NCBI GenBank assembly: GCA_026129545.1
Contig: JAHCHX010000001.1
Coordinates: forward strand, 1,859,501 to 1,923,500
Reading direction: 5' to 3'
DNA: 64,000 bases
Source: Saprospiraceae bacterium
GTDB taxonomy: Bacteria > Bacteroidota > Bacteroidia > Chitinophagales > Saprospiraceae
Part shown: positions 1 to 64,000 of the stretch, in pieces
Position numbering within the stretch: the first letter of the stretch is position 1
Layout: each line of letters opens with the position of its first letter
The notes under the pieces: generated by a model
Database searches by the model: none
Seen by the model: the letters and a program-made list of their open reading frames with translations, nothing else
What the model was told of the DNA's origin: nothing
Made by a program: the position numbers and the translations under genes

Positions 1-13
1 ATTGCCTGAAATT

Positions 14-1249
14 CTAAATTTTGGAAAAATACCGCATCTGCCGCAATGCCTTTTTGAAAAAAGGCCAAGGAGGAGGTGCATTGAGCAAACGAATATCATC
101 GGCGAAGGTAGCATCCTCATCCAAAAAACGAAACACGAGCGGGGCGGGCAGCTGCTGAAACAAACTGGTAAAAAAGTCCTTTCCGGCCACTGCGTTGTCT
201 TTCAACACCCGCAACAGGACGGCATCGTAGAAACGATAGCGCCACTTGGAGCGAAGCAGTTCGGGCGCAGGCCGGCCAGTTTGTTCCCAAGCATCGGCCA
301 AAGCCTTTATTCTGCGCTGCGTGCGCTTGAACGCATATCCGCTCGAAGCCTTCACAAATCCGCCAGCCGTCCCGATATGCACCACCCTCCCCTCCGTGTG
401 TGGCGTGAAAGGATAATCGCTCATCGGAATCACCCCGAATTCGGTTTCCAACACCTCGTAGGTTGTTATCTTCAAAAAATCGCGGATGTAGCCACGCAAC
501 ATACCGTCGTATTCGTCGGCAGGGCAAAGCGCCGGGGAAAACACCGTAAACTCAACAAGTGCTTCCGTGGCGGAAAAAGGCAACACATACACAAAACGAG
601 TCTCCCCTTGTTGCTCAATGCGGTAATCCATGAAAGTCATCGCCCCAACATCAAAGACCGGCAATGGCGACTTGATGAGGTAGCCCTTGAAATGCTGCAA
701 AAGGAAGGTATAGGGGGCTGCCCCATCCTGACCCGAATCGTGACCAAGCGAGGTCAGCGGAGGCTGGGGATACATGGCGCTGGACGCTGGCAACACGGGG
801 ATTTTTGTGAGCGCTGAGTTGAACACCCAATCGCCCCCAAAATCCCCTTTATCCGTATGGACTATTCCATTGAGTGCCTCTATGCCCTTGATATTGGCCG
901 TGATGCGCTCTATTTGCGGGCTTTTTGAAAGAATGCCTTTGGCCCAGTCGTAAAAATCCAGCCCGCGCACCATGCGATAGCGATAGGGCGCAATATCGAG
1001 CGCGGCCTCGAAGCCATTCCCGTAAAAAAGACATTTGTCCCAGGTGCTGAACACCACCGGCGGCAGCGAAGCCATCTCCTCGTCGGTCGCCCAAAAGCAC
1101 CAAGTGCGGTCGTTCTTGGTCTTTTCGTCGCGGTCGAGCAGCAGTATTTTTTTGTCTTGAAAAAAGGGACGGCGCGCACATTCGAGTGCCAGCGTAAGGC
1201 CGGAAAGACCCGAACCAGCAAAAACGATGTCCCAGTTGCGTTCTGTCAT
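14..1249 (-). CDS. crtY: Lycopene cyclase (carotenoid biosynthesis)
   Basis: Flavoprotein-like lycopene beta-cyclase, which closes the end rings of lycopene to make beta-carotene-type carotenoids. The N-terminus has a Rossmann dinucleotide-binding motif (FAGSGLSGLTLA, residues 10-21), followed by an acidic LLLDRDEK strand end and the WCFW segment typical of CrtY/CrtL proteins. A second family block, with GTAGGFVKASSGYAF, lies near residues 292-306. The length of 411 aa fits the family. The stop codon is inside the window, so the gene is complete. It is transcribed away from the lipoprotein gene at 1360, sharing a 110-bp divergent spacer. No other carotenoid gene is visible; neighbours may lie beyond the left edge. 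Confidence 0.9.
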   Translation of the reverse strand: MTERNWDIVFAGSGLSGLTLALECARRPFFQDKKILLLDRDEKTKNDRTWCFWATDEEMASLPPVVFSTWDKCLFYGNGFEAALDIAPYRYRMVRGLDFYDWAKGILSKSPQIERITANIKGIEALNGIVHTDKGDFGGDWVFNSALTKIPVLPASSAMYPQPPLTSLGHDSGQDGAAPYTFLLQHFKGYLIKSPLPVFDVGAMTFMDYRIEQQGETRFVYVLPFSATEALVEFTVFSPALCPADEYDGMLRGYIRDFLKITTYEVLETEFGVIPMSDYPFTPHTEGRVVHIGTAGGFVKASSGYAFKRTQRRIKALADAWEQTGRPAPELLRSKWRYRFYDAVLLRVLKDNAVAGKDFFTSLFQQLPAPLVFRFLDEDATFADDIRLLNAPPPWPFFKKALRQMRYFSKI

Positions 1250-1359
1250 TTTGTTGTTGGCAAAATGACTTTTTAAAAAAATGGTTCAAGGTGTTGATAG
1301 AAATTTCGGATTTTTGCGGGCTTTTTACTTTTTTGTAAAAAACTCAAAATCAAAAATTT

Positions 1360-2439
1360 ATGTTTCAAAACCACCTTCTGAAAAAGAATCAAAACCCTGT
1401 CTTCATATTGGCGGCAACGCTTTTGATGTCAAGCTGTATGCGTTCCACCTCGCTCACAGTGTTGCAGCCCGCCCAATTCAAAGTCCCCGAGCACATCTCC
1501 AAGGTCGCCGTGGTGGACCGCAGCAAACCCTCCAACGGCTGGCTCAACGTGCTGGAAGGGCTTTTCACCGGAGAAGCCATCGGGCAAGACCGCCGCAGCC
1601 GCGAGGAAGCGGTGATGGGACTTACCAACGCACTTACGCGCACGCCGCGGTTCACTGTCGTCAACACAGGCATCGAGCTCACGGGCAGCAAGGCCGGAGT
1701 CAATCTGCCACCACCGTTGGAATGGAGAGAAATCGAGCGCATCTGTGCGCAATATGGCGCGGATGCGGTGGCTACGATAGAATCCTTTGACTCCGACAAC
1801 GCCATCAACACACGCCGGGTGGATGAAAAAAAGAAGAACAAAGAAGGCAAGGAGTACATCGAAACCCGATACGACTCGCGGATGCGAACAGCCGTGCGCA
1901 TGGGTTGGCGCCTCTATGACCCAAAGACGCGGGTGATTCTCGACGAAATCGTGTCCGACGATTTTCTCGAACGTTTTGCCTCCGGCCGCTCCGAGCGCGA
2001 TGCCGTCTCGCGGCTGCCCCACCAAGTGAACGTGACCCGCGACGTCGCTTTCAATGTGGGGTTGAAATACGGTGCCCGCATCGCCCCGACCTATGTGCGG
2101 GTGACGCGGCAGTATTACCACAAGGCAAAGGGATACAAAGACCAAATGCAACAAGCAGTCCGTTACGCACAAGGAGGCGACTGGGAACGCTCCATAGGCT
2201 TATGGAAAAACGTGGAGGCTCGCGCCAGCAAAGACAACCCCAAGGCCGCTGGCCGCGCCGCCTACAATATGGCTGTGGCCGCCGAGAAGAACGGCAACCT
2301 CGACATCGCACTTCAATGGGCGCAAAAGTCTTGGAACGATTATGGGAACAAAAAGGCTCGCAACTACATCCAAATCATCAAACAGCGCCAATACGATGCC
2401 CGCAAGGTAGAGCACCAAATGCCGGGCAAACGAGTATGA
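1360..2439 (+). CDS. Lipoprotein, DUF6340-like, with C-terminal TPR-like repeats
   Basis: Predicted outer-membrane-associated lipoprotein of 359 aa. The N-terminus is a signal peptide ending in a lipobox-like MSSC (Cys near residue 26). The middle part (about 40-230) resembles DUF6340 proteins of Bacteroidota, with a VAVVDRS strand and a segment on parameterised gene output such as GWRLYDPKTRVILDE. The C-terminal 100 residues contain helical repeats (YAQGGDWERSIGLWKNV, AYNMAVAAEKNGNLDIALQWA) that look like two TPR units. The start at 1360 is the first ATG that gives the signal peptide. The function is unknown. The family assignment is from memory and moderately certain. Confidence 0.75.
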   Translation: MFQNHLLKKNQNPVFILAATLLMSSCMRSTSLTVLQPAQFKVPEHISKVAVVDRSKPSNGWLNVLEGLFTGEAIGQDRRSREEAVMGLTNALTRTPRFTVVNTGIELTGSKAGVNLPPPLEWREIERICAQYGADAVATIESFDSDNAINTRRVDEKKKNKEGKEYIETRYDSRMRTAVRMGWRLYDPKTRVILDEIVSDDFLERFASGRSERDAVSRLPHQVNVTRDVAFNVGLKYGARIAPTYVRVTRQYYHKAKGYKDQMQQAVRYAQGGDWERSIGLWKNVEARASKDNPKAAGRAAYNMAVAAEKNGNLDIALQWAQKSWNDYGNKKARNYIQIIKQRQYDARKVEHQMPGKRV

Positions 2440-2550
2440 TATAGTCAACGCAAGGTGGTTTTGAACGAACGGCGCTCGCAATCCTTTGAAAATCATACAA
2501 ATCAATCAAGGATATCTTCAAATCCTCTTTAATCTGGGTACGCAAAGCGT

Positions 2551-4122
2551 ATGGAGAACAAAGATGGTCATACATATCAACAGATACCGGGCGGATTCGC
2601 GGAGGATGCCGTGAAGCGACGTTTTGTGCCTTTTTTGAGAGATTTTTACAAGCATCGCTACGAACCGCAGGCCGATTCCATCCAAGTTGATTTCGACAAC
2701 GTGGGCGAGGGCGGATTGGTGGCCGACATCGTGATGACCTTTCGCAAAAACGACGACTCGCCCTTCGTGTGCGCCTGCGAGGCGACTTCGCGCGACAAGG
2801 CGGGCGAAGTGAAATTCTCCCTCAACCTGCTCTATTTTCTCTGGGACGCTGTGGCATTCGGGGCTTTCTTTTCGGCTGTCACTTATGCCTTTTTCTATGA
2901 AACACGCTTCCCGTGGCTGCTCGACCTCCACATCGCGGGCAATTTGGGTCTCATCGTCGGCACCTTCACCATCGCCTTTTTCGGGTGGTATTTCACGATG
3001 CAAGGCTGGCGAAAATACCGCTACATCTATGCCATAGAGCAGTTCAAACGCTACGGCGCGGACGAGCAATGGGTAGCTTTGGCCGACGATGTGTTCCCAT
3101 CACCCAACGACCCCTTTTTGTTGGAGTTGAAAAGTCAGTGTATCTACAATGGCTTCGGGTTGGCGCTGGTGCCGGAGGAAGGAGCCGTGCGCGTGCTCAA
3201 TGCACCCTCGCGGCTTGGTGTCTTCGGCAAAGACCGACAGATGGTGCAATGGCTGACACGCTCGCAGTGGTATCAGAAAATGTCGGCCATGACCGACATG
3301 AGCAACTTGAAGCCGCCCGATACCGTGAGAGCTTATTGGAACCAACTCAACAGATGGGTGCAATATCTTTTGATAGAACCTTTCAAAAAATATGTGTGGG
3401 GCATCCTGAGCAAGCCGTTTGGCCAGACGAAATCGGCATACAGCCGATTCATGAGCGGGCAGGGAGTGCAAAAATGGGTGTTCGTGCTCTCCACTCTCGT
3501 CATCGTGCCTATGTGCTGGGATGTGCTGACCTTTAAGAAGGAAAATCTGGCAGACCTCAAAGCATTGCAAAATTGGCGAGGCGGCGCCAACCCCGAAGAC
3601 CAACCGGGTTATTTGATTGATGGCGCGCCGATACCCTACGACGGAAAGCCGACGGGGGTACCCAAACAGTATCCTATTCGCAAAGAGACTCCTGAGCCTG
3701 AAATCCCAACCATCAACCTCAGCGGCGACGATGACGATGATGAAGAAATCGCAGCGGAAAAACCAAAGCCCAAACCCGCCCCCAAACCCAAGCCCGCCCC
3801 ACAGCCGACCACCAAGCCAACCGCCGCCCAACCCATAAACCCCTGCGCCAATATCGCCGGGAAAAAAGGATGGCTCGTGCAGGACAATGCTTTCAGCCTG
3901 CAAGATTATGCAGCGGCAAGAGCGGCGGCACTGCGGGCCAAAGGGGTGGCCGCCCAATCCAGTCCGCGCAGTTGCATCGAGCCGAATAGCACCGGATACA
4001 TCGTCTGGCTTGGCAGTGTGCACGCTTCAGAAGAAGCCGCCCGAAAAGCCGCCGCCGAATTGGAAAAAACATTGCAAGAAAAAGGGCTGCGCAAAGGGAA
4101 ATTGCTGCTGCGCAAAATATAG
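2551..4122 (+). CDS. Membrane protein: nuclease-like N-terminus, Pro/Lys hinge, SPOR-like C-terminus
   Basis: Unrecognised 523-aa protein. Residues 1-85 are soluble and hold a pattern reminiscent of PD-(D/E)xK folds: ADIVMTFRKND, then CACEATS. Two membrane segments follow (about 92-115 and 123-147) and a third near 310-327 (VFVLSTLVIVPMCWDVL). After this come an acidic DDDDDEE stretch and a Pro-Lys-Ala hinge (about 405-430). The last 85 residues contain a SPOR-like region: a QDYAAARAAAL helix, then GYIVWLGSVHASEEAARKAAAEL, which looks like the helix-strand repeat of peptidoglycan-binding SPOR domains. This would put the C-terminus in the periplasm and the N-terminus in the cytoplasm. The domain readings are inference. 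The next gene follows 68 bp later on the same strand. Confidence 0.75.
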   Translation: MENKDGHTYQQIPGGFAEDAVKRRFVPFLRDFYKHRYEPQADSIQVDFDNVGEGGLVADIVMTFRKNDDSPFVCACEATSRDKAGEVKFSLNLLYFLWDAVAFGAFFSAVTYAFFYETRFPWLLDLHIAGNLGLIVGTFTIAFFGWYFTMQGWRKYRYIYAIEQFKRYGADEQWVALADDVFPSPNDPFLLELKSQCIYNGFGLALVPEEGAVRVLNAPSRLGVFGKDRQMVQWLTRSQWYQKMSAMTDMSNLKPPDTVRAYWNQLNRWVQYLLIEPFKKYVWGILSKPFGQTKSAYSRFMSGQGVQKWVFVLSTLVIVPMCWDVLTFKKENLADLKALQNWRGGANPEDQPGYLIDGAPIPYDGKPTGVPKQYPIRKETPEPEIPTINLSGDDDDDEEIAAEKPKPKPAPKPKPAPQPTTKPTAAQPINPCANIAGKKGWLVQDNAFSLQDYAAARAAALRAKGVAAQSSPRSCIEPNSTGYIVWLGSVHASEEAARKAAAELEKTLQEKGLRKGKLLLRKI

Positions 4123-4190
4123 CCGCTGGCAGGAACACCAGCAACGGCAGCCGTAGCAAGCCCTGGCAAAGGGGGGGGCTATTTCACCCC

Positions 4191-5396
4191 TTGATTCGCA
4201 TGATTTTCAAACAAAGAAGCATTTCGGAAAACATCGTTTTCATTGCCGCGCTGGGTTTGCTGGCGGGTATCGTGCTGTCGTGGCCGCTTTGGAACGTGGC
4301 AGCGCGATGCTGCTTCCCCACCCTTCCGCTGTGGGGAGGCTCGCCGCAGGCCCCGCATTTGAGCCATTGGAGCGAATCGGCTTGGGTAGCAGGGTTGGCA
4401 TTGCTACTGATTGGCCCATTCGTTTTTTCCGGCAAAAAAATACTGCCCGGTTTGCTTGCTGTCTGGCTGGCATGGCTCTGTCTGCTCGACCTCAACCGCC
4501 TTCAACCCTGGGTTTGGATGTACCTGCTGATTTTTGCGGCGGCGATATGGGAGAAAAAAGACGACGAGGCAAGCAACACGAACCTGATGCGTTGGCTCCT
4601 CGCAGGCATTTACTTTTGGAGCGGCATCAACAAACTGACACCCTACTTCGCCAACGACACCTTCGCTTGGTTTTGCGAAACGTTTGGGCTGACCCGCTCT
4701 TTGGGTCAATATCCGATATTTGGCTACGCGCTTGGTTTGCTCGAGGCATCGTTCGCGGCAGGTTTGCTTTGGCACAAGACACGCCCCTACTTTCGATGGC
4801 TGGTGCTTGGGTTCCATTGCTTAGTGGTCGTTTTTTTGCTCAAACAAAATTGGAATTGGGTGGTAATCCCTTGGAACTTGGCTATGGCAAGCATGGTGTG
4901 GGTGCTTTCCTCTACCGCCCCTGTGTCGGGAACAACTGCCAATGTGTCCCGACGCTTTCTGCCCATCCCCCATTCGCTTCGCGAAGCCCCAAAAGCAGCA
5001 TGGCTTATCCTCCTCCTCGTATGGCTTGCTCCGGCACTTGGTCTTTTCCGGTGCTGGCCTCACACGCTCTCATGGCAACTCTATACCAACACCCAACCGG
5101 AAGCGACTTTTTTCGCCGAGTCGGGCAAAGTGAACGCCACTGCGGAGTCTTTTTGGGTTTGGGAAAAATATGCCTACGACGACGGCACCAAACTATTCTT
5201 CGACGATTGGGCCAACGACGAACTCAAAGTGCCTATGTTCGCCACGAGACATACATTTCGACAATTGGGTAGATACCTTTGCCGCTGCGCCTCCGAGCCT
5301 GAGCAAGCCAGTCTTTTCATACTCCATGTGCGGCCTTGGCACCCGTCCGCCGAAAAGATGGAAGAAATCCCCTGCCGACAATTAAACCCTAATTAA
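4191..5396 (+). CDS. Polytopic membrane protein, HTTM/VKGC-like
   Basis: Membrane protein of about 400 aa with roughly eight hydrophobic segments. It resembles the HTTM (horizontally transferred transmembrane, vitamin-K-dependent carboxylase-like) group: the YFWSGINKLTPYF motif near residue 140-152 matches the family's hallmark 'sGinKL'-type signature, followed by helices around 175-240. The start is uncertain: TTG at 4191 or ATG at 4200, and neither has a clear ribosome-binding site. Some bacterial members are DoxX-like or associate with methylamine utilisation, but nothing here supports a specific reaction. The C-terminal ~90 residues are soluble and contain WxWEKYAYDD. Function unknown. 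Confidence 0.75.
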   Translation: MIRMIFKQRSISENIVFIAALGLLAGIVLSWPLWNVAARCCFPTLPLWGGSPQAPHLSHWSESAWVAGLALLLIGPFVFSGKKILPGLLAVWLAWLCLLDLNRLQPWVWMYLLIFAAAIWEKKDDEASNTNLMRWLLAGIYFWSGINKLTPYFANDTFAWFCETFGLTRSLGQYPIFGYALGLLEASFAAGLLWHKTRPYFRWLVLGFHCLVVVFLLKQNWNWVVIPWNLAMASMVWVLSSTAPVSGTTANVSRRFLPIPHSLREAPKAAWLILLLVWLAPALGLFRCWPHTLSWQLYTNTQPEATFFAESGKVNATAESFWVWEKYAYDDGTKLFFDDWANDELKVPMFATRHTFRQLGRYLCRCASEPEQASLFILHVRPWHPSAEKMEEIPCRQLNPN

Positions 5397-5463
5397 CGAG
5401 GACTTGTAGCTCCTTGGGCAGGGGCAGCGCCTCCGCCTAAGCAGTTCGAGAATTTTTTAGATT

Positions 5464-5519
5464 GCCATGATTTGCACCCTTGATTTTGAACAGATTGCGC
5501 TTATTGCCATGCCCAAAAA
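5464..5519 (-). repeat. Degenerate copy of the 105-bp dispersed repeat
   Basis: Read on the minus strand, this stretch (TTTTTGGGCAT..., then CAGATTGCG-like and CATGATT-like pieces) is a diverged, shortened version of the repeats at 7183-7287 and 54069-54173. The order of blocks is the same: GTTTTTGGGCAT, GCAAT, AATCTG, TCAA, ATCATG. Confidence 0.55.
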
Positions 5520-5576
5520 CCAGCGGAGCAAAACACAAATGCCGCCCAGTGACATTTGAATGACAACAACGACACG

Positions 5577-6380
5577 ATGACCAAAAACTCCCTACTCTGG
5601 AAAATAACACCTCCCGACGGAGGCCCCGCCTCATACTTGTTTGGCACAATGCACGTGCGCGACCTGCGGGCATTTGGCTGGCTCGAAACGGCCAAACGCC
5701 ACATAGATGCTTGCGAAACATTTGCCACCGAATTCGATTTTTCGGATGCCGACGAAACGGCCCTTGCCGAGGCGCTTCGACTGCCCAACGGCGCCACATT
5801 AGACACCCTGCTCAAACCCAGCGTTTGGAAAAACCTGGATTTTTACTGCCGCAAAAAACTAGGCTGCACGGCCGAAATAATGCGCTCCCAGCACCCAATG
5901 GCCGTGATGACGGCTCTTTCGACCGCTTTCCTGACCGATGAATCGGCACATTCTCTGGATGAGGCGCTATGGCATCACGCGCGCGCTGTCGGCAAAAAAA
6001 CAACGGGTGTGGAAACCTTCGCCGACCAACTCGAAACGCTCCGCAAAATCCCGCTTGAGCAGCACCTGAAAAGCCTGACTTGGCTCTTGAAAAACTACGG
6101 GCGCCAAAAACGCCGCCTCAAAAAAATGATGGGTTGGTATGCCTCCGGCGACATTCGGCAACTCTACCAAGCTGCCAAAAAAGACGCAAAGGGAATGCGC
6201 CGCGTGTTGCTCTACGAGCGAAACAAACTGATGGCCGGGCGCTTTGCGGAAATCGCCCGCGAGCACACGCTCTTCTGCGCTGTTGGCGCAGGTCATCTGG
6301 CAGGCGGCAAGGGAATGTTGAGACTGTTGAAAAAAGCGGGGTTCAAAGTAAAACCCGTCCAACTTGACCAAGCCCGATGA
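5577..6380 (+). CDS. TraB/GumN family protein
   Basis: Member of the TraB/GumN (TIKI-like) superfamily. In eukaryotic TIKI proteins this fold is a metalloprotease; most bacterial members are uncharacterised. The two hallmark motifs are present: GTMH near the N-terminus (after SYLF, about residue 25) and AVGAGHLAGGKGM near the C-terminus, the conserved GxxH-like pair expected for metal binding. No signal peptide or membrane segment is visible, so the protein is probably cytoplasmic. I chose ATG at 5577. An upstream TTG at 5556 would add seven residues. It overlaps the next gene by 4 bp (ATGA), implying translational coupling. Confidence 0.85.
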   Translation: MTKNSLLWKITPPDGGPASYLFGTMHVRDLRAFGWLETAKRHIDACETFATEFDFSDADETALAEALRLPNGATLDTLLKPSVWKNLDFYCRKKLGCTAEIMRSQHPMAVMTALSTAFLTDESAHSLDEALWHHARAVGKKTTGVETFADQLETLRKIPLEQHLKSLTWLLKNYGRQKRRLKKMMGWYASGDIRQLYQAAKKDAKGMRRVLLYERNKLMAGRFAEIAREHTLFCAVGAGHLAGGKGMLRLLKKAGFKVKPVQLDQAR

Positions 6381-7018
6381 TGATTCCCTTGCTTTCCATA
6401 GCCTATTTGCCCCCCATCGCGTGGTGCGCTGTTGCTTGGCAAAACGATGCTGTGGCCATAGACGCACATGAAAACTATCAAAAAGGGTCGCTGCGCAACC
6501 GATGCCACATCGCAGGCCCCAACGGGGTGCAGCGCCTGAGCATCCCCTTGGCGAAAGGCAAACACCAACAGACCCCCATTCGAGACGTTCGCATCGCCTA
6601 CGACGAGCCGTGGCAGCGCCAACATTGGCGAAGCATCCAGACGGCTTATGGCAACGCCCCTTTTTTTGAGCATTATGCCGACCATATCGCGCCATTTTAC
6701 GAGCGGCGCTATGCGTTTTTGTTCGACTACAACCTCGAACTGTTGACCTTTGTCCTTCAGAAAAAACTTGGCTGGGCAGGCAATTTTCAATTCAGCGAGA
6801 CTTTTTTCCCGCCGCATCAATGGCCGCACGGCGCTGATTCGCGCAGGCTCGTGAATGCTGGGCCGACCGAAGATGCCTCATGGTTGTCGCCCGCCCGCTA
6901 CCTGCAAGTCTTCGAGGAGCGCAGCGGTTTTTTGCCCAATTTGTCTGTGCTGGATTTGCTATTTTGTTGTGGAAAACGGGGAGGGGAGGTATTGGGCAAA
7001 ACATTTTTCAATTTTTAG
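6377..7018 (+). CDS. WbqC-like family protein
   Basis: WbqC-family protein of 213 aa, a group found in O-antigen and glycolipid loci and proposed to act in sugar or glycine transfer steps; the reaction is not firmly established. Family features are the N-terminal SIAYLPPIAWCAV, the NYQKGSLRNRCHIAG segment with a conserved basic patch, LSIPL, and YDEPWQRQHWRSIQTAYGNAPFFEHY. The ATG overlaps the stop of the TraB/GumN gene by 4 bp, so the two genes are probably cotranscribed and translationally coupled. No membrane segment is visible. Confidence 0.85.
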   Translation: MMIPLLSIAYLPPIAWCAVAWQNDAVAIDAHENYQKGSLRNRCHIAGPNGVQRLSIPLAKGKHQQTPIRDVRIAYDEPWQRQHWRSIQTAYGNAPFFEHYADHIAPFYERRYAFLFDYNLELLTFVLQKKLGWAGNFQFSETFFPPHQWPHGADSRRLVNAGPTEDASWLSPARYLQVFEERSGFLPNLSVLDLLFCCGKRGGEVLGKTFFNF

Positions 7019-7049
7019 TAAAAACTTAGGCAGGACAGCGGACATTGAA

Positions 7050-7136
7050 TTTTTGACAGGATTGACAAGATTTACAGGTTCAATGAAGTGGCTTCGCCAC
7101 CAAAAACCCTGTAAATCTTGCAAATCTTGTCAAAAA
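7050..7136. repeat. Inverted repeat of the GACAGGATT family
   Basis: The left arm (from TTTTTGACAGGATTG) and the right arm (ending AAATCTTGTCAAAAA) pair over about 29 bp with a few mismatches. An inner perfect hairpin GTGGC-TTC-GCCAC sits between them. It lies just past the WbqC stop and could act as its terminator. Other copies are at 25571, 34400 and 57261. Confidence 0.8.
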
Positions 7137-7182
7137 CCTGTAGGCCTGCCAACCGAGTCTTATGCGCTTGGGGCTGCCCAAG

Positions 7183-7287
7183 TTTTTATACTTCGCGCCG
7201 TTAGGTTTTGGGCATGGCTGCAATCGCAATCTGCTAAAAATCAAGAACATCAATCATGTTCATCTAACAAATCCTAGCGAATCAAGG
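7183..7287. repeat. 105-bp dispersed repeat, copy A
   Basis: This stretch is nearly identical, with about three differences, to 54069-54173. The shared core runs from TTTTTATAC through GGGCATGGCTGCAATCGCAA to CTAGCGAATCAAGG. No ORF of note is conserved between the copies. A decayed copy lies at 5464-5519 on the other strand. Confidence 0.9.
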
Positions 7288-7629
7288 TATACAATTTTAA
7301 AAAGTAGCTTTTGAACAAAACTCAGTAACGCTTGAAAAACGCGAGTTCGGAGATTGATTTTTTGAAAATCAATTCCGTAGAGAGCGAGCGCCCTAAACAT
7401 TACAAACTTTGAAAACCTAGAATGTTTCGCCGAACTACAACCCGATAATTTATGGACAATGACTGCAAAACGAACGAGCGACACGCCGACCCAATCCAGA
7501 TGGCCCTTCTGAACTCACATTTATCGGCAACCCAAGTTTGAAACCAAACAACGGATTTGCAAAAAACTGCCCCATTTGGGCGGAATGCCAAATGAGGCAA
7601 GCAATAGTTCAACAGCACTTTACGCACAT
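7288..7629. other. Non-coding stretch, nothing recognised
   Basis: About 340 bases between the dispersed repeat and the T9SS cargo gene. It has short open frames on the minus strand (for example 7400-7633) but no start context, codon bias or recognisable family. It may hold the 3' untranslated region of the minus-strand gene. Confidence 0.5.
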
Positions 7630-10419
7630 TCACTTTGCCACGACGAACCGCTCCGACACGGCTGAATTCGCCGTCTGCAAGGTCAGGACGTACATCCCTG
7701 CGCTGTAATTCAAGGCATCTAATGATAGGGTGTATTGGCCCGCCATCCTGAAATCGTCGGCGGCAAAAGTCTCTATGAGGTGTCCTTGCAGGCTGCGCAC
7801 ATAGAGGCTGTAAGTCCCGTCGGAAGGCAGGTCGTATTCCACCAACAGCCTATAGGTGGTTGGGTTGGGGTAGCATCGCAAATGCAGCTTGCCCGAAGCG
7901 GCAAACGGGTTGTTTTCCCTCATGGCGGCGCTTGATGCGGTCAGTTTTTCCTGTTCATCGGGCTGTTTTGGGCCGATGCCACACGCCAAAATCAGCGCCC
8001 AAAAATCGCTCCCCGCTTGTGCCCAAAAGTTGGGGGTTAGGCTCACATATTCGCCCGCATGGAAAATGACCTTGGTGCCCGGGCTGATGGTTCCGTCGGA
8101 ACTGACCACGTCCCTAGCCATGTAGATGCCCGGCGCGATGGCCCCTGGCACGTTGAGGTTGGCCACACAAGTATTGAGCAACGTGAAGTAGTCGGTAGTG
8201 TACATGCCGCGCCCGTGCGTGGCGGCGGCCACGAGGTGGTCGGAGCTGCGGTAGCGGAGCATATCCACGCGCACATTGGCGAGGCCAAAATTGTTGGTCG
8301 GCCACCATTGAGTGTTAGTGCCGTCGAGTTGGTCGGTGCTCCACACCCCGATTTCGGTGGCGAGTATGAATTTGGTGTTGTCGAAAGGGTGAAACATCGC
8401 CCAACGCACTGGCATATCGGGCAAGTCGTCGTCCAAGTCCACCCAAGTGACGCCGCCGTCGGTGGATTCCAGCACGCTGTTGGTGCCGAAATTGGAGCAG
8501 GTGACGATGATGTGATTGTCGTCACCATTCTCCACCACGATGCAGGATATGAAACCGTTGACGGGCGTGGTCAGCGTGGTGACGGTGATGGCACCTGCTT
8601 GGTCGGCATTGTCCACGCGCAGGAAACGCCCGGCCTCGCTGGCGACGAACAGTCGGTTGGCGGTATTGGGCGAGATGGTGAGGGCGCTGATGCGTGCGTT
8701 GTTCAACTGCGTGATGCGCTCAAAAGTGAGGGTGTTGGCCCCGCCTATATCCGAAATGCGCCCTAAGGTGTCCCTGCTTTCCGAGATGTAAAGAATGTCG
8801 TTGGTGTCGTCATATTCGGCTGGCGTGATGAAGAGGGTGCCGTTTTTTCCGCCCAGCAGGTTGCCAAACGAGGCGCCTCCATTGGTGGAAATAAAAAATC
8901 GGCGATTCTGCGAGCCAGTGATTTGGATGTTCGGGTCGTCGCGGTCAATGAAGCAAAAAGCCCCGTCGTTGCCCGTAGGCTCATCGGTGCTGCTCAGCCC
9001 GGGGAGCGTGAATCGCTGTGTGCCGTTGTCCTGTGTGCCGCCGAGCATATAGTTGGAGCCGCTATTTGGGTGCAAGGTGTTGGCGTAGAATTGCGTCACG
9101 TTGTACCCGTCGTTTCTAGGTATCAGCGTCGGGACGGCAGCGGAGCCGTTGGTGCTTCTGTACACACCCCCATCGTTGCCAAAAATGACTTCGTCAGAAT
9201 TGCCGGGGCGATACACAATGACATGGTGGTCAACGTGCACACCACCGATACCTGTCCACATCACACCCGCATCGCCAGAAACGAACAGGCTCACATCGCC
9301 CGCCCACACCCGGTTGGAGTTGTTGGGGTCCACGGCCAGCACCAGCGCATACCAGCAAAAGGGGCCAAGTGCCGGCACGGTGCGCGGGGTCCAGTTGTCG
9401 CCGCCGTTGGTCGAATGGACGATGGTCAGGCAGGGGTTGGTGCCATCCGTCTGGGTCAAATCCTCGAAGGCGGCGTAGAGCACGTTGGCATCGTTGGGGG
9501 CGCAAGCCAATTCGACGCGGCCATAGTTGCCCAAAGTGGGCAAATCGGTGGTCAGTTTGCCCCAAGCACCTGCCCTAAAACGATAGATACCATCGCTGCG
9601 CACGCCGGCATAAAAGTCGCCATTGGCGGCGATTTCAAAATCCTGCACATTGTCTTGTATGGCACCGTTGCCTGCGCCGAGTATTTCCGTCCAGCTGTTG
9701 CCATTGTCGGTGGAGCGGAACAGCCCGCGGGTCGTGGCGGCGTACACCGTGCCGGCGTTGTCCACCACTATTTTGTTCACGTTGTTGAAGTTGGGGTTCA
9801 TGGCCGAAGGTAGCGTGGAGGGCAGCAGCGTCCAGTTGGCGCCTCCGTCCTCCGAGCGCCAGATGCCCATGCCGCGCTCGATGCCAAAGGCAAAGCCCTG
9901 TTCGCCCGTTCCGAAATAGAGCCGGCTGAGGTTGGAAGGGTCTTGAGCGATGGTGGTGATGTTGAGGTTTTCGAAGAAGTCGTTTATCAAAGTCCAAGTG
10001 GGTGCGGGGGCATCAATGTTGGTGGTGCGCCACAACCCGCCCGAAACGCCGGCTGCCCACACAGTGCGCCAAGTGGGGTCGCTGGCATCGAATATGAGGC
10101 CGCGCGTGCGACCGCCCACGTTGTTGGGGCCGCGCTCTTCCCAGTAAATCGGGATGGCGCTGTCCTTGAAGGCCATTTCGGCGCGTTTTTCCTGTGCCTT
10201 GGCATAAGCCTTCAGCAGGCGCTCGCGTGGCACGGCATTGATGGCCGGGTCGCGGGTCATGAGAAATTCTTGCTCAAAACGCCCGGCCACGCGCTGTTGC
10301 AATCGAGTGCTACGGCCCGCGTCTTCGTTGTTTTTTTTATATTGGGCTACCCATATAGCGGCGAAGGCCAACAGGCCCAGCAGCAATAAGCCGAAGATAT
10401 CGTGTGTTCTTTTTTTCAT
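7630..10419 (-). CDS. Secreted BNR/VPS10-like repeat protein with T9SS sorting domain
   Basis: Large (929 aa) secreted protein. A hydrophobic N-terminal segment (about residues 9-26) serves as signal peptide or anchor. From about residue 95 to 760 there are sortilin/BNR-type beta-propeller repeats: repeated 'S.DGG..W' motifs such as WRSEDGGANWTLL, FRSTDNGNSWTEI, HSTNGGDNWTPR and LESTDGGVTWVDL. Residues about 770-830 look like a 3-coathanger-type stack (ISPGTKVIFHAGEYVSL, FWAQAGSDFWA). The final 80 residues are a type A T9SS sorting domain (LRCYPNPT start, SAGMYVLTLQT, ending ERFVVAK). It is probably exported across the outer membrane and cell-surface bound or released. No catalytic residues are recognised. 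It lies next to another T9SS cargo gene. Confidence 0.9.
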   Translation of the reverse strand: MKKRTHDIFGLLLLGLLAFAAIWVAQYKKNNEDAGRSTRLQQRVAGRFEQEFLMTRDPAINAVPRERLLKAYAKAQEKRAEMAFKDSAIPIYWEERGPNNVGGRTRGLIFDASDPTWRTVWAAGVSGGLWRTTNIDAPAPTWTLINDFFENLNITTIAQDPSNLSRLYFGTGEQGFAFGIERGMGIWRSEDGGANWTLLPSTLPSAMNPNFNNVNKIVVDNAGTVYAATTRGLFRSTDNGNSWTEILGAGNGAIQDNVQDFEIAANGDFYAGVRSDGIYRFRAGAWGKLTTDLPTLGNYGRVELACAPNDANVLYAAFEDLTQTDGTNPCLTIVHSTNGGDNWTPRTVPALGPFCWYALVLAVDPNNSNRVWAGDVSLFVSGDAGVMWTGIGGVHVDHHVIVYRPGNSDEVIFGNDGGVYRSTNGSAAVPTLIPRNDGYNVTQFYANTLHPNSGSNYMLGGTQDNGTQRFTLPGLSSTDEPTGNDGAFCFIDRDDPNIQITGSQNRRFFISTNGGASFGNLLGGKNGTLFITPAEYDDTNDILYISESRDTLGRISDIGGANTLTFERITQLNNARISALTISPNTANRLFVASEAGRFLRVDNADQAGAITVTTLTTPVNGFISCIVVENGDDNHIIVTCSNFGTNSVLESTDGGVTWVDLDDDLPDMPVRWAMFHPFDNTKFILATEIGVWSTDQLDGTNTQWWPTNNFGLANVRVDMLRYRSSDHLVAAATHGRGMYTTDYFTLLNTCVANLNVPGAIAPGIYMARDVVSSDGTISPGTKVIFHAGEYVSLTPNFWAQAGSDFWALILACGIGPKQPDEQEKLTASSAAMRENNPFAASGKLHLRCYPNPTTYRLLVEYDLPSDGTYSLYVRSLQGHLIETFAADDFRMAGQYTLSLDALNYSAGMYVLTLQTANSAVSERFVVAK

Positions 10420-10532
10420 GTTGGAAGAGCATTTTTTTTAAAACTTGGGTAGAAGGTAGAGGGTAGAAGGTTTTTAATTTGCATTGAACAGGGTGTCAAT
10501 AAAGATGAAGTCAACCCTCTACCCTATTTTTT

Positions 10533-13115
10533 TCAATCCACCTTGACCACGCTCACTTGTTTTTGCCCGAAAGGCGCGACGAGCCTGCAACTGTATATGC
10601 CGTTTGGCAAATGATGGGTTGGCACCGTGATGCTGTGCTGGCCTGCTGCTTGGTTGTTGTTTTGATAAACCGTCTGAACGAGCCTGCCTGTGAAATCAAT
10701 CAGTTGGATTTGCACCCTGCCCGGTTCTTTCAACTCAAAGTTGATGCTCAGATGATGGTTGAAGGGATTGGGCGACACCGCTACTTCCGGCGTGGAGAAA
10801 TTTACCTCGCTTTGATTGCGCAGGTTGGTTTCATCCTCGTAGAAATACACGTTGGGATTCGCCTTTTCGTCCGCGAGACTTTCTGGTTTCGGACTGGCGC
10901 AGGGGTTGCAGGTTTGAATTCTTGCGATAAAGTCGCAGCCTTGTTGCGCCCAAAAACCATCTTTCAAAACGATTTCTTGTCCCGCAAAAAATCTTGCGGA
11001 CGTGGACGGCACCACGACGACTGGGCCGGATGTTTCGAGGTACACCCTCGACTGGTAGGTGCCGCTGGCGGGGTTGTCGGTCACGGTGATATTGCCGGGG
11101 CAATCAATCAGAATGTCCTTTTGATTGACATTCAGGAAGATGTTGTCAGAGCAAATCACCATGATTCTGCCCAATTGGGTGATGGCGGTGGCAGGCACAT
11201 ATACCGAGGCCGAGCCATTGTTGGGTAAGCTGCCCGCCAGCAAAGTGGGGTAGGTGAACCCACCGTCGAGTGATAGCCAAATGTCAACGTTGGCGCAATT
11301 GATGGGCGCGGCTGTGGTGTTGGCCACGTCCCAAGTGATGAGCGTGTTGTCGTCGGCAAATAGGCAATCGTCGTCGGGGCCAATGCCTGTCACCCTGAAC
11401 GGCCCGGCGTTCGCGTCGAATGTGACCACCATATCATCCTCGTCGGTGCAACCAGCTGCGGGGGCGTTGTCCCGCACCGTCACCCTGAAATTCATGGTAC
11501 GCGACACGCTCGGCAACACTTCCCATGTAGAAGTCGTGGTGTTGCCCAAAATAACAGGCAACTGAGGAAAATAGCGGGTGGGGGTGGGCGCGGGTGGGAA
11601 CGTGCGAAAAACAGGCCCCATCGTGACGTTGGAAGCTGGCGGATGGAGAATCAACTGGTTGTCCATCTGCTCCCAGCAGAACGTGAGCGGGTCGCCGTCG
11701 GGGTCGTTGCTGGTAGCAGTCAGTCTGAATGGCGTGCTCACGGGGACGGTAAAATTCGCTCCCGCGTTCACGGCGGGCTGGTTGTTGGCAATAGGTGTGA
11801 TGGTGGGGCAGGTGCTGCCGTTGCCCACCGTCACATAGTTGCCTATTTCTTGTAGGTTGATGGCGTGGAAATAACGGTCTCGATTGCCTTGCACGTTGTT
11901 CGGGGCGCAGGTGCCCGCGTACGACATGATGGTGGAGCCGCTTCCCGGCTCGAACGACGAGATGATGTCCAATTGGCCTGCGTTGCCACAGGTGCTTGCC
12001 GTTGCTTCGTTGAACGTATGCCTCGCGCCGAATTGGTGGCCGATTTCGTGCATTTCCAAAGTGGCAAAACCTCCGATGGTCGGGTTGGCGGGGTTCATCA
12101 CGGTCGCTCCGTTTGCTTTGATGGCGTTCACGCACACATTGCCGAGCTGCAGCGCCACGCCTGATGCCGAGTTGGCAGTTGCCGTAGTGCCAAAAGCGCG
12201 AGCGATGTCGTAATTGGCGTTTCCGATGATGCCGTCCACGACGGCTTGGTTTTCGGCAGCCATGGTGTTTTGGTTGCCGTTGGTGAAGCCATCGGTAGCC
12301 GGGTCGGTCAAAATCAGCAGGTTGTTGTTGGCCACCAATTGAAGCCGAATGCTCAGCTCGTTGATAAAAACGCCGTTGATGACAGTGACCAAAGCATTGA
12401 TGTTGGCCATCGTGTTGTTCACGCCTGTGGGGTCGGCTGGTGTGATGTTGGCGGCAGTGAATTCCCCAGAAGTCGCAATGGCAAGGCGGTAGTTGCGCAG
12501 CTGGCAGTCTCCCGCAGCGGTGTTCCGATTGTCCACCGCAGTGCGAAGCTCGGGCGCATCAGGTGTAAAGCAGCTCATCATCTCATGTTGGGACTGAAAA
12601 TCCCTGTCAAAATAGTTGATGTGATGCACCGCGTCGCCTTTTTGGATTGGTTCCACAATGACCGGATTTTTCCCAGTAGAAAGTACAATGGCATGAAGTC
12701 CCACCGGGCTGAAAGCGAAATAGATTTTTGCTAACGGGTCGCTTAGGCCAACGCCGCTGTAAGAATTGATATCCGGGAATTTGGCGGCCAGCTCGGGGTG
12801 CATCGCCGGGTCGTTTTCCACCGCGAACCGTTGAAGTGTTCCGTCTGGAAAAGGTATTTCAAGGGTGATTCGGATACCTTTTTGTTTAGAGGTGCCTGCG
12901 AGTATTCTTTTCATTTGCTCAAAATCCAACGCCAAAAGCCTAAATTTTTCAGGTAGCAGCGGTGTCTCTTTGCCGTATTTTGGGAGCGCAATCTCCCGCA
13001 CGTCTTTCCACAGCCCATCGCTTGACGGCTGCCTAAGTTCGTTTGGCACCTGTGCCTGCGAGCCTACGACCAGCCCGCAGCACAAGACTATGATTGCTAA
13101 TGACTTGTGGTTCAT
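10533..13115 (-). CDS. Secreted reprolysin-like zinc metalloprotease with T9SS sorting domain
   Basis: Metzincin protease of 860 aa. It has a signal peptide (LAIIVLCCGLVVGSQAQ), then a prodomain-like region. The zinc site is EMHEIGHQFGARHTFN (HExxHxxGxxH, near residue 352-366), followed about 30 residues later by the Met-turn STIMSYAG. Together these place it in the reprolysin/M12-like metzincins. Downstream are beta-sandwich (PKD-like) regions, a 3-coathanger-like block (ETSGPVVVV ... FFAGQEIVLKDGFWAQ) and a C-terminal T9SS sorting domain (VSPNPFNHHLSINFEL ... NGIYSCRLV). It probably degrades external protein. It is separated by about 110 bp from the BNR-repeat gene, which follows it on the same strand. 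Confidence 0.92.
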   Translation of the reverse strand: MNHKSLAIIVLCCGLVVGSQAQVPNELRQPSSDGLWKDVREIALPKYGKETPLLPEKFRLLALDFEQMKRILAGTSKQKGIRITLEIPFPDGTLQRFAVENDPAMHPELAAKFPDINSYSGVGLSDPLAKIYFAFSPVGLHAIVLSTGKNPVIVEPIQKGDAVHHINYFDRDFQSQHEMMSCFTPDAPELRTAVDNRNTAAGDCQLRNYRLAIATSGEFTAANITPADPTGVNNTMANINALVTVINGVFINELSIRLQLVANNNLLILTDPATDGFTNGNQNTMAAENQAVVDGIIGNANYDIARAFGTTATANSASGVALQLGNVCVNAIKANGATVMNPANPTIGGFATLEMHEIGHQFGARHTFNEATASTCGNAGQLDIISSFEPGSGSTIMSYAGTCAPNNVQGNRDRYFHAINLQEIGNYVTVGNGSTCPTITPIANNQPAVNAGANFTVPVSTPFRLTATSNDPDGDPLTFCWEQMDNQLILHPPASNVTMGPVFRTFPPAPTPTRYFPQLPVILGNTTTSTWEVLPSVSRTMNFRVTVRDNAPAAGCTDEDDMVVTFDANAGPFRVTGIGPDDDCLFADDNTLITWDVANTTAAPINCANVDIWLSLDGGFTYPTLLAGSLPNNGSASVYVPATAITQLGRIMVICSDNIFLNVNQKDILIDCPGNITVTDNPASGTYQSRVYLETSGPVVVVPSTSARFFAGQEIVLKDGFWAQQGCDFIARIQTCNPCASPKPESLADEKANPNVYFYEDETNLRNQSEVNFSTPEVAVSPNPFNHHLSINFELKEPGRVQIQLIDFTGRLVQTVYQNNNQAAGQHSITVPTHHLPNGIYSCRLVAPFGQKQVSVVKVD

Positions 13116-13208
13116 TTTTCAATTTTGGTTTTAGGCACCAAATGACACGTTTGATGCTGTTTTGATCGAGTGGAAAGTGTGGAGAATGAATTGGGTGTGT
13201 GTGTGCGT

Positions 13209-14561
13209 TTAGCGTTGCCCCAATTGTTCTACCTTGGCTTTGAGTTGCTCGTTTTCCAACTTCAAAGCGGTTACTTGTTTTTCCAGTTCAATCAGGTGCA
13301 AGAACAACTCCTCGATTTTTTCCATCTGCGCTTTTTGCATGAGGCCAACGTCGAGTCCTTGTTCCGCCACTTCTTTTGCGGATGCCACGCCCGGCAGGTG
13401 TTTGTGCTGTTGGATGTATGTTTCCACTTCTGGAAGTGGCTTCAGGTCGTAGCTGTGTTCAAAAACATAGTCGGGCCACGATGGCTCCAACATCACGCGC
13501 ACTTCGTCGGTGATGATTTTGCCATTCACGCTAAGCGCATACCCGGAGGCAAAATGGTCAGTCGGTCCGATGGCCATGCGGCCAGCGAAATAGCTATCGC
13601 CCACAAGGTGCATTTTGTATGCGGGGGCAATGGTGCCGACCCCCAAATTGCCATCCACGAGCGCGTTGACGCCCACGCGGGCGGTGCCATTAAAGAATGT
13701 CCGGCCATTGACCGTGAGCACGTCGGCGGCATCGAACGCGGGAGAGGCTGCGGCGGGTGCGGCGGGTATGTTGCCGATGACTACGTTGGCGCCGTCGTCG
13801 AAAATCTGGCCGTCGGTGAGGGCGCTCGAAACCGGGCCGGGCGGGCGGAAGCGGGCCACGAGGTTGGGGCGGCCAGATATGTCGGCGCTGGAGAGCAGTT
13901 TTTCCCAAGCACCTGTCCAAGTGGCGTTGTTTTCTGCTTCGCGGCGATTCCAGATTCCGTCTTGTCCAAAGAACATTTGATGGTCGTGCGCGCCGCCGCC
14001 GGGGGCAAGGCTGAGTATGCCGCCGAAATTGTTGACACCTGCCACGGCTGGCACACCGAGAGTGGCGCGGAGTTTTCTTTCAAAATACGCCTCGTTGGTG
14101 TAAGTGTTAGGGCCGTTGTTGCCTGGCGCGTCAAAGTCGAAATGAATGCGTCCGTGGAAGCGCCCGGTGGTGTGGGTGTTGCCTACGGTATGCAAGTCGA
14201 ACAGGGGGGTCATGGTGCCGATGCCGACGCGACCATCATCCGTGATAATGACGCGATTGGTCAACCCGCCCGCGCCGCTGGTGCTGAAAATCATGTTGGC
14301 TTGAAAACCGGGGCCTACCGGGGCCGTCACCACGGAATGGATGGATGCACCGGTGCGGATGTCGCCGTAGTTGACCAAGCCATTCCAGCGGAAAGTGCCG
14401 AGCAGGTTGCCTTGCACCACAGGCAGGGGAGAGATGGTAGGGCTACTGTTGTAGCGATACAAGAAGATTTGGGGATTGGTGCCTGCCGATTGCGCAAAAG
14501 TTTGGAAGGACGATGCGGCAGCGACGAAAAAAACCAACGTGAGGAGAACGAGTTTTCTCAT
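13209..14561 (-). CDS. Secreted tail-fibre-like protein with C-terminal coiled coil
   Basis: Protein of 450 aa with a clear signal peptide (LVLLTLVFFVAAASSFQTFAQ). The body has repeated short beta motifs of the phage-tail-fibre type common in Bacteroidota (VGIGTMTPLFDLHTVG, LGVGTIAPAYKMHLVG), followed by a conserved C-terminal block (YALSVNGKIITDEVRV, WPDYVFEHSYDLKPLPEVETYI, HLPGVASAKEV). It ends in a heptad-rich coiled coil (IELEKQVTALKLENEQLKAKVEQL). The C-terminal block resembles intramolecular-chaperone or endosialidase-like tail domains, but I do not see the S74 catalytic pair with confidence. Probably a trimeric surface fibre. No T9SS domain is present. Confidence 0.85.
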   Translation of the reverse strand: MRKLVLLTLVFFVAAASSFQTFAQSAGTNPQIFLYRYNSSPTISPLPVVQGNLLGTFRWNGLVNYGDIRTGASIHSVVTAPVGPGFQANMIFSTSGAGGLTNRVIITDDGRVGIGTMTPLFDLHTVGNTHTTGRFHGRIHFDFDAPGNNGPNTYTNEAYFERKLRATLGVPAVAGVNNFGGILSLAPGGGAHDHQMFFGQDGIWNRREAENNATWTGAWEKLLSSADISGRPNLVARFRPPGPVSSALTDGQIFDDGANVVIGNIPAAPAAASPAFDAADVLTVNGRTFFNGTARVGVNALVDGNLGVGTIAPAYKMHLVGDSYFAGRMAIGPTDHFASGYALSVNGKIITDEVRVMLEPSWPDYVFEHSYDLKPLPEVETYIQQHKHLPGVASAKEVAEQGLDVGLMQKAQMEKIEELFLHLIELEKQVTALKLENEQLKAKVEQLGQR

Positions 14562-14699
14562 TGTTTTCGAGTGTTTTAGAAATTAACTGAAAAAAATAGT
14601 GAAAAAAAGAGTTCACAAATTTTTCCTCACGCCCACTAAACCAATTGGAATTAGGTTGGAAATCATTTGGAAACCAATTGAAATTCAGTCAAATTTGCC

Positions 14700-15104
14700 A
14701 TGCCAAAAAATCGCTCATCCGCTAATCTTTTCAACAAGCGATTCAGAAAAATGGAAGCTAAAGAATTCTCCGTATTTCGCTCTCTCCTTACCGATGTCCA
14801 CTCCAAAGCCTTTGGCGAACCGCTCTCCAAACTGCCCCACGGCAAAGCCCAAACCCTCTGCTGGCTCATTTATGAAGACACGGGCGAATTGCTCAGCTAC
14901 AAGACGTTGGGCAATTATTTCACTGCTATCGTGGAAGGCGCTCCCGAGCGGGTGAACCCATCCGATGCCACGCTCGCCATTCTGGCCAAGTTTGTCACTG
15001 GTGAAAAAAACAAATCCACCCCCCTCGCCATGCAAATGGGCGCTTATGCCGCGTGGTACAAGTATCGAAGCAATGCCTTGACACGTCCCCTAGGCGCGGC
15101 GTGA
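14700..15104 (+). CDS. Conserved-looking hypothetical protein
   Basis: Small soluble protein of 134 aa that I do not recognise. It is basic at the N-terminus (MPKNRSSANLFNKRFRK) and helical after that, with the segment LCWLIYEDTGELLSYKTLGNYFTAIVEG. That segment reads like the recognition-helix region of a small DNA- or protein-binding module found ahead of other domains in Saprospiria proteins (inference). No membrane segment or signal peptide is visible. An alternative start at the second Met (14751) would remove the basic tail. The 5' region contains two ACCAATTG boxes. It precedes the glycosylase gene by 74 bp. Confidence 0.65.
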   Translation: MPKNRSSANLFNKRFRKMEAKEFSVFRSLLTDVHSKAFGEPLSKLPHGKAQTLCWLIYEDTGELLSYKTLGNYFTAIVEGAPERVNPSDATLAILAKFVTGEKNKSTPLAMQMGAYAAWYKYRSNALTRPLGAA

Positions 15105-15178
15105 CTGTGGCAACGAGGAATTAGCCCTCGTCTTCAATCAACACAGGTGCGGCGGCAACATCCCCCATAAATCTCTTC

Positions 15179-15817
15179 ATGCGACTCCCCGTTGATTTTT
15201 ATACCCGTCCAGATGTGGTGCAGATTGCCCGCGACTTGCTCGGCAAAGTGTTGCTGACCGAGTTTGACGGTGTGCGCACGGCCGGACGCATCACCGAGAC
15301 GGAGGCCTACCGTGCGCCCGACGACCGTGCCTGTCATGCCTACAACAATCGGCGCACGGCCCGCACCGAAGTGATGTTTTGGCAAGGCGGCCGTGCGTAT
15401 ATCTATCTGTGCTATGGGATTCACCATCTGTTCAACGTGGTCACTGCTGAGGAGGGTGTCGCACATGCGGTATTGATACGCGCCGTGGAACCGCTCGAAG
15501 GGGTAGATGTCATGGCGCGTCGTCGCAACCTTTCATATCTTGATTGGGGGCAGCATTCCGCGCCCAATACAAGGGTCTTGCAACGCCTTTCAGTGGGGCC
15601 GGGCGCTTTGTCGCAAGCACTGGGGCTGAAAACCAAATGGACAGGGCAAAGCCTTTTTGCTGCGGATTCGCCAATATGGATAGAGGATGACGGATGTTTG
15701 ATTCCGCCCGCAACAATTGCGTCGGGTCGGCGCATCGGCGTGGACTATGCCGGGGAATGTGCCGAGTGGCCTTGGCGGTTTTGGTTGAAATACTCTCCCT
15801 TTGTGAAAAAAAGTTGA
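15179..15817 (+). CDS. DNA-3-methyladenine glycosylase (AAG/MPG family)
   Basis: Base-excision repair enzyme that removes alkylated purines such as 3-methyladenine. The 212-aa length matches bacterial AAG proteins. Visible family motifs are FYTRPDVVQIARDLLGK near the N-terminus, GRITETEAYRAPDDRACHA with the catalytic Glu, the YLCYGIHHLFNVVT block, and VLIRAVEPLEG; the C-terminal GPGALSQALGL completes the family pattern. The ATG at 15179 gives the usual start a few residues ahead of the FYTRP motif. The downstream gene is convergent, with only 6 bp between the stop codons. Confidence 0.93.
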   Translation: MRLPVDFYTRPDVVQIARDLLGKVLLTEFDGVRTAGRITETEAYRAPDDRACHAYNNRRTARTEVMFWQGGRAYIYLCYGIHHLFNVVTAEEGVAHAVLIRAVEPLEGVDVMARRRNLSYLDWGQHSAPNTRVLQRLSVGPGALSQALGLKTKWTGQSLFAADSPIWIEDDGCLIPPATIASGRRIGVDYAGECAEWPWRFWLKYSPFVKKS

Positions 15818-15823
15818 ACGAAA

Positions 15824-16759
15824 TTATCCGTTTTTAGCCGCCCCGCTGTCTTTTGAAAGCACATTCATCACATTCACAATCCAACGTTCGCTGAATCCCG
15901 CAATAAAGGCCGCGATAAAGAAGCCATATTGCGAGCCTAACAAGTTCTGGCTCAAAAACGCATCCAACAACCCGGATTTGAAAAGCAGTAGCGTGATGAA
16001 AGCGGCAGTGCCACCAATGGCAAGGCGAATGAACGTAATCATGGCCCCCATGATTTGGTCGGGTATTTTCATGTCGAGCGATGAGGCCGTGAGGGTGTAA
16101 GCCATGCTGAAACTGGCACCCAACGCGCCCAAGAAAAGCCCGGACACGGCCTCTTCCCAAAAGAGCAATTCGCGTTGCTGGCCCGTGCTGAGCGATTCCA
16201 TCCAAGCAATGCCTGCGATGACGATGGCTGCCAATAAAAAGGCGAGGGTGCGGAGGCTTGATTTGCGCAGGTTGATTTTGTGATACTTGGTGTTGTAGTG
16301 GTCGTCGCGGAGCCTGACGGCCCTGTATAGCCGCTCCGGGGTGGGCGGCTGAGTTGCTTCATTGCCCAGTATATCAAGTATGGCTTGCCCTCGGCTGCCT
16401 CCGATTTTTTTTGCTTCTGTGAGAAGGGATTTGGCTCTTGCCAATCGGCTATCGTCATCTTGCCCCCATATCAAATGCTGCTCTATGAGGTGGATGTAGT
16501 TCCAAAACAACTCGCGCTGACCTATGGGAAAATACTTCTCTTGCTCATTTTGCTGCGCCGACTTGGCATCGGCGAGAATGGATTGCACGGCCAATATCCA
16601 CGGCTCCTCTTGGTTTTTTGAATGTCTTTTGAGCCGTTCAAACTCTTTTTCCAAATCATAAAGGGCGGTTTCGATGCGGTCAGTCAGCGCAGGGCGCAAG
16701 GAGAAGAAGTTGAGCAGGTTGGTGAGGATGTGGGTGATAGTTCTCGTTAGTTTTTTCAT
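15824..16759 (-). CDS. Hypothetical membrane protein
   Basis: Protein of 311 aa, function unknown. The N-terminal ~165 residues are soluble and helical, with a charged segment (YDLEKEFERLKRHSKNQEEP). Four predicted membrane helices follow in the C-terminal half (around 180-195, 212-235, 243-262 and 275-295). I start at the ATG at 16759 (MKKLTRT). A longer open frame to 16903 would add a 48-residue Cys/Thr/Ser-rich tail without family character. It follows the thioredoxin-fold gene by 31 bp and may be cotranscribed with it. Confidence 0.7.
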   Translation of the reverse strand: MKKLTRTITHILTNLLNFFSLRPALTDRIETALYDLEKEFERLKRHSKNQEEPWILAVQSILADAKSAQQNEQEKYFPIGQRELFWNYIHLIEQHLIWGQDDDSRLARAKSLLTEAKKIGGSRGQAILDILGNEATQPPTPERLYRAVRLRDDHYNTKYHKINLRKSSLRTLAFLLAAIVIAGIAWMESLSTGQQRELLFWEEAVSGLFLGALGASFSMAYTLTASSLDMKIPDQIMGAMITFIRLAIGGTAAFITLLLFKSGLLDAFLSQNLLGSQYGFFIAAFIAGFSERWIVNVMNVLSKDSGAAKNG

Positions 16760-16790
16760 GGTAGTAGTGGGTTTAGGAAAGTGTGAAGAA

Positions 16791-17336
16791 TCAGATTTGG
16801 CAAATTTCCTCGTAGTCCGGTCTGTCGTGCGCGTAGCGATGGATGAACGAGTTGCGGATTTCGCCTCGATAGAGCACAAACACGCCAGGCATCTGAAAGC
16901 CATCGCCGAGCTCTTCGTTGTGATAGGTGGCTCCGTGCCCTTCGATGACGGCGGCTTGAAAGCCGCGAATCCAATTCATCAGGCCAAACAACTGTTGCGG
17001 AGTGCCGCGTCCCAACCCAAACGCTCGGTAAAACCGCTTGTCGGGGTCGGCGATATGGTCAATGGGAAACAACTTATATTTCTTAAAAAACTTCTCCGCC
17101 GTTTCCTGCTCTGGGGCCATGTGCACGAATACGATGCGCAAGCCGCGCTTTTCCAACTTGTTGCGTCGCTTGGCGATGTCGCTAATGGCTTCCCGACAAA
17201 AAGAGCAGCCGAAAAAGCGCAGAAACACAAGCAACACCGGGCGCTCGTCAGATATTTTTGCTAACGACTCGCCGCCGTTCAACGTCACCATTTCACTCCA
17301 AAAAGTGGGTGGCGGAAGTAAGGGTGTCTCGGTCAT
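16791..17336 (-). CDS. AhpC/TSA-type thioredoxin-fold protein (PRXL2/SelL-like)
   Basis: Thioredoxin-fold protein of 181 aa. It has a CxxC redox motif at the end of the first strand (FLRFFGCSFCREA, about residue 40-52), then LRIVFVHMAPEQETAEKFFKKYKL, a conserved DPDKRFYRAFGLGRG block, and PGVFVLYRGEI. This matches the AhpC/TSA-related PRXL2/SelL-like group, in which the paired Cys (or selenocysteine) positions are redox active. It is probably a cytoplasmic thiol or peroxide reductase of unknown partner. No signal peptide is visible. The 5' side abuts a repeat-rich spacer, and the membrane protein gene follows on the same strand. Confidence 0.82.
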   Translation of the reverse strand: MTETPLLPPPTFWSEMVTLNGGESLAKISDERPVLLVFLRFFGCSFCREAISDIAKRRNKLEKRGLRIVFVHMAPEQETAEKFFKKYKLFPIDHIADPDKRFYRAFGLGRGTPQQLFGLMNWIRGFQAAVIEGHGATYHNEELGDGFQMPGVFVLYRGEIRNSFIHRYAHDRPDYEEICQI

Positions 17337-17410
17337 GATGTTATGAAATTATACTTTGATTTGCCGGGATTTCTTAGTCCACCATAATTGACAGGACTTC
17401 ACGGATGTTT

Positions 17411-17517
17411 GCCCGTGAGGTTGACAAAAGCTGATGTCAAGGCTCAAACAATGTCACCTGTCGCATATTTTATCACCGAAAATCAACCTTGTCACAACAT
17501 TTATCAACCTCACGGGC
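17411..17517. repeat. Inverted repeat GCCCGTGAGGTTGA downstream of mdh
   Basis: The arms GCCCGTGAGGTTGACAA (17411-17427) and TTATCAACCTCACGGGC (17501-17517) pair with one mismatch over 17 bp. Secondary pairing between inner GTCAAGG and CCTTGTC blocks is possible. It sits just beyond the mdh stop and could terminate that gene. It belongs to the GTTGAT-rich palindromes scattered over the next 20 kb. Confidence 0.75.
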
Positions 17518-17537
17518 AGCCTTTCTAAAACGTTCGT

Positions 17538-18473
17538 TTAGAGCAATTTCATCGCGTCCAAGGCATCGGCCACCTCTTTCACGGCAGCGGCAGATTTGTG
17601 GAGCGATTCCAGCTCGTCTTTTTTCAGGCGCAATTTCACGATTTCCAACACGCCCTTGCGACCCAGTTTGACGGGCGCGCCGACGAAGATATCCTTCAAT
17701 TTGTACTGGCCATTGAGCCGAACGCAACATGGGTAGATGCGCTTTTCATCTTTCAGTATGGAAATGGCCATTTGGGCCGCTGCTGCGCCGGGCGCATACC
17801 ATGCGGAGGTTCCCATCAAGTTGACCAATTCGCCGCCGCCAAATTTGGTGCGCTCTATGATGGCTTCGAGTTTGTCCTTGCGAATCATTTCCGTCACCGG
17901 TATGCCGCTCACGGTGGTGTAGCGGGGCAGCGGCACCATGGTGTCGCCGTGCCCACCCATGAGCATGGCTTGGATGTCTTTGGGCGATACGTCGAGGGCT
18001 TCGGCGAGGAAGGCGCGGTAACGTGCCGTATCGAGCACGCCAGCCATGCCGAGCACCCGTTTGTCGCTCAGGCCAGAGGCTTTCCAGCAAGCATAGGTCA
18101 TCACGTCGAGTGGGTTGGACACGACGATGATGATGGGGTTTTTGGTGTGTTTGAGGATGTTTTGCGTGACGGACACCACGATTTTGGCATTGGTGGAGAT
18201 AAGGTCGTCGCGGCTCATGCCGGGCTTGCGCGGCACGCCCGCCGTGATGATGACAATGTCCGAGTTGGCGGTGAGCGCGTAGTCGTCACCTCCGCTCACC
18301 CGCGTCGAATAACCGTCCACAGGTGCTTGCTGCCAAGTGTCGAGGGCTTTGCCTTTGGCCATGTTCCCTTGAATGTCAATCAGTACGACTTCGTTTACAA
18401 TGTCTTCGTGGGCGAGCACGTTTGCGCAGGTAGCGCCTACATTGCCGGCGCCGACGACAGTAATTTTACTCAT
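17538..18473 (-). CDS. mdh: Malate dehydrogenase (LDH-like type)
   Basis: NAD-dependent malate dehydrogenase of the TCA cycle; 311 aa, the usual length. Features: the N-terminal GAGNVGATCANVL nucleotide-binding loop, the acidic VVLIDIQ strand end, AGVPRKPGMSRDDL with the mobile-loop arginines, VVSNPLDVMTYACWKASGL, the catalytic-histidine block MGGHGDTMVPLPRYTTVSGIPV, and YPCCVRLNGQYKL near the end. Substrate arginines in the loop (PRKPGMSRDDL) favour malate over lactate. It is apparently monocistronic, with a candidate promoter upstream at 18521-18553. Confidence 0.95.
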   Translation of the reverse strand: MSKITVVGAGNVGATCANVLAHEDIVNEVVLIDIQGNMAKGKALDTWQQAPVDGYSTRVSGGDDYALTANSDIVIITAGVPRKPGMSRDDLISTNAKIVVSVTQNILKHTKNPIIIVVSNPLDVMTYACWKASGLSDKRVLGMAGVLDTARYRAFLAEALDVSPKDIQAMLMGGHGDTMVPLPRYTTVSGIPVTEMIRKDKLEAIIERTKFGGGELVNLMGTSAWYAPGAAAAQMAISILKDEKRIYPCCVRLNGQYKLKDIFVGAPVKLGRKGVLEIVKLRLKKDELESLHKSAAAVKEVADALDAMKLL

Positions 18474-18520
18474 TCGTTAAGGCTTTGAATATTTGGTGAA
18501 AAGTTGCTGTTGTTGGCGGG

Positions 18521-18553
18521 CAAAAGTAGAGAAAAGTTTGCGTAGGGAAGCAA
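18521..18553 (-). promoter_or_regulatory. Candidate promoter of mdh
   Basis: On the minus strand TTTG (ending near 18551) is followed after 22 bases by TACTTTTG (18521-18528), a full match to the Bacteroidota -7 box TAnnTTTG. The spacing is one base over the usual 19-21. It lies about 48 bp upstream of the mdh ATG. Confidence 0.6.
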
Positions 18554-18596
18554 ACAGGCTGTTTTGAACTGAAAAATTGCGGGTAGTGTCAAACTT

Positions 18597-19307
18597 TTAC
18601 AATCGTGGCTTGTGCAGGAGATAATGCACCACTTCGTCTTGGTGGTTCATCAGGATTTGGCCGCGAATGTAGTCGCCGATTTCCTCTGGAAAATACCAAT
18701 CCTCTTCGCCGTGTCCGCGTTTCAGACGGTCGCGGGTTTTCATGGGGCCTAAAATCAGTTCGTACACCTTGATGCCGGTGCGGTCCACTTCTCTGGCCAA
18801 AGTTTGCATCAGCGACTTCTGCGCGGCAGCGGTCATGGCTACCGGGCCTGCCATCGGGAAAGCCTCCTCGGCGCTGAATCCGTTGATGTGAAAATAATAG
18901 CCGCTGTCGGGGTTCAGCATGGGCACTAGCGTCTTGATAGCCAAGAAGTGGCTCGTCAGGTTGTCGCGCAAGATGCGCTCCCAATCGCTCATCGGATAGC
19001 CGTAGAGTGGAAAGCCCTGATGCCAGCCGCCGAGCGATGCCACCGCGATGTCTATGAATTTATACTGTTGGCTGAGAAATTCCGCGAGTTCGCGGGCGCT
19101 CTCCTCGTTGTTCACGGAGCCTTTGCGGATGAGCAGGTTCGCAGCCAATTCGGGGCCGACGTATGCTTGCAGCCGCTCTATTTTGTGGTCTGAGCGCGTG
19201 GGCACCACGACGGATGCTCCCGCGCCCAACAGGGACTTGACGATGCCTTCGCCTACCCCTCCGGTGCCGCCCAGTACGACGGCCGTTTTGTTGGATAATG
19301 CAGCCAT
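18597..19307 (-). CDS. SDR-family oxidoreductase lacking the usual catalytic Tyr
   Basis: Short-chain dehydrogenase/reductase fold of 236 aa. The cofactor loop VVLGGTGGVGEGIVKSLL (residues 10-27) and a basic residue after the second strand (VPTRSDHK) suggest NADP(H). The SLGGW segment and the helix-5 Asn (ILRDNLTSHFLAIKTL) are present. The active-site region reads HINGFSAEEAFPMAGPVAMTAAAQKSL: a Ser region and Lys are recognisable, but the position four before Lys is Ala instead of Tyr. It may therefore be an atypical or binding-only SDR. The substrate is unknown. It appears monocistronic. Confidence 0.82.
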   Translation of the reverse strand: MAALSNKTAVVLGGTGGVGEGIVKSLLGAGASVVVPTRSDHKIERLQAYVGPELAANLLIRKGSVNNEESARELAEFLSQQYKFIDIAVASLGGWHQGFPLYGYPMSDWERILRDNLTSHFLAIKTLVPMLNPDSGYYFHINGFSAEEAFPMAGPVAMTAAAQKSLMQTLAREVDRTGIKVYELILGPMKTRDRLKRGHGEEDWYFPEEIGDYIRGQILMNHQDEVVHYLLHKPRL

Positions 19308-19397
19308 CTTATGGCGCCAGTTGGTTGTGGACTGTGAAAAAAAATGAGTTGTTGGGCTGTCCTGTTGAAACGTTGCTCAAGGCGAGAGCAGAAGGGG

Positions 19398-19856
19398 TCA
19401 TTTATCCAGATTTACGTTCACTGCATTTGCCCCCTTTGGGCCCATTTCCACTTCAAAAGTTACGCGGTCATTCTCCCGGATGGTGCCGTTGATGTTGTTG
19501 ATATGGACAAAAACGCTTTCTTTCGTCTCCGCATCCACGATGAAACCATAGCCCTTTTCGTCGTTGAAAAACTTGACCCTGCCACGGCGAGTCGTCTCTT
19601 CTTCTTCGACGTAGCGGGACGATGCGCCGAGCACAATGTCTTCGACCTTAATCTCTTTGCGTTTGGAAGGGTCGGGCGGGGTAGAAGTGAGGTTGCCATT
19701 TTCGTCCACATACGAAATCATGTCCTCGAAACTCTTGGTACCGCCTTCGAGTTTGTCGGCTTTGCGCTGTTCGCGGCGCTCTTGCTTTTCCTGATTTTTC
19801 TTTTGACGTTTTTTTTCTTTCTCCTTCTTGTTGAAAGAGTCTTGTGATTTGGCCAT
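19398..19856 (-). CDS. Cold-shock-domain protein with long basic N-terminal tail
   Basis: RNA/DNA-binding protein of 152 aa. The C-terminal ~65 residues are a cold-shock domain with both RNP motifs: RGRVKFFNDEKGYGFIVD and ESVFVHINNI. The first 45 residues are almost entirely Lys, Glu, Gln and Arg (KKEKEKKRQKKNQEKQERREQRK), predicted as a charged helix. The middle (FEDMISYVDENGNL, then KRKEIKVEDIVLG) resembles the linker of similar Bacteroidota proteins. It is probably an RNA chaperone. A candidate -7 box lies upstream at 19912. Confidence 0.92.
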   Translation of the reverse strand: MAKSQDSFNKKEKEKKRQKKNQEKQERREQRKADKLEGGTKSFEDMISYVDENGNLTSTPPDPSKRKEIKVEDIVLGASSRYVEEEETTRRGRVKFFNDEKGYGFIVDAETKESVFVHINNINGTIRENDRVTFEVEMGPKGANAVNVNLDK

Positions 19857-19911
19857 ATTTTATTTTTAGTGAAAAAAATTGACTCCCGCCTGAAAGCGGA
19901 AGCGCCTGCCT

Positions 19912-19919
19912 CAAAGGTA
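19912..19919 (-). promoter_or_regulatory. Candidate -7 box (TACCTTTG) of the cold-shock gene
   Basis: TACCTTTG on the minus strand, 55 bp before the ATG, matches TAnnTTTG exactly. I see no TTG at the standard upstream spacing, so this is a half-match only. Confidence 0.4.
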
Positions 19920-20009
19920 ACGAATGTTGAGCGATTTGGAGTGGGGAATATTTTGGGAAAGGTTGGGCGAAAGCATTGTTCGTTTGGGATATCGTCGTAG
20001 GGAAGATAT

Positions 20010-21569
20010 TCACCACGCCCCCCACAAAACCCGCAAACTCCAAAAAATCACCACCACGCCCACCAGCACGAACATCGTCCGCACGGGCAATTTCCCTGCC
20101 AGCCGAGCGCCCAATGGCGCAGCCAGCACCCCGCCAATCAGCAAACCGGCAATCACGAGCCAGTGCGACAGCCCGATGACCGAGAAAAACGTGACCGCGC
20201 TCGCCAGCGCCACAAAAAACTCCGTCAAACTTACCGTGCCGATGACGTACTGCGGTGTCTTTCCTTTTGAAATCAGCGTGCTCGTCACCAACGGCCCCCA
20301 GCCACCTCCGCCAAAAGAATCGAGAAAACCGCCCGCCCCGGCCAGCCAGCCAAGATTCCTGACTTTCGTGCGGCTCTTTCTTTTCACAAATGCACGGCTC
20401 AATATCCTGATGCCCAGTAGCAAAATGTACGCTGCGATTACTGGCCGCACCAATTCGGCATAGTGCCCGCCCAACCACACCAGCAACAGCGCCCCCGCGA
20501 TGGCTCCCAATACCCCCGGCCCCAGCAACCCCCGAAAAAGCCGCCGGTTCACGTTGCCGAATCGGTAGTGTGAGTAGCCCGAAGCCGCAGCGGTGAACAC
20601 TTCCGCCGTATGGATGCTCGAACTCACCGCCGCCACTGGCACACCTGTTGTCAGCAAGCAAATTTGCGTCACCACCCCATAGCCCATGCCCAACAGCCCA
20701 TCCACCAACTGCGCCGCGAAGCCCACGCCTACAAACAGCCAAAACTGCGGGGAGATGCTCCCGATGATTTCAGGCCAAGTCTGGAAAGGGATGTAGAAAG
20801 AGATGACGTTGCAAATCAGCAGCAAACCAAAGGCTGCCATTGCCACCGTAGCGATGCGTCGCCATTTTCGATCGCCGATGCGCTCCAGATTTTGGTGTGG
20901 GAAAACCGCCGCAAGTGCTTCTTCACCTGCTACAAGCGAAGCTGTGAGCGCATTGAGCGTCCGCACTTTTTCTGAAAAATCGCCCTTGAGCCGGCTGCGG
21001 ATGGCGGGCATATTTTGCAGGAGGTCGTTCAGTTCGTTGGGCAGCGCGTCGTTCAGGAGTTCTTTGAGGCGTTTGGCGATGGTGGGTGATTTGCCGTTGG
21101 TCGAGATGGCGATTTTCAAGTCGCCCTTTCTCACAATCGAACTCAGGTAAAAATCGCACTCGTCGGGCGTGTCGGCCACGTTCACGAGGAGACCGCGTTC
21201 GTGAGCAATTTGGCGGATAAAACGATTCAGCGCCTTGTCGTCCGTCGCCGCGATGACGAATTGTTTTCCCTCCAAATCCGACTCCTCGAACGGTTTTTCC
21301 AACAAAACAACTTGCTGAAAATCAGTGACGAACTCTCGAATTTTATCCAAAATCTTCTCTCCCACCAGCGTCACCCGCGTGGCCGGGCTGTTCCGCAAAA
21401 CAGTCGTTATTTTTTCCAAACCGACATTCCCCCCACCCACGATGAGCAGGTCGAAATTTTCCAATTTCAGGAAAACGGGGAAGAGGGTGTTGCCATGCGA
21501 TGAACTTTCCGAAAGTTGAGAACTTTCGGAAAGTTTGCGGAAGTGGAAAGTTTGCAATGGTTCGTCCAT
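20010..21569 (-). CDS. Siroheme synthase (CysG N-terminal part) fused to TauE/SafE sulfite exporter-type permease
   Basis: Two-domain protein of 519 aa. Residues about 27-215 are the precorrin-2 dehydrogenase/sirohydrochlorin ferrochelatase part of CysG (FPVFLKLENFDLLIVGGGNVG, NVADTPDECDFYLSSIVRKGDLKIAISTNGKSP), which makes siroheme for sulfite reductase. Residues about 245-519 are a TauE/SafE membrane permease of roughly eight helices (VGVGFAAQLVDGLLGMGYGVVTQICLL, GGFLDSFGGGGWGPLVTSTLI). The fusion ties cofactor synthesis to a sulfite/sulfonate-type transporter in one chain. The only in-frame Met is at 21569. It adds a 26-residue leader, part of which (KLSESSQLSES) is encoded by a perfect palindrome. 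It is the last gene of the sulfur run. Confidence 0.88.
   Translation of the reverse strand: MDEPLQTFHFRKLSESSQLSESSSHGNTLFPVFLKLENFDLLIVGGGNVGLEKITTVLRNSPATRVTLVGEKILDKIREFVTDFQQVVLLEKPFEESDLEGKQFVIAATDDKALNRFIRQIAHERGLLVNVADTPDECDFYLSSIVRKGDLKIAISTNGKSPTIAKRLKELLNDALPNELNDLLQNMPAIRSRLKGDFSEKVRTLNALTASLVAGEEALAAVFPHQNLERIGDRKWRRIATVAMAAFGLLLICNVISFYIPFQTWPEIIGSISPQFWLFVGVGFAAQLVDGLLGMGYGVVTQICLLTTGVPVAAVSSSIHTAEVFTAAASGYSHYRFGNVNRRLFRGLLGPGVLGAIAGALLLVWLGGHYAELVRPVIAAYILLLGIRILSRAFVKRKSRTKVRNLGWLAGAGGFLDSFGGGGWGPLVTSTLISKGKTPQYVIGTVSLTEFFVALASAVTFFSVIGLSHWLVIAGLLIGGVLAAPLGARLAGKLPVRTMFVLVGVVVIFWSLRVLWGAW
21504..21536. repeat. 33-bp perfect palindrome inside the CysG-TauE N-terminus
   Basis: Arms of 15 bp (AACTTTCCGAAAGTT / AACTTTCGGAAAGTT) flank a GAG spacer. 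It encodes residues 12-22 of the fusion protein. The 15-3-15 architecture is the same as in the elements at 24218 and 29569-29646. Confidence 0.9.
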
Positions 21570-21581
21570 GTTCGAGTTTTT

Positions 21582-21660
21582 CCCGCCGATAAATCAGCGG
21601 GTTGAGTTTGCAAAAAGTCCTGCGGACTTGGCCTTTTCAACCCACCGATTTATCGGTGGG
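21582..21660. repeat. Compound palindrome at the cysI 3' end
   Basis: The outer arms CCCGCCGATAAATCAGCGGG and CCCACCGATTTATCGGTGGG pair with each other, and each is also self-complementary. A small hairpin AAGTCC-TGC-GGACTT lies between them. The cysI stop codon (TAA) is inside the right arm. It fills the whole spacer to the CysG-TauE gene and may be a terminator or attenuator of the last gene. Confidence 0.85.
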
Positions 21661-23401
21661 AAATATCAGAAATGTCATGAAAATTCGTCCCGTGCGTCGT
21701 CGCCTTCACGAAACCCGCCCGAATCACAAAATCGCCGAAGCGCTCCCCTACCCTTCGGTCGCTGGCGTAGGCGGCGATGACTGGCTCCAACTCACGCAAA
21801 ATTGCGGCTTCATTCAGCATTTCCTTGTAAAGTTTGTTCAATCGCTCGCCGTTGTGCGCCCCGCCGAGGTAGAGATTGTAGTAGCCCGGCGACTTTCCGA
21901 CAAAGCCGATTTCAGCCAAATAAGGCCGACCGCAGCCGTTGGGACAGCCGGTCATTCGGATGTTAATCGCTTCTTTTTCAAGACCATGTGCGCGAATGAG
22001 CAAGTCAATTTTGTCAATCAACGAGGGCAAATACCGCTCGGCTTCGGCGAAGGCTTGGGAACAAGTGTTGAGCGCGACGCAGGCGATGGAGTTTTGGCGC
22101 AGGGCCGTTTGTCGGAAGGTGGCTTCCAACACGCCGTATTTTTCAAAAATGGCTTCGATGGCGGGGCGTTTTTCGGGAGAAATATTGCCGACAATCAGGT
22201 TTTGATTGCCCGTCAGCCGGAAATCGCCGTCGTGGATGTTGGCGACTTCGCGGAGGGCCGTTTTTAAAAGAAAATCGCCTGCATCGGCCACACGCCCGCC
22301 TTCGACAAAAAGGGTCAGGTGAAAACGCCCGTCGTGGCCTTTCGTCCAGCCGTAGCGGTCGCCGGAATGGGCAAATTGGTAGGGCAGCGTGGGCGCGAAC
22401 TGAACGCCCGAACGCTGCTCCACCTCGTGTTTGAATTTTGCCAGTCCCATGCGTTCCACCGTGTATTTCAGGCGGCTGAACTTGCGATTTTCGCGGTTGC
22501 CAAAATCGCGCTGCGTCGTGATGATGGCTTCGCAAATTTTTACAACGTCTTGTTTGTCAATGTATCCGAGCATATCGGCCAAACGGGGGAACGTCTCCGG
22601 CATCCCGAAAGTCATGCCCAGTCCGCCGCCAGCCGCCACGTTGAAACCCGCCAGTTCGCCGTCTTTTTCGATGGCGATGAGGCCGATGTCGTTGGCAAAA
22701 ATGTCGGTGTCATTTTGCGGCGGCACGGCCAGCGCGATTTTGAATTTGCGAGGTAAATAAGTTTTCCCGTAAACCGGTTCTTCATCTTGCCCGCCCCTTT
22801 TTTGGCTCTGAAATGGCTGCGACTCATCCACCGGCTGGCCGTCGAGAAAAACCTCGTAGTAGGCTGTCGTGCGAGGCGTGAAGGCCGCGCTGATTTCCTC
22901 GGCAATCTTTTGGACGGCAGCGTGGACGCGGCTTTCGTCGGGGTTGGGGCTGCACATGACGTTGCGGTTCACGTCGCCGCAACCCGCGATGCTGTCGAGC
23001 AAAACTTCATTGAAACCATGAATTGTGGCTTTCAAATGGCGTTTTCGCACGCCGTGCAGTTGGAAAGCCTGGCGGGTCGTGAGTTTCAAAGTACCGTTGG
23101 CGAAGCGGTCGGCGAGTTCGTCCATGCGCAGCCACTGAGCGGGCGTGGCGACCCCGCCCGGCACCCGCACCCGAATCATGAAAGAGTACAGCGGCTCCAA
23201 TTTCTGCGCTTTGCGCTCGCTGTCGAGGTCGCGGTCGGTCTGCTGGTAGGAGCCGTGAAACTTGATGAGGTTCGTGTCATCGGGAAAAAGCGCGCCCGTG
23301 ATGGGATTGTCGAGACTCTGTTTGAGCGTCCCGCGCAGGTAGTCGCTTTTGGTTTTGATGTGTTCGACCTCGGAGTGCGAGGGCTTTGTTTCTGGAAACA
23401 T
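21650..23401 (-). CDS. cysI: Sulfite reductase hemoprotein (CysI-type)
   Basis: Siroheme/[4Fe-4S] sulfite reductase, which reduces sulfite to sulfide with six electrons. About 583 aa, as in CysI. Both cluster-ligand pairs are visible: CVALNTC (Cys-x5-Cys) followed by AEAERYLPSLI, and TGCPNGCGRPYLAE (Cys-x3-Cys). The N-terminal LKQSLDNPITGALFPDDTNLIKFHGSYQQTDRD and RQAFQLHGVRK blocks are typical of CysI rather than NirA. Electrons should come from the CysJ-type flavoprotein encoded upstream. I take ATG at 23401; a TTG at 23410 would add three residues. The C-terminal ISHR and the stop are encoded within a palindrome. Confidence 0.95.
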   Translation of the reverse strand: MFPETKPSHSEVEHIKTKSDYLRGTLKQSLDNPITGALFPDDTNLIKFHGSYQQTDRDLDSERKAQKLEPLYSFMIRVRVPGGVATPAQWLRMDELADRFANGTLKLTTRQAFQLHGVRKRHLKATIHGFNEVLLDSIAGCGDVNRNVMCSPNPDESRVHAAVQKIAEEISAAFTPRTTAYYEVFLDGQPVDESQPFQSQKRGGQDEEPVYGKTYLPRKFKIALAVPPQNDTDIFANDIGLIAIEKDGELAGFNVAAGGGLGMTFGMPETFPRLADMLGYIDKQDVVKICEAIITTQRDFGNRENRKFSRLKYTVERMGLAKFKHEVEQRSGVQFAPTLPYQFAHSGDRYGWTKGHDGRFHLTLFVEGGRVADAGDFLLKTALREVANIHDGDFRLTGNQNLIVGNISPEKRPAIEAIFEKYGVLEATFRQTALRQNSIACVALNTCSQAFAEAERYLPSLIDKIDLLIRAHGLEKEAINIRMTGCPNGCGRPYLAEIGFVGKSPGYYNLYLGGAHNGERLNKLYKEMLNEAAILRELEPVIAAYASDRRVGERFGDFVIRAGFVKATTHGTNFHDISDISHR

Positions 23402-23419
23402 ATTTTTCAAAGCTTATGA

Positions 23420-23472
23420 GGTTGATGAGGGTTTATCAAGTTGATAATCAAGTTGATAAACCCTCATCAACC
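23420..23472. repeat. GTTGATGAGG inverted repeat between chrA and cysI
   Basis: Perfect 20-bp arms (23420-23439, 23453-23472; GGTTGATGAGGG / CCCTCATCAACC at the outer ends) surround a 13-bp spacer that is itself GTTGAT-rich. It is the simplest member of the same motif that is expanded into arrays at 36294 and 38272. Confidence 0.9.
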
Positions 23473-23476
23473 TTTA

Positions 23477-24787
23477 TTAACCAATAAGGTATTTTCCCAA
23501 TCCCACCGCCACGCTTACCCCAATCCACGCCATCATATTGACTTTGAAATACTGCAAAGCCGCCAATGAAACAAGCGCCCAGACGAGCGGCAACCACAGC
23601 ACTTGCGGCGGTTCGGGTATAATGACTGCCTTGCCGAGATAGAGACAAAGACTCAAAATCACACCCGTCACAGCCGCGGTCGCAAAATTCAAAATAGCCT
23701 TCACAGCAGGATTGGCTTGGGTGCGTTCGATAATCGGCGCACCGACGAAAATGAACAGGAATGAGGGCAAAAACGTATAAAAAACCGTCGCGGCCAATCC
23801 CGTTGTTGCCGCTGCGAGCGAGCCTCCGAAGGTGTTATACCCGGCCATAAAACCCACAAACGCCAGCACGATAATCAGTGGGCCGGGGGTCGTTTCGCCG
23901 AGCGCGAGTCCGTCGAGCATTTGGAGATTGGTAAGCCAACCGAATTTTTCCACGCTCACCTGCGCCACATAAGGTAGCACGGCATACGCCCCGCCGAAGG
24001 TGACGAACGCCGCTTGGGTGAAGAATAGGCTGAGTTTTTTCCAAAAATCGAACTGCGGCGCAAAGGCAAAAAACAATGCAAGCGGCAGTACCCACAACAG
24101 CGCTGCCGCGCCGAGTTGTCGCGCCAAACGACCTGCGGAAAAACCTGTGCCGGGTACGACCGTGTTGTGGTTGATGACGTAGCCGGATTCTGCATCGTCG
24201 TAGGTTGTTTCCTCCCTGCGTTTACTAAACTTTTGAAGTTTAGTAAACGTCAGCGCAATGCCCAGCAAAATTGCCCCAAGGATGATAGCTGGAAACGGCA
24301 CATTCAAAAAATAAATGGCAACAAACGCGGCTGTGGCCACTACATAATGCAAGGGCGTTTGCAGCGACTTTTTCCCGATTTTTACAATCGCGCCCGCCAC
24401 AATCGCCACGACCGCAGGTTTCAAAAATCCGAACACCGCCTGCACCGCCGGCACTTGTCCGTAGGTGACATACAACGCGCTTAATCCCCACAAAATGACC
24501 GCCGAAGGCAACACGAACAGGATGCCTGCCGCCAGTCCGCCGCGTGTGCCGTGCAACATCCAGCCGGTGTAAGTGGCGAGTTGTTGTGCTTCCGGGCCGG
24601 GCAAGAGCATACAGTAGTTCAGGGCATGGAGAAATTTCGAGTCGCTTATCCAGCGTTTTTTGTCCACCAAAAAATCGTGCATGATGGCAATCTGCCCCGC
24701 CGGACCGCCAAAACTGATAAAGCCGAGCCTGAGCCAGAAGGCTAAGGCTTCGCGGAAAGTGGGATGCGCTGGAGCAGTTTTTTGCAT
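23477..24787 (-). CDS. chrA: ChrA-family (CHR) two-domain transporter
   Basis: Polytopic membrane protein of 436 aa with two homologous CHR halves, as in long-chain ChrA. The first half (about 8-175) has FWLRLGFISFGGPAGQIAIMHDFLVDKKRWIS and LPGPEAQQLATYTGW; the second (about 225-430) has FTQAAFVTFGGAYAVLPYV and LALGETTPGPLIIVLAFVGFMAGYN. ChrA is known as a chromate efflux pump, and chromate is a sulfate analogue. In the middle of an assimilatory sulfate operon a role in sulfate or sulfite movement is a reasonable inference. The linker between the halves (LQKFSKRR, residues ~180-190) is encoded by a palindromic element. It begins 5 bp after the DUF2490 gene ends. Confidence 0.9.
   Translation of the reverse strand: MQKTAPAHPTFREALAFWLRLGFISFGGPAGQIAIMHDFLVDKKRWISDSKFLHALNYCMLLPGPEAQQLATYTGWMLHGTRGGLAAGILFVLPSAVILWGLSALYVTYGQVPAVQAVFGFLKPAVVAIVAGAIVKIGKKSLQTPLHYVVATAAFVAIYFLNVPFPAIILGAILLGIALTFTKLQKFSKRREETTYDDAESGYVINHNTVVPGTGFSAGRLARQLGAAALLWVLPLALFFAFAPQFDFWKKLSLFFTQAAFVTFGGAYAVLPYVAQVSVEKFGWLTNLQMLDGLALGETTPGPLIIVLAFVGFMAGYNTFGGSLAAATTGLAATVFYTFLPSFLFIFVGAPIIERTQANPAVKAILNFATAAVTGVILSLCLYLGKAVIIPEPPQVLWLPLVWALVSLAALQYFKVNMMAWIGVSVAVGLGKYLIG
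24218..24250. repeat. 33-bp palindrome in the ChrA interdomain linker
   Basis: Arms GCGTTTACTAAACTT and AAGTTTAGTAAACGT with a TTG spacer; 14 of 15 pairs match. It lies in frame between the two CHR domains. The sequence family recurs at 30371, 34712 and 37287 (ACGTTTAC...GTAAACGT). Confidence 0.9.
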
Positions 24788-24792
24788 GATTT

Positions 24793-25542
24793 TCAGTGTT
24801 TTGCGCCGGGACGCAAATCAAAATTATGAAAGTAAAACACTCGTATCGTGTGTTGATTTTTGAATGAATTGCCCGCCGCGAGTTGTTGGTACAAATTCAT
24901 GTAACCCGCGTGGAGTTGGGCGTGACTGTTCACCTGAAGGACCAGCCCGGCAAAAAAGCGGTTTTGGTCGAACACGTTGTAGGTGATGTTTTTTCCAAAA
25001 TTCAGCATCACCTCGTCATTGACTAAGAACTGCAAACCGCCCGGTTCAAAACGTTTTTTTGTGATGGGCAGGAACAGGGCAAAGTTGTAGCGGATGCGCC
25101 AGTTGAAATTGTAGCCGTCGGCCAATTCGCTGTCGCTCAATATTCTCCGACGAAAACGCTCCTCCAGCCGAACCCACTGCATGAGCCGCGCTTTTCGCCC
25201 GCGCATAAACCACTGCACCTGCTGCCAGGGGCGGTGTTCGGGCTGCGCGATGTCCTCGTGACCTTCGGTGGGGAAATGATGGACGTATGCGTAAGCCACC
25301 GTCAGCCGGATGTCGTCGGCGAGGTAGAAGGTTGGCCCCACACGGACGATGAGCTGAGAAGGCTCATTGACAAAATCGTCTTTCAGGCGAAAATGAGTGT
25401 CGAACCACAAGCCCCACCTATTCGTCAGGCGGGTCTGGTTGAAAAATCCGAACCAGGTTTGCTCCTCGGTTGACACGTTTTTCTGAGCCGACAAAGCGGA
25501 GGCCGCGAGCACAAAAACTGGAAGTAAAAGTTTGATTTTCAT
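24793..25542 (-). CDS. DUF2490-type outer-membrane beta-barrel protein
   Basis: Secreted protein of 249 aa beginning at ATG 25542 with a signal peptide (LLLPVFVLAASALSAQ). The rest is alternating aromatic beta strands (WGLWFDTHFRLKDDF, WFMRGRKARLMQWVRLEERFRRR, FNWRIRYNFALFLPIT, ending RVFYFHNFDLR), matching DUF2490 proteins, which are predicted small outer-membrane barrels. The open frame extends upstream to 25650 through a repeat, but that extension has no signal-peptide character. It is sandwiched between a TonB receptor gene and chrA in the sulfur run, so it could be an accessory outer-membrane component; that role is inference. Confidence 0.82.
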   Translation of the reverse strand: MKIKLLLPVFVLAASALSAQKNVSTEEQTWFGFFNQTRLTNRWGLWFDTHFRLKDDFVNEPSQLIVRVGPTFYLADDIRLTVAYAYVHHFPTEGHEDIAQPEHRPWQQVQWFMRGRKARLMQWVRLEERFRRRILSDSELADGYNFNWRIRYNFALFLPITKKRFEPGGLQFLVNDEVMLNFGKNITYNVFDQNRFFAGLVLQVNSHAQLHAGYMNLYQQLAAGNSFKNQHTIRVFYFHNFDLRPGAKH

Positions 25543-25570
25543 GTTGTTGAAAAAATCACGCGAGTCAAGT

Positions 25571-25652
25571 TTTTGACAGGATTGACATGATTGGCAGGAT
25601 AAGATTATGCTCAAAATTCCGTCAATCTTGTCGAAAGAATATCCTGTCAAAA
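25571..25652. repeat. Inverted repeat of the GACAGGATT family
   Basis: The outer arms TTTTGACAGGAT and ATCCTGTCAAAA are a perfect 12-bp match. The inside contains further GACATGATT/AATCTTGTC pairing. The right arm overlaps the last codons of the TonB receptor gene (stop at 25647). Confidence 0.8.
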
Positions 25653-28220
25653 CGAATACCGCAGCGTCACCCCATAAGTTCTGGGGTCGCCAAGCACGGC
25701 AGCGTAGTGACCGGCGTTGCCCGCCGCCGGGAGCAGTTGTTCAAAATAATCCTGATCCAGCAGGTTGCGCGACCACACGAAAAGCGACAAACCTTCCGTC
25801 GCCCGGAAGCCAATCCGCCCATTGAGCAAGGCATAACCTTCGATGTTCAAATACTGCGAAGGCGATGCGCTGGAGGAAAAATCGGAGCGATAATAAGTGT
25901 CGAACGCCATGAAAAACTTTCCTTCCTGACCGATGAGTGAGGCTGTGTTGCTGGTCAATTCGCCACCCAGTGAGCCGGCCCATTCAGAGATACCTGGCAG
26001 TTTTCCGCCCGAAATATCCTTAAACGCCGTCGAGCCGCCTGTTTCTTCGAGCGGAACGGGCGCATTCGGGAAAGAAACGTATTCGCCGTTGGTGTAGGCG
26101 ACAGCGCCGTAGATGGAGAGGTGTTTGCTGAACCGCACATTGCCGTCCAACTCAACCCCGAACACGCGCACTTTGTCGGCGTTGGCGAGGTAGCCGCGAT
26201 TCACACCCACCTCGGCAGTTTGCACCTGCGTTTGATAATCCTTGATGTCCGTGTGGTGGAAAACCAAATTCAGAATCGAATTTTCCGTCGGGGAAGTTTT
26301 CATCCCGATTTCAAAATGCGTCACGTATTCCGGTTTGATTTCCGCCAAATCGGTCAAAACGTCGCCGTTCGCGGTGGGCAAACCTCCCAAATTGACACCC
26401 ACAGGTTTAAAACTCGTCGAGTAAGTGGCAAAAGCGTTGAAGCGTTTGGAGGCTTTGTATGCCAGCGTCAGTTGGCCGGAAAAATTACTTTCGTTCACAT
26501 CGGCGGTAAATTCCTGATTGGTGTAAACCAATCTTTTCAGCGCGAGCAAATCGGGGTCGGTCGTCTGCAAACCGCCATAAGTTTCGCGTTTGTAGTCCAC
26601 TTCTTTCTGGTCAGCATTGTAGCGAATGCCCGGCAGCAGGTGCAACCGACTCGTAATCGCCCAATCCAGCTGGCCGAACACCGCACCGCTGAAAGACTTG
26701 AGTTGCGAAGTCGTTCTGATGCCAAAGCCGTCGAAAAGACCGGGCGTTTTCCATAATTCGCTCGTCGAACTTTGCGAGAAACGCCATTGCGCCGCGCCCG
26801 ATTCTTCCGTGTGAACAGGGTCAGTCACAAGGTCCTGGCTCAAAAAGAAAACACCTACCACCCCGCTCAAACGCGAAGAAAAATTGCCGGCATAGCGCAC
26901 TTCCTGCGACCACTGCTCGTGCCGCGACGTGGCGGCAGACCTCGACAGCACAGGCAAGCCTGTGAAATCCCGGTCGTTCGAGGGATCCCAGTTCCAGTAA
27001 CGCCAGGCCGTCGTCGCGGTGAGTGTGCCGGGGCCAACTTTCGCGTCCACATTGAGCGAAACGCCGCCCAACTGATTGCCCGAACGCCAAGGTGTGTCGT
27101 GGTCAATTATCCGGTCGAACGGATTGCGGCTTGGCAACTGGTAGTTGAGGTCAGCAATAATTTGCTCAAACTGGCGGTAAGGCGCGCGCTGGGTAGGCGC
27201 TACTCCCGCGAATACTTGCGCGAAGCCGTCAGGCTTTTGGTCTGACACATCGCCCGCCAGCGTGATATTGAAGCGGTCGGATGGCGAAAAAAGGAGTTGT
27301 GCCCGGAAACCCAGGTTATTAAGGTCGTTTACAGGTTTTTCCGTCCGCACGTTGTAGAGCAGACCGTTGCGCTGGGTGCCGGAGAAGGAAATCCGCCCGG
27401 CGAACAATTTGCCCAACGGCCCCGTGATGGAAGTTTTGGCCTGAATAAAGCCGTAGTTGCCGTAACTGACCTCGAAACTCGCGCCGGGTTTGAAACTCGG
27501 TGCGCGGGTCGTAATATTGAACGCGCCCGCCGTCGTGTTTTTCCCGAAAAGCGTCCCTTGCGGCCCGCGCAGCACTTCAATTTGCTCGATATCAATAAAA
27601 TCGAGCGTCGTCGCAGCGGGGCGGGCGTAGTAAACGCCGTCCACATAAAAGCCCACGCCGGGGTCAATGCCGTCGTTGGTCAGCCCGAAAGTCGAACCCA
27701 AACCGCGAATATTGAGCGTCGTATTGCGGGGGTTGGAGGAGTAAAGTTGCACCGTCGGCACGATTTCTTTCAGGCGGTTCACGTTGAAAGCGCCTGCGTC
27801 TTCCACCAGTTGGCCACCCACCACCGAAATTGGAATCGGCACTTCTTGCGCCGTTTCTTTTCGCCGCCGCGAGGTGATGACGATTTCGGACAAACGATTG
27901 TCGTCAATCAAAACGATTTCCAGCGGCGAACCGGACAAATTAGAAACCGGGATTTCCTGCGCGAGAAAACCGACCGAATTGACCAGCAGCGTAAAGGGCG
28001 GCGCCACGCGAGACTCGATGCTAAACTGGCCGTTCGTGTCTGTGACCGCATAACCATTTGTGCCTTTGATGGTAACGGTCACTCCGGGCAGCGGCTGGCG
28101 GGAGCCGATTTCGAATACAGTTCCGCGCACGTGGCTCGGCTCACTTTGGGCGGCAAGGAAAAGGGGCAAAAGAAAGGCTGTAAAAGCCGGAATCAGTGTT
28201 TGGAAAATTGTTTTGTTCAT
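25647..28220 (-). CDS. TonB-dependent receptor with carboxypeptidase-regulatory domain
   Basis: Outer-membrane active transporter of 857 aa, starting at ATG 28220 with the signal peptide LIPAFTAFLLPLFLAAQ. Residues about 25-105 form a CarboxypepD_reg-like domain (VRGTVFEIGSRQPLPGVTVTIKG). The plug follows (IVITSRRRKETAQEVPIPISVVGG ... VEVLRGPQGTLFGKNTTAGAFNI-type block), then a 22-strand-type barrel ending in LRYSF. The plug resembles siderophore/vitamin-type receptors rather than SusC. It lies inside the sulfur-assimilation run, between cysJ and DUF2490. This suggests an organosulfur or sulfate-ester ligand, but the sequence does not show this directly. Confidence 0.92.
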   Translation of the reverse strand: MNKTIFQTLIPAFTAFLLPLFLAAQSEPSHVRGTVFEIGSRQPLPGVTVTIKGTNGYAVTDTNGQFSIESRVAPPFTLLVNSVGFLAQEIPVSNLSGSPLEIVLIDDNRLSEIVITSRRRKETAQEVPIPISVVGGQLVEDAGAFNVNRLKEIVPTVQLYSSNPRNTTLNIRGLGSTFGLTNDGIDPGVGFYVDGVYYARPAATTLDFIDIEQIEVLRGPQGTLFGKNTTAGAFNITTRAPSFKPGASFEVSYGNYGFIQAKTSITGPLGKLFAGRISFSGTQRNGLLYNVRTEKPVNDLNNLGFRAQLLFSPSDRFNITLAGDVSDQKPDGFAQVFAGVAPTQRAPYRQFEQIIADLNYQLPSRNPFDRIIDHDTPWRSGNQLGGVSLNVDAKVGPGTLTATTAWRYWNWDPSNDRDFTGLPVLSRSAATSRHEQWSQEVRYAGNFSSRLSGVVGVFFLSQDLVTDPVHTEESGAAQWRFSQSSTSELWKTPGLFDGFGIRTTSQLKSFSGAVFGQLDWAITSRLHLLPGIRYNADQKEVDYKRETYGGLQTTDPDLLALKRLVYTNQEFTADVNESNFSGQLTLAYKASKRFNAFATYSTSFKPVGVNLGGLPTANGDVLTDLAEIKPEYVTHFEIGMKTSPTENSILNLVFHHTDIKDYQTQVQTAEVGVNRGYLANADKVRVFGVELDGNVRFSKHLSIYGAVAYTNGEYVSFPNAPVPLEETGGSTAFKDISGGKLPGISEWAGSLGGELTSNTASLIGQEGKFFMAFDTYYRSDFSSSASPSQYLNIEGYALLNGRIGFRATEGLSLFVWSRNLLDQDYFEQLLPAAGNAGHYAAVLGDPRTYGVTLRYSF

Positions 28221-28355
28221 CACAAAGGAGGGTGTTGAGTTTTGAAAATGTGTGTCAATCAAGTAATTAGGCTCAAAAAACAGATTGCCAAGTCCCGGGT
28301 GGGACAACACATTTTCGCGGCGTAGTAATTGTTGTTCATGTTTGTCAGATTTTAA

Positions 28356-28450
28356 AGTTGATGGAAGTTGAGAAGGGTTGATAAAAGTTGATGAATCGCG
28401 GCGTACTTTATGTTATCAACCCCATAAACCCTCATCAACTTTTACCAACC
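28356..28450. repeat. GTTGATGAGG-type inverted repeat between cysJ and the receptor
   Basis: The left part holds AAGTTGATGG, AGGGTTGATAAAAGTTGATG; the right part holds TTATCAACCCC, AAACCCTCATCAACTTTTACCAACC. The arms pair imperfectly around a GC-rich centre. It fills the gap between the cysJ stop and the receptor gene. Confidence 0.75.
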
Positions 28451-28452
28451 AT

Positions 28453-30309
28453 TTAGTAAACATCCTCCAGGTACCGCCGCTGCTTTTTCAAACCCTTCAA
28501 ATACTCCGCAGCAAAGTCCGCGTCGCGACCACTTTCTTTCTCAATGATTTGTAAAACAGCATTTTGCACATCGTGCGCCATCCTATCCTTGTCGCCGCAG
28601 ACGTAAAAAAACGCGCCGTTTTCAAGGCGTTCAAAAATTAGCCGGGAGCGTTCGAGCAGGCGATGCTGGACGTAAATCTTCTGCTCTTGGTCGCGGCTGA
28701 AAGCCACGTCGAGGCGGTCGAGTGTGCCGCGTTTGAGGTGATTGAGCCACTCGGTTTGGTAGAGAAAATCCGTCTCGAAATGCGGGTTTCCGAAGAACAA
28801 CCAGTTTTTACCGGAGCTGCCGCGTTCTGAGCGCTCTTCCACAAAAGCCCGGAATGGCGCCACGCCCGTGCCCGGCCCGACCATGATGATGTCCGCCGAA
28901 TCGTCGGCGGGCAGTTTGAAATATTCGTTGTGTTCGACAAAAACCGGCGCTGGTTCGTCCGCTAAAACCCTGTCAGTCAGGAAAGTAGAGGCCACACCCT
29001 GATGCGGGCGACCGTCGAAATCGTAGCGCACCGCCGCCACTGTCAGGTGCGCCTCGTCGGGATGCGCAGCTAGGCTGGAAGCGATGGAATAAAGGCGCGG
29101 CGGCATTTTTCGGAGAAAACCGAGCAGGATTTCTTCCGTCAGGTTTGCCGGAAATTCACGCAGCAAATCGGCCACATTGCGCCCCCAAAAGAATCGTTTG
29201 AGCGCGGCAGGGTCGTTGGGCAAGGTTTTGAGCGAAATATTTTTCGTTGCGTCAGCAAATTTGTCGAGCAGGTCGCGGGTCAAAACGGAGAGTTCGACCT
29301 CGCGAAGAATTTCCCGGAGCGGCGCTTCTTTTTCGTTGAAAATCAAAATTTTGTCGCCGTTTAACTTCGCAGCAGCAAGCACTTCCTCTACGAGTGAGTC
29401 GGAATTTTTGGGAAAAATGCCGAGCGAGTCGCCGGGTTCGTAAGTCAGGCCGGAGCCTTCGAGCGAAAGTTCCAGATGCCAGGTTTCTTTTTGCGAACCG
29501 CGTCCGTTGAGTTGGATTTTCTCCAGAATCGGCGCAGCGAAGGGGCGTTTGCGGTCGTGTTTTGGAGTAGTCAGGCGGTGACTCAAAGTCACCGCCTGAC
29601 TTACGCCGTTCGCAGTGACCGGGTGACTTGAAGTCACCCGGTCACTCTGGCTTTGTGTCTCCAACTTTTTCAAAACCGCCTCTGTCCACACCTCCACCGT
29701 TTCTTCAAAATCCACGTCACAGTCGGCGCGTTCGGCAAGGCGAGTGGCGCCAAGTGCCTGAAAACGAGCGTCAAACTCTTTTCCCGTCTGGCAAAACTGG
29801 AGGTAACTTTTGTCCCCCAAGCCGCACACGGCGAATCGCAACCCGTCCAATTTCGGCGCACGCGGACCGAGCAGCCAGCGGTGAAATTCCTCAGCAGATA
29901 CGGGCGGGTCGCCTTCACCCTGCGTGCTCACCACGAGCAGAACAATTTTTTCGTCTTTCAAATTTTTGGTCGGGTAGTCGTTCAAATCGGCGACGGCGAC
30001 TTCCCAGCCCTGCTCACGAACACGAGCGGCGACTTTGTTTGCCACTTTTTTGCTGTTGCCAGTTTGCGACCCGAAGAGGACGGTGACTTTTTCGGTCGTG
30101 TTCCCCGACTGTTGGATTGGCGCCAAATCGCTGACAGCAGCAGGATTGCCAGCCAAAGCCCTGACTTCGGCGGGTTGATGGCGAGCAATGGCGAGGCCAT
30201 AGAGAAAGCCGCTCAGCCAGAGTTGTTGTTCGGGCGAGTGGTCGGCGCTGAGTTTGCGGAGCAGGTCGTCCTGAAAGCCGACAGGCGGTTGCGGGAGTGT
30301 CGCGGTCAT
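28453..30309 (-). CDS. cysJ: Sulfite reductase flavoprotein (CysJ-type)
   Basis: Diflavin reductase of 618 aa that passes electrons from NADPH to CysI. Domain order: a short helical N-terminus; a flavodoxin-type FMN domain (about 75-215; LFGSQTGNSKKVA, STQGEGDPP, CGLGDKSYLQFC); a linker; an FAD-binding domain (about 260-470; YEPGDSLGIFP, PRLYSIASS, VASTFLTDR); and an NADP domain (about 480-618; MVGPGTGVAPFRAFVEER, FFYVCGDKDRMAHDV). It ends in RYLEDVY, like CysJ. Two tandem palindromes encode linker residues 222-247. The upstream neighbour in the operon is cobA. Confidence 0.94.
   Translation of the reverse strand: MTATLPQPPVGFQDDLLRKLSADHSPEQQLWLSGFLYGLAIARHQPAEVRALAGNPAAVSDLAPIQQSGNTTEKVTVLFGSQTGNSKKVANKVAARVREQGWEVAVADLNDYPTKNLKDEKIVLLVVSTQGEGDPPVSAEEFHRWLLGPRAPKLDGLRFAVCGLGDKSYLQFCQTGKEFDARFQALGATRLAERADCDVDFEETVEVWTEAVLKKLETQSQSDRVTSSHPVTANGVSQAVTLSHRLTTPKHDRKRPFAAPILEKIQLNGRGSQKETWHLELSLEGSGLTYEPGDSLGIFPKNSDSLVEEVLAAAKLNGDKILIFNEKEAPLREILREVELSVLTRDLLDKFADATKNISLKTLPNDPAALKRFFWGRNVADLLREFPANLTEEILLGFLRKMPPRLYSIASSLAAHPDEAHLTVAAVRYDFDGRPHQGVASTFLTDRVLADEPAPVFVEHNEYFKLPADDSADIIMVGPGTGVAPFRAFVEERSERGSSGKNWLFFGNPHFETDFLYQTEWLNHLKRGTLDRLDVAFSRDQEQKIYVQHRLLERSRLIFERLENGAFFYVCGDKDRMAHDVQNAVLQIIEKESGRDADFAAEYLKGLKKQRRYLEDVY
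29569..29646. repeat. Two tandem 33-bp palindromes in the CysJ linker
   Basis: Element 1 (29569-29601) has arms AGTCAGGCGGTGACT / AGTCACCGCCTGACT with spacer CAA. Element 2 (29614-29646) has arms AGTGACCGGGTGACT / AGTCACCCGGTCACT with spacer TGA. Both are perfect 15-3-15 palindromes, separated by 12 bp, and read in frame. The two are related to each other (GGTGACT core). Confidence 0.95.
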
Positions 30310-30370
30310 GGATTTTGAATTGAAGATGAGAGAGTTAGAAGAGGGGTTGAAAAAGGTTGAGGTTGAATGC

Positions 30371-30406
30371 CACGTTTACGAAACTTTTTGAAGTTTCGTA
30401 AACGTG
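30371..30406. repeat. Palindrome at the cobA 3' end
   Basis: Perfect 16-bp arms (CACGTTTACGAAACTT / AAGTTTCGTAAACGTG) with a TTTG spacer. It encodes the last residues of CobA (FTKLQKVS region) and contains its stop codon. It could also act as an intercistronic hairpin. Confidence 0.88.
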
Positions 30407-31218
30407 GTCTCGTCCAGCGTGTAGTTGTTTTGAAACCTGTGTCGCACCACCTCCCCAATCACAATCACGGCCGGGCTTCTAATGCCCGATTCCTGCACTT
30501 TTTCGACGATGTCGGCGACCGTTCCGAAGACTTCTCGCTGGGTTGGCAAAGTGGCGTTTTGAATCACGGCTACGGGCATATCGGTTTTCCCAGCAGTCAT
30601 AAAGGCCAGCGTGATGTCGGCGATTTTTGCGATGCCCATGAGGACAACGATGGTCGCATCGGAGTCGGCAGCGGTAAAAATTTCGGGATTCAAATCGCCC
30701 GTATCGGTGGTGGCGGTCAACGCCCAAAAACCCCGGCTCGCGCCGCGCGTCGTGACAGCGATGCCCGCCGCGCCCGCTCCGGCTATGGCGCTCGATACAC
30801 CGGGGATATATTCCACCGGAATGCCCTGGCTTTGAGCGTATTGCATTTCTTCCAACCCACGCCCGAACACGAATGGGTCGCCGCCTTTGAGCCGCACGAC
30901 ATGGCCACAGCAATGGGCATAAGCCACGATGCGCTCGTTGATTTCTTCCTGCGTGAAGGCTTTTTCGCCACGCCGCTTGCCGACATACACTTTCGCCGCG
31001 CTGGGCGAGGCGTAGCTCAACAATTCTTCATTGACCAAAGCATCATACAGCACAGCGTCGGCGCTTTGCAAAGCCTTGACGGCTTTCAAGGTGATGTGTT
31101 CGGGGTCGCCGATGCCTGCGCCGACGACGCTGAGGCGGGGCTGGATATTTTTCTGAACAGGCTGGCTGATGATGGTGCCGCGTTCGTTGATGAGTTGAAA
31201 ACCAATGAGATGGGACAT
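30376..31218 (-). CDS. cobA: Uroporphyrinogen-III C-methyltransferase
   Basis: SAM-dependent methyltransferase of 280 aa that converts uroporphyrinogen III to precorrin-2, the first step to siroheme. Motifs: LSVVGAGIGDPEHITLKAVKAL (Gly-rich loop), ADAVLYDALVNEELL, YVGKRRGEKAFTQEEIN, VVRLKGGDPFVFGRGLEE and PGVSSAIAGAGAAGIAVTTRG. The substrate is handed to the CysG-type domain of the fusion encoded at 20010-21569. An N-terminal ~25-residue extension precedes the domain, and the extreme C-terminus comes from a palindrome. It lies between cysN and cysJ on one strand, consistent with a single siroheme/sulfite reductase operon. Confidence 0.94.
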   Translation of the reverse strand: MSHLIGFQLINERGTIISQPVQKNIQPRLSVVGAGIGDPEHITLKAVKALQSADAVLYDALVNEELLSYASPSAAKVYVGKRRGEKAFTQEEINERIVAYAHCCGHVVRLKGGDPFVFGRGLEEMQYAQSQGIPVEYIPGVSSAIAGAGAAGIAVTTRGASRGFWALTATTDTGDLNPEIFTAADSDATIVVLMGIAKIADITLAFMTAGKTDMPVAVIQNATLPTQREVFGTVADIVEKVQESGIRSPAVIVIGEVVRHRFQNNYTLDETTFTKLQKVS

Positions 31219-31280
31219 GATGTTTTTATTTTTTTGACAGGATTATCATGATTTACAAGATTGTTTTTTGTCGCGATTTT

Positions 31281-31352
31281 TTGTCATCCTGTAAGGATCT
31301 GTCCGCTCGTAGTTTGCTCTCGCGACGTGGACAGATTCCTACGGAATGACAA
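31281..31352. repeat. Inverted repeat at the cysN 3' end
   Basis: The arms TTGTCATCCTGTAAGGATCT... and ...AGATTCCTACGGAATGACAA pair over 26 bp with about five mismatches around a 20-bp loop. It encodes the last ~22 residues of CysN and includes its stop. A lone GACAGGATTATCATGATTTAC arm lies just beyond, at 31234-31260. Confidence 0.8.
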
Positions 31353-32603
31353 AGAATCTGGCGCGTGGAGCATCCCTGCCGCGACGGTGTCGAAGGTGTT
31401 TGCATTAATCAAAATCAGGCCGCCGGTGGCGCGGTTTTTCTTGTAAGCGTCGAACACGAGCGGCTGAGCAGTACGGAGCCGGACTTGGGCGATGTCGTTG
31501 AGTTTCAGTTGTTCGGCAGGTTGCTGCTCAAACGTGTGTACGTCGGTGCGGTGGCGAATTTCCCTGACGATGGCCTTGACGGTAGCGGCATTGTGACGCA
31601 GCAAGTAGCGGTCGCCGACTTGTAGCGGGCGCTCGCTCATCCAGCAGATGCCGAGTTCAATGTCTTGGCTTACAGCGGGTTGCGCGTCTTCGAGGCGCAC
31701 AATCGAGTCGCCGCGCGAGATGTCAATATCATCTTCCAAATGCAGGACGACAGGCTGCGGCGCAAAGGCTTCTTCGACTTCTTGCTGGTGGACTTCGATG
31801 GCCTTGATAGTGGTCTCGATGCCTGCCGGCAACACTCGCACCCGGTCTCCTTTTTTGAAAAAACCGCTGCGAATCGCCCCCGCATAGGCCCGGTAATCGT
31901 GCAATTCTTCCATGCGCGGACGGATGACGTATTGTACCTGAAAACGCGCTTCGTCTTCCGGCAAATCGTGGCTCAGTTCGACGGTTTCCAAATGTTCGAG
32001 CAATGTCGGCCCCTCGTACCAAGTCGTGTTTTGCGAACGGCTCACGACGTTGTCGCCGACGTAGGCACTGATTGGGATGAACAAAACTTCTTGCAAATCA
32101 AGTTTTTGTGCCAGTTTTTGATAGTCGGCGGCGATGCGGTAAAATGCCTCTTCTTCATAGCCAACCAAGTCCATTTTGTTCACGGCCACCACGATGTGGG
32201 GGATGCCCATGAGCGACGCGACGAGGCTGTGGCGGTGGGTTTGCTCCACCACGCCGTGTCGTGCGTCAATCAGGATGATGGCGAGGTCAGCGTTGCTCGC
32301 CCCGGTCACCATGTTGCGGGTGTATTGAACGTGACCCGGCGCGTCGGCGATGATGAATTTTCGGCGCGGGGTGTTGAAATACTTGTAAGCCACATCAATC
32401 GTAATGCCCTGCTCGCGCTCGGCGCGGAGGCCGTCGGTGAGCAACGAGAGGTCGAGTTCGCCGTCGGGCTTGTTGCGGCTTTGGCGTTCGAGCGTGTGCA
32501 GGATGTCGTGCGAAACGGCCTTCGAGTCGTAGAGTAAGCGACCGATTAAGGTGCTTTTGCCGTCGTCCACGGAGCCTGCGGTTATGAATCGTAGAATGTT
32601 CAT
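31284..32603 (-). CDS. cysN: Sulfate adenylyltransferase subunit 1 (GTPase)
   Basis: GTPase subunit of ATP sulfurylase; GTP hydrolysis drives APS formation by CysD. It has 439 aa from ATG 32603 (a TTG two codons upstream is also possible). Motifs: P-loop AGSVDDGKSTLIGRLLYDSK, switch region EREQGITIDVAYKYF, DAPGHVQYTRNMVTGAS, NKMDLVGY, then beta-barrel domains II and III with GICWMSERPL. No APS-kinase (CysC) domain is fused at the C-terminus, consistent with an APS-using CysH downstream. The last ~22 residues are encoded by an inverted repeat and look non-native. Confidence 0.95.
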   Translation of the reverse strand: MNILRFITAGSVDDGKSTLIGRLLYDSKAVSHDILHTLERQSRNKPDGELDLSLLTDGLRAEREQGITIDVAYKYFNTPRRKFIIADAPGHVQYTRNMVTGASNADLAIILIDARHGVVEQTHRHSLVASLMGIPHIVVAVNKMDLVGYEEEAFYRIAADYQKLAQKLDLQEVLFIPISAYVGDNVVSRSQNTTWYEGPTLLEHLETVELSHDLPEDEARFQVQYVIRPRMEELHDYRAYAGAIRSGFFKKGDRVRVLPAGIETTIKAIEVHQQEVEEAFAPQPVVLHLEDDIDISRGDSIVRLEDAQPAVSQDIELGICWMSERPLQVGDRYLLRHNAATVKAIVREIRHRTDVHTFEQQPAEQLKLNDIAQVRLRTAQPLVFDAYKKNRATGGLILINANTFDTVAAGMLHAPDSLSFRRNLSTSREQTTSGQILTG

Positions 32604-32619
32604 TGTCAAATTGTTGTAC

Positions 32620-32677
32620 GCCGGAATGCTGTTCCGGCTTTGATTTATTCATTGGATTCGCCGGAACAGCGTTCCGG
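32620..32677. repeat. Two GGAAC-type palindromes between cysN and cysD
   Basis: GCCGGAATGCTGTTCCGGC (32620-32638) and CCGGAACAGCGTTCCGG (32661-32677) are each palindromic and are also inverted copies of one another. Related units lie at 33657 and 57362. Confidence 0.85.
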
Positions 32678-32684
32678 TGTGCAG

Positions 32685-33593
32685 TTAGAAATACCCGTTC
32701 TTTTTCCGGTCTTCCATGGCGGCCTCAGAGAGTCTGTCGTCCAACCTTGTCGCGCCGCGTTCGGAAATTTTTGTTGTCAAAATGTCTTGAATAATGTCAT
32801 CTACCGTTGTGGCTAGGCTCTCAACAGCGGCGGTACAAGTGGCATCGCCGACGGTGCGGAAGCGTACGTCGCGGACGGTGATTTCATCTTCCGGGTCGAG
32901 GCGGATGTGTTCGGTAACGGCGAGCAATTGGCCGCCAGGAGTGACTACGAGGTCGCGGGAATGGGAAAAATAAATCTCTGGCAGTTCGATACCCTCGCGG
33001 CGGATGTAGTTCCACACGTCGAGTTCCGTCCAGTTGGAAATCGGAAACACGCGCACGTTCTCGCCTTTGCGAATGGCGCCGTTGTAAATGTCCCAGAGTT
33101 CGGGGCGCTGACGTTTTGGGTCCCAAGCGCCGAACTCGTCGCGTATGCTGAAAATGCGTTCTTTGGCGCGGGCTTTTTCCTCATCGCGTCGTGCGCCACC
33201 GATGCAGGCATCAAATTCAAACTCCTCAATCGTTTCCAATAAAGTATTGGCTTGCAGCGCGTTGCGGCTGGGATATTTGCCTGTTCCGTCGGTCAAGCCT
33301 TGCCGCCGAATCGTATCCTCTACTTTTCGGACGATGAGTTTTTCTCCCAACTGTGCTGCCAAACGGTCGCGGTATTCGATGACTTCCCGGAAATTGTGAC
33401 CTGTGTCAATATGCACCAATGGGAACGGAAACTTGCCAGGGCGAAAGGCTTTTTCGGCCAGACGCACGAGCGTGATGGAGTCCTTTCCTCCTGAAAAAAG
33501 TAAGGCGGGCCGCTCGAATTGACCAGCGACTTCGCGCAAGATGTGGATGGCTTGGGCTTCTAAATTATCAAGATAATCAAAGCGTTTTGACAT
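32685..33593 (-). CDS. cysD: Sulfate adenylyltransferase subunit 2
   Basis: Catalytic subunit of ATP sulfurylase, which makes APS from sulfate and ATP together with CysN. The 302 aa from ATG 33593 match the family start (YLDNLEAQAIHILREV). Motifs: PP-loop ALLFSGGKDSITLVRLAEKAF, FPLVHIDTGHNFREVIEYRD, IGGARRDEEKARAKERIFSIRDEFGAWDPKRQRPELW, and the C-terminal LSEAAMEDRKKNGYF. The open frame continues upstream to 33722, where an extra Met (33656) overlaps the cysH end, but the shorter start fits the family better. Spacing to cysN is about 80 bp and is filled by palindromes. Confidence 0.95.
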   Translation of the reverse strand: MSKRFDYLDNLEAQAIHILREVAGQFERPALLFSGGKDSITLVRLAEKAFRPGKFPFPLVHIDTGHNFREVIEYRDRLAAQLGEKLIVRKVEDTIRRQGLTDGTGKYPSRNALQANTLLETIEEFEFDACIGGARRDEEKARAKERIFSIRDEFGAWDPKRQRPELWDIYNGAIRKGENVRVFPISNWTELDVWNYIRREGIELPEIYFSHSRDLVVTPGGQLLAVTEHIRLDPEDEITVRDVRFRTVGDATCTAAVESLATTVDDIIQDILTTKISERGATRLDDRLSEAAMEDRKKNGYF

Positions 33594-33652
33594 ATTTTTC
33601 AGCAAGCCGAAATGATATTCCGGCAAGTATTTAGTTTGAGTTTCAGAATCAA

Positions 33653-34384
33653 TCATGCCGGAATACCTTTCCGGCCTACATCGTGGAGGCCGCATTCTTT
33701 TTTGGAAGCATCCTCCCACCACCAGCGACCGGCACGAAAATCCTCCCCCTCGCGGATGGCGCGAGTGCAGGGAGCGCAGCCGATGCTGACAAAACCCTTG
33801 TCGTGCAGGGGGTTGTAGGGAATGTTGTGCTCGCGCACGAAGTCGCGCACTTGTTGGAAAGTCCAGTCGAAGAGTGGGTGGAATTTGAAAAGTTGGTGTG
33901 GTTCATCCCATTCGAGGGAAGTCATGTTGTGGCGGTTGGGCGATTGTTCGGCGCGGATGCCAGTGACCCAGAGGTGTTGCCCTTTCAAAGCCCGGCTGAG
34001 CGGCTCCACTTTGCGGATGTGGCAACATTCCTTGCGGTTTTCGACGGAGTGGTAGAAACTGTTGGGGCCTTTTTCGGCCAATAGCGTTTCGACGGCGGCG
34101 GCTTGAGGGTAAAAAACCTCGATGGGTTGTTGGTAGCGTTCGAGGGTACGCGCCCATGTGGAGTAAGTTTCCTGAAAATTGCGTCCCGTGTCGAGGGTGA
34201 AAACGCGAATCGGGAGTTTGTTCGTAAAAATCAGGTGCGCGACGACTTGGTCTTCGATACCAAAACTGGTGCTGAACACGGCCCGGCCGGCGAACTGTTC
34301 GGCCAGAAAAGCCAGCGATTCGAGCGGACTTCGCTTTCGCAAATTGGATTCGATGTCTGGGAGTTTGTGTGTTGAATTTAGCAT
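33653..34384 (-). CDS. cysH: Adenylyl-sulfate reductase (APS-type CysH)
   Basis: Thioredoxin-dependent reductase releasing sulfite from APS. The 243-aa protein has the SFGIEDQVVAHL loop, FTLDTGRNFQETY, and both cysteine pairs that bind a [4Fe-4S] cluster in APS reductases: KECCHIRKVEPL and GCAPCTRAI. The catalytic Cys near the end is KKECGLH. The cluster pairs, together with the absence of a CysC kinase, indicate APS rather than PAPS as substrate. The final GRKGIPA is encoded by a palindrome. It is the first enzyme gene after a Cys-run leader ORF and terminator (34489-34652), so expression is probably attenuated by cysteine supply. Confidence 0.94.
   Translation of the reverse strand: MLNSTHKLPDIESNLRKRSPLESLAFLAEQFAGRAVFSTSFGIEDQVVAHLIFTNKLPIRVFTLDTGRNFQETYSTWARTLERYQQPIEVFYPQAAAVETLLAEKGPNSFYHSVENRKECCHIRKVEPLSRALKGQHLWVTGIRAEQSPNRHNMTSLEWDEPHQLFKFHPLFDWTFQQVRDFVREHNIPYNPLHDKGFVSIGCAPCTRAIREGEDFRAGRWWWEDASKKECGLHDVGRKGIPA
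33657..33675. repeat. GCCGGAA-type palindrome at the cysH 3' end
   Basis: GCCGGAATACCTTTCCGGC is self-complementary apart from the centre. It codes for the last residues of CysH, just before the stop at 33653-33655, and lies within the longest cysD open frame. Confidence 0.8.
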
Positions 34385-34399
34385 GGGACGGGTGTTTTT

Positions 34400-34487
34400 T
34401 TTTGACAGGATTCACATGATTGACAGGATATTATCTTTTTGAAATGCAAGTTTTTAAAACCTGTTTGTCATGTAAATCCTGTCAAAA
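34400..34487. repeat. GACAGGATT-type inverted repeat in the cysH leader
   Basis: The left arm TTTTGACAGGATTCACATGA and the right arm TCATGTAAATCCTGTCAAAA pair closely, about 24 of 28 over the full arms. It lies between the attenuator terminator and the cysH ATG, so it would be part of the read-through mRNA. Confidence 0.82.
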
Positions 34488-34488
34488 C

Positions 34489-34526
34489 AAAAAGCCCCTC
34501 GGTGTGCGTACACCGAAGGGCTTTTA
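34489..34526 (-). terminator. Intrinsic terminator of the cysH cysteine attenuator
   Basis: On the minus strand AAAAGCCCTTCGGTGT and ACACCGAGGGGCTTTT form a 16-bp stem with one G-U pair and a four-base loop, followed by TTTTTGTTTTG. It begins about 19 bases after the leader ORF stop and ends about 105 bases before the cysH ATG. Its 5' arm (CTTCGGTG) can pair with CACCCGAAG in the leader. Confidence 0.9.
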
Positions 34527-34544
34527 TGCTGAAATGTGTTTTTG

Positions 34545-34652
34545 TCAAACTTGGATTTTGTTCGCCAAAAATGCATCGCAGCCGCTTCGGGTGACCGGAG
34601 TGGGACAGCAACAGCAACAACAAATGGCGAATTGCAAGGCGTTGAAATTCAT
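34545..34652 (-). CDS. Leader peptide with six consecutive Cys codons, upstream of cysH
   Basis: ORF of 35 codons starting M-N-F-N-A-L-Q-F-A-I, then CCCCCC (codons TGT TGT TGC TGT TGC TGT), then PTPVTRSGCDAFLANKIQV. It stops 19 bases before a strong intrinsic terminator and precedes cysH. The start context and peptide resemble the ORFs at 39629-39709 (M-N-F-D-A-F-K-N-A-T, five Cys, Pro) and 38688-38792. The nucleotide stretch GAAGCGGCTGCGATG after the Cys run is shared with the cysM leader. The role is inferred: ribosome stalling at the Cys codons when Cys-tRNA is short frees a leader segment that disrupts the terminator and allows cysH operon transcription. The peptide itself need have no function. 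Confidence 0.88.
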   Translation of the reverse strand: MNFNALQFAICCCCCCPTPVTRSGCDAFLANKIQV

Positions 34653-34711
34653 GCGATGTAAAATTGAGAATTTGTTGAAAACGAACAACAAACAACCGTC
34701 AACGAGCACGA

Positions 34712-34746
34712 CACGTTTGCTAAACCTTGCAGGTTTGGTAAACGTG
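34712..34746. repeat. Palindrome of the ACGTTTAC family after the MoeZ-type gene
   Basis: The arms CACGTTTGCTAAACCT and AGGTTTGGTAAACGTG (16 bp, two mismatches that become wobble pairs in RNA) flank TGC. It lies between the activating-enzyme stop and the cysH leader ORF and may end the upstream transcript. Confidence 0.85.
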
Positions 34747-34758
34747 CTCATACGGTGT

Positions 34759-35922
34759 TCAAGATTTTGCCAATTCCGGCTGCACTTCTTCCAAATAGGC
34801 CAAAATACCGCCTTTCAAATTGTACAGATTGTCGAAACCAAATTTGTCTTCCAACTCCCGAATGGCTTTGGCGCTGCGCACGCCTGAACGGCAATGCACG
34901 ACAACTTTTGTGTCTTTTTCAAAACGAGCGGCGTTTGCGGCAACCGTGGCGAGCGGAATCAATTCGGCGCCGATGTTCGCGGCTTCGTATTCGTGTGGTT
35001 CACGCACGTCAATCAACTGGTATTTCTCGCCGAGCGTTTGCCATTGCAAAAATTCCTGTACGGTGATTTCTTTCACCGGGCGCTCCACGACTTTCATCCC
35101 GCAAAACATTTCGTAGTCAATGAGTTGCGTGATGGTCGGATTTTTCCCGTTGATGGGATTGTCGTCGCGGCGTTTGATTTTGAAGGTGCGGGTTTCAAAA
35201 TTTAAAGCGTCAAAAATGAAGAAACGACCACTCAACGGCTCTCCTACCCCCGTGATAACTTTGATGACTTCGCTGGCCTGCATACTGCCGATGATGCCGG
35301 GCAAAACGCCCAAAACCCCGCCCTCTGCGCAGCTCGGCACCAAACCCGGCGGCGGCGGTGTGGGATAGAGGTCGCGGTAGTTTGGCCCCCACTCCCCTGC
35401 GGCGTTGCGATAGTTGAACACCGACACCTGCCCTTCAAACTGGAAAATGGACGCATAAACGTTTGTTTTTCCGAGCAATACGCAAGCATCGTTCACGAGG
35501 TAGCGCGTCGGAAAATTGTCCGTGCCGTCGGCCACCACGTCGTAGTCCTTGACGAGGTCGAGGGCGTTTTGAGAGTTGATGAGCGTGTCGTACACGTTGA
35601 TTTGAATGTGTGGGTTCAAGGCTTCAAGGCGACGTTTGGCGGCTTCGACTTTGGGTTGGCCGACTGATTCCACGCCGAACAAGACCTGGCGTTGCAGGTT
35701 GCTGTCGTCCACGCGGTCGAAGTCCACGATACCGATGGTGCCGACGCCCGCTGCTGCGAGATAGAGCAACACAGGACTACCGAGGCCACCCGAACCGATG
35801 ACCAAAACTTTGGCGGCTTTGAGTTTTTGCTGGGCTTCGAGGCCAAATTCCGGGATGATGATGTGGCGGTTGTAACGCGCCAGCTCTGGTTTTGAAAATT
35901 GAATTGCTGTATGAGACGGCAT
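34759..35922 (-). CDS. moeB: MoeB/MoeZ-type sulfur-carrier activating enzyme with rhodanese domain
   Basis: E1-like enzyme of 387 aa that adenylates the C-terminal Gly-Gly of a MoaD/ThiS-type carrier and then transfers sulfur. Residues about 1-255 form the ThiF/MoeB domain (YNRHIIIPEFGLEAQQKLKAAKVLVIGSGGLGSP, DFDRVDDSNLQRQ, DGTDNFPTRYLVNDAC, GLVPSCAEGGVLG). Residues about 285-387 form a rhodanese domain with active-site Cys in VVHCRSGVRSAKAI. The usual first zinc CxxC pair is absent, as in MoeZ-like forms (GPNYRDLYPTPPPPG). It lies directly downstream of the carrier, JAMM protease and cysM genes, pointing to cysteine biosynthesis through a carrier thiocarboxylate, although molybdopterin or thiamine roles are possible. 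Confidence 0.92.
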   Translation of the reverse strand: MPSHTAIQFSKPELARYNRHIIIPEFGLEAQQKLKAAKVLVIGSGGLGSPVLLYLAAAGVGTIGIVDFDRVDDSNLQRQVLFGVESVGQPKVEAAKRRLEALNPHIQINVYDTLINSQNALDLVKDYDVVADGTDNFPTRYLVNDACVLLGKTNVYASIFQFEGQVSVFNYRNAAGEWGPNYRDLYPTPPPPGLVPSCAEGGVLGVLPGIIGSMQASEVIKVITGVGEPLSGRFFIFDALNFETRTFKIKRRDDNPINGKNPTITQLIDYEMFCGMKVVERPVKEITVQEFLQWQTLGEKYQLIDVREPHEYEAANIGAELIPLATVAANAARFEKDTKVVVHCRSGVRSAKAIRELEDKFGFDNLYNLKGGILAYLEEVQPELAKS

Positions 35923-36006
35923 TGTTTTTTGCTTTTAAAGTTTTGAAAATGAAGAGTGTTGAGGGGTTGAGATGGTCGAAAAATCGGCACTCAACCCCTT
36001 AAATTT

Positions 36007-36279
36007 TTAGCCTCCGGCAATCGCAGGCACGATACTCACGACCGTGCCTGCCTGCAAAGGCGTTTTGCCCTCCTGCAAGTCGCGGATATCGTCCTCACCG
36101 ATGAAGATGTTGAGAAAAGTGCGAATCTGGCCTCCCTCGTCGAACAGGTGTTTTTTGAGGTCGGGATAATTTGCCGAAAGGTCGAGCAAGGCTTCTTCGA
36201 CGGTGCCAGCCGAGATGTCCAACTTGGCTGTGTTGTTGGTGAATTTGCGCAAAGGCGTGGGAATGATGACGGTTGCCAT
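36007..36279 (-). CDS. MoaD/ThiS-family sulfur carrier (CysO-like)
   Basis: Ubiquitin-fold carrier of 90 aa ending exactly in Gly-Gly (VSIVPAIAGG), the residue pair that is adenylated and thiocarboxylated. Family features include IPTPLRKFTNNTAKLDI at the start, a central ALLDLSANYPDLKKHLFDEGGQIRTFLNIFI and the DDIRDLQEGKTPL loop. Its length and its neighbours (JAMM protease upstream, MoeZ-type enzyme 84 bp downstream, cysM at the head of the run) match the CysO-Mec+-CysM-MoeZ set known from actinobacteria, so I infer a cysteine-synthesis role. The 5' flank is a GTTGATGAGG repeat array beginning about 15 bp before the ATG. Confidence 0.92.
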   Translation of the reverse strand: MATVIIPTPLRKFTNNTAKLDISAGTVEEALLDLSANYPDLKKHLFDEGGQIRTFLNIFIGEDDIRDLQEGKTPLQAGTVVSIVPAIAGG

Positions 36280-36293
36280 AATTTTATTTGCTT

Positions 36294-36522
36294 GGTTGAT
36301 AAAAGTTGATGAGGGTTGATGAGGGTTGATGAAGGTTGATGAGGGTTGATGAGGGTTGATGAAGGTTGATGAGGGTTGATGAGGGTTGATGAGGGTTGAT
36401 GAGGGTTGATAAAGGTTGATGAGGGTTGATGAAGGTTGATGAGGGTTGATGAGGGTTGATAAAGGTTGATGAGGGTTGATGAGGGTTGATGAAGGTTGAT
36501 GAGGGTTGATAAAGGTTGATGG
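36294..36522. repeat. 10-bp tandem array (GGTTGATGAG units), left arm
   Basis: About 23 units of GTTGATGAGG with AAGG and TAAAGG variants. The RNA made from the minus strand would be CCCTCATCAA-type and almost free of G. It forms an inverted repeat with the array at 36711-36822 across the inserted MITE-like element. Confidence 0.95.
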
Positions 36523-36534
36523 TCAACATAATAA

Positions 36535-36702
36535 GAGAGTGTTCAGAAAACTGTGTCATCCCAAGGGAGACGATAAGAAAACACAGAGGCACGAAGGGCA
36601 CAGAGTTTTGGTTTTCAATAATTTACATTCCCTTAAGCGCGGCGTGTATTGCGTAAAAAGAAAACATCCGGTATGTTTTGACACACTTTTCTGAACACTC
36701 TC
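36535..36702. mobile_element. 168-bp MITE-like element with 8-bp target duplication
   Basis: The ends are inverted repeats starting GAGAGTGTTCAGAAAA; 23 of 24 terminal bases match. The element is flanked on both sides by CATAATAA (36527-36534 and 36703-36710), an 8-bp target-site duplication. It has no coding capacity. The termini and duplication length are like those of IS256-type elements (inference), so a full-length IS elsewhere in the genome may mobilise it. It is inserted at the loop of the inverted GTTGATGAGG array pair between the JAMM protease and carrier genes. Confidence 0.9.
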
Positions 36703-36710
36703 CATAATAA

Positions 36711-36822
36711 ACCTTTATCAACCTTCATCAACCCTCATCAACCCTCATCAACCTTCATCAACCCTCATCAACCTTCATCAACCCTCATCAACCCTCATCA
36801 ACCTTTATCAACCCTCATCAAC
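36711..36822. repeat. 10-bp tandem array (CCTCATCAAC units), right arm
   Basis: About eleven units of CCCTCATCAA/CCTTCATCAA in inverted orientation relative to 36294-36522. Its last unit encodes the C-terminal VDEG and the stop codon of the JAMM protease gene. Confidence 0.95.
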
Positions 36823-37245
36823 CACTAATTCGTTGATGGTTTCTTCTTCAAATTGCTGGTCGTCGTTCAGCCGCCACGAGCGGGTGTGGTCAATTGCTCC
36901 ATTCTGCACAGAAACAATAAGATAGGAGAAAAACGGCTGCGCGGCGACGCGGTCGTGTTCGGATGGGATGGCCGGATGGTTTGGGTGCGAATGATAGACG
37001 GCCAAGAGCGTTTGGCCTGTTTTTTCGGCATAACGTTCGGCTTTGAGGTAGTCTTTGGGGGCGATTTCAAAGCGGCGGCGCTTGTCGCCTTCTTTGGCGT
37101 TGTTGACCACCAAAATATCCGTCAAAACGCGGTCGCCGCCTTCTTCTTTGCCAAACAAAAAGCCGCAGCACTCGTCAGGGAAGGCCTGTATGGCATCGTC
37201 CAGCATCATTTGTTCGATGTTCGGTTCGATTTGTAACATAGTCAT
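36808..37245 (-). CDS. JAMM/Mov34 metalloprotease (Mec+-like)
   Basis: Zinc protease of 145 aa of the JAB1/MPN family. The motif is complete: an upstream Glu in FPDECCGFLFG, then YHSHPNHPAIPSEHDRVAA (HxHP-x6-S-x2-D). Mec+ in mycobacteria cleaves the cysteine-CysO adduct to release free cysteine and regenerate the carrier. The adjacent MoaD/ThiS carrier and cysM genes make that the most likely role here. I start at ATG 37245 (MTM...); a second ATG is two codons on. The last residues (VDEG) and the stop are supplied by the tandem array. Confidence 0.9.
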   Translation of the reverse strand: MTMLQIEPNIEQMMLDDAIQAFPDECCGFLFGKEEGGDRVLTDILVVNNAKEGDKRRRFEIAPKDYLKAERYAEKTGQTLLAVYHSHPNHPAIPSEHDRVAAQPFFSYLIVSVQNGAIDHTRSWRLNDDQQFEEETINELVVDEG

Positions 37246-37286
37246 TGAGAGAAATTTAGGTCATTGGGAGTGATTTTTTAGGTCAT

Positions 37287-37320
37287 ACGTTTACTAAACC
37301 TCCAAAGGTTTAGTAAACGT
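37287..37320. repeat. Palindrome ACGTTTACTAAACCT between cysM and the JAMM gene
   Basis: The arms ACGTTTACTAAACCT / AGGTTTAGTAAACGT are perfect 15-mers around a CCAA spacer. It lies 13 bp past the cysM stop and 42 bp before the JAMM ATG. Same sequence family as the elements at 24218, 30371 and 34712. Confidence 0.92.
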
Positions 37321-37332
37321 GGACAAGTGTTT

Positions 37333-38271
37333 TTAAAAGAGTTTTTTGATGACTTCGCCGTATTTGTCGGCGTTGTCGGGCAAAATGGTGAAGACCGTCC
37401 CGGTCTCCAATTTTTCGGCAACTTTGATAGCGCCAGCCAAATTGGCCGCCGACGAGGGGCTGAGCAACAAGCCTTCGTGTTGTTTGGCGGCTTTGATGAT
37501 TTCGTAGGCTTCGGTGGTGTCAATTTCGAGAAACTCGTCGGCCAAGTTTTTATCGTAAATGCCCGGCACCACCGCCGTCTCCAAATGTTTCCAGCCTTCC
37601 AAACCATGCAAAGCCGAGTCCGGCTGCAATGCGACCAACTGAATATCAGGATTCAACTCTTTCAGCCGTCGGCCAGTGCCAGTGAAAGTCCCGGTTGTAC
37701 CCAAGCCTGCCACGAAATGTGTGACTTGCGGGAAAGACTCAAAAATTTCCAGTGCCGTTTGCTGGTAGTGTGCCTTCCAGTTGTTGTCGTTTTTGTATTG
37801 GTCGGCGTAGAAATAAAGGTCGGGGCGCTCGGTCGCCAGTTCGCGGGCGACTTCCTGTGCGCCGTCGGTTCCTTCAAATTTTGAGGTAAAAATGATTTCT
37901 GCGCCCAACGATTGCAGGATGGTTTTGCGCTCCGGCGAGGCATTTTCCGGTAGGCAAAGTGCTACCCGCAAACCCAGTTCTTTGGCGATGGCCGCGTAAG
38001 CGATGCCCGTGTTGCCACTCGTCGCATCCAGCAGGATTTTGCCGCGATGCAAGTCGCCGTTTTGCACCGCCGCTCGGATGATATTGAACGCCGCCCGTGC
38101 TTTCACGCTGCCGGATAGTTGTTCCCACTCTTTTTTGGCGTAAATCCGAGCGCCTTTTTGGGAAAACAAGCCGCTTATATGGTGAACGGGCGTGTTGCCA
38201 ATCTTCTGTCCCACTTGCCGCAAGCGGGAAAGCAAATCAATGTCGGCCTGAATTAAGTGTTCGATGTACAT
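37333..38271 (-). CDS. cysM: Cysteine synthase (CysM-type)
   Basis: PLP-dependent beta-replacement enzyme of 312 aa. Motifs: IGNTPVHHISGLF, KKEWEQLSGSVKARAAFNII with the PLP lysine, LLDATSGNTGIAYAAIAKELGL, FVAGLGTTGTFTGTGRRLKE, and LLLSPSSAANLAGA near the end. It makes cysteine from an activated serine and either sulfide or a carrier thiocarboxylate. The neighbours favour the carrier route, but the sequence alone does not decide it. I take the start at ATG 38271 (MYIEHLIQAD). A continuous frame extends to 38769 only because the tandem array has no stops. A Cys-run leader and terminator lie further upstream. Confidence 0.93.
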   Translation of the reverse strand: MYIEHLIQADIDLLSRLRQVGQKIGNTPVHHISGLFSQKGARIYAKKEWEQLSGSVKARAAFNIIRAAVQNGDLHRGKILLDATSGNTGIAYAAIAKELGLRVALCLPENASPERKTILQSLGAEIIFTSKFEGTDGAQEVARELATERPDLYFYADQYKNDNNWKAHYQQTALEIFESFPQVTHFVAGLGTTGTFTGTGRRLKELNPDIQLVALQPDSALHGLEGWKHLETAVVPGIYDKNLADEFLEIDTTEAYEIIKAAKQHEGLLLSPSSAANLAGAIKVAEKLETGTVFTILPDNADKYGEVIKKLF

Positions 38272-38600
38272 TGATAAAAGTTGATGAGGGTTGATGAGGG
38301 TTGATGAGGGTTGATGGGGGTTGATGGGGGTTGATGAGGGTCGATGAGGGTTGATGAGGGTTGATGAGGGTTGATGAGGGTTGATGAGGGTTGATGAGGG
38401 TCGATGAGGGTTGATGAGGGTTGATGAGGGTTGATGAGGGTTGATGAGGGTCGATGAGGGTCGATGAGGGTTGATGAGGGTTGATGAGGGTTGATGAGGG
38501 TTGATGAGGGTTGATGAGGGTTGATGAGGGTTGATGAGGGTTGATGAGGGTTGATGAGGGTTGATGAGGGTTGATGAGGGTTGATGAGGGTTGATAATCA
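38272..38600. repeat. 10-bp tandem array (about 32 TTGATGAGGG units) in the cysM leader
   Basis: Units are spaced exactly 10 bp apart from 38281 to 38590. Variants are TTGATGGGGG (38311, 38321) and TCGATGAGGG (38341, 38401, 38451, 38461). The array lies between the attenuator terminator and the cysM ATG. The minus-strand transcript would be (CCCUCAUCAA)n: G-free, C-rich and unstructured. All three frames are open, which explains the long spurious ORFs. Confidence 0.97.
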
Positions 38601-38619
38601 ACTTTAAAGGCCCGTATAA

Positions 38620-38661
38620 ACAAAAAAACAAAAGCCCTACGGCTCGATACCGAAGGGCTTT
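38620..38661 (-). terminator. Intrinsic terminator of the cysM cysteine attenuator
   Basis: On the minus strand AAAGCCCTTCGG and CCGTAGGGCTTT form a 12-bp stem with one mismatch and a seven-base loop, followed by TTTTGTTTTTTTG. It starts about 26 bases after the leader ORF stop. Its 5' arm and loop (CTTCGGTAT) are complementary over nine bases to ATACCGAAG (38729-38737) within the leader ORF. Confidence 0.9.
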
Positions 38662-38687
38662 GCGCAATTCTCTTTTTGAACACAGGG

Positions 38688-38792
38688 TCATGTCTGTACT
38701 CCCGTCAGCCCAAAAGTCATCGCAGCCGCTTCGGTATTCCGAGCAGGACAGCAACAACAGCAACAACAAGTGGCCGATAAAAACGAGTGCAT
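38688..38792 (-). CDS. Leader peptide with seven consecutive Cys codons, upstream of cysM
   Basis: ORF of 34 codons: M-H-S-F-L-S-A-T, then CCCCCCC (TGT TGT TGC TGT TGT TGC TGT), then P-A-R-N-T-E-A-A-A and a tail ending GVQT. An intrinsic terminator follows at 38620-38661, with cysM beyond it. The A-T-Cys(n)-P core matches the leader ahead of the peroxiredoxin (A-T-CCCCC-P). The bases GAAGCGGCTGCGATG after the run match the cysH leader. ATACCGAAG in this ORF is perfectly complementary to CTTCGGTAT in the terminator, an antiterminator pairing. I infer ribosome-mediated attenuation sensing Cys-tRNA. Confidence 0.88.
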   Translation of the reverse strand: MHSFLSATCCCCCCCPARNTEAAAMTFGLTGVQT

Positions 38793-38808
38793 GACTATGT
38801 TGAGTTTT

Positions 38809-38875
38809 TTAATGACCTTTTTTAATGACCCTTAATGACCTTTCTTAATGACCCTTAATGACCTTTTTTAATCCT
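38809..38875. repeat. Short tandem repeat of TTAATGACC units
   Basis: Five to six imperfect copies of TTTTTTAATGACC / CTTAATGACC lie between the peroxiredoxin stop and the cysM leader ORF. They cover the place where a cysM promoter would be expected. I see no TAnnTTTG box here, so the cysM unit may depend on read-through from the peroxiredoxin gene. Confidence 0.85.
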
Positions 38876-39509
38876 GCAAATCAGGCTGCGGGGTGTAGCG
38901 CAAGTAAGGTTTCACGATGTTGACCCCTTTCGGGAATTTTTTGATGGCATCTTCCGTCGAGACGGCTGGCACCACAATCACATCTTCGCCGCGTTGCCAG
39001 TCAGCGGGTGTTGCGACGCTGTAATTGGCCGTGAGTTGAAGTGAGTCCAGTACGCGAAGCACCTCGTGGAAATTGCGTCCCGTCGAGGCTGGGTAAGTGA
39101 TGGTCAATTTCACTTTTTTGTCCGGGCCGATGATAAACAGCGAGCGGACTGTAAAGTTTTCGGAAGAATTTGGGTGAATCATGCCGTAGAGGTCAGCTAC
39201 TTTGCGGTCGGGGTCGGCGATAATAGGAAAGTTGACGGTTGTGTTTTGGGTCTCGTTGATGTCTTTCACCCAGCCTTCGTGTTTGTCGAGCGGGTCCACG
39301 CTCACGGCGAGCACTTTGGTGTTGCGGCGGCGGAACTCCTCTTGGAGATGTGCCGTTTTGCCGAGTTCTGTGGTGCAGACGGGGGTGTAGTCGGCAGGAT
39401 GGGAGAACAGGATGCCCCAACCGTCGCCGAGGTATTCGTAAAAGTCAACTTCTCCGGCGGTGGTTTGGGCTTTGAAGTTGGGGGCGATGTCGCCAAGTCG
39501 TAAACTCAT
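38868..39509 (-). CDS. Peroxiredoxin (Prx6/1-Cys type)
   Basis: Thiol peroxidase of 213 aa reducing peroxides. The peroxidatic Cys is in SHPADYTPVCTTELGKTA (about residue 45), and the Prx6-type C-terminal half has VRSLFIIGPDKKVKLTITYPASTGRNFHEVLRVLDSLQLT, then PADWQRGEDVIVVPAVSTEDA, which is diagnostic of the Prx6 subgroup. It is probably cytoplasmic. It is preceded by a five-Cys leader ORF and a terminator, so its expression is probably tied to cysteine supply like cysM and cysH. Upstream on the same strand is the DsbA/FrnE-like gene. Confidence 0.94.
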   Translation of the reverse strand: MSLRLGDIAPNFKAQTTAGEVDFYEYLGDGWGILFSHPADYTPVCTTELGKTAHLQEEFRRRNTKVLAVSVDPLDKHEGWVKDINETQNTTVNFPIIADPDRKVADLYGMIHPNSSENFTVRSLFIIGPDKKVKLTITYPASTGRNFHEVLRVLDSLQLTANYSVATPADWQRGEDVIVVPAVSTEDAIKKFPKGVNIVKPYLRYTPQPDLQD

Positions 39510-39541
39510 GGTTGATGGTAGATTTAGTTATGGTAGTGGTG

Positions 39542-39580
39542 AAAAAAATAGCCCTCCGGCATTTAGCGCGCCGGAGGGCT
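39542..39580 (-). terminator. Intrinsic terminator of the peroxiredoxin cysteine attenuator
   Basis: A perfect 11-bp stem AGCCCTCCGGC / GCCGGAGGGCT with a nine-base loop (39550-39580), followed on the minus strand by ATTTTTTTC. It lies about 48 bases past the leader stop and about 33 bases before the peroxiredoxin ATG. CTCCGGC in its 5' arm pairs with GCCGGAG in the leader. Confidence 0.92.
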
Positions 39581-39628
39581 GTCTGATAAAACTTGTTGGG
39601 AGAAAATTTATGTCCTGATGAATTTCAA

Positions 39629-39709
39629 CTAACAAGCCATCGTCGCTGCTCCGGCAGGCCGGGGACAACAGCAACAACAAGTGGCGTTTTTAAAAGCGTC
39701 AAAATTCAT
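39629..39709 (-). CDS. Leader peptide with five consecutive Cys codons, upstream of peroxiredoxin
   Basis: ORF of 26 codons: M-N-F-D-A-F-K-N-A-T, then CCCCC (TGT TGT TGC TGT TGT), then P-R-P-A-G-A-A-T-M-A-C and stop. A near-perfect Bacteroidota promoter (39714-39745) ends only a few bases before the ATG, so the transcript should begin at or just before the start codon. A terminator follows at 39542-39580. The opening M-N-F-[DN]-A-[FL] is shared with the cysH leader, and A-T-Cys-Pro with the cysM leader, so the three have a common origin. The role is inferred as cysteine attenuation. Confidence 0.88.
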   Translation of the reverse strand: MNFDAFKNATCCCCCPRPAGAATMAC

Positions 39710-39713
39710 GCGG

Positions 39714-39745
39714 CAAATCTACGGGCGGGTTTTTCAGAAAAACAA
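39714..39745 (-). promoter_or_regulatory. Promoter of the peroxiredoxin leader
   Basis: TTTG ending at 39743, then 21 bases, then TAGATTTG (39714-39721): both boxes of the Bacteroidota consensus with accepted spacing. The predicted start site is within a few bases of the leader ATG at 39709, giving little or no 5' untranslated region. Confidence 0.7.
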
Positions 39746-39764
39746 ACACCCGACGTGAATTTTT

Positions 39765-40526
39765 TTACTGCTCTGCAAAAATTTTCTCTAAAGCATTGAG
39801 ATAGACCTTGCTATCGCGGGCACCAGTCACGGCATATTTTCTGTTGAAAAGAAAAAATGGCACGCCCGTGACGCCTATTTGATGAGCGTCGTCAATATCC
39901 TTGTTTACTTCGTCGGCGTACTCGTTGTTGGCGAGTGCCAATTTTACTTCACTTGAGTCGAGGCCTATCTCTGTTCCGATTTGAATCAATGTTTGATGGT
40001 CTGCGGTGTTTTTCCCTTCAAGGAAATATGCGGCAAACAATCTTTCTTCCGCTTTGTCTTGCAGGCCGTGCTTTTTGGCCAAGTGCGAGAAGCGGTGTGC
40101 ATCGAAAGAATTGGCCACCACAGCCTTGTCAAATTGATAGGTCAAGCCCACCGTTTTTGCCATATCCACGACGTACGACATGGCTTCGTCGGTCTTTTCA
40201 AGAGACCATCCTTTGCTTTCGGCCAGCGACTGCCTCACGCTTTTGGTAGTGTCAGTCACCAAATCGGGGTCGAGTTGGAAACTTTTCCACACTACCTCGA
40301 CCTTTTCTCGATGCGGGAATTGTGATAGGGCTTCCTCGAATTTTCTTTTGCCAATGTAGCAAAATGGACACATCACGTCCGACCAGATTTCTACTTTCAT
40401 TTTTGTTGTTGTGCTTGTTATTAGAAAATTAGTTGTGCTGTCAGGCGCTTGGCATGAGGCATTGGTAGTGGTGACAAAAAGGATAAGTAGAAGCAATAAA
40501 ATTGCCCTGAGTTCGGAAATAATCAT
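39765..40526 (-). CDS. DsbA/FrnE-family thioredoxin-fold oxidoreductase
   Basis: DsbA-like (FrnE subgroup) protein. The core begins at ATG 40400 with KVEIWSDVMCPFCYIGKRKF, holding the CPFC redox motif, and ends with GVTGVPFFLFNRKYAVTGA, including the cis-Pro. FrnE proteins are usually cytoplasmic disulfide isomerases. Here the frame runs upstream to ATG 40526, and the added 42 residues read like a signal sequence (AILLLLLILFVTTTNASC), possibly a lipobox. The protein may therefore be exported. I give the longer form; the shorter one (40400) is the alternative. It lies upstream of the peroxiredoxin leader, in the same direction. Confidence 0.85.
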   Translation of the reverse strand: MIISELRAILLLLLILFVTTTNASCQAPDSTTNFLITSTTTKMKVEIWSDVMCPFCYIGKRKFEEALSQFPHREKVEVVWKSFQLDPDLVTDTTKSVRQSLAESKGWSLEKTDEAMSYVVDMAKTVGLTYQFDKAVVANSFDAHRFSHLAKKHGLQDKAEERLFAAYFLEGKNTADHQTLIQIGTEIGLDSSEVKLALANNEYADEVNKDIDDAHQIGVTGVPFFLFNRKYAVTGARDSKVYLNALEKIFAEQ

Positions 40527-40612
40527 AGATTAAATGGAAAAGGACTCACAGATGGAGATGTCAACGGAACAAGGTTTCGGGGAAAGGGTTGACGTGAGCG
40601 AGTAGATTTTTG

Positions 40613-40655
40613 TAAAAAAAATGCGAGAGCCACTCTACTGGGAGTGACTCTCGCA
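40613..40655 (-). terminator. Intrinsic terminator of rpoD
   Basis: TGCGAGAGTCACTC and GAGTGGCTCTCGCA pair over 14 bp with one mismatch (stem 40622-40655), followed on the minus strand by a run of T. It lies 25 bp after the sigma-factor stop. Confidence 0.9.
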
Positions 40656-40679
40656 CGAATGGAATATAAGGAGGCGTGA

Positions 40680-41549
40680 TTAAGCGCCCAAGTATGTTTT
40701 CAGCAGCTTGCTTCGGCTTGTCGCACGCAACTTGTTGATGGCCTTGTCTTTGATTTGGCGAACCCGCTCGCGGGTGAGGCCAAATTTGTCGCCGATGTCT
40801 TCCAGCGACATGGGGTGCTCCACGCCGATACCAAAATATAGTTTGATAACATCGCATTGGCGGTCGGTGAGGGTGCCCAACGAGCGTTCTATCTCGCGGC
40901 GGAGCGAGTCGGCATATTCCAGATGCGCGTCGGTGCCGGGCATGGTGTTGTTTTCGAGCACGTCGAGCAGCGAGTTGTCCTCGCCTTCCACGAAGGGGGC
41001 ATCCATGGAGACGTGGCGAGCGGCCACGCCAAGGGTGGTTTCCACCTCGTCGGTGGTGATTTCGAGCAGTTCGGCAAGCTCTTCGGGGCTGGGTTCGCGC
41101 TCGAAGGTTTGTTCCAGTTCGGAAAATGCTTTGTTGATTTTGTTGAGGGAGCCTACTTTGTTGAGCGGCAAACGCACGATGCGGCTTTGCTCTGCCAACG
41201 CTTGAAGGATACTTTGACGAATCCACCACACGGCGTAGGAGATGAACTTGAAGCCGCGGGTTTCGTCGAAACGCTGGGCTGCCTTGATGAGACCGAGGTT
41301 GCCTTCGTTGATGAGGTCAGAAAGGCTAAGTCCTTGGTTCTGATATTGTTTGGCGACAGAAACGACAAAACGAAGGTTGGCTTTTGTCAATTTTTCGAGA
41401 GCTATCTGGTCGCCTTGTTTGATGCGTTTGGCGAGATCTACTTCGTCTTCGGGGGTGAGGAGGTCCACTTTGCCAATTTCTTGCAGATATTTTTCAAGCG
41501 ACTGGCTTTCACGGTTGGTAATGGACTTCGTAATCTTAAGTTGCCTCAT
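40680..41549 (-). CDS. rpoD: Primary sigma factor RpoD/SigA (Bacteroidota type)
   Basis: Housekeeping RNA polymerase sigma factor of 289 aa, the short form lacking region 1.1 that is typical of this phylum. It begins [35 protein letters not shown] (region 1.2), then region 2 ([47 protein letters not shown]), region 3 ([16 protein letters not shown]) and region 4 ([29 protein letters not shown]). It should recognise the TAnnTTTG promoters noted in this window. It has its own promoter (41581-41612) and terminator. Confidence 0.97.
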
Positions 41550-41580
41550 GTGCAGATGCTGTGTTGAATTTTTTCGGCTG

Positions 41581-41612
41581 CAAAGTTATGATTTTCAACC
41601 TGCCGATGTCAA
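41581..41612 (-). promoter_or_regulatory. Promoter of rpoD
   Basis: TTG (41610-41612), 21 bases, then TAACTTTG (41581-41588): a full match to TTG-N19..21-TAnnTTTG, 32 bp upstream of the rpoD ATG. Confidence 0.75.
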
Positions 41613-41772
41613 GTTTTTTTCAACTTAGACGTGGGTTGATGTTTTTCGTTGCAAAAATTTTCGGTAAAAGGAATTTGAAACGGCTTTAATTAAATTTTGT
41701 TTCGAGCAAGCGTGCCGGGCGTTCTTTGAAATAATATTTTTTGAAGGTTGTTAACACCAGTGGGTTTGGCCA

Positions 41773-41832
41773 GAGGTGTTTGTGGGGATGCTCGTTTGAG
41801 ACAGTGAAAAAGTCTTCGCCCACAAACATCTC
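41773..41832. repeat. Inverted repeat downstream of the deiminase gene
   Basis: GAGGTGTTTGTGGG (41773-41786) and CCCACAAACATCTC (41819-41832) pair with one mismatch around a 32-base loop. It lies 18 bp beyond the deiminase stop. No long T-run follows, so its status as a terminator is uncertain. The rest of the 300-base gap up to rpoD shows only the rpoD promoter. Confidence 0.65.
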
Positions 41833-41850
41833 ATAGCCTGTTCAAATGTT

Positions 41851-43641
41851 CTATTTAACCACCAATTTTTTCAAGATGTTCTGGTTGCCCGTTTGAAGCT
41901 GCACGAAATAGGTGCCGGGCATAAAGCGTGCCGCATCTATGAAGTAGTTGGATGGGCCTGCCGGGAACTCTCCGCCAAAAACGTGTTCGACCATCTGGCC
42001 TAGTGCGTTGAATACCCAAATGTTGCCCGATGTCTTGGCGGTGGTGGATACGGGTATGACCGTGATGGCCGATGCTGGGTTGGGATAAATGTCGAGAAGT
42101 TGTGCCTTTGGGCTTTCTGTGGTGCTGACGGTTTCAGTGGTGCAAAAATGCCAATGTCCTTTGGGTGCTGGCAGGGGGCGTGCGAGTGTTTTGCCATTGT
42201 TGGCGGTTCCTTCTATGTAGTAGTACACAGTGCTGCCGTCGGGTTGGAGCGGGATGTAGCCCTTGTGCGTCCAAGTAGTGTCATCAAGCGGGTAGTAGGG
42301 CAGGTCGGCGGATTGCCAGGGACCGTCGGGGGTGTTGGCGTAGTAGATTTTCGCCGAGGCGATACCGCTTTTGTGCTGCAAGGTGGCCCATACGGGGTAT
42401 CCGAGCGGCCAATCGGCGTTGTCCATGCAGGAAGGAAGTTCTTGGTGGACGATGCGCAAAGGGTCGGCCACGCCGACTTCTTTGGTGATGCAGTGTATGG
42501 CGCCGAGGGAAGGAATGATGGCGTTGGAGTTGATACCGACAATGTTGTAGCCGGGAAGCGCCCCTTCCCAGATGCGTCTGGCGGTTGTGTCGAATTTTTC
42601 CTCGTAAAAAGGAACAATGACGGTTTTGTTGACAAAAACGGCGTTCGCGTAGGTGCGGTAGTTGCCTCCATTGTTCGGGTACAGATTGTTGTGCGGGGGC
42701 ATGGGGATGCGGACGACTTTGTAGGGAGTGCCAAAAGAAGAGGTAAAATTATTGAGCACATATTGGATATTGGCCTCTATTTGAGGGCCATCGGCCACGC
42801 CTGTGGGATATTGACCTACCATGATTGTCTCTTCGTCGAGCAGTTTCATGTGCATATCTATGTGATGAATGGCATCGTATGGGAGCGTGTCCATTTTGAT
42901 GTAGCGTCTGATTCCCATGAAGTCTTGGATAATGTCGTCAATCTGCGGCTCGGTTTTGGGGCTTACGCCGTATTTGTTGCCAAACTTGTTCTCGTCGAGT
43001 ATGAGTTCGGAAGAGAAAGCTGTCCCCATGCCATCGGACATAAAATTGCCGCCCGTGTTCACCAAATCGTTTGGTGCAAGTAAGGTTCTGTAAAGCGGCA
43101 CGTTGAAATAAGGCGCAAGGGTGGTGGACATGGTGTCGTCTCGAGGGCGGGTAGGGCGGTTGTAAATCCAGTCAACAAACAGAAGTGAGTCCACGTCGTT
43201 GGCATACACGCAATTGGGACCATAGTCACGTATCCAAATTGAATTATTGGGCACGACAACGAACTCTACGTTGGAGGAAATATCCACGTTGGCTGCCGTC
43301 AGCATACTTTGGGCATTTGTGACGGTGCTTTGGCTCCCGCAATTGATGACCACGCGACATTCCTCTCTGGCTGCTCTGACGATTTCGGTCAGTATGCTTA
43401 GCCATTGACTGTTGCCGTTCCAAGTGATAAGCAAGGCTTGCAATTCTTCCCACTCTGCCATGGTGCGCACGGGTGCGGAGGGCGGGTCGGTGAATCCGCT
43501 TTGCGGCAATTGGCTCGGCGCTTTTAAGTGGGGCAACATGAGTTTTTCCTCTTCGGTGAGGTAGCGCGGCAGATGAGGGGTCGTTTGGGCGGAAAGTTGA
43601 GCCGCAAAGAGGAGGGCAAGGAAAGCGTAGAGTAGTTTCAT
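41851..43641 (-). CDS. Secreted agmatine/peptidyl-arginine deiminase with T9SS sorting domain
   Basis: Guanidino-group hydrolase of the agmatine deiminase/PPAD family, 596 aa from ATG 43641 with the signal peptide LLYAFLALLFAAQLSAQ. The catalytic core spans about 60-400: WIRDYGPNCVYA with the substrate-binding Asp, DLVNTGGNFMSDGMG, HIDMHMKLLDEETIMVG with the catalytic His, and the nucleophile in LGAIHCITKEVG. A beta domain follows (about 420-510), then a C-terminal T9SS sorting domain (LLDIYPNPASAITVIPV ... PGTYFVQLQTG). As a secreted enzyme it may citrullinate external peptides or use free guanidines; which of these is not decidable here. Confidence 0.93.
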   Translation of the reverse strand: MKLLYAFLALLFAAQLSAQTTPHLPRYLTEEEKLMLPHLKAPSQLPQSGFTDPPSAPVRTMAEWEELQALLITWNGNSQWLSILTEIVRAAREECRVVINCGSQSTVTNAQSMLTAANVDISSNVEFVVVPNNSIWIRDYGPNCVYANDVDSLLFVDWIYNRPTRPRDDTMSTTLAPYFNVPLYRTLLAPNDLVNTGGNFMSDGMGTAFSSELILDENKFGNKYGVSPKTEPQIDDIIQDFMGIRRYIKMDTLPYDAIHHIDMHMKLLDEETIMVGQYPTGVADGPQIEANIQYVLNNFTSSFGTPYKVVRIPMPPHNNLYPNNGGNYRTYANAVFVNKTVIVPFYEEKFDTTARRIWEGALPGYNIVGINSNAIIPSLGAIHCITKEVGVADPLRIVHQELPSCMDNADWPLGYPVWATLQHKSGIASAKIYYANTPDGPWQSADLPYYPLDDTTWTHKGYIPLQPDGSTVYYYIEGTANNGKTLARPLPAPKGHWHFCTTETVSTTESPKAQLLDIYPNPASAITVIPVSTTAKTSGNIWVFNALGQMVEHVFGGEFPAGPSNYFIDAARFMPGTYFVQLQTGNQNILKKLVVK

Positions 43642-43750
43642 GCTGAAAAGATTTGACCACAAAATTCTGCTTTTTGCGGCACAATTGTCAAGCAACGTTC
43701 GAGCCTGTCAAAAATTTGCTTTTCGTCCCCGACGACGGGCGGTTGGACAC

Positions 43751-43782
43751 AAAAAAAGCGGCACGCCATTGCGCACCGCTTG
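43751..43782 (-). terminator. Intrinsic terminator of the Crp/Fnr gene
   Basis: On the minus strand AAGCGGTGCGC-AATG-GCGTGCCGCTT folds into an 11-bp stem with two G-U pairs and is followed by TTTTT. It lies about 120 bp after the regulator's stop codon. Confidence 0.75.
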
Positions 43783-43900
43783 AACAAAACCCATTCTATC
43801 GTATGAAGCAAAACTGTTAACCTGAGTTGGCAGACGGTTCATTGGTGAAGATGAGGTGCTATTGTTTGTCCAATTGCCGAGCATCCAAAACCCCGCATAA

Positions 43901-44587
43901 TTAAACGACCAATGGAAGGGCGTTCAAATCGCGGAACAAAATCTTTTTCCGATTGAAATACAGCACGTTGGAGCGTTTGAGTTGATTGAGGACAGCGGTG
44001 ACCATCTGGCGGCTCGTGCCGGTGAGGTCTGCTATGTCTTGGTGGGTCATGTTGTGTTTTACGAGCGTCTCGAAACCAACTTGTCGCCCTTGTTCCACAC
44101 CCATTTGATGCAGGTATTCAAGGATGCGGCTTTTTGAGTCTTTCAACACCACCTTTTCCAGTTGTGTTTCGGTGTAGCGGAGGCGTTCTCCAAGGAAATG
44201 CAATAGCGACTGAGCAAAGGCGAAGTTGTTTTTCATGATTGCCAGCAATGTGTTTGCATCAAATTCGACGACTTCCACTTGGTCGTCCATCGCGTAGGCA
44301 AAGTCGCGGCGCTGGGTTTCGCCTGTCAGGCACGACTCTCCAAAAAGATTGCCACCCCGCACCACATATTTTATGATGTCTTTTTTCTCGGCATGCACAG
44401 CCACTTTTACCAACCCTTTCAGCAAAAAATAGACTTTGTTGGCCGCTTGGCCGGGCTTATAGAGCACTTGATGTTTTCCAAAAGAATTAATCGTGGCAGC
44501 ACGTTGCAAAATCATTCGTTCATCAGAGGAAAGCACCGCGAAAAGCGGGCTGTTCTCCAAAACGGGCAAAGTAACTTTCTTATCCAT
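43901..44587 (-). CDS. Crp/Fnr-family transcriptional regulator
   Basis: Regulator of 228 aa. The N-terminal cNMP-binding-type beta barrel (about 15-130) contains LYKPGQAANKVYFLLKGLVKVAV and GGNLFGESCLTGETQRRDFAYAM, close to the GE...R phosphate-binding cassette. A dimer helix follows, and the C-terminal winged helix (about 150-220) has NMTHQDIADLTGTSRQMVTAVLNQLKR as helix-turn-helix. No Fnr-type N-terminal Cys cluster is seen, so it is not an oxygen-sensing Fe-S Fnr. The effector is unknown. It is transcribed away from the ECF sigma gene. Confidence 0.94.
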   Translation of the reverse strand: MDKKVTLPVLENSPLFAVLSSDERMILQRAATINSFGKHQVLYKPGQAANKVYFLLKGLVKVAVHAEKKDIIKYVVRGGNLFGESCLTGETQRRDFAYAMDDQVEVVEFDANTLLAIMKNNFAFAQSLLHFLGERLRYTETQLEKVVLKDSKSRILEYLHQMGVEQGRQVGFETLVKHNMTHQDIADLTGTSRQMVTAVLNQLKRSNVLYFNRKKILFRDLNALPLVV

Positions 44588-44816
44588 GTTCAGCAGTTGT
44601 GTTTAGTTCGGTCACGTTTCTGCACATTAGGACAACGCCTCTTTCAAAATCCCCTACCTTTTCGGAAAAAATTATTTTTTGTCTGCTATTTTCCAAAAGG
44701 TCAAATCAAGCATAAATCTTCTTTTTGACAAACCATGTTCGTTTTTAGCGTAAAATTTTGACAAAAAATTCCGTTTGATACGATTTTGTTTCACCTTTGC
44801 CGAATAAAAATTTTTT

Positions 44817-45422
44817 GTGAGTTCTCAACCCGACATTTTGGAGCAACAATGGCTGGCCGCGCTCCGGGCAGGTGACGAAAGCGCCTTGCGCCGGATTTTC
44901 GACCGTTACTACCCCTCTTTGCTCGGCGATATTTACCGAGTGGTGCCGGACGAGAACACCTGCGAAGACCTCGCGCAGGAAGTATTCGTGGAACTTTGGC
45001 GCAAGCGAACCGAACTGGACATTCACACCTCTTTAAGAGCTTACCTCCGGCGCTCCGCCGTCAATAGGGCGCTCAACTACCTGAAAAGCAACCGCCGCCT
45101 CCTATTTGACCAGTCCGAGCAGTTCGAGCAGGCTGCCGACGAATCCGGCAGTGACATCCGGCGCAAAATGGAACAGGAAAACCTCGAAGATGCGCTGCAC
45201 GCTGCCATCGAAACTTTGCCGGAAAAATGTCGCGTGGTGTTTTCACTCAGCCGTTTCGAGCAAATGAGCCACCGCGAAATCGCCGAACAACTCGGCATCT
45301 CGGTCAAAACCATCGAAAATCAAATTACCAAAGCCATGAAAATTTTGCGCGAGGCGCTCCTACGCCACGCCGAATTGTCGCCCGTTGTCATTTGGGCACT
45401 AAAATGCTGGTGGGAGGCGTAG
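44817..45422 (+). CDS. ECF sigma-70 factor (Bacteroidota expansion family)
   Basis: Extracytoplasmic-function sigma factor of 201 aa. Region 2 spans about 20-90 (ALRRIFDRYYPSLLGDIYRVVPDENTCEDLAQEVFVELWRKR) and region 4 about 125-185 (LPEKCRVVFSLSRFEQMSHREIAEQLGISVKTIENQITKAMKIL). The start is GTG at 44817; no ATG lies in a better place. The FecR-type anti-sigma gene follows 67 bp later, then an STN-containing TonB receptor and a DUF4249 lipoprotein. This is the standard cell-surface signalling layout in which the receptor releases the sigma factor when ligand is bound. Confidence 0.94.
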   Translation: MSSQPDILEQQWLAALRAGDESALRRIFDRYYPSLLGDIYRVVPDENTCEDLAQEVFVELWRKRTELDIHTSLRAYLRRSAVNRALNYLKSNRRLLFDQSEQFEQAADESGSDIRRKMEQENLEDALHAAIETLPEKCRVVFSLSRFEQMSHREIAEQLGISVKTIENQITKAMKILREALLRHAELSPVVIWALKCWWEA

Positions 45423-45489
45423 GGGGTAAGCGCCTCCCCGTTGTCTTAATGGTGACTACAACCAAAATCCCTCGAAAAACATCGAATCA

Positions 45490-46491
45490 ATGCAAGCGAA
45501 CGACGACTATATTCTCCTGCTGAGTAAGCAATTCTCCGGCGACATTTCTCCGGCAGAATCGGACGCGCTGCAATCTTGGCTCGCCCAATCGCCCGAACAC
45601 GCGCAACTCGCAGCCGAATTGCGCCAAGTTTGGGAAAAAACCGATGCCTTCGGCAAAACATTCTCCCCCAATCTCGATGCATCATTCCAACAAGTGCAGG
45701 CCAAAATCAAGGCTGCCGAACGCCCCCGAGCAAGGGTGGTTTCGTTTGGCCAACGCTGGCTCCGCGTGGCTGCGGCGCTGACACTCCTGCTCTCCGCTTT
45801 TTGGGCTTATCGCCAGCTTTCAGCCCCCTCAGAATCCCTGAAAATTATTGCCAACCGAGGCGACAAACAATTGGTGCTTCTGCCCGATGGCTCACGGGTG
45901 TGGCTGCGTGCCAACGGCCTGTTGGAGTATCCCGCCGAGTTCAGTGGCTCAGAGCGTCATGTAAAACTCTTAGGCGAAGCGTATTTCGAGATAGAACACA
46001 ATCCCACTCATCCTTTCGTGGTGGATTTGCCCAATGGTGATAGGGTGGAAGTGCTTGGCACCGAGTTTGGCGTTCGAGTATTGCCCGACCAAGGAAGCAC
46101 GGGTGTTTTCGTGCGCTCCGGCAAGGTCTTGTTTGCCCCCAAAGCAAGACCTCAAGGGGTAGTGCTGACGGCTCACCAAAAAGCGACCTATGTCCAAAAC
46201 GCCGCGCATATTATTGTGGATAAACACGCTACGCTCAACGAACTGGCATGGCAAAGGGGGGGCTTGGAATTTGTTGGCACCCCGATGGAAAAAGTCATCG
46301 CAGATATAGAAGCCCACTACAAAGTAAAAATAAGCCTCCGAAACACTTATATGCGAACTTGCCCGCACACCGCGCTGCACACCACACAGCCGATTGACAC
46401 CGTGCTGGAAAGCCTCGCCCTAGCCCACCATTTTCGGGTCTCGCGCCCGGCCCCCGGACAGTATGAACTGATGGGCGGTTCCTGCAAGTAA
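45490..46491 (+). CDS. FecR-family anti-sigma factor
   Basis: Single-pass inner-membrane regulator of 333 aa. The cytoplasmic N-terminus (about 1-85) binds the sigma factor (YILLLSKQFSGDISPAESDALQSWL). A membrane helix at about 92-108 (VAAALTLLLSAFWAYRQL) leads to the periplasmic FecR domain (about 120-215: GDKQLVLLPDGSRVWLRANGLLEYPAEFSGSERHVKLLGEAYFEIEH) and a C-terminal DUF4974-type domain (about 260-330: LEFVGTPMEKVIADIEAHYKVKISL). The periplasmic part receives the signal from the STN domain of the receptor encoded next. Confidence 0.94.
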   Translation: MQANDDYILLLSKQFSGDISPAESDALQSWLAQSPEHAQLAAELRQVWEKTDAFGKTFSPNLDASFQQVQAKIKAAERPRARVVSFGQRWLRVAAALTLLLSAFWAYRQLSAPSESLKIIANRGDKQLVLLPDGSRVWLRANGLLEYPAEFSGSERHVKLLGEAYFEIEHNPTHPFVVDLPNGDRVEVLGTEFGVRVLPDQGSTGVFVRSGKVLFAPKARPQGVVLTAHQKATYVQNAAHIIVDKHATLNELAWQRGGLEFVGTPMEKVIADIEAHYKVKISLRNTYMRTCPHTALHTTQPIDTVLESLALAHHFRVSRPAPGQYELMGGSCK

Positions 46492-46552
46492 AGTCGAAAT
46501 CCATTTTTCGGCTCAAGCGCCTTAACTTGCACCGTTTGTTTTTCCAAGCAAG

Positions 46553-49207
46553 ATGGTTGCACAAGTTAAGGCGCTTTTCATTTTTCCTCTTTTGTGCGCG
46601 GCGCACTTCGCCGCCGCGCAACAAACACTCCCGCAGACGGTTGACTTCGAATGCGAAAACTGCTTGCCAACCGAGGCGCTCGTCAAACTAAGCCGCCAAA
46701 CAGGGGTCAATATCGTATTTGGCGACCGTTTTTTCAACCAATGCGAGCGAATGGATATTCGGGAACGCGGCACCCCGTTTTTTACAGTGTTGGAAAAAAT
46801 CACGGCTTGCGCAAAAGTCTCCTACAAGGCCTCTGACAACCAAGTTGTTTTTTTTCGAAGAATTTCCAAATACACCCTGAGCGGATATGTGCAGGATGCC
46901 GAAACCGGCGAACGCCTCATGGGCGCTAGCATCCGAGCCAGCTCGGACAAAGGAGTCGGGTCCGTGAGCAACGAGTTTGGTTTTTTTAGCTTGAGATTGG
47001 ACGAAGGCGAGCAAAAAATCACGGTCGCCCTCATCGGTTATCGCAGTCAGCCCCTTCACCTGTTGCTCGCGGGCGACCGTTTCGCCACAGTGAAGATGCG
47101 CCCGAACATTGCCTTGCCGGAGGTGGTCATCTCAAATCTATCCGGCACCGACAGCCGATTGCAAAGCGTGGAAAGCCAGCAAAACCTTCCCCTCGGCGAA
47201 ATGCGCCAATTGCCCATGCCCGGCGGCGAGGCCGACCTGCTTCGCTTGGCTGCGCTCCAACCCGGTATCCTGACCGGCGTGGATGGGGTGGGAGGGCTTC
47301 ATGTGCGCGGGGGCAATGCCGACCAAAACCTCATCCTGCTCGACGACGTGCCCGTTTACAATCCCGGCCATGCGCTGGGACTATTTTCGATTTTCAACCC
47401 CGCGACGGTAAGCAACGCACGCATGTGGAAAGGCGATTTTCCGGCACGATACGGAGGGCGAGCGTCGTCAGTGGTGGATGTGCGCACGCGCGACGGCGAC
47501 CTTCAGCAATATCGCGCGGCGGCATCGGTCGGCTTGTTTGCTTCCTCGCTGACGGCGGAGGGGCCTATCGTGCGCGACCGCAGCGCCTTTTTGGTGTCGG
47601 GGCGCATCACCTATTTGGAGCCGTGGATTCGTTTTTTCAGCAAACGGGGCGACTTGGTCAATTTCTCCGGCGACAACGCGGGGTATCGTTTCTATGATTT
47701 GAACGCAAAATTGAACTACGTTTTCTCGGAGCGCAATCGCCTCTATTTTAGCGGCTATTTCGGCGGCGACGTTTTTCAGAACGACTTTGAACAACTCATC
47801 ATTGACCCCGAAGGGCTACAGGCCGACCGCTACCGCTTGAACACTGACTGGGGCAACCACATAGCGGCGCTGCGCTGGAACAACGTGACGAGCAAGAACC
47901 TGTTTGTCAATACCACGCTCCGATACAGCCGCTTTACTTACCAAAGCAGGCTGGGGCTTGACTCCAGATTCTATTACGCCAACGGACGAGAAACCGCCTT
48001 GGCGGATTACGGCCTTCTTTACCAGACGTTCATCCGAGACTGGTCGGGCAAAACAGATTTCACTTACTACCCCGATGATTTGCTGACGCTGCGCTGGGGC
48101 GGTTCATTCACGCTCCACGATTTCCGCCCAGGCGCCATCTCAGCCAACTTTCTGCACCCCGGGCAGTCGCCCATTTCCATTGACTCGCTTGCCAATTTGT
48201 TTGACAACAATGAAAAACTCGGTGCCGACGAGGCGGAAGCTTACATTGACGTGGAGCTTCATCCCACAAATAACTGGCGCATAGAAGCTGGCATGAACGC
48301 CTCGGCGTTTTCGGTGCGCAACACAAATTACAGGGCGCTGCTGCCGCGTTTTCGGCTCCACCACAGCGGCGCTCGCGGCTGGAGCCAGTGGGTAGGATTT
48401 CACCGCATGGCTCAATACCTACATCAAATCGGCTCTTTCAACATTAGTTTGCCTTTTGAGCTGTGGGTGCCATCCACGAGAAAAGTGCCACCAGAGGAAG
48501 TGCGACAAATCACGGCCGGTATCGGTTGGCAACACCGCGGCTGGGGCTGGCAGGTAGAAGGCTACTACAAAAATCTCGACAGGGCGCTGACCTTCTTGAC
48601 CACCAACGACGCATTAGTGACAGGTGGCGCCGAGGACGCGAGCGGTTGGGAAGACCGCATCGCGGTGGGCAGGGGCGAGAGCAAAGGCGTGGAAATCACG
48701 CTTGAAAAAACAACGGGCCTCACGACAGGCTCCATCGCCTACACTCTCTCCAACACCACCCGCCAGTTTCCAGAAATCAATTCCGGCAACGTGTTCCCCT
48801 TTCGCTACGATAGGCTCCACGACTTGAAAATAACCCTGAATCAACGCCTCGCGCGTTGGCTTGATGCCAGCGTGGTGTGGGCTTTTGCCACGGGCAACCC
48901 TATCACATTGGCTGGCGTGAAATACACGCACCAGTCACCCGAAAGCGACATCAAGCGCGAGGTAGTGGTCTTCACAGAAGTCAATGGCTACCGATTGCCC
49001 AGCTATCATCGGCTCGACTTGGGCCTCAATGCCCGATTTGCCTCTGGTCGGTTCTCGCATGGCATCAATCTCGGCGTTTACAACGCCTACAATCGCTACA
49101 ACCCTTTCTACCTTTATGTGGACTCGCGCAGCGGTGTGCAAGGGCGAGCGATTCAGTACACGTTGCTGCCGCTGTTGCCGTCGTTTCGATACGAAATCAA
49201 ATTTTAA
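46553..49207 (+). CDS. TonB-dependent receptor with STN and carboxypeptidase-regulatory domains
   Basis: Outer-membrane receptor-transducer of 884 aa. Order: signal peptide (ALFIFPLLCAAHFAAAQ); STN domain (about 28-85: NCLPTEALVKLSRQTGVNIVFGDRFF); CarboxypepD_reg domain (about 105-185: YTLSGYVQDAETGERLMGASI); plug (about 215-330: GEADLLRLAALQPGILTGVDGVGGLHVRGGNADQNLILLDDVPVYNP); and a beta barrel ending in FRYEIKF. The STN domain signals to the FecR protein encoded just upstream. The plug resembles the group paired with DUF4249 lipoproteins, as here. Ligand unknown. Confidence 0.94.
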   Translation: MVAQVKALFIFPLLCAAHFAAAQQTLPQTVDFECENCLPTEALVKLSRQTGVNIVFGDRFFNQCERMDIRERGTPFFTVLEKITACAKVSYKASDNQVVFFRRISKYTLSGYVQDAETGERLMGASIRASSDKGVGSVSNEFGFFSLRLDEGEQKITVALIGYRSQPLHLLLAGDRFATVKMRPNIALPEVVISNLSGTDSRLQSVESQQNLPLGEMRQLPMPGGEADLLRLAALQPGILTGVDGVGGLHVRGGNADQNLILLDDVPVYNPGHALGLFSIFNPATVSNARMWKGDFPARYGGRASSVVDVRTRDGDLQQYRAAASVGLFASSLTAEGPIVRDRSAFLVSGRITYLEPWIRFFSKRGDLVNFSGDNAGYRFYDLNAKLNYVFSERNRLYFSGYFGGDVFQNDFEQLIIDPEGLQADRYRLNTDWGNHIAALRWNNVTSKNLFVNTTLRYSRFTYQSRLGLDSRFYYANGRETALADYGLLYQTFIRDWSGKTDFTYYPDDLLTLRWGGSFTLHDFRPGAISANFLHPGQSPISIDSLANLFDNNEKLGADEAEAYIDVELHPTNNWRIEAGMNASAFSVRNTNYRALLPRFRLHHSGARGWSQWVGFHRMAQYLHQIGSFNISLPFELWVPSTRKVPPEEVRQITAGIGWQHRGWGWQVEGYYKNLDRALTFLTTNDALVTGGAEDASGWEDRIAVGRGESKGVEITLEKTTGLTTGSIAYTLSNTTRQFPEINSGNVFPFRYDRLHDLKITLNQRLARWLDASVVWAFATGNPITLAGVKYTHQSPESDIKREVVVFTEVNGYRLPSYHRLDLGLNARFASGRFSHGINLGVYNAYNRYNPFYLYVDSRSGVQGRAIQYTLLPLLPSFRYEIKF

Positions 49208-49261
49208 TACCTAATTTAATACCTAAAAAAGCCGCACCTTTGAGCCGCAAAACTGTCAACC

Positions 49262-50179
49262 TTGAATCGTCGGACACCACCCATTTTGTTGTTGCTTGCC
49301 TTGCTTTTCGTGCAATGTGCCCGGGAAGTATTCATTGATTTGCCGGAAGAGCCGACCCGCATCGTGGTGATTTCGCATTTTTCGCCCGGCCAGCCCTTCA
49401 AGGTGCGTGTGTCGCTCAGCCAGCCACTCTATGATTTGCGCGACCCAATCGTGCCCGACAAGGCCGATGTGACGGTGGCCCAAGAGGGGGTCTTCCTCGA
49501 CAAGTTGTTCCGAGTGAGAGACGATTTTGGCAACGTGTTTTGGGAAAGCCGCGACTTGGCCGAGACGGGAGTACCATATTCCGTCGCGGTGCGTGTGAGC
49601 GGCTACCCGAACGCCGACGCAGCAGGATTTATCCCCGTTTTTTCCGCGCTCAAGCCCATACAGATTGACCCTGCGAGCATCACCGAAACCCCGCTGAACG
49701 ACGGGCGACTGCTGATGACCTTCCCGCTCCGATTGCAGGTGGAAAATCTGCCCGCCGGCAAACGTTATTTCGCTTTTTATCTCCGGCACGACATCGAGGT
49801 GAATGATGGCACTGGCATCACCACCTACGAGGGCATCAGCACCAACTATTCTGCCGACGGCCGCACGCTCTCGCTGTTGCACGACCTCGAAGCAGAACCA
49901 CTGGTGCTTATAAATGAAAAATTCTGGAGCGACAACCGCGATTCGTTGGTCATCAATGCCCGCATTGCTTACAACCCCGCCGAACATGAAAAACCGCGCC
50001 GCCTCTATGTGGAATGGCGCACCCTCTCCGAGGACTTCTACAAATACCACCTCTCGCTCGACCGCCAAGGCAGCAACCTGCCCCTCAGCGACCCAGATGC
50101 CGTTTACAACAACGTGTCGGGCGGCTACGGCAACTTTTCCGGTTACTCTGTGCGGGTGGATATGCTCGAGCTGCCATGA
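49262..50179 (+). CDS. DUF4249 lipoprotein (receptor partner)
   Basis: Surface-type lipoprotein of 305 aa. The start is TTG at 49262, giving a short signal peptide (PPILLLLALLFVQCARE) with a lipobox-like FVQC. The following residues (VFIDLPEEPTRIVVISHFSPGQPFKVRVSLSQPLYD) match DUF4249, and the C-terminal beta-rich part (YKYHLSLDRQGSNLPLSDPDAVYNNVSGGYGNFSGYS) includes the family's conserved ending. DUF4249 proteins accompany STN-type TonB receptors and probably cap the barrel for ligand capture. It is separated from the receptor gene by 54 bp and is the last gene of the module. Confidence 0.9.
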   Translation: MNRRTPPILLLLALLFVQCAREVFIDLPEEPTRIVVISHFSPGQPFKVRVSLSQPLYDLRDPIVPDKADVTVAQEGVFLDKLFRVRDDFGNVFWESRDLAETGVPYSVAVRVSGYPNADAAGFIPVFSALKPIQIDPASITETPLNDGRLLMTFPLRLQVENLPAGKRYFAFYLRHDIEVNDGTGITTYEGISTNYSADGRTLSLLHDLEAEPLVLINEKFWSDNRDSLVINARIAYNPAEHEKPRRLYVEWRTLSEDFYKYHLSLDRQGSNLPLSDPDAVYNNVSGGYGNFSGYSVRVDMLELP

Positions 50180-50194
50180 GGCTGCGCCGCGTCC

Positions 50195-51919
50195 TCAGTC
50201 CGTTATCACCAACTTTCCTGCCGCGATGCGGGAACAACAATCTGACAATTCGTAGAAGTATAGGCCAGCGGGCAGCCTGCTGCAATCCAACGCATGGGTT
50301 GGGATTGTTGAAAAATGCTCCGCCCAAACCACCTGCCCTGTTGGGGTGACCAACGACAGCGAAAAGGGTGATTTGATGTCGCGCTCATTTTCGATGTAAA
50401 ATCTTATTTCCGTCGAGGCCGGGTTCGGAACCACCCTCACGTTGTGCGCCTTCCGTGTTGGCTCTGCCTCGGAAGAAACAACGGAAAACGATTGGCACCA
50501 TTTGTCGTCCTCTGGGTGAGAATCGAGGTGGCCGTCAGGCAGCGAGACCCAAAGGCACAATTCAAAAAGGGAGACATTTTTTTGGGCTTCCAGATACAGA
50601 TGGTCTTCAAAAACCAATTCGAGCGAATCGCCGGGCTGCATGGGAGCGGAGTACTCATTCGATATTTGATAAAAGCCTTTGCAGATAGTGATGCAATTAT
50701 CGAATTGGGCATTCACCCGAAACGTTTCGACAGGTTCTTTGCCTGTGTTCTTGACGGTCACAAATACTTTTCCAAAGCTTATTGAGAAGTCCTTATCGGG
50801 GTCTGCTGGGTCAAAGCAAGAGTTTGCGAACCCCTTTGGTTCGTTTTCCAGACGAATATTGGTCAGGGCGACAGAATGGTCGGGAAGAATGGCCAACGCA
50901 TCCAAGGGAGCGGATTTTAGGAAAGCTGTCTGGTTTTTGTCGAAGTTTGTGTTGCCGCTCAGCCATACGAGCGAATCGCCCTGCAGGTGAATCACTGTGT
51001 TGATTTGATACCTGTCACCAAAATCGTGCGTAGCCACCACCTCCAACGTGGCAGTGTCTATGCGTTGCAAAATAGAGTTCCCCTGTATGCTTTCACCTGT
51101 CAACCAGCCGATAGCATCGGTCAGCACAATCTTCGACCACGGCTTTATTCCGGCAATAGGCTGTTGGGAAAGTATTGCAAAATTAGGCGACACACGGTAA
51201 AGATTTTCGTAGCCCAAGAAAAGCCAGTTGCCTGAGGGCAATTGGCACGCATACACGATTTCTTCGGGGAACGACTGATATATGGTGTTGAGAAACAAGT
51301 TGGTGAGGCCATATTTTTTGTTTCCATAGACAAGATAGCCGCCATTTTGACGTGGGGCAACCCCATTCCAATCGAACCACCCTGAGTCATGCCATTTCAT
51401 GTTGCCCTCGCCGTCATACTCGATTTGGTATGTGTTGGTTTGGAATAGCACATTTCCGTTAGGGTAAGGGATTAACCATAACCTCTCTCCATAACTCCCA
51501 TCCCAGGGAGTCGTGACGGTCCATAAAATGTTGCCATCGGCATCGAGGCGCGCAAGCCCATCTGATGTGCCGTAGTCACAACCATCGTAAACCGCGCCAA
51601 AATAAGCACCGCCATCCGGCAGGAGCAACAAGGCTACATCAAATATGAATTCGGCCCAAGGCATGGGGACTTCTTTTGTCCACACTATGTTGTCAGTTTG
51701 AGGATTCCATTTGATAATGAATGGTACCCCCACTGGAAAACCGGGATATGAGACCGACCACCCCACCCCAAACCAGTGGCCATCGGGGGCGGGCACCCAC
51801 CGCTGGAGAGTGTTCTCGAATTGAAAATGAAACTGATAATCGCCGGACGTTTGTGAGTGAGAGGGGGAGGATAGGCACAAAAGAGCGCAGAGCAGGAGGA
51901 CAGATTGTGTTTTTTTCAT
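50195..51919 (-). CDS. Secreted protein with T9SS sorting domain
   Basis: Protein of 574 aa from ATG 51919 with the signal peptide SVLLLCALLCLSSPSHSQ. The middle is a repeated beta structure with aromatic-rich strands (GAYFGAVYDGCDYGTSDGLARLDADGNILWTV, LPSGNWLFLGYENLYRVSPN), which reads like a beta-propeller with outer-membrane assembly-like repeats; I do not recognise a catalytic motif. A CARDB-like sandwich (about 400-480: VFVTVKNTGKEPVETFRVNAQF) precedes the C-terminal T9SS sorting domain (VRVVPNPASTEIRFYI ... LPAGLYFYELSD). It is convergent with the DUF4249 gene. Function unknown. Confidence 0.85.
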   Translation of the reverse strand: MKKTQSVLLLCALLCLSSPSHSQTSGDYQFHFQFENTLQRWVPAPDGHWFGVGWSVSYPGFPVGVPFIIKWNPQTDNIVWTKEVPMPWAEFIFDVALLLLPDGGAYFGAVYDGCDYGTSDGLARLDADGNILWTVTTPWDGSYGERLWLIPYPNGNVLFQTNTYQIEYDGEGNMKWHDSGWFDWNGVAPRQNGGYLVYGNKKYGLTNLFLNTIYQSFPEEIVYACQLPSGNWLFLGYENLYRVSPNFAILSQQPIAGIKPWSKIVLTDAIGWLTGESIQGNSILQRIDTATLEVVATHDFGDRYQINTVIHLQGDSLVWLSGNTNFDKNQTAFLKSAPLDALAILPDHSVALTNIRLENEPKGFANSCFDPADPDKDFSISFGKVFVTVKNTGKEPVETFRVNAQFDNCITICKGFYQISNEYSAPMQPGDSLELVFEDHLYLEAQKNVSLFELCLWVSLPDGHLDSHPEDDKWCQSFSVVSSEAEPTRKAHNVRVVPNPASTEIRFYIENERDIKSPFSLSLVTPTGQVVWAEHFSTIPTHALDCSRLPAGLYFYELSDCCSRIAAGKLVITD

Positions 51920-52173
51920 GTTGGGTATTTCATTTATTTGCACATAAAAATACATCGCAACCGCCGAATCCAACTGCCTAAAATTGGCATTTCGGGTTTA
52001 AAGCAAAAACCGATAGCGCATGACTGCATCCCCGCCTTATCCGCCACACATCCCCCCAAAACGGCTTTTTATCTAATTTTCAAAACAATGGGGCGGGCTT
52101 CATTCTTTTTTTGCATGATTTTACTGTGTCGTATCTGCCATTTTCAAGCATAACCCTTTCAAAAAGGAAAATT

Positions 52174-53961
52174 ATGAGTCAGTTTTTCAAGTTCGTTTTT
52201 GCCTCTTGCCTCGGCACGGCGCTCGCCCTTTTGTTGCTATTCTTCCTCAGCATCGGCTGGGTTTCGAGCCTTGCCTCCACCGCTTCGGCCAATCAAAAAA
52301 AAGCGGTAAAACCCAACACCGTGCTCATGCTCGATTTCAAGAATCTCATCCCTGAAAAGACGAACAACCTCCCGCTGGACCCATTCGATTTTGACCAAAA
52401 GAACGTGTTGGGCCTGACGGACATGGTCGCAGCCATTCGCCGCGCCAAAGAAGACCCCGACATCAAAGGCATTTACCTCAACGCCACCTACGTCATGGCT
52501 GGCAAAGCCACGTCTTCTGTGTTGCGCGAGGCACTGGAAGATTTTAAGTCGGACGGCAAATTCATCGTTTCCTACGCCAACTACTACACCCAAGGGGCCT
52601 ACTACATGGCTTCGGTGGCCGACAGCATCCTGCTCAATCCCGTCGGCGCGGTTGATTTTCGGGGCCTTTCGAGCATGATTGCCTTTTACAAAGGGCTGCT
52701 CGACAAGCTCGACGTTCAAATGAAAATTTTCTACGCCGGAAAATTCAAAAGCGCCACCGAGCCTTACCGCTTGGACAAAATGAGCGAGGAGAACAGGCTC
52801 CAAATCCGCGAATACCTCACTGCGCTCAACGATATTTTCATGCGCGACATCGCGGCAAGCCGCCGCATCCCGGAAGCAGAACTCCGCCAAATCGCCGACC
52901 GTTTCGATGGTCGCAGTGCCGAAGCATCGCTCAAGATGCGTCTGGTGGACCGCCTTGCCTACGAGGATGAGGCGTTCGATTTGATAAAATCCAAAATCGG
53001 GCTGGACAAAAAAGACAAGCTCAATCGCATCAGCATCGAAGACTACTTCGAGTCAAGGGGCAAAAAACTCGATATGAGCGTGAAAGACAAAATAGCGGTG
53101 GTGTATGCGGAAGGCACCATCCTTGATGGGAGCTCCAACGAGCCGGGCGACGTGTATGACGAGAAATATGTGAAAATACTGCGCAAAATCCGCCAAGACA
53201 ACACCGTGAAGGCCGTCGTGTTGCGCGTCAACTCGCCGGGAGGCAGTGTGCTTGCCAGCGAGAACATCTTCCGCGAAATCGAGCTCTGCAAACAATCTGG
53301 CAAACCCATCGTGGTCAGCATGGGCGACGTGGCTGCGTCGGGCGGCTACTACATCGCCAGCCATGCCGACAGCATATTCGCGGAAGAGAACACCATCACA
53401 GGCTCCATCGGTGTGTTTGGCGTGGTGCCAATGTTGCACAAAACCATGAAAAACAAGCTCGGCGTCACCTTCGACACCGTGCAGACCGGGCGGCACTCGG
53501 CCTTCGGCAGCCCGTTCATTGAGTTCTCGTCGGAAGAAGATGCCATGATTCAGGAGCGCATAGAAGCCGTGTATGAGGATTTCCTGAAAAAAGTGTCCAC
53601 AGGGCGCGACATGAGCCGCGAAAAAGTGCATGAAATCGCGCAAGGGCGTGTGTGGCCAGGCAAAAAAGCCAAAGAGATTGGGCTTGTGGACGACCTCGGC
53701 GGCCTCGACCGCGCACTCTCCGCCGCCGCCAAACTCGCCGGGCTGGAAAAATACCGCACCACCGAGTTTCCCCGCACCAAAACGGGCATCGAGCAATTGC
53801 TCGACCAACTGACACGCCAGAAAGACTCGGACGATGGCATCAAATCATGGGTGGTGCGCTCCGAGCTGGGGGAGATGTACCCGATATACAGAACCCTGCG
53901 CGACATCCGCCGAAGCGTGGGCATTCAGGCCCGTTTGCCGTTCGAGTTGATTTTCAATTGA
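52174..53961 (+). CDS. sppA: Signal peptide peptidase SppA, 67K type
   Basis: Membrane-anchored serine protease of 595 aa that degrades cleaved signal peptides. An N-terminal membrane helix (about 8-32) is followed by two S49 domains. The N-terminal one (about 60-300) carries the general-base lysine region (SYANYYTQGAYYMASVADSILLNPVG, where 67K SppA places the catalytic Lys near FYAGKFKSATEPY). The C-terminal one (about 320-530) carries the nucleophile in VSMGDVAASGGYYIASHAD followed by TGSIGVFGVVP. I start at ATG 52174, because the longer frame from 52111 adds 21 residues ahead of the anchor. Confidence 0.95.
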   Translation: MSQFFKFVFASCLGTALALLLLFFLSIGWVSSLASTASANQKKAVKPNTVLMLDFKNLIPEKTNNLPLDPFDFDQKNVLGLTDMVAAIRRAKEDPDIKGIYLNATYVMAGKATSSVLREALEDFKSDGKFIVSYANYYTQGAYYMASVADSILLNPVGAVDFRGLSSMIAFYKGLLDKLDVQMKIFYAGKFKSATEPYRLDKMSEENRLQIREYLTALNDIFMRDIAASRRIPEAELRQIADRFDGRSAEASLKMRLVDRLAYEDEAFDLIKSKIGLDKKDKLNRISIEDYFESRGKKLDMSVKDKIAVVYAEGTILDGSSNEPGDVYDEKYVKILRKIRQDNTVKAVVLRVNSPGGSVLASENIFREIELCKQSGKPIVVSMGDVAASGGYYIASHADSIFAEENTITGSIGVFGVVPMLHKTMKNKLGVTFDTVQTGRHSAFGSPFIEFSSEEDAMIQERIEAVYEDFLKKVSTGRDMSREKVHEIAQGRVWPGKKAKEIGLVDDLGGLDRALSAAAKLAGLEKYRTTEFPRTKTGIEQLLDQLTRQKDSDDGIKSWVVRSELGEMYPIYRTLRDIRRSVGIQARLPFELIFN

Positions 53962-54068
53962 GCACGTCGTGATTGAAAATTTTTGAGTTTGCCACAAAGT
54001 CGCAAAGGCTCGAAGGAAATTGATAAAAAATCTTTGTGCCTTTGTGCCTTTGCGCCATTGTGACAAAT

Positions 54069-54173
54069 TTTTTATACCTCGCGCCGTCGGGTTTTGGGCA
54101 TGGCTGCAATCGCAATCTGCTAAAAATCAAGAACATCAATCATGTTCATCTAACAAATCCTAGCGAATCAAGG
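54069..54173. repeat. 105-bp dispersed repeat, copy B
   Basis: Nearly identical to 7183-7287, same strand, about three differences. It lies 108 bp past the sppA stop, next to the ncRNA terminator. Before it (53962-54068) there is only AT-rich sequence with an imperfect AAAGTCGCAAAGG-type repeat. Confidence 0.9.
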
Positions 54174-54192
54174 CATAATGAGGGTATAGCGC

Positions 54193-54231
54193 AAAAAAAA
54201 AGCCCCTCACCGCGAGCCAGACCGGAGGGGC
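54193..54231 (-). terminator. Terminator of the putative ncRNA
   Basis: On the minus strand GCCCCTC and GAGGGGC form a GC-rich stem with a longer loop and are followed by nine T residues. Confidence 0.85.
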
Positions 54232-54424
54232 AACCATGAGATTATAATAATACAAACTATGGAACGGTGGGGTCGCGCACCTATGAGGCACGCTACACCC
54301 GAACCACAATAAGTAAAAGCACGGAAACTTGTGGTTGGGACTGAAGCTTGCGCTTGCAATCGAGAGTAAAATCGGTTGGGAAGAAAAAATGAGCCTCTCG
54401 GCCCGGGAGTAAAAGGAAAGAATC
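54195..54424 (-). ncRNA. Putative structured non-coding RNA, about 230 nt
   Basis: An independent transcription unit between the PorV-family gene and sppA. It has a consensus promoter (54430-54459) and a terminator (54193-54231), and no convincing ORF. Several hairpins are predicted by eye: GGGCC-GAGA-GGCTC with a GNRA loop near the 5' end, TTGC-AAGC-GCAA, a long CCCAACCACAA / TTGTGGTTCGGG stem, and GCGTGCC / GGTGCGC before the terminator. The identity is not established. A 6S-type RNA (including the 6S-Flavo group) is one candidate, but I cannot confirm it by motif. Confidence 0.6.
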
Positions 54425-54429
54425 GCGGG

Positions 54430-54459
54430 CAAATATACGCCCGGTTTGGTTCAGGACAA
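54430..54459 (-). promoter_or_regulatory. Promoter of the putative ncRNA
   Basis: TTG (54457-54459), exactly 19 bases, then TATATTTG (54430-54437): a textbook Bacteroidota promoter with no coding sequence directly downstream. Confidence 0.75.
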
Positions 54460-54467
54460 GAGGGGCG

Positions 54468-54511
54468 AAAAAAAATTGCCGGAGCCAAGTCTTCGGACTC
54501 GACCCCGGCAA
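54468..54511 (-). terminator. Intrinsic terminator of the PorV-family gene
   Basis: TTGCCGG and CCGGCAA close a stem that continues through GGTCGAGTC / GACTTGGCT to a TTCG-type loop, and it is followed by eight T residues on the minus strand. It is a strong terminator directly upstream of the ncRNA promoter. Confidence 0.88.
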
Positions 54512-54568
54512 GGGGGGAGAACCAGTTTTGAAACAGTGAATATCAATGCTCTAAACCGGCAATGGGAA

Positions 54569-55669
54569 TCATTGTGTGGAGGCTGCGGGGCGTCGTTCCT
54601 TGAAATCAATGCGGAGTGAAAAAATGTGCGAATAATTGACCTGCGACACATCGCCGATGTCGGTCAGGGCATAGTCGAGCTGCACACGGCCAAAACGTAG
54701 CCCGATGCCAAAATTGGGTTGCAAGGTCAGTACCTCCTTGTTGGGGTCGAAGTCGTCTTTCACGCGCTGAAAATTGCCTACTCCCAGCCTCAGTTTCAAA
54801 AAATTATCATAGTCGGCTTCCACGCCAAAGCGCGGGTCAATGTTGAACGTTTTTGAGCTGATGAGCACATTGCGTTGGCCGTCGGTGGTCCATTCAAAAT
54901 CGAGCGCGGGCAGGAGAGAAGCCTTTTCGCCCAATCGCAGCAGGTAAGCGGCTCCGAGCAAAAAGCGAGGTTTGGTGATTTCGGTATTGCTAACGGGTAT
55001 CTCGTTGTTGGTGGATGTGAACACCTCCTTTTCGCGCTCGTTGAGATTGAACGACCAAGCATTGAACGTGGTGGTGAGGTCGCGTCCTTGGATACCGATG
55101 AGCAGACCGCCCTTGCGATACTGAGCACCCAAATCTGCCCCAAAGCCCCATGAGCTGCCAAAACGCCCAATGACCCGTCGCACCACTTTCACTGACCCCC
55201 CCACGGAAAAAGCGGGGTTGCGTAGTTGGCGGGCATAGCTGCCCAGCAGTGCGTAGTCGGCTGCCGAAAATTCCGTCACGTTGTCGTAATTGATGGTGCC
55301 GTCAGGGTTTACGAGGTTGATGGTGTAGGGAATGTTGTCAATGCCGAGGCGAATGAGCGAAAAGGCGAGGAAAGAGTTGTGGTCGCGATTGAGCGATTTG
55401 CCAAAAGCCAAATAGTCGTATTGCCCCACGCCCGCAAACCATTCGGCGTGCATGGCCGCTACTTGAAATGGTGCTTCGATGCGGGCGAGGCCGGCCGGAT
55501 TCCAATAGGCAGCCGTGATGTCGTCCGCGAGTGCCGTTTGCGCTCCCGACATACCATGCGCACGTGCGCCGACACCTATGGCGAGAAATTCGTTGGAGTA
55601 TTTTTGAGAAAAAACCTTCGGTATGCTCAAAAGAAGCAAAAGGGCATGAAGGAGGAATTGTTTGTTCAT
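54569..55669 (-). CDS. PorV/PorQ-family outer-membrane barrel protein (T9SS-related)
   Basis: FadL-like outer-membrane protein of 366 aa. The signal peptide (FLLHALLLLLSIPKVFSQ) is followed by the family's mature start KYSNEFLAIGVGARAHGMSGAQTALADDITAAYWNPAGLA, the hallmark of PorV/PorQ and UPF0164 proteins. The rest is a 14-strand-type barrel ending in HIFSLRIDF. PorV shuttles T9SS cargo between translocon and attachment complex, and several T9SS cargos are encoded in this window, but this could be a PorV paralogue rather than PorV itself. I start at ATG 55669 (MNKQF). Promoter at 55729-55761, terminator at 54468-54511. Confidence 0.88.
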   Translation of the reverse strand: MNKQFLLHALLLLLSIPKVFSQKYSNEFLAIGVGARAHGMSGAQTALADDITAAYWNPAGLARIEAPFQVAAMHAEWFAGVGQYDYLAFGKSLNRDHNSFLAFSLIRLGIDNIPYTINLVNPDGTINYDNVTEFSAADYALLGSYARQLRNPAFSVGGSVKVVRRVIGRFGSSWGFGADLGAQYRKGGLLIGIQGRDLTTTFNAWSFNLNEREKEVFTSTNNEIPVSNTEITKPRFLLGAAYLLRLGEKASLLPALDFEWTTDGQRNVLISSKTFNIDPRFGVEADYDNFLKLRLGVGNFQRVKDDFDPNKEVLTLQPNFGIGLRFGRVQLDYALTDIGDVSQVNYSHIFSLRIDFKERRPAASTQ

Positions 55670-55728
55670 AATGCGCTCTACATTCGCCACCCTGACGTTT
55701 GGCTGCTTGGCAGGGTTGCCTAAGGCGG

Positions 55729-55761
55729 CAAAAATACGAGCCGAGCGCTCAAATCAGTCAA
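55729..55761 (-). promoter_or_regulatory. Candidate promoter of the PorV-family gene
   Basis: TTG (55759-55761), 22 bases, then TATTTTTG (55729-55736), which matches TAnnTTTG. It lies about 60 bp before the ATG, in the divergent spacer shared with the gene at 55806. Confidence 0.6.
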
Positions 55762-55805
55762 AAACATGAACCATGTTCCAATCTCTGTCACCCTCCGTTT
55801 TTTTT

Positions 55806-57188
55806 ATGAAAAAAAATCTATTGCTCGCCTTTGGCTTTTGTCTTGCTCACACGCTGCTCGCGCAGGATTCGCTCAACATGAAGCGTTTGGCTCGCTGGGA
55901 CGACGAATCGCTGCCCATCGCTCCATTTTACAACATCCAATATAGCGGCTGCTGGGGCCTGGCGCTCAATGGCCGCGAGTATGCAGTGCTCGGTGGCGCT
56001 TTGCACGTTTTGTTTTTCGACATCACCGAACCCACACAGCCCAAGTTGATTGGAAAATTCGAGGGCGCTTCCCCCACGGCGTGGCGCGAGTTCAAATCCT
56101 ACAAAAATCGCATCTACGGCGTGTCGGATGCCACCTCTGAGGGGCTGATGATTTTCGACATGAGCCAAGCGCCAGACACGGTGATACGCACCTACTACAA
56201 CAACGAGTTTTTCGCGCGCTCGCACACCATCACGCTCGACACCACATCGGGCCGCATCTATCTGAATGGCAGCAATGTGGCGAACAATGGCCTTTTGGTG
56301 CTCGACGTGAGCCAAAATCCCGATCAGCCCGTTTTTTTGAACAGTGTGGCGCTCGCCGGGGGCTATGTCCATGATTCTTATGTGCGCAACGACACCGTTT
56401 ACACTTCTTCGGGTTTTGAGGGGTACTATATTTTTGATTTCACCAACCCGCTCAAGCCAGACACCTTGGCCAGCATCTCTACTGGCGGCTACAACCACAA
56501 CAGCTGGCTCAACATGGAAGGCACTTATTCCTACTACACGGAAGAAATCCCCGATGGGCGGCCTGTCCAAATCATTGATTTGCAGAATCTCGCCAACAAG
56601 GAATTGGAAGTGGCAGGCGCTTTTCTGGACCGTTTTTCCACACCTACCAGCGACCCATTCCACGATGCCATTCCGCACAACGTTTATATCAGGGACAATC
56701 TGCTCTTCAACTCTCAATACGAAGACGGGCTATTGGTCTATGACATCAGCGAACCCCTCAACCCCAAACTCGTGGCTCACTACGATACCCATCCGCAAAA
56801 CACTCAGTACAATGGCTATCGAGGCAATTGGGGCAACTATCCGTGGCTGCCTTCCGGCACCATCATCGCGGGGGATATGCAAAACGGACTGCAACTCCTG
56901 AAACTCGATTTCACGATAAGCGCTCAGACTCCCACATCCGAGCTGAAGGTCGGCGTTTTGCCCAACCCTGCATCCGATGCCCTGACTATCCGCCTGACAG
57001 ATGCACCCGATTATTGGTCGTATCGGTTGCTCGACGCGATGGGGCGAGTGGCAGGCACTGGTCAAGTGCACGGCACCGCGCAGCAAACATTGTCGCTGCA
57101 CGGTTGTTCCGCTGGTTTGTACTTTCTGGAAATCCGGGCCAACGACGGTAGCCGGGCTGTTCGGAAAGTAGTGGTGGAAAAGGGATGA
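55806..57188 (+). CDS. LVIVD-repeat surface protein with T9SS sorting domain
   Basis: Protein of 460 aa starting at ATG 55806 with the signal peptide NLLLAFGFCLAHTLLAQ. The body is a beta-propeller of LVIVD-type repeats, as in choice-of-anchor B proteins: EYAVLGGALHVLFFDITEPTQPKLIGKF, NNGLLVLDVSQNPDQPVFLNSV, YIFDFTNPLKPDTLASIS and GLLVYDISEPLNPKLVAHYDTH. The C-terminal ~80 residues are a T9SS sorting domain (VGVLPNPASDALTIRL ... SAGLYFLEIRAN). No catalytic residues are recognised; it is probably a surface binding protein. Divergent from the PorV-family gene. Confidence 0.9.
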   Translation: MKKNLLLAFGFCLAHTLLAQDSLNMKRLARWDDESLPIAPFYNIQYSGCWGLALNGREYAVLGGALHVLFFDITEPTQPKLIGKFEGASPTAWREFKSYKNRIYGVSDATSEGLMIFDMSQAPDTVIRTYYNNEFFARSHTITLDTTSGRIYLNGSNVANNGLLVLDVSQNPDQPVFLNSVALAGGYVHDSYVRNDTVYTSSGFEGYYIFDFTNPLKPDTLASISTGGYNHNSWLNMEGTYSYYTEEIPDGRPVQIIDLQNLANKELEVAGAFLDRFSTPTSDPFHDAIPHNVYIRDNLLFNSQYEDGLLVYDISEPLNPKLVAHYDTHPQNTQYNGYRGNWGNYPWLPSGTIIAGDMQNGLQLLKLDFTISAQTPTSELKVGVLPNPASDALTIRLTDAPDYWSYRLLDAMGRVAGTGQVHGTAQQTLSLHGCSAGLYFLEIRANDGSRAVRKVVVEKG

Positions 57189-57260
57189 TGTGCTAATGTG
57201 GGGAATGTGGGGCGCATTTAAAATTGTCGCTTTTGTACGAGGCCATCTCACAAGTTTAAA

Positions 57261-57333
57261 TTTCGACAGGATTAACAAGATTTACAGGTTTTTTACTCGA
57301 AAAAAGGCGCGAATCTCGTCAATCCTGTCAAAC
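57261..57333. repeat. Inverted repeat of the GACAGGATT family
   Basis: TTTCGACAGGATTAACAAGA on the left and CGTCAATCCTGTCAAAC on the right pair at their outer ends (GACAGGATT / AATCCTGTC). It lies about 75 bp past the LVIVD gene. Confidence 0.78.
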
Positions 57334-57361
57334 AAACATCACTTATGAGACATCCCCATAT

Positions 57362-57380
57362 ATCGGAACAGCGTTCCGAT
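57362..57380. repeat. Short palindrome ATCGGAACAGCGTTCCGAT
   Basis: Perfect 8-3-8 palindrome with the same core (GGAACAGCGTTCC) as 32661-32677. Confidence 0.85.
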
Positions 57381-57450
57381 TTACTTGCGACAATTTGAAA
57401 TGCACCCCACATTCCCCACATTGGCACAATCCCTAATTATCGAACTTATC

Positions 57451-58053
57451 ATGGAAACCCTTTTGGCTGGCAGTGCCCTTTTGAGTATTTTTCATGCCCT
57501 CATTCCGAGCCACTGGCTTCCTGTGTTGGCCATTGGCCGACAGGAAGGCTGGTCGAATCGGCAGGTCTTGTGGGTCACTTTTTTGGCGGGTTCGGCACAT
57601 GTGACAAGTACCGTATTGTTGGGCGGCGGCTTGGCGGTGCTTGGCGGTATTTTGGCGAGCCAAATGGAAGCCTTCACGCGATGGCTTGCCCCAACTTTGT
57701 TGTTTGCCTTGGGCGTCTTTTATGTGTGGCGGCACTACTATCACCACCATTTTCACTTGCACCATCAAAATATGCGCTGGGGTTTATTGGCTTCCTTGAC
57801 GTTGGCCATGTTTTTTTCGCCTTGTCTCGAAATCGTAGGCTACTTCGTGGCGGCGGGTCAATACGGGTGGCCGTTCGTGGGTTTGGTGGCGATTCTCTAT
57901 GGGGCGCTTACCATTCTCGGCATGTTGGTTTGGGTATGGCTGGCGCTGCACGGGCTACATCGGCTAAACTGGCATCGGTGGGAGCACAACGCAGGGCTGA
58001 TTACGGGCTTCACGCTCATGGCATCGGGGGTATTGTTGCTGGTTTTTGAGTGA
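57451..58053 (+). CDS. Small polytopic membrane protein, NicO/urease-accessory-like
   Basis: Membrane protein of 200 aa with about six helices. His-rich features suggest metal handling: HALIPSHWLPVLAIG at the start of helix 1-2, the loop YVWRHYYHHHFHLHHQNMRW, and FFSPCLEIVGYF in a later helix. The arrangement (a helix with HxxxPxH, then a cytoplasmic His loop) resembles nickel/cobalt exporters and HupE/UreJ-type proteins, but length and motifs are not decisive. I start at ATG 57451; the frame is open 22 codons further upstream. It appears monocistronic. Confidence 0.75.
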   Translation: METLLAGSALLSIFHALIPSHWLPVLAIGRQEGWSNRQVLWVTFLAGSAHVTSTVLLGGGLAVLGGILASQMEAFTRWLAPTLLFALGVFYVWRHYYHHHFHLHHQNMRWGLLASLTLAMFFSPCLEIVGYFVAAGQYGWPFVGLVAILYGALTILGMLVWVWLALHGLHRLNWHRWEHNAGLITGFTLMASGVLLLVFE

Positions 58054-58190
58054 GGGAAGTAATAAGACAAAATTATTCAAGCATTTCACACGACGACACA
58101 ACGGCACAAAGAATTGATTATCAGAAAAATAAAATCGTAGTGTCGCAGTGTCGTTGTGTGAAATAAATCTGTCCGGGTACTTATCGCGTT

Positions 58191-58553
58191 TTAGACCTCC
58201 TCATTCAGCAGTGCCTCGCGCTCGGTTTTTTTCAGTGTTTTCACCACCTGTTCGTAGGAGTGGTCAATCAGGCGGCGCAGCATCCCGTCGCCCAATGCCC
58301 CCTCGAAATCCACCGTGTTCCAATGCTTTTTGCTCATGTGCCACCCGGGCTGCACTTCGGGGTGGTGTTCGCGGAGCTCGAGCGCGAAATCGGGGTCGCA
58401 TTTGAGATTGACCGTGAAACGCTCGCTGTCGAGGCCAGTGATAGCGAAGATTTTGCTCATCACCCGCAGGCAGAGCGTCACTTCGTCGAAGGGGAAATCC
58501 TCCGTCACCGCTCTTTTTTCAAGGCAGTATGCGCGGAATTGTTCGATGTTCAT
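58191..58553 (-). CDS. MmcQ/YjbR family protein
   Basis: Small cytoplasmic protein of 120 aa of the MmcQ/YjbR (CyaY-like fold) family, sometimes annotated as DNA-binding. Features: FRAYCLEKRAVTEDFPFDEVTLCLRVMSKIFAI, KCDPDFALELREHHPEVQPGWHMSKKHWNTVDF and the C-terminal DHSYEQVVKTL. The length and motif order are complete. The cellular role is unknown. It lies alone between plus-strand genes. Confidence 0.93.
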   Translation of the reverse strand: MNIEQFRAYCLEKRAVTEDFPFDEVTLCLRVMSKIFAITGLDSERFTVNLKCDPDFALELREHHPEVQPGWHMSKKHWNTVDFEGALGDGMLRRLIDHSYEQVVKTLKKTEREALLNEEV

Positions 58554-58735
58554 AGCGGCTGCAAGGTATTGAAAAATAATGGTTTAGAGCAACTTTTGAC
58601 TGTTTTTTGTTCTTGTTTGGCCCGGCATATTTCGCGCAAAATTTTAAAAAGATTAGGAAAGATTTGACGGGTTTCATGTTTTGCTACATTAGCTCCCGCA
58701 AAATTTAATTTTTACCAAACCAAACTTTTTCTGTC

Positions 58736-59524
58736 ATGTTCAAACATGTACTCACCTTCGCCGCGCTGGCGCTGTTTATCGTCGGCATTCACTCCTGCAC
58801 CAAGAATGAAATTACTGAGATTCAGGGCATTGACTCATCTGTCATCAATCGCATCAAGGCACTCGGTTTCAGCACCGAAAACGTACGGGCACTAGACGGT
58901 GGCTACCTTGTGGAGGGCGACATCTTTTTGACGGACGACCACTTGAACAGGGAATTCTACGCTCAATGGCTGATTATCGGCAACTCCGAACAATACCATA
59001 CTTTCAACGTCGTCGGCGGGCTTCCGCGCCTCATCAAGATTAGCACCAGCGGAAACGTCAACACTAACGTGTCCAATGCCATCAACGCGGCCATTGCGCG
59101 TTACAACGCGGAAAACTTGCAGCTGACTTTCCAACGTGTCACAAGTGGCGGCAATATCAACATTAAAGTTGTCAACGGCGCACAATACATCGCTGCCGCG
59201 GGGTTCCCTTCCAATGGCAACCCTTATCCCGAAATACTGTTCAACCGGCAATATCAGAACTGGAATGCCAACACGTTGGCCACGGTGTTTGCACATGAAA
59301 TCGGCCACTGCATCGGCTATCGTCACACTGACTGGATGAACCGCGCATACAGCTGTGGCAGCGGTGGCAGCGAAGGGCAGCAAAACGACGGGGTGGGCGC
59401 TGTGCATATCCCCGGCACACCCACTGGCCCTGATGCTGGCTCCTGGATGTTGGCTTGCATTGGCAATGGGGTTAATCGTCCGTTCAACAACAACGACAAG
59501 ACTGCGCTGAACTATCTCTACTAA
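58736..59524 (+). CDS. M57-type zinc metalloprotease lipoprotein (HEIGH family)
   Basis: Secreted metzincin of 262 aa. The signal peptide ends in a lipobox-like GIHSC (Cys near residue 22). The prodomain-like region has ALGFSTENVRALDGGYLVEGDIFLTDD, the family's conserved early motif. The zinc site is VFAHEIGHCIGYRHTDW (HExxHxxGxxH), as in dual-action HEIGH peptidases. The segment after it (YSCGSGGSEGQQNDGVGAVHIPGTP) is also typical. It is likely surface-attached and degrades extracellular protein. A candidate promoter lies upstream: TTG at 58664, 18 bases, TACATTAG at 58685 (one mismatch to TAnnTTTG). Confidence 0.93.
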   Translation: MFKHVLTFAALALFIVGIHSCTKNEITEIQGIDSSVINRIKALGFSTENVRALDGGYLVEGDIFLTDDHLNREFYAQWLIIGNSEQYHTFNVVGGLPRLIKISTSGNVNTNVSNAINAAIARYNAENLQLTFQRVTSGGNINIKVVNGAQYIAAAGFPSNGNPYPEILFNRQYQNWNANTLATVFAHEIGHCIGYRHTDWMNRAYSCGSGGSEGQQNDGVGAVHIPGTPTGPDAGSWMLACIGNGVNRPFNNNDKTALNYLY

Positions 59525-59620
59525 TTGATGGAATAAAACGCGACAGCGTGGGGCTGCCTTGCAACGTTATTGAACCATTTTTTCAATGCTCAATGACGCG
59601 CGAGACAGCCCCATTTTTTT

Positions 59621-59681
59621 CTAGTGCCATGTCTGGTCAATGCTCCCTAATTCATGGAGCATTGACCAGACATGGCACTAG
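59621..59681. repeat. Perfect 26-bp inverted repeat between convergent genes
   Basis: The arms 59621-59646 and 59656-59681 (outer ends CTAGTGCCATGTCTGG / CCAGACATGGCACTAG) match perfectly around a nine-base loop. The S8 protease stop codon (TAG) is inside the right arm. It lies between convergent genes, and the left flank carries a run of T, so it can serve as a bidirectional terminator. Confidence 0.93.
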
Positions 59682-62275
59682 AAGCCCACCAGCAACATCC
59701 CCCCCGACGTCAAGCGCCCGTTTTCGCGCAAAAAATAGGGATAGCATCCTTTGGGAAGGCCAACTGGCAATTCGACCGTCTGAGGCAGGGCGCTCAGTTC
59801 TTCTTCCAAAATCAAACGGCCCAACAGGTCGAACACCACAAACGAGACAATTTCTGTCGGATCTGCCACGACTTGGATGCTACCCGAACGTGTCGGATTG
59901 GGAAAAACCAACACAGCGTTGGCGCCCCAGGAAAACACCGTCGCCGTGTCGCTGAGCAAGGTGATACCGTTGTTCAGCAGCAGTCTGGCGCGATATTGAT
60001 TAGCGCCTTGTTGCGGCGCGTCATGGAAGGCGAACTGTTCTGCTTCCACTGGCTGCCAAGTGTTGAGCAAGACGAACCCTGTGTCTTTCATCTTTTCCAT
60101 GCTGACCGATTGCAGCCCATACCGGGTGCCGATATTGAGCAGCAATCTCGTATTGAAATCGGCATCCAATTCGGCCAAAAAATTTTTGAAGTAACACGCC
60201 ACGCCCTGTTCTTGGGTGTCGGGGGCGGGGCTGCGAAGCCCCAGCGTGCCGTTGCGCCCCAATGGTGCGACACTGAATCTTTGTTGCGGGAAAGCCGCTT
60301 TTTGCAACACGATGAACGTGTCGCTCAGGAGCATTAAAGGCTCCAGATATTTTTCGTTGAGGCCAGCCAGCAAATAAGTGGCTTCGGGTGCGGCAGCGTT
60401 CCAATAGAGCAGGGTCGAGTCGGCACAGTTGAACCCAATATCCATGCGCATTTGTCTGGCAATCAGAAAAGTGTCAGACTCAAATGTCTGCCCGTTCACG
60501 CGCATACGCACCTGCGCTTCGGCAAACGAGTCTGGCAATAGCCACCGATGCCAACCTTGCCGCAAATCAACGGCAGGGGCAATCTCGCTCCAATCGGATG
60601 CGTCGAGCAGGCGATATTCCAACAGGCCAGTGGCATCTGTTTGAAAGGTATGCGACCAGCGCAGCAGCACATCGCGCCCTCCGATGGCAGCATCGTTTTT
60701 CACGGGAAAATCCCAAGCAAAGAGGGTGCTTTTTTCCCAAGCCCAAACCAGCGAAAAAGGTTGGGAAGTCGCCTGAATGTTTTCTCCCGTCACCCATATC
60801 TCATACTGACCCGCTGGTGGGTTGTCCAGCGCGACCTGTTCGGCATTGTTCAAAGTATCGCGGCGACGAACGGCGTTCATTCGCAACGAATCGGGGTGCG
60901 GAAAAGGATTCGGCACCCACGGGAGCCATGTGGAGCCATCCGGTGCCACGACTTTCAAATCAAGGTCATTGGTCAAGGCTTTGGGCGCACCGGGCATGGC
61001 AGGAGGCTCGTCCCAAGCGAGCATTATTTTGAGCGAGGCAGTGCCGTTGGGCACTTGAATGTAAAAGACCTGCGATTCGCCAGCCCCTATGAGGTCGTTT
61101 TCAAATTGTTGGCTTGTCGTGGTTTGCATGGCTTTTTCAAGATTGAGGCTGCCAAAGCCGGTGAAAAAATCGGGCCCGGGCGGGGCCACATCGTCGGCGG
61201 TGTTGAGCAAAATGGCTCTGACGAGGGCTGCTTTCGGCAGCATGCCTGTTTGTTCCAGCAGTGCTTGTTGCAATATCGCAGCCGCGCCCGACACCAGCGC
61301 GGCGCTTCCCGAGCTGCCGTCTTGGCCGAAGGCGACCAAATCAGGCTTGTTGCGGCCGTCGTAGGCAGGGCCACGAGAGCTGAAGGGTGCGATTTGGCCG
61401 AAAGAATCCACCGCGCCTACGGTCAGCACGTTTTTAGCCATTTTGAAATTGCCAGTCAGGTTGGCAAAGCCAGCCAAGCCGCCATAGGTGCCCGTGTTGG
61501 GTGCTTCAGGCCCTTTGTTTCCGGCGGAAAAAACATGGAGCAAAGGTGGGTGGGCGACCACACTTTGGTCATAAGCCATTGCCAATGCACCGTAATAGTT
61601 TTCAATGTCGAGGCCGTAGGCGTGGTTTTGAACGCTGACTTGATGGGCGGTATAATCTTCATCGGGGAGCAAGTTGTTAAATCCATTGGAGCGCAGATTG
61701 GCACCCCAAGCCACGCCGCGTCCGGCAATTGCCGAGTTGCCTGCCCCGCCCACGATGGAAGCGACTATGTTGGCATGGGAGGTGATGGGAGGCATGGAAT
61801 TAGGGGCGTTCGTCGCGCGATGTTTGAAATCCACATCGGCGGTGTCGAATTGGTTTTCCTTGATGGAAATGGTAACAGACGAACCATTCTGTGTGGGATG
61901 GCGCGTGTGCGCGACGTTTATCCGGTTGACAAAAAAATTGTGTCCCGGCACGGGCAATTCCTCCTTTGGCTGAGTCGAAGCCATATCCACAAACAACACA
62001 TCGGGGCGGGGCAGGAGAGCGTTTTTGACATCTTGGACATTTCCTCTCAAGACCAACAGATTGGCGGGCGTGTATTCGTTCACAATTTCCCAATTTTGCG
62101 CCGTCGCCCATGCCCGGAAGGGGCTCGGTTCTGTCACCTTTACCACGAAGTTTTCGGTGACAGCGCCGTTGTCGCGCCATTTCACGGTGGGCGAACATTT
62201 GTCTTGAAAAGGCTGCTGCGCGAGTAGCAAGCCTTTGAGAGTGAGCAAGACTATGGGCAAAACCGTCTTTTTCAT
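59678..62275 (-). CDS. Subtilisin-like (S8) serine protease with T9SS sorting domain
   Basis: Secreted protease of 865 aa. The N-terminus (TVLPIVLLTLKGLLLAQ) is a signal peptide, followed by a prodomain. The S8 domain (about 140-420) has the Asp region VTISIKENQFDTADVDFKH, the His in ITSHANIVASIVGG and the Ser in GSSGSAALVSGAAAIL. A P-domain-like beta sandwich (about 440-560: KIMLAWDEPPAMPGAPKALTNDLDLKVVAPDG) follows, and the last ~80 residues are a T9SS sorting domain (LVFPNPTRSGSIQVVA ... PKGCYPYFLRENG). It is probably an extracellular protease. The stop codon sits in the palindrome shared with the M57 gene region. Confidence 0.93.
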   Translation of the reverse strand: MKKTVLPIVLLTLKGLLLAQQPFQDKCSPTVKWRDNGAVTENFVVKVTEPSPFRAWATAQNWEIVNEYTPANLLVLRGNVQDVKNALLPRPDVLFVDMASTQPKEELPVPGHNFFVNRINVAHTRHPTQNGSSVTISIKENQFDTADVDFKHRATNAPNSMPPITSHANIVASIVGGAGNSAIAGRGVAWGANLRSNGFNNLLPDEDYTAHQVSVQNHAYGLDIENYYGALAMAYDQSVVAHPPLLHVFSAGNKGPEAPNTGTYGGLAGFANLTGNFKMAKNVLTVGAVDSFGQIAPFSSRGPAYDGRNKPDLVAFGQDGSSGSAALVSGAAAILQQALLEQTGMLPKAALVRAILLNTADDVAPPGPDFFTGFGSLNLEKAMQTTTSQQFENDLIGAGESQVFYIQVPNGTASLKIMLAWDEPPAMPGAPKALTNDLDLKVVAPDGSTWLPWVPNPFPHPDSLRMNAVRRRDTLNNAEQVALDNPPAGQYEIWVTGENIQATSQPFSLVWAWEKSTLFAWDFPVKNDAAIGGRDVLLRWSHTFQTDATGLLEYRLLDASDWSEIAPAVDLRQGWHRWLLPDSFAEAQVRMRVNGQTFESDTFLIARQMRMDIGFNCADSTLLYWNAAAPEATYLLAGLNEKYLEPLMLLSDTFIVLQKAAFPQQRFSVAPLGRNGTLGLRSPAPDTQEQGVACYFKNFLAELDADFNTRLLLNIGTRYGLQSVSMEKMKDTGFVLLNTWQPVEAEQFAFHDAPQQGANQYRARLLLNNGITLLSDTATVFSWGANAVLVFPNPTRSGSIQVVADPTEIVSFVVFDLLGRLILEEELSALPQTVELPVGLPKGCYPYFLRENGRLTSGGMLLVGF

Positions 62276-62292
62276 AAAATTGACTCAACGAT

Positions 62293-62952
62293 ATGTGCCA
62301 CAAAAGAAACATCTTTTCAGCCTTGTTTGTGCTTTGCTTTGTTTATTCTTGTCAAATGGATAAAAAAACGACAGAACCTCCTGCATCAACCGAATCAACC
62401 CATTCCGCTGAGGACAAGGCGGCCGAGCAGCCTACGGTGTTGGCTATTTTGGATGGCAGGGTAGTGCTGACTGATAGCACTTTCACCCCCATCCCACATT
62501 GGGCCGACAAGGCTTACACGATTTTTTACTGCGTGCGGCACGCGGAAAAAAGAAAGGACCAAGGCGACAACCCCGAATTGACGGAAGAGGGAATGGCCCG
62601 CGCCCAGCGCCTGGGCTTGATATTGTCGCAGGAAAGATTGGACATGGCCTTTTCCACCAATTTCAAACGGACGGTGCAAACCGCTGAGGAGGTGAGAAGA
62701 CAAGCCGAAAAAGCGCCGCCCGGCTCTTCCTACCCCCCGTCCATGCAGGATGTCTGGCTGGACGAGACATTGAGAACGGGTGCCGGGAAACGTTTCTTGG
62801 TGGTGGGACACCAAAACACCGTGCCGCAGCTGCTCAACAGGCTGACTGGAACCACGGAATTTCAGGACATACCCGACAACGACCACGGGCGGCTTTATGT
62901 CGCTGTCTCGAAGGGCATCGGAGAGACGGAGGTGCTGGAGTTCCGATATTGA
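62293..62952 (+). CDS. Histidine phosphatase superfamily lipoprotein
   Basis: Phosphoglycerate-mutase-like phosphatase of 219 aa. The signal peptide ends with a lipobox-like CFVYSC (Cys near residue 20). The catalytic motif is IFYCVRHAEKRKD (RHG-type, here RHA), followed by ELTEEGMARAQRLGLIL, STNFKRTVQTAEEV and the second His in FLVVGHQNTVPQLLNRLTG. It is probably a periplasmic or surface phosphatase of unknown substrate. The start overlaps the S8 promoter region in a divergent spacer of only 17 bp. Confidence 0.92.
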   Translation: MCHKRNIFSALFVLCFVYSCQMDKKTTEPPASTESTHSAEDKAAEQPTVLAILDGRVVLTDSTFTPIPHWADKAYTIFYCVRHAEKRKDQGDNPELTEEGMARAQRLGLILSQERLDMAFSTNFKRTVQTAEEVRRQAEKAPPGSSYPPSMQDVWLDETLRTGAGKRFLVVGHQNTVPQLLNRLTGTTEFQDIPDNDHGRLYVAVSKGIGETEVLEFRY

Positions 62953-62980
62953 GTGCGTTTGAGACAGCCACTTTCAGGGA

Positions 62981-63514
62981 CTACTCCTTGACGAATTTGA
63001 GTGCAGCCGAATTGATACAATAGCGCAGGCCCGTAGGTGGTGGGCCGTCGTCGAACACATGGCCTTGATGCCCTCCGCAACGCGCACATTCCACCTCGGT
63101 GCGCACCATGCCATAACTTTTGTCCTGATGTTCGGTGATGTATTCACCTTTGATGGGCTGATAAAATGAGGGCCATCCCGTGCCGGATTCAAATTTTGTC
63201 TCTGAGCTGAACAAGGGCAGTCCGCACCCGGCGCAGATATAAGTGCCTTTTTCTTTGTTGTTCCAAAGGCTGCCCGTGAACGCCCTTTCGGTGCCTTCCT
63301 TGCGAAGCACATAGTATTCCGTGTCGCTCAATTGTTTTTTCCACTCTGCGTCGGTTTTGGTGACTTTCACCAATTGGCCGTTTTCGTATTTCGGTGGCAC
63401 GATGGTGTCGGATGCCATCATGTTAGTAGCGGCTACCGTGTCGCTGCTGCTGGGAGATGGTCTTTCTGCTGCGTTGCAGGCCAGCAACACCAGAAAAATA
63501 GACAGGTACTTCAT
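62981..63514 (-). CDS. msrB: Peptide-methionine (R)-S-oxide reductase (exported MsrB)
   Basis: MsrB repairs methionine-R-sulfoxide in proteins. The 177 aa from ATG 63514 start with a signal peptide and lipobox-like LLACN (Cys near residue 11), so it is an exported form. Motifs: [55 protein letters not shown], zinc Cys pairs CAGC and [16 protein letters not shown], and the catalytic Cys in [12 protein letters not shown]. The longer open frame upstream (to 63652) lacks family character. It is convergent with the phosphatase gene, with 28 bp between the stops. Confidence 0.95.
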
Positions 63515-63599
63515 AGTTGTTGAAATTTTGTGTGTGTGCATGAAAATACGAGGACACACGCCCGCATGGATTTTTAAAACAGCCTCATAGTCCCGTCGG

Positions 63600-63995
63600 T
63601 CACTTGCGTTTTCTTGGCTGGTTCCATTCCTCGCGCTCCGCGAAATTGACAATCTTTTTCATGAAATTCACCATTGACAAGAAGACGAGGAAACCCACTG
63701 TGACCACGAAATAAATCCATCGGTATGTCCCTGCCTCGCGCAATGGAATGCCGGAGAACATCCATGCGGCAAGGCCCGTACACAACGCCAATCCCATGTA
63801 AGCGTACATGGAACGGCCCCAATACTTGAAAAAACTGTCGGCGCGAAGACTCATCAGACTGTTGAGCAGGGCAAAAAGCAGCATGAAGGCGGCGGCAATG
63901 GACCACGCGAACAGCGACTCCACGGGATAGATTTTCGAGACGGTGAGCAGCCAGCCAGCCAACATGAGGACGAGCGCCCCCGCCAGCACAACCAC
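63600..63995 (-). CDS. Membrane protein, partial (5' end outside the window)
   Basis: Hydrophobic protein fragment of at least 131 aa running off the right edge. The apparent first codon at 63995 is GTG and probably not the true start. Four membrane helices are visible (about 3-18, 25-46, 65-82 and 92-112), followed by a short basic tail ([19 protein letters not shown]). I do not recognise the family. It lies 85 bp upstream of msrB on the same strand. Confidence 0.6.
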
Positions 63996-64000
63996 CGCCT

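Follow-up and report, generated by a model that had tools for sequence, protein, structure and literature searches.

Candidate ribosome-sensed cysteine attenuators with terminator and predicted antiterminator before three gene groups of a Saprospiraceae bacterium

Ribosome-mediated attenuators of the his and trp type consist of a regulatory codon run, an antiterminator and a terminator. In mycobacteria, polycysteine short ORFs are reportedly leaderless and are said to open a hidden ribosome site. These mycobacterial attenuators were reported by Canestrari et al. 2020 (Mol Microbiol 114:93), as cited in PMC13236596 and PMC9094748, and the passages on them in PMC13236596 describe translation attenuation. 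Seliverstov et al. 2005 (PMC1262725) also proposed candidate Cys leader peptides with Cys runs in Actinobacteria, upstream of cys operons in Mycobacterium and P. acnes and of cbs in B. longum; the sections on these leaders state that no conserved terminator hairpins were found, whereas here a terminator is present in each counted unit. The Salmonella mgtCBR leader is similar in having two attenuators in one leader, which according to the relevant part of Lee and Groisman 2012 (PMC3641672) sense two signals, ATP and proline, while both units carry Cys runs here. Within Bacteroidota, attenuation by leader peptides was noted for Flavobacterium psychrophilum (PMC9723704), and Bacteroides thetaiotaomicron has leader-like short ORFs (PMC7366714); in the parts of these papers dealing with the subject, attenuation is suspected before amino-acid biosynthesis operons but cysteine leaders are not mentioned. 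A search of the open-licence PMC literature found no cysteine attenuator with terminator and antiterminator in Bacteroidota.

Three short ORFs with Cys runs were located on the minus strand of the window, the whole stretch of 64,000 nucleotides that was analysed, exactly where the original prediction had placed them. The prx leader ORF (MNFDAFKNATCCCCCPRPAGAATMAC, 39629..39709) has 26 codons with 5 consecutive Cys codons (39679-39665), the cysM leader ORF (MHSFLSATCCCCCCCPARNTEAAAMTFGLTGVQT, 38688..38792) has 34 codons with 7 (38768-38748) and the cysH leader ORF (MNFNALQFAICCCCCCPTPVTRSGCDAFLANKIQV, 34545..34652) has 35 codons with 6 (34622-34605). The peptide start M-N-F-[DN]-A, originally described as shared by the leaders, was present in two of the three while the cysM leader starts with MHSFLSA, and the motif A-T-Cys(n)-P did not extend to all leaders as the cysH leader reads A-I-Cys. 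Five Cys codons followed by CC occurred at 3 places in the genome of 5,857,581 bases, which were exactly the three leaders, and at 0 places in the reversed control. Four Cys codons followed by CC occurred at 6 places compared to 3 in the control, and none of the genome's other five-Cys or four-Cys plus CC places passed as a leader with terminator.

The gene groups behind the leaders were those predicted, and all are encoded on the minus strand. The first is a peroxiredoxin gene (prx, 38868..39509), encoding an AhpC-TSA protein with a 1-cysPrx_C domain, and does not itself serve biosynthesis. The second includes a cysM-type cysteine synthase (37333..38274; best models TIGR01138/TIGR01136, with scores below the curated cut-offs), a JAMM protease (36808..37245, Prok-JAB) and, by sequence-based assignment, a ThiS/SAMP-like sulfur carrier (36007..36279) and a MoeZ/MoeB-like E1 with rhodanese domain (34759..35922). 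The third starts with cysH, assigned from its sequence as a (phospho)adenylylsulfate reductase (33653..34384), followed by cysD, cysN, uroporphyrinogen-III methyltransferase and cysJ (28453..33590).

A terminator-like hairpin follows each leader on the minus strand, as had been claimed, with stop-to-hairpin gaps of 48 (prx), 26 (cysM) and 19 nt (cysH). The prx hairpin (39550..39580, -24.0 kcal/mol, z -5.0) has strand B, CTCCGGC, in its 5' arm; the cysM hairpin (about 38631..38661, folded as 38661-38630, -17.4 kcal/mol, z -4.7) has strand B AGCCCTTCGGTAT, and the cysH hairpin (34490..34525, -26.3 kcal/mol, z -6.8) has strand B AGCCCTTCGGT. Directly after the Cys codons, a strand A complementary to B was found in each leader and is predicted to form the antiterminator by pairing with the 5' arm of the terminator. 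In the prx leader, strand A (GCCGGAG, 39649..39655, minus strand) forms an A:B duplex of -21.8 kcal/mol (p 0.005 compared to shuffled A), and folding of the RNA downstream of a stalled ribosome is further evidence for its antiterminator role. For the cysM leader, strand A (ATACCGAAGCGGCT, 38724..38737, minus strand) gave -20.7 kcal/mol with 0/200 shuffles as low, and for the cysH leader (ACCCGAAGCGGCT, 34580..34592, minus strand) -21.0 kcal/mol (p 0.005). Since B can also pair with strand C, the 3' arm of the hairpin, antiterminator and terminator are mutually exclusive. The leaders were not identified as T-box or riboswitch, as no known RNA family matched in the window (0 Rfam matches at gathering score).

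The A:B pairing was also found beyond the window. In 74 unique leaders from related genomes, mean A:B energy was -14.27 kcal/mol compared to -9.45 with permuted partners (z -17; 0/20,000 permutations as low), while control segments before the run and after the terminator gave -4.9 and -5.2 kcal/mol, respectively; a first pass with 26 leaders agreed with this result. Single leaders had weak A:B pairing, for example L217 and the first leader of L054. In an alignment of 27 genus leaders, 78.9% of A:B cells were paired against 31-54% when slid, two-sided cells numbered 23 against 11.4 in shuffles (0/500), and B:C pairing reached 94.4% of cells. The pairing motif was in frames 0, 1 and 2 of the leader ORF in 9, 1 and 13 of the 23 rows having the motif (among 27 rows, two of which are repeats of a locus), and its occurrence in all three reading frames indicates that it acts as RNA. 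Conservation is confined to the Cys codons and this RNA motif and does not extend to the peptide sequence flanking the run.

A distance of 18 nt or more separates the A core from the first Cys codon in 74/74 leaders, and by this geometry the antiterminator strand is free with a ribosome on that codon in all of them. A ribosome placed at the stop codon covers at least half of the A core in 52/74 leaders and less than half in 22/74, and it leaves the core untouched in 12/74, including the cysM and cysH leaders of the window; masking in such leaders must come from ribosome passage or from a protector helix of run and A. Such a helix was strong in the prx leader of the window; in the genus it is predicted by RNAalifold, G-U-rich and without two-sided changes. 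A universal run:A protector helix was not supported, with no general trend seen (mean z -0.35, 74 leaders).

Overall, the three arrangements of leader ORF, Cys run and hairpin are likely ribosome-sensed transcription attenuators for charged Cys-tRNA. Ribosome-mediated Cys attenuation, as originally proposed, is the best reading, and its support has grown since that proposal: strand A is present, shows covariation and is suitably placed, and both genus and family retain the layout ahead of sulfur and cysteine genes. With Cys-tRNA in short supply, the leading ribosome would wait in the Cys run and leave strand A uncovered; A would then pair with B once B is transcribed, the terminator could not form, and RNA polymerase would continue into prx, cysM-JAMM-ThiS-moeZ or cysH-cysD-cysN. 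With ample Cys-tRNA, the ribosome would move through the Cys codons and cover or pass A, B would pair with C and transcription would stop ahead of the genes. From the sequence we infer translation of the leader ORFs, stalling, termination and the response to cysteine, and the shared anatomy suggests one device setting three transcription units. Many relatives have two units in series before one operon, the effects of which are predicted to multiply.

As in the his/trp type, the locus has a leader ORF with a codon run for the amino acid of the operon (5, 7 and 6 Cys codons), a predicted intrinsic terminator placed after the leader ORF and ahead of the first gene, and an antiterminator predicted from complementarity, covariation and geometry to be freed by the stalled ribosome. 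It differs from that type in that the signal would be Cys and three strands suffice in most leaders, with no general protector helix found. As in mycobacteria, a single genome has Cys-run short ORFs ahead of several operons for cysteine metabolism, here at three sites, with one signal shared among them. Unlike the translational mycobacterial system, a terminator and a competing antiterminator are present here, often as two units in series, and the terminators argue for transcriptional control.

In the genus, the leader layout was found before cysH in 11/11, prx in 6/9 and cysM in 4/5 genomes. All 11 congeners keep both hairpin and Cys run before cysH, so that loss of the run with the hairpin retained, which would have spoken against the original prediction, was not seen for this gene. 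The prx leader was absent in 3/9 congeners, genome G040 had no cysM leader, and in one cysM leader of the genus (L050/L385) no stop codon precedes the hairpin. In the family, the layout was found before sir in 23/30 genomes, of which 12 have two consecutive units (the 30 include L251 and L264 with about 300 nt of upstream DNA each), before cysM in 12/17, and occasionally before cysE-like, cysK and other genes. Too little DNA was available for L221 (56 nt upstream) and for L387, L392 and L398; the last three were left out. Across the class, 0/27 sir leaders had four or more Cys codons; traces were CCC with a terminator at L349 and shorter Cys-rich ORFs at L348 and L360. cysS was rejected as core of the regulon with 0/30 leaders in the control. 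A sensor of Cys-tRNA would be expected to control this gene, yet its leader is only sporadic elsewhere (L056 with terminator, L080 without).

The strong T-tailed hairpins, at a median of 60 nt after the run, speak against a translational attenuation of the mycobacterial type, in which a stalled ribosome would open a structure that hides the downstream gene's start and the hairpins would have no part in control. Mycobacteria have the same sensor, according to the pertinent part of PMC13236596, and some Cys-run leaders without terminator were found (L256 and L269 before sir, L080 before cysS); however, strand A pairs with a terminator arm that often lies some hundred nt upstream of the gene start (357 nt for cysM of the window), and we consider this explanation unlikely. 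That the nascent polycysteine peptide itself responds to metal, thiol or redox state and halts the ribosome making it, reporting redox stress rather than Cys-tRNA, is very improbable: a peroxiredoxin is among the targets in the genome of the window and metal binding by Cys runs is conceivable, but most targets are genes for cysteine or for sulfate assimilation, the flanking peptide is not conserved and the runs differ in length, with 4 to 9 Cys codons.

Chance was the last explanation weighed, with ordinary terminators of upstream genes standing beside fortuitous Cys-codon runs such as the reverse strand of polyglutamine. Most runs in the pattern scans were indeed noise. In two family scans, 49/60 Cys-run loci were not leaders by the criteria used; L111, L114 and L176, matching with Cys run and hairpin, were rejected as lying opposite open frames of 149-302 aa; and a contig scan for Cys run plus AAAGCC gave at least 119 stretches, with 3 convincing loci among the matches listed, namely L134 (a Saprospiraceae MAG), L190 and L217 (CysM of L190 57% and Sir of L217 64% identical to those used here). 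A six-Cys pattern matched 217/395 genomes of the phylum and only the window's own locus passed with a strong terminator among 30 loci listed, so the number of Cys runs by itself carries no weight as evidence. Coincidence is nevertheless hardly credible, being contradicted by conservation at orthologous genes, by A:B covariation and by control genes without leader (cysS as above; other cysteine synthases 0/13, including L238 with only 27 nt upstream; Prx paralogs 0/12). Leaders found by pattern stood before sulfur or cysteine genes in 10/11 cases, the eleventh being an ATP-grasp gene, and in 11/11 cases of a second set.

Attenuation by ribosomes sensing Cys-tRNA probably runs much of the cysteine regulon in this family, through a frame-free RNA module (Cys run, strand A, terminator) before sir, cysM, cysH, prx, cysE-like, cysK and other genes, often doubled on the same signal to give two cysteine checks and a steeper switch than one; it would also place neighbours of unknown function, for instance a RimK/GSH-synthetase-like ATP-grasp enzyme, in cysteine metabolism. 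Polycysteine attenuators are already known in mycobacteria, and the Bacteroidota variant appears to be transcriptional and often tandem; what is new here is the switch, with A complementary to the terminator 5' arm. If true, a complete terminator/antiterminator cysteine attenuator is present throughout a Bacteroidota family, which suggests possible control of sulfate assimilation in these bacteria without a protein repressor, and the RNA signature could point to new cysteine-related genes. Single and double attenuators form a natural series for asking why two sensors of one signal stand in a row, and comparison with mycobacteria raises the question of whether Cys-run sensing had two origins, each with its own output.

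Finally, a TTTG-N21-TAGATTTG element (39714..39746, minus strand), which we take to be promoter-like for Bacteroidota, ends 4 nt before the ATG of the prx leader, and no TTTG-N21 element of this kind was found before the cysM and cysH leaders of the window. Among first leaders, TAnnTTTG was present within 160 nt before the Cys run in 19/49, compared to 7.8 expected.

The three ORFs with consecutive Cys codons claimed in the original prediction were present on the minus strand: the prx leader at 39709-39629 (five Cys codons), the cysM leader at 38792-38688 (seven) and the cysH leader at 34652-34545 (six). The T-tailed hairpin claimed after each leader also folded, at 39580-39550 (-24.0 kcal/mol, z -5.0), 38661-38631 (-17.4 kcal/mol, z -4.7) and 34525-34490 (-26.3 kcal/mol, z -6.8), respectively, all on the minus strand. 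A search for five Cys codons followed by CC in the 5.86-Mb genome containing the window produced three sites, which were these leaders only, and the control produced 0 matches. None of the remaining five-Cys runs checked in this genome was a leader with a terminator.

Domain and family matches placed downstream the same gene sets as predicted: a peroxiredoxin (prx); cysM, a JAMM protease, a ThiS/SAMP-like carrier and a MoeZ/MoeB-like E1 with rhodanese; and cysH, cysD, cysN, uroporphyrinogen-III methyltransferase and cysJ, with several names (e.g., cysM, MoeZ, SAMP and peroxiredoxin) scoring below the NCBIfam curated cut-offs. The second group (34759-38274) is reminiscent of the mycobacterial protein-bound CysO/CysM cysteine pathway, and its order recurred in most of 17 family cysM loci. 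A 10-bp repeat, GTTGATGAGG, formed three arrays within the sulfur cluster, at 38280-38595 (31.6 copies), 36294-36521 (22.8 copies) and, inverted, 36717-36823 (10.7 copies). One array sits between the terminator of the cysM leader and cysM, and the repeat number may differ from strain to strain.

The original prediction included leader and terminator; a predicted antiterminator is added here. The strand after the Cys run (A) was GCCGGAG in prx, ATACCGAAGCGGCT in cysM and ACCCGAAGCGGCT in cysH, and was complementary at all three leaders to a strand (B) in the hairpin 5' arm, CTCCGGC, AGCCCTTCGGTAT and AGCCCTTCGGT, respectively, with a bulge in the cysM and cysH pairs and a compensatory change distinguishing the prx pair from these two. 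Pairing A:B and pairing of B with the hairpin 3' arm (C) would therefore be mutually exclusive, and A:B was predicted to form in all three leaders when the RNA downstream of a ribosome at the first Cys codon was folded. In 74 unique leaders, selected for having a Cys run, an ATG, a stop and a terminator but irrespective of A, the mean A:B energy was -14.27 kcal/mol versus -9.45 kcal/mol with permuted partners (z -17, 0 of 20,000 permutations). Equally sized segments taken upstream of the run or downstream of the terminator gave -4.9 and -5.2 kcal/mol. The leader's own B ranked in the best tenth for 52 of the 74 and very best for 14, and A:B reached p<0.05 against shuffled A in 41. An earlier pass with 26 leaders agreed.

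Alignment of 27 genus leaders showed A:B paired in 78.9% of cells, compared to 31-54% when the partner was slid by 1 to 3 columns. Two-sided changes were counted in 23 cells, compared to 11.4 on shuffling, and none of 500 shuffles reached this number. The count of further pair types was not unusual, since 73 of 500 shuffles attained it. B:C was paired in 94.4% of cells, with 16 two-sided cells versus 3.3. The A motif was found in 23 of the 27 rows, two of these 23 being repeats of a locus. Relative to the leader ORF it lay in frame 0 in 9 rows, frame 1 in 1 and frame 2 in 13. Since the same bases encode RSGC, SKR or TEAA, what is conserved at A is the RNA rather than the peptide.

The A core began at least 18 nt past the first Cys codon in all 74 leaders, so a ribosome waiting there would leave A free. 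By geometry, a ribosome that had arrived at the stop codon would touch the A core in 62 leaders and hide half of it or more in 52; the 12 untouched included the window cysM and cysH leaders, where the ribosome would pass A and then stop beyond it. A protector helix of the run with A could fill this masking gap. It folded strongly in the window prx leader and was predicted, G-U-rich, in the genus alignment, but the 74 leaders together showed no such trend (z -0.35). Of all steps in the model, masking of A by ribosome passage or protector helix is the weakest.

The loci compared in the genus (21 genomes), in the family and outside it were best-scoring matches rather than a random draw. Leader and terminator were found at 11 of 11 genus cysH orthologs (at least 66% identity), 624 nt upstream in two, with two leaders in series at three genus cysH loci (L369, L372 and L373). 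Genus cysM had a leader in four of five, one (G141) lacking a stop before the hairpin and G040 having no leader. Leaders preceded six of nine testable genus prx orthologs (at least 82%); none of 12 Prx paralogs (27-45%) had four or more Cys codons. By strict criteria, 12 of 17 family cysM orthologs (at least 48%) had a leader; L228 had a run with too weak a hairpin, L221 lay at a contig end, and L220, L231 and L235 had no leader. Other cysteine synthases (36-39%) had none in 13 loci, counting L242, whose run lacked both an ATG and a terminator, and L238, with hardly any DNA upstream. The NirA/Sir-family reductase heading sir-SUMT-cysH operons had a leader in 23 of 30 family loci, 12 of the 30 with two complete units in series. 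The misses were L256 and L269, where a run was present but no terminator was found, L261, with three Cys codons, L264, where the upstream DNA was short, and L267, L277 and L278. Outside the family, none of 27 sir loci had at least four Cys, and one showed CCC with a terminator. No leader was found at 30 family cysS loci. In a sister family (L080), ORF MFFLSHTCCCCCCC stops 63 nt ahead of the cysS start, with no terminator. In another family of the class, ORFs MSSKRNLFNFPKSQMQANMRMCCCCCCCCC (L095) and MSNNRNMFNLPKGRMHANMRMCCCCCCC (L099) stop about 55 nt ahead of a gene, with no terminator found and, at L099, no NCBIfam match for the downstream protein; these are possibly Cys-run ORFs of a different kind.

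The layout, as read from sequence, is that of the his and trp attenuators, with Cys as the signal; translation, stalling, termination and cysteine response of the leaders are predicted. Cys-run leaders were reportedly shown in mycobacteria (Canestrari 2020). Actinobacterial Cys-run leaders were predicted without terminators (PMC1262725), unlike the present leaders with their predicted terminators, and the mycobacterial ones were described as translation attenuation (PMC13236596). Among Bacteroidota, leader-peptide attenuation was noted ahead of amino-acid operons in F. psychrophilum (PMC9723704), and short ORFs resembling leaders in B. thetaiotaomicron (PMC7366714), with cysteine unmentioned in the relevant passages of both. 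Salmonella mgtCBR has two attenuators for two signals (PMC3641672), whereas the tandem units here are doubled on one. Searches of open-licence papers, outside subscription papers and supplements, gave no Cys attenuator in Bacteroidota; given the known Cys leaders elsewhere, the present layout is thus a variant of known attenuation, new in its predicted terminators, in the antiterminator that competes with them and in the pairing of two units in series for a single signal.

Gene-independent pattern scans extended the set of genes. The genus scan (69 loci among the matches listed) produced 11 distinct leaders, preceding cysH or CysH-like genes (four), serine-acetyltransferase-like genes (cysE/EpsC; four), cysK (two) and prx (one), named by profile scan at L438, L439 and L454 and otherwise by likeness. 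In a separate set of 20 regions, several were picked for leaders already seen, so no leader rate is given for them. Two family scans (60 listed loci, 30 each) produced 11 strict leaders, preceding sir (seven), cysM, cysS, an O-acetylhomoserine sulfhydrylase and a RimK/GSH-synthetase-kind ATP-grasp (one each). L059 was a second ATP-grasp case with a polycysteine leader. This RimK/GSH-synthetase-like gene followed leader and terminator in two genera (L059:8804-9763 and L327:397-1356) and is a candidate cysteine-using ligase of a so far undescribed kind.
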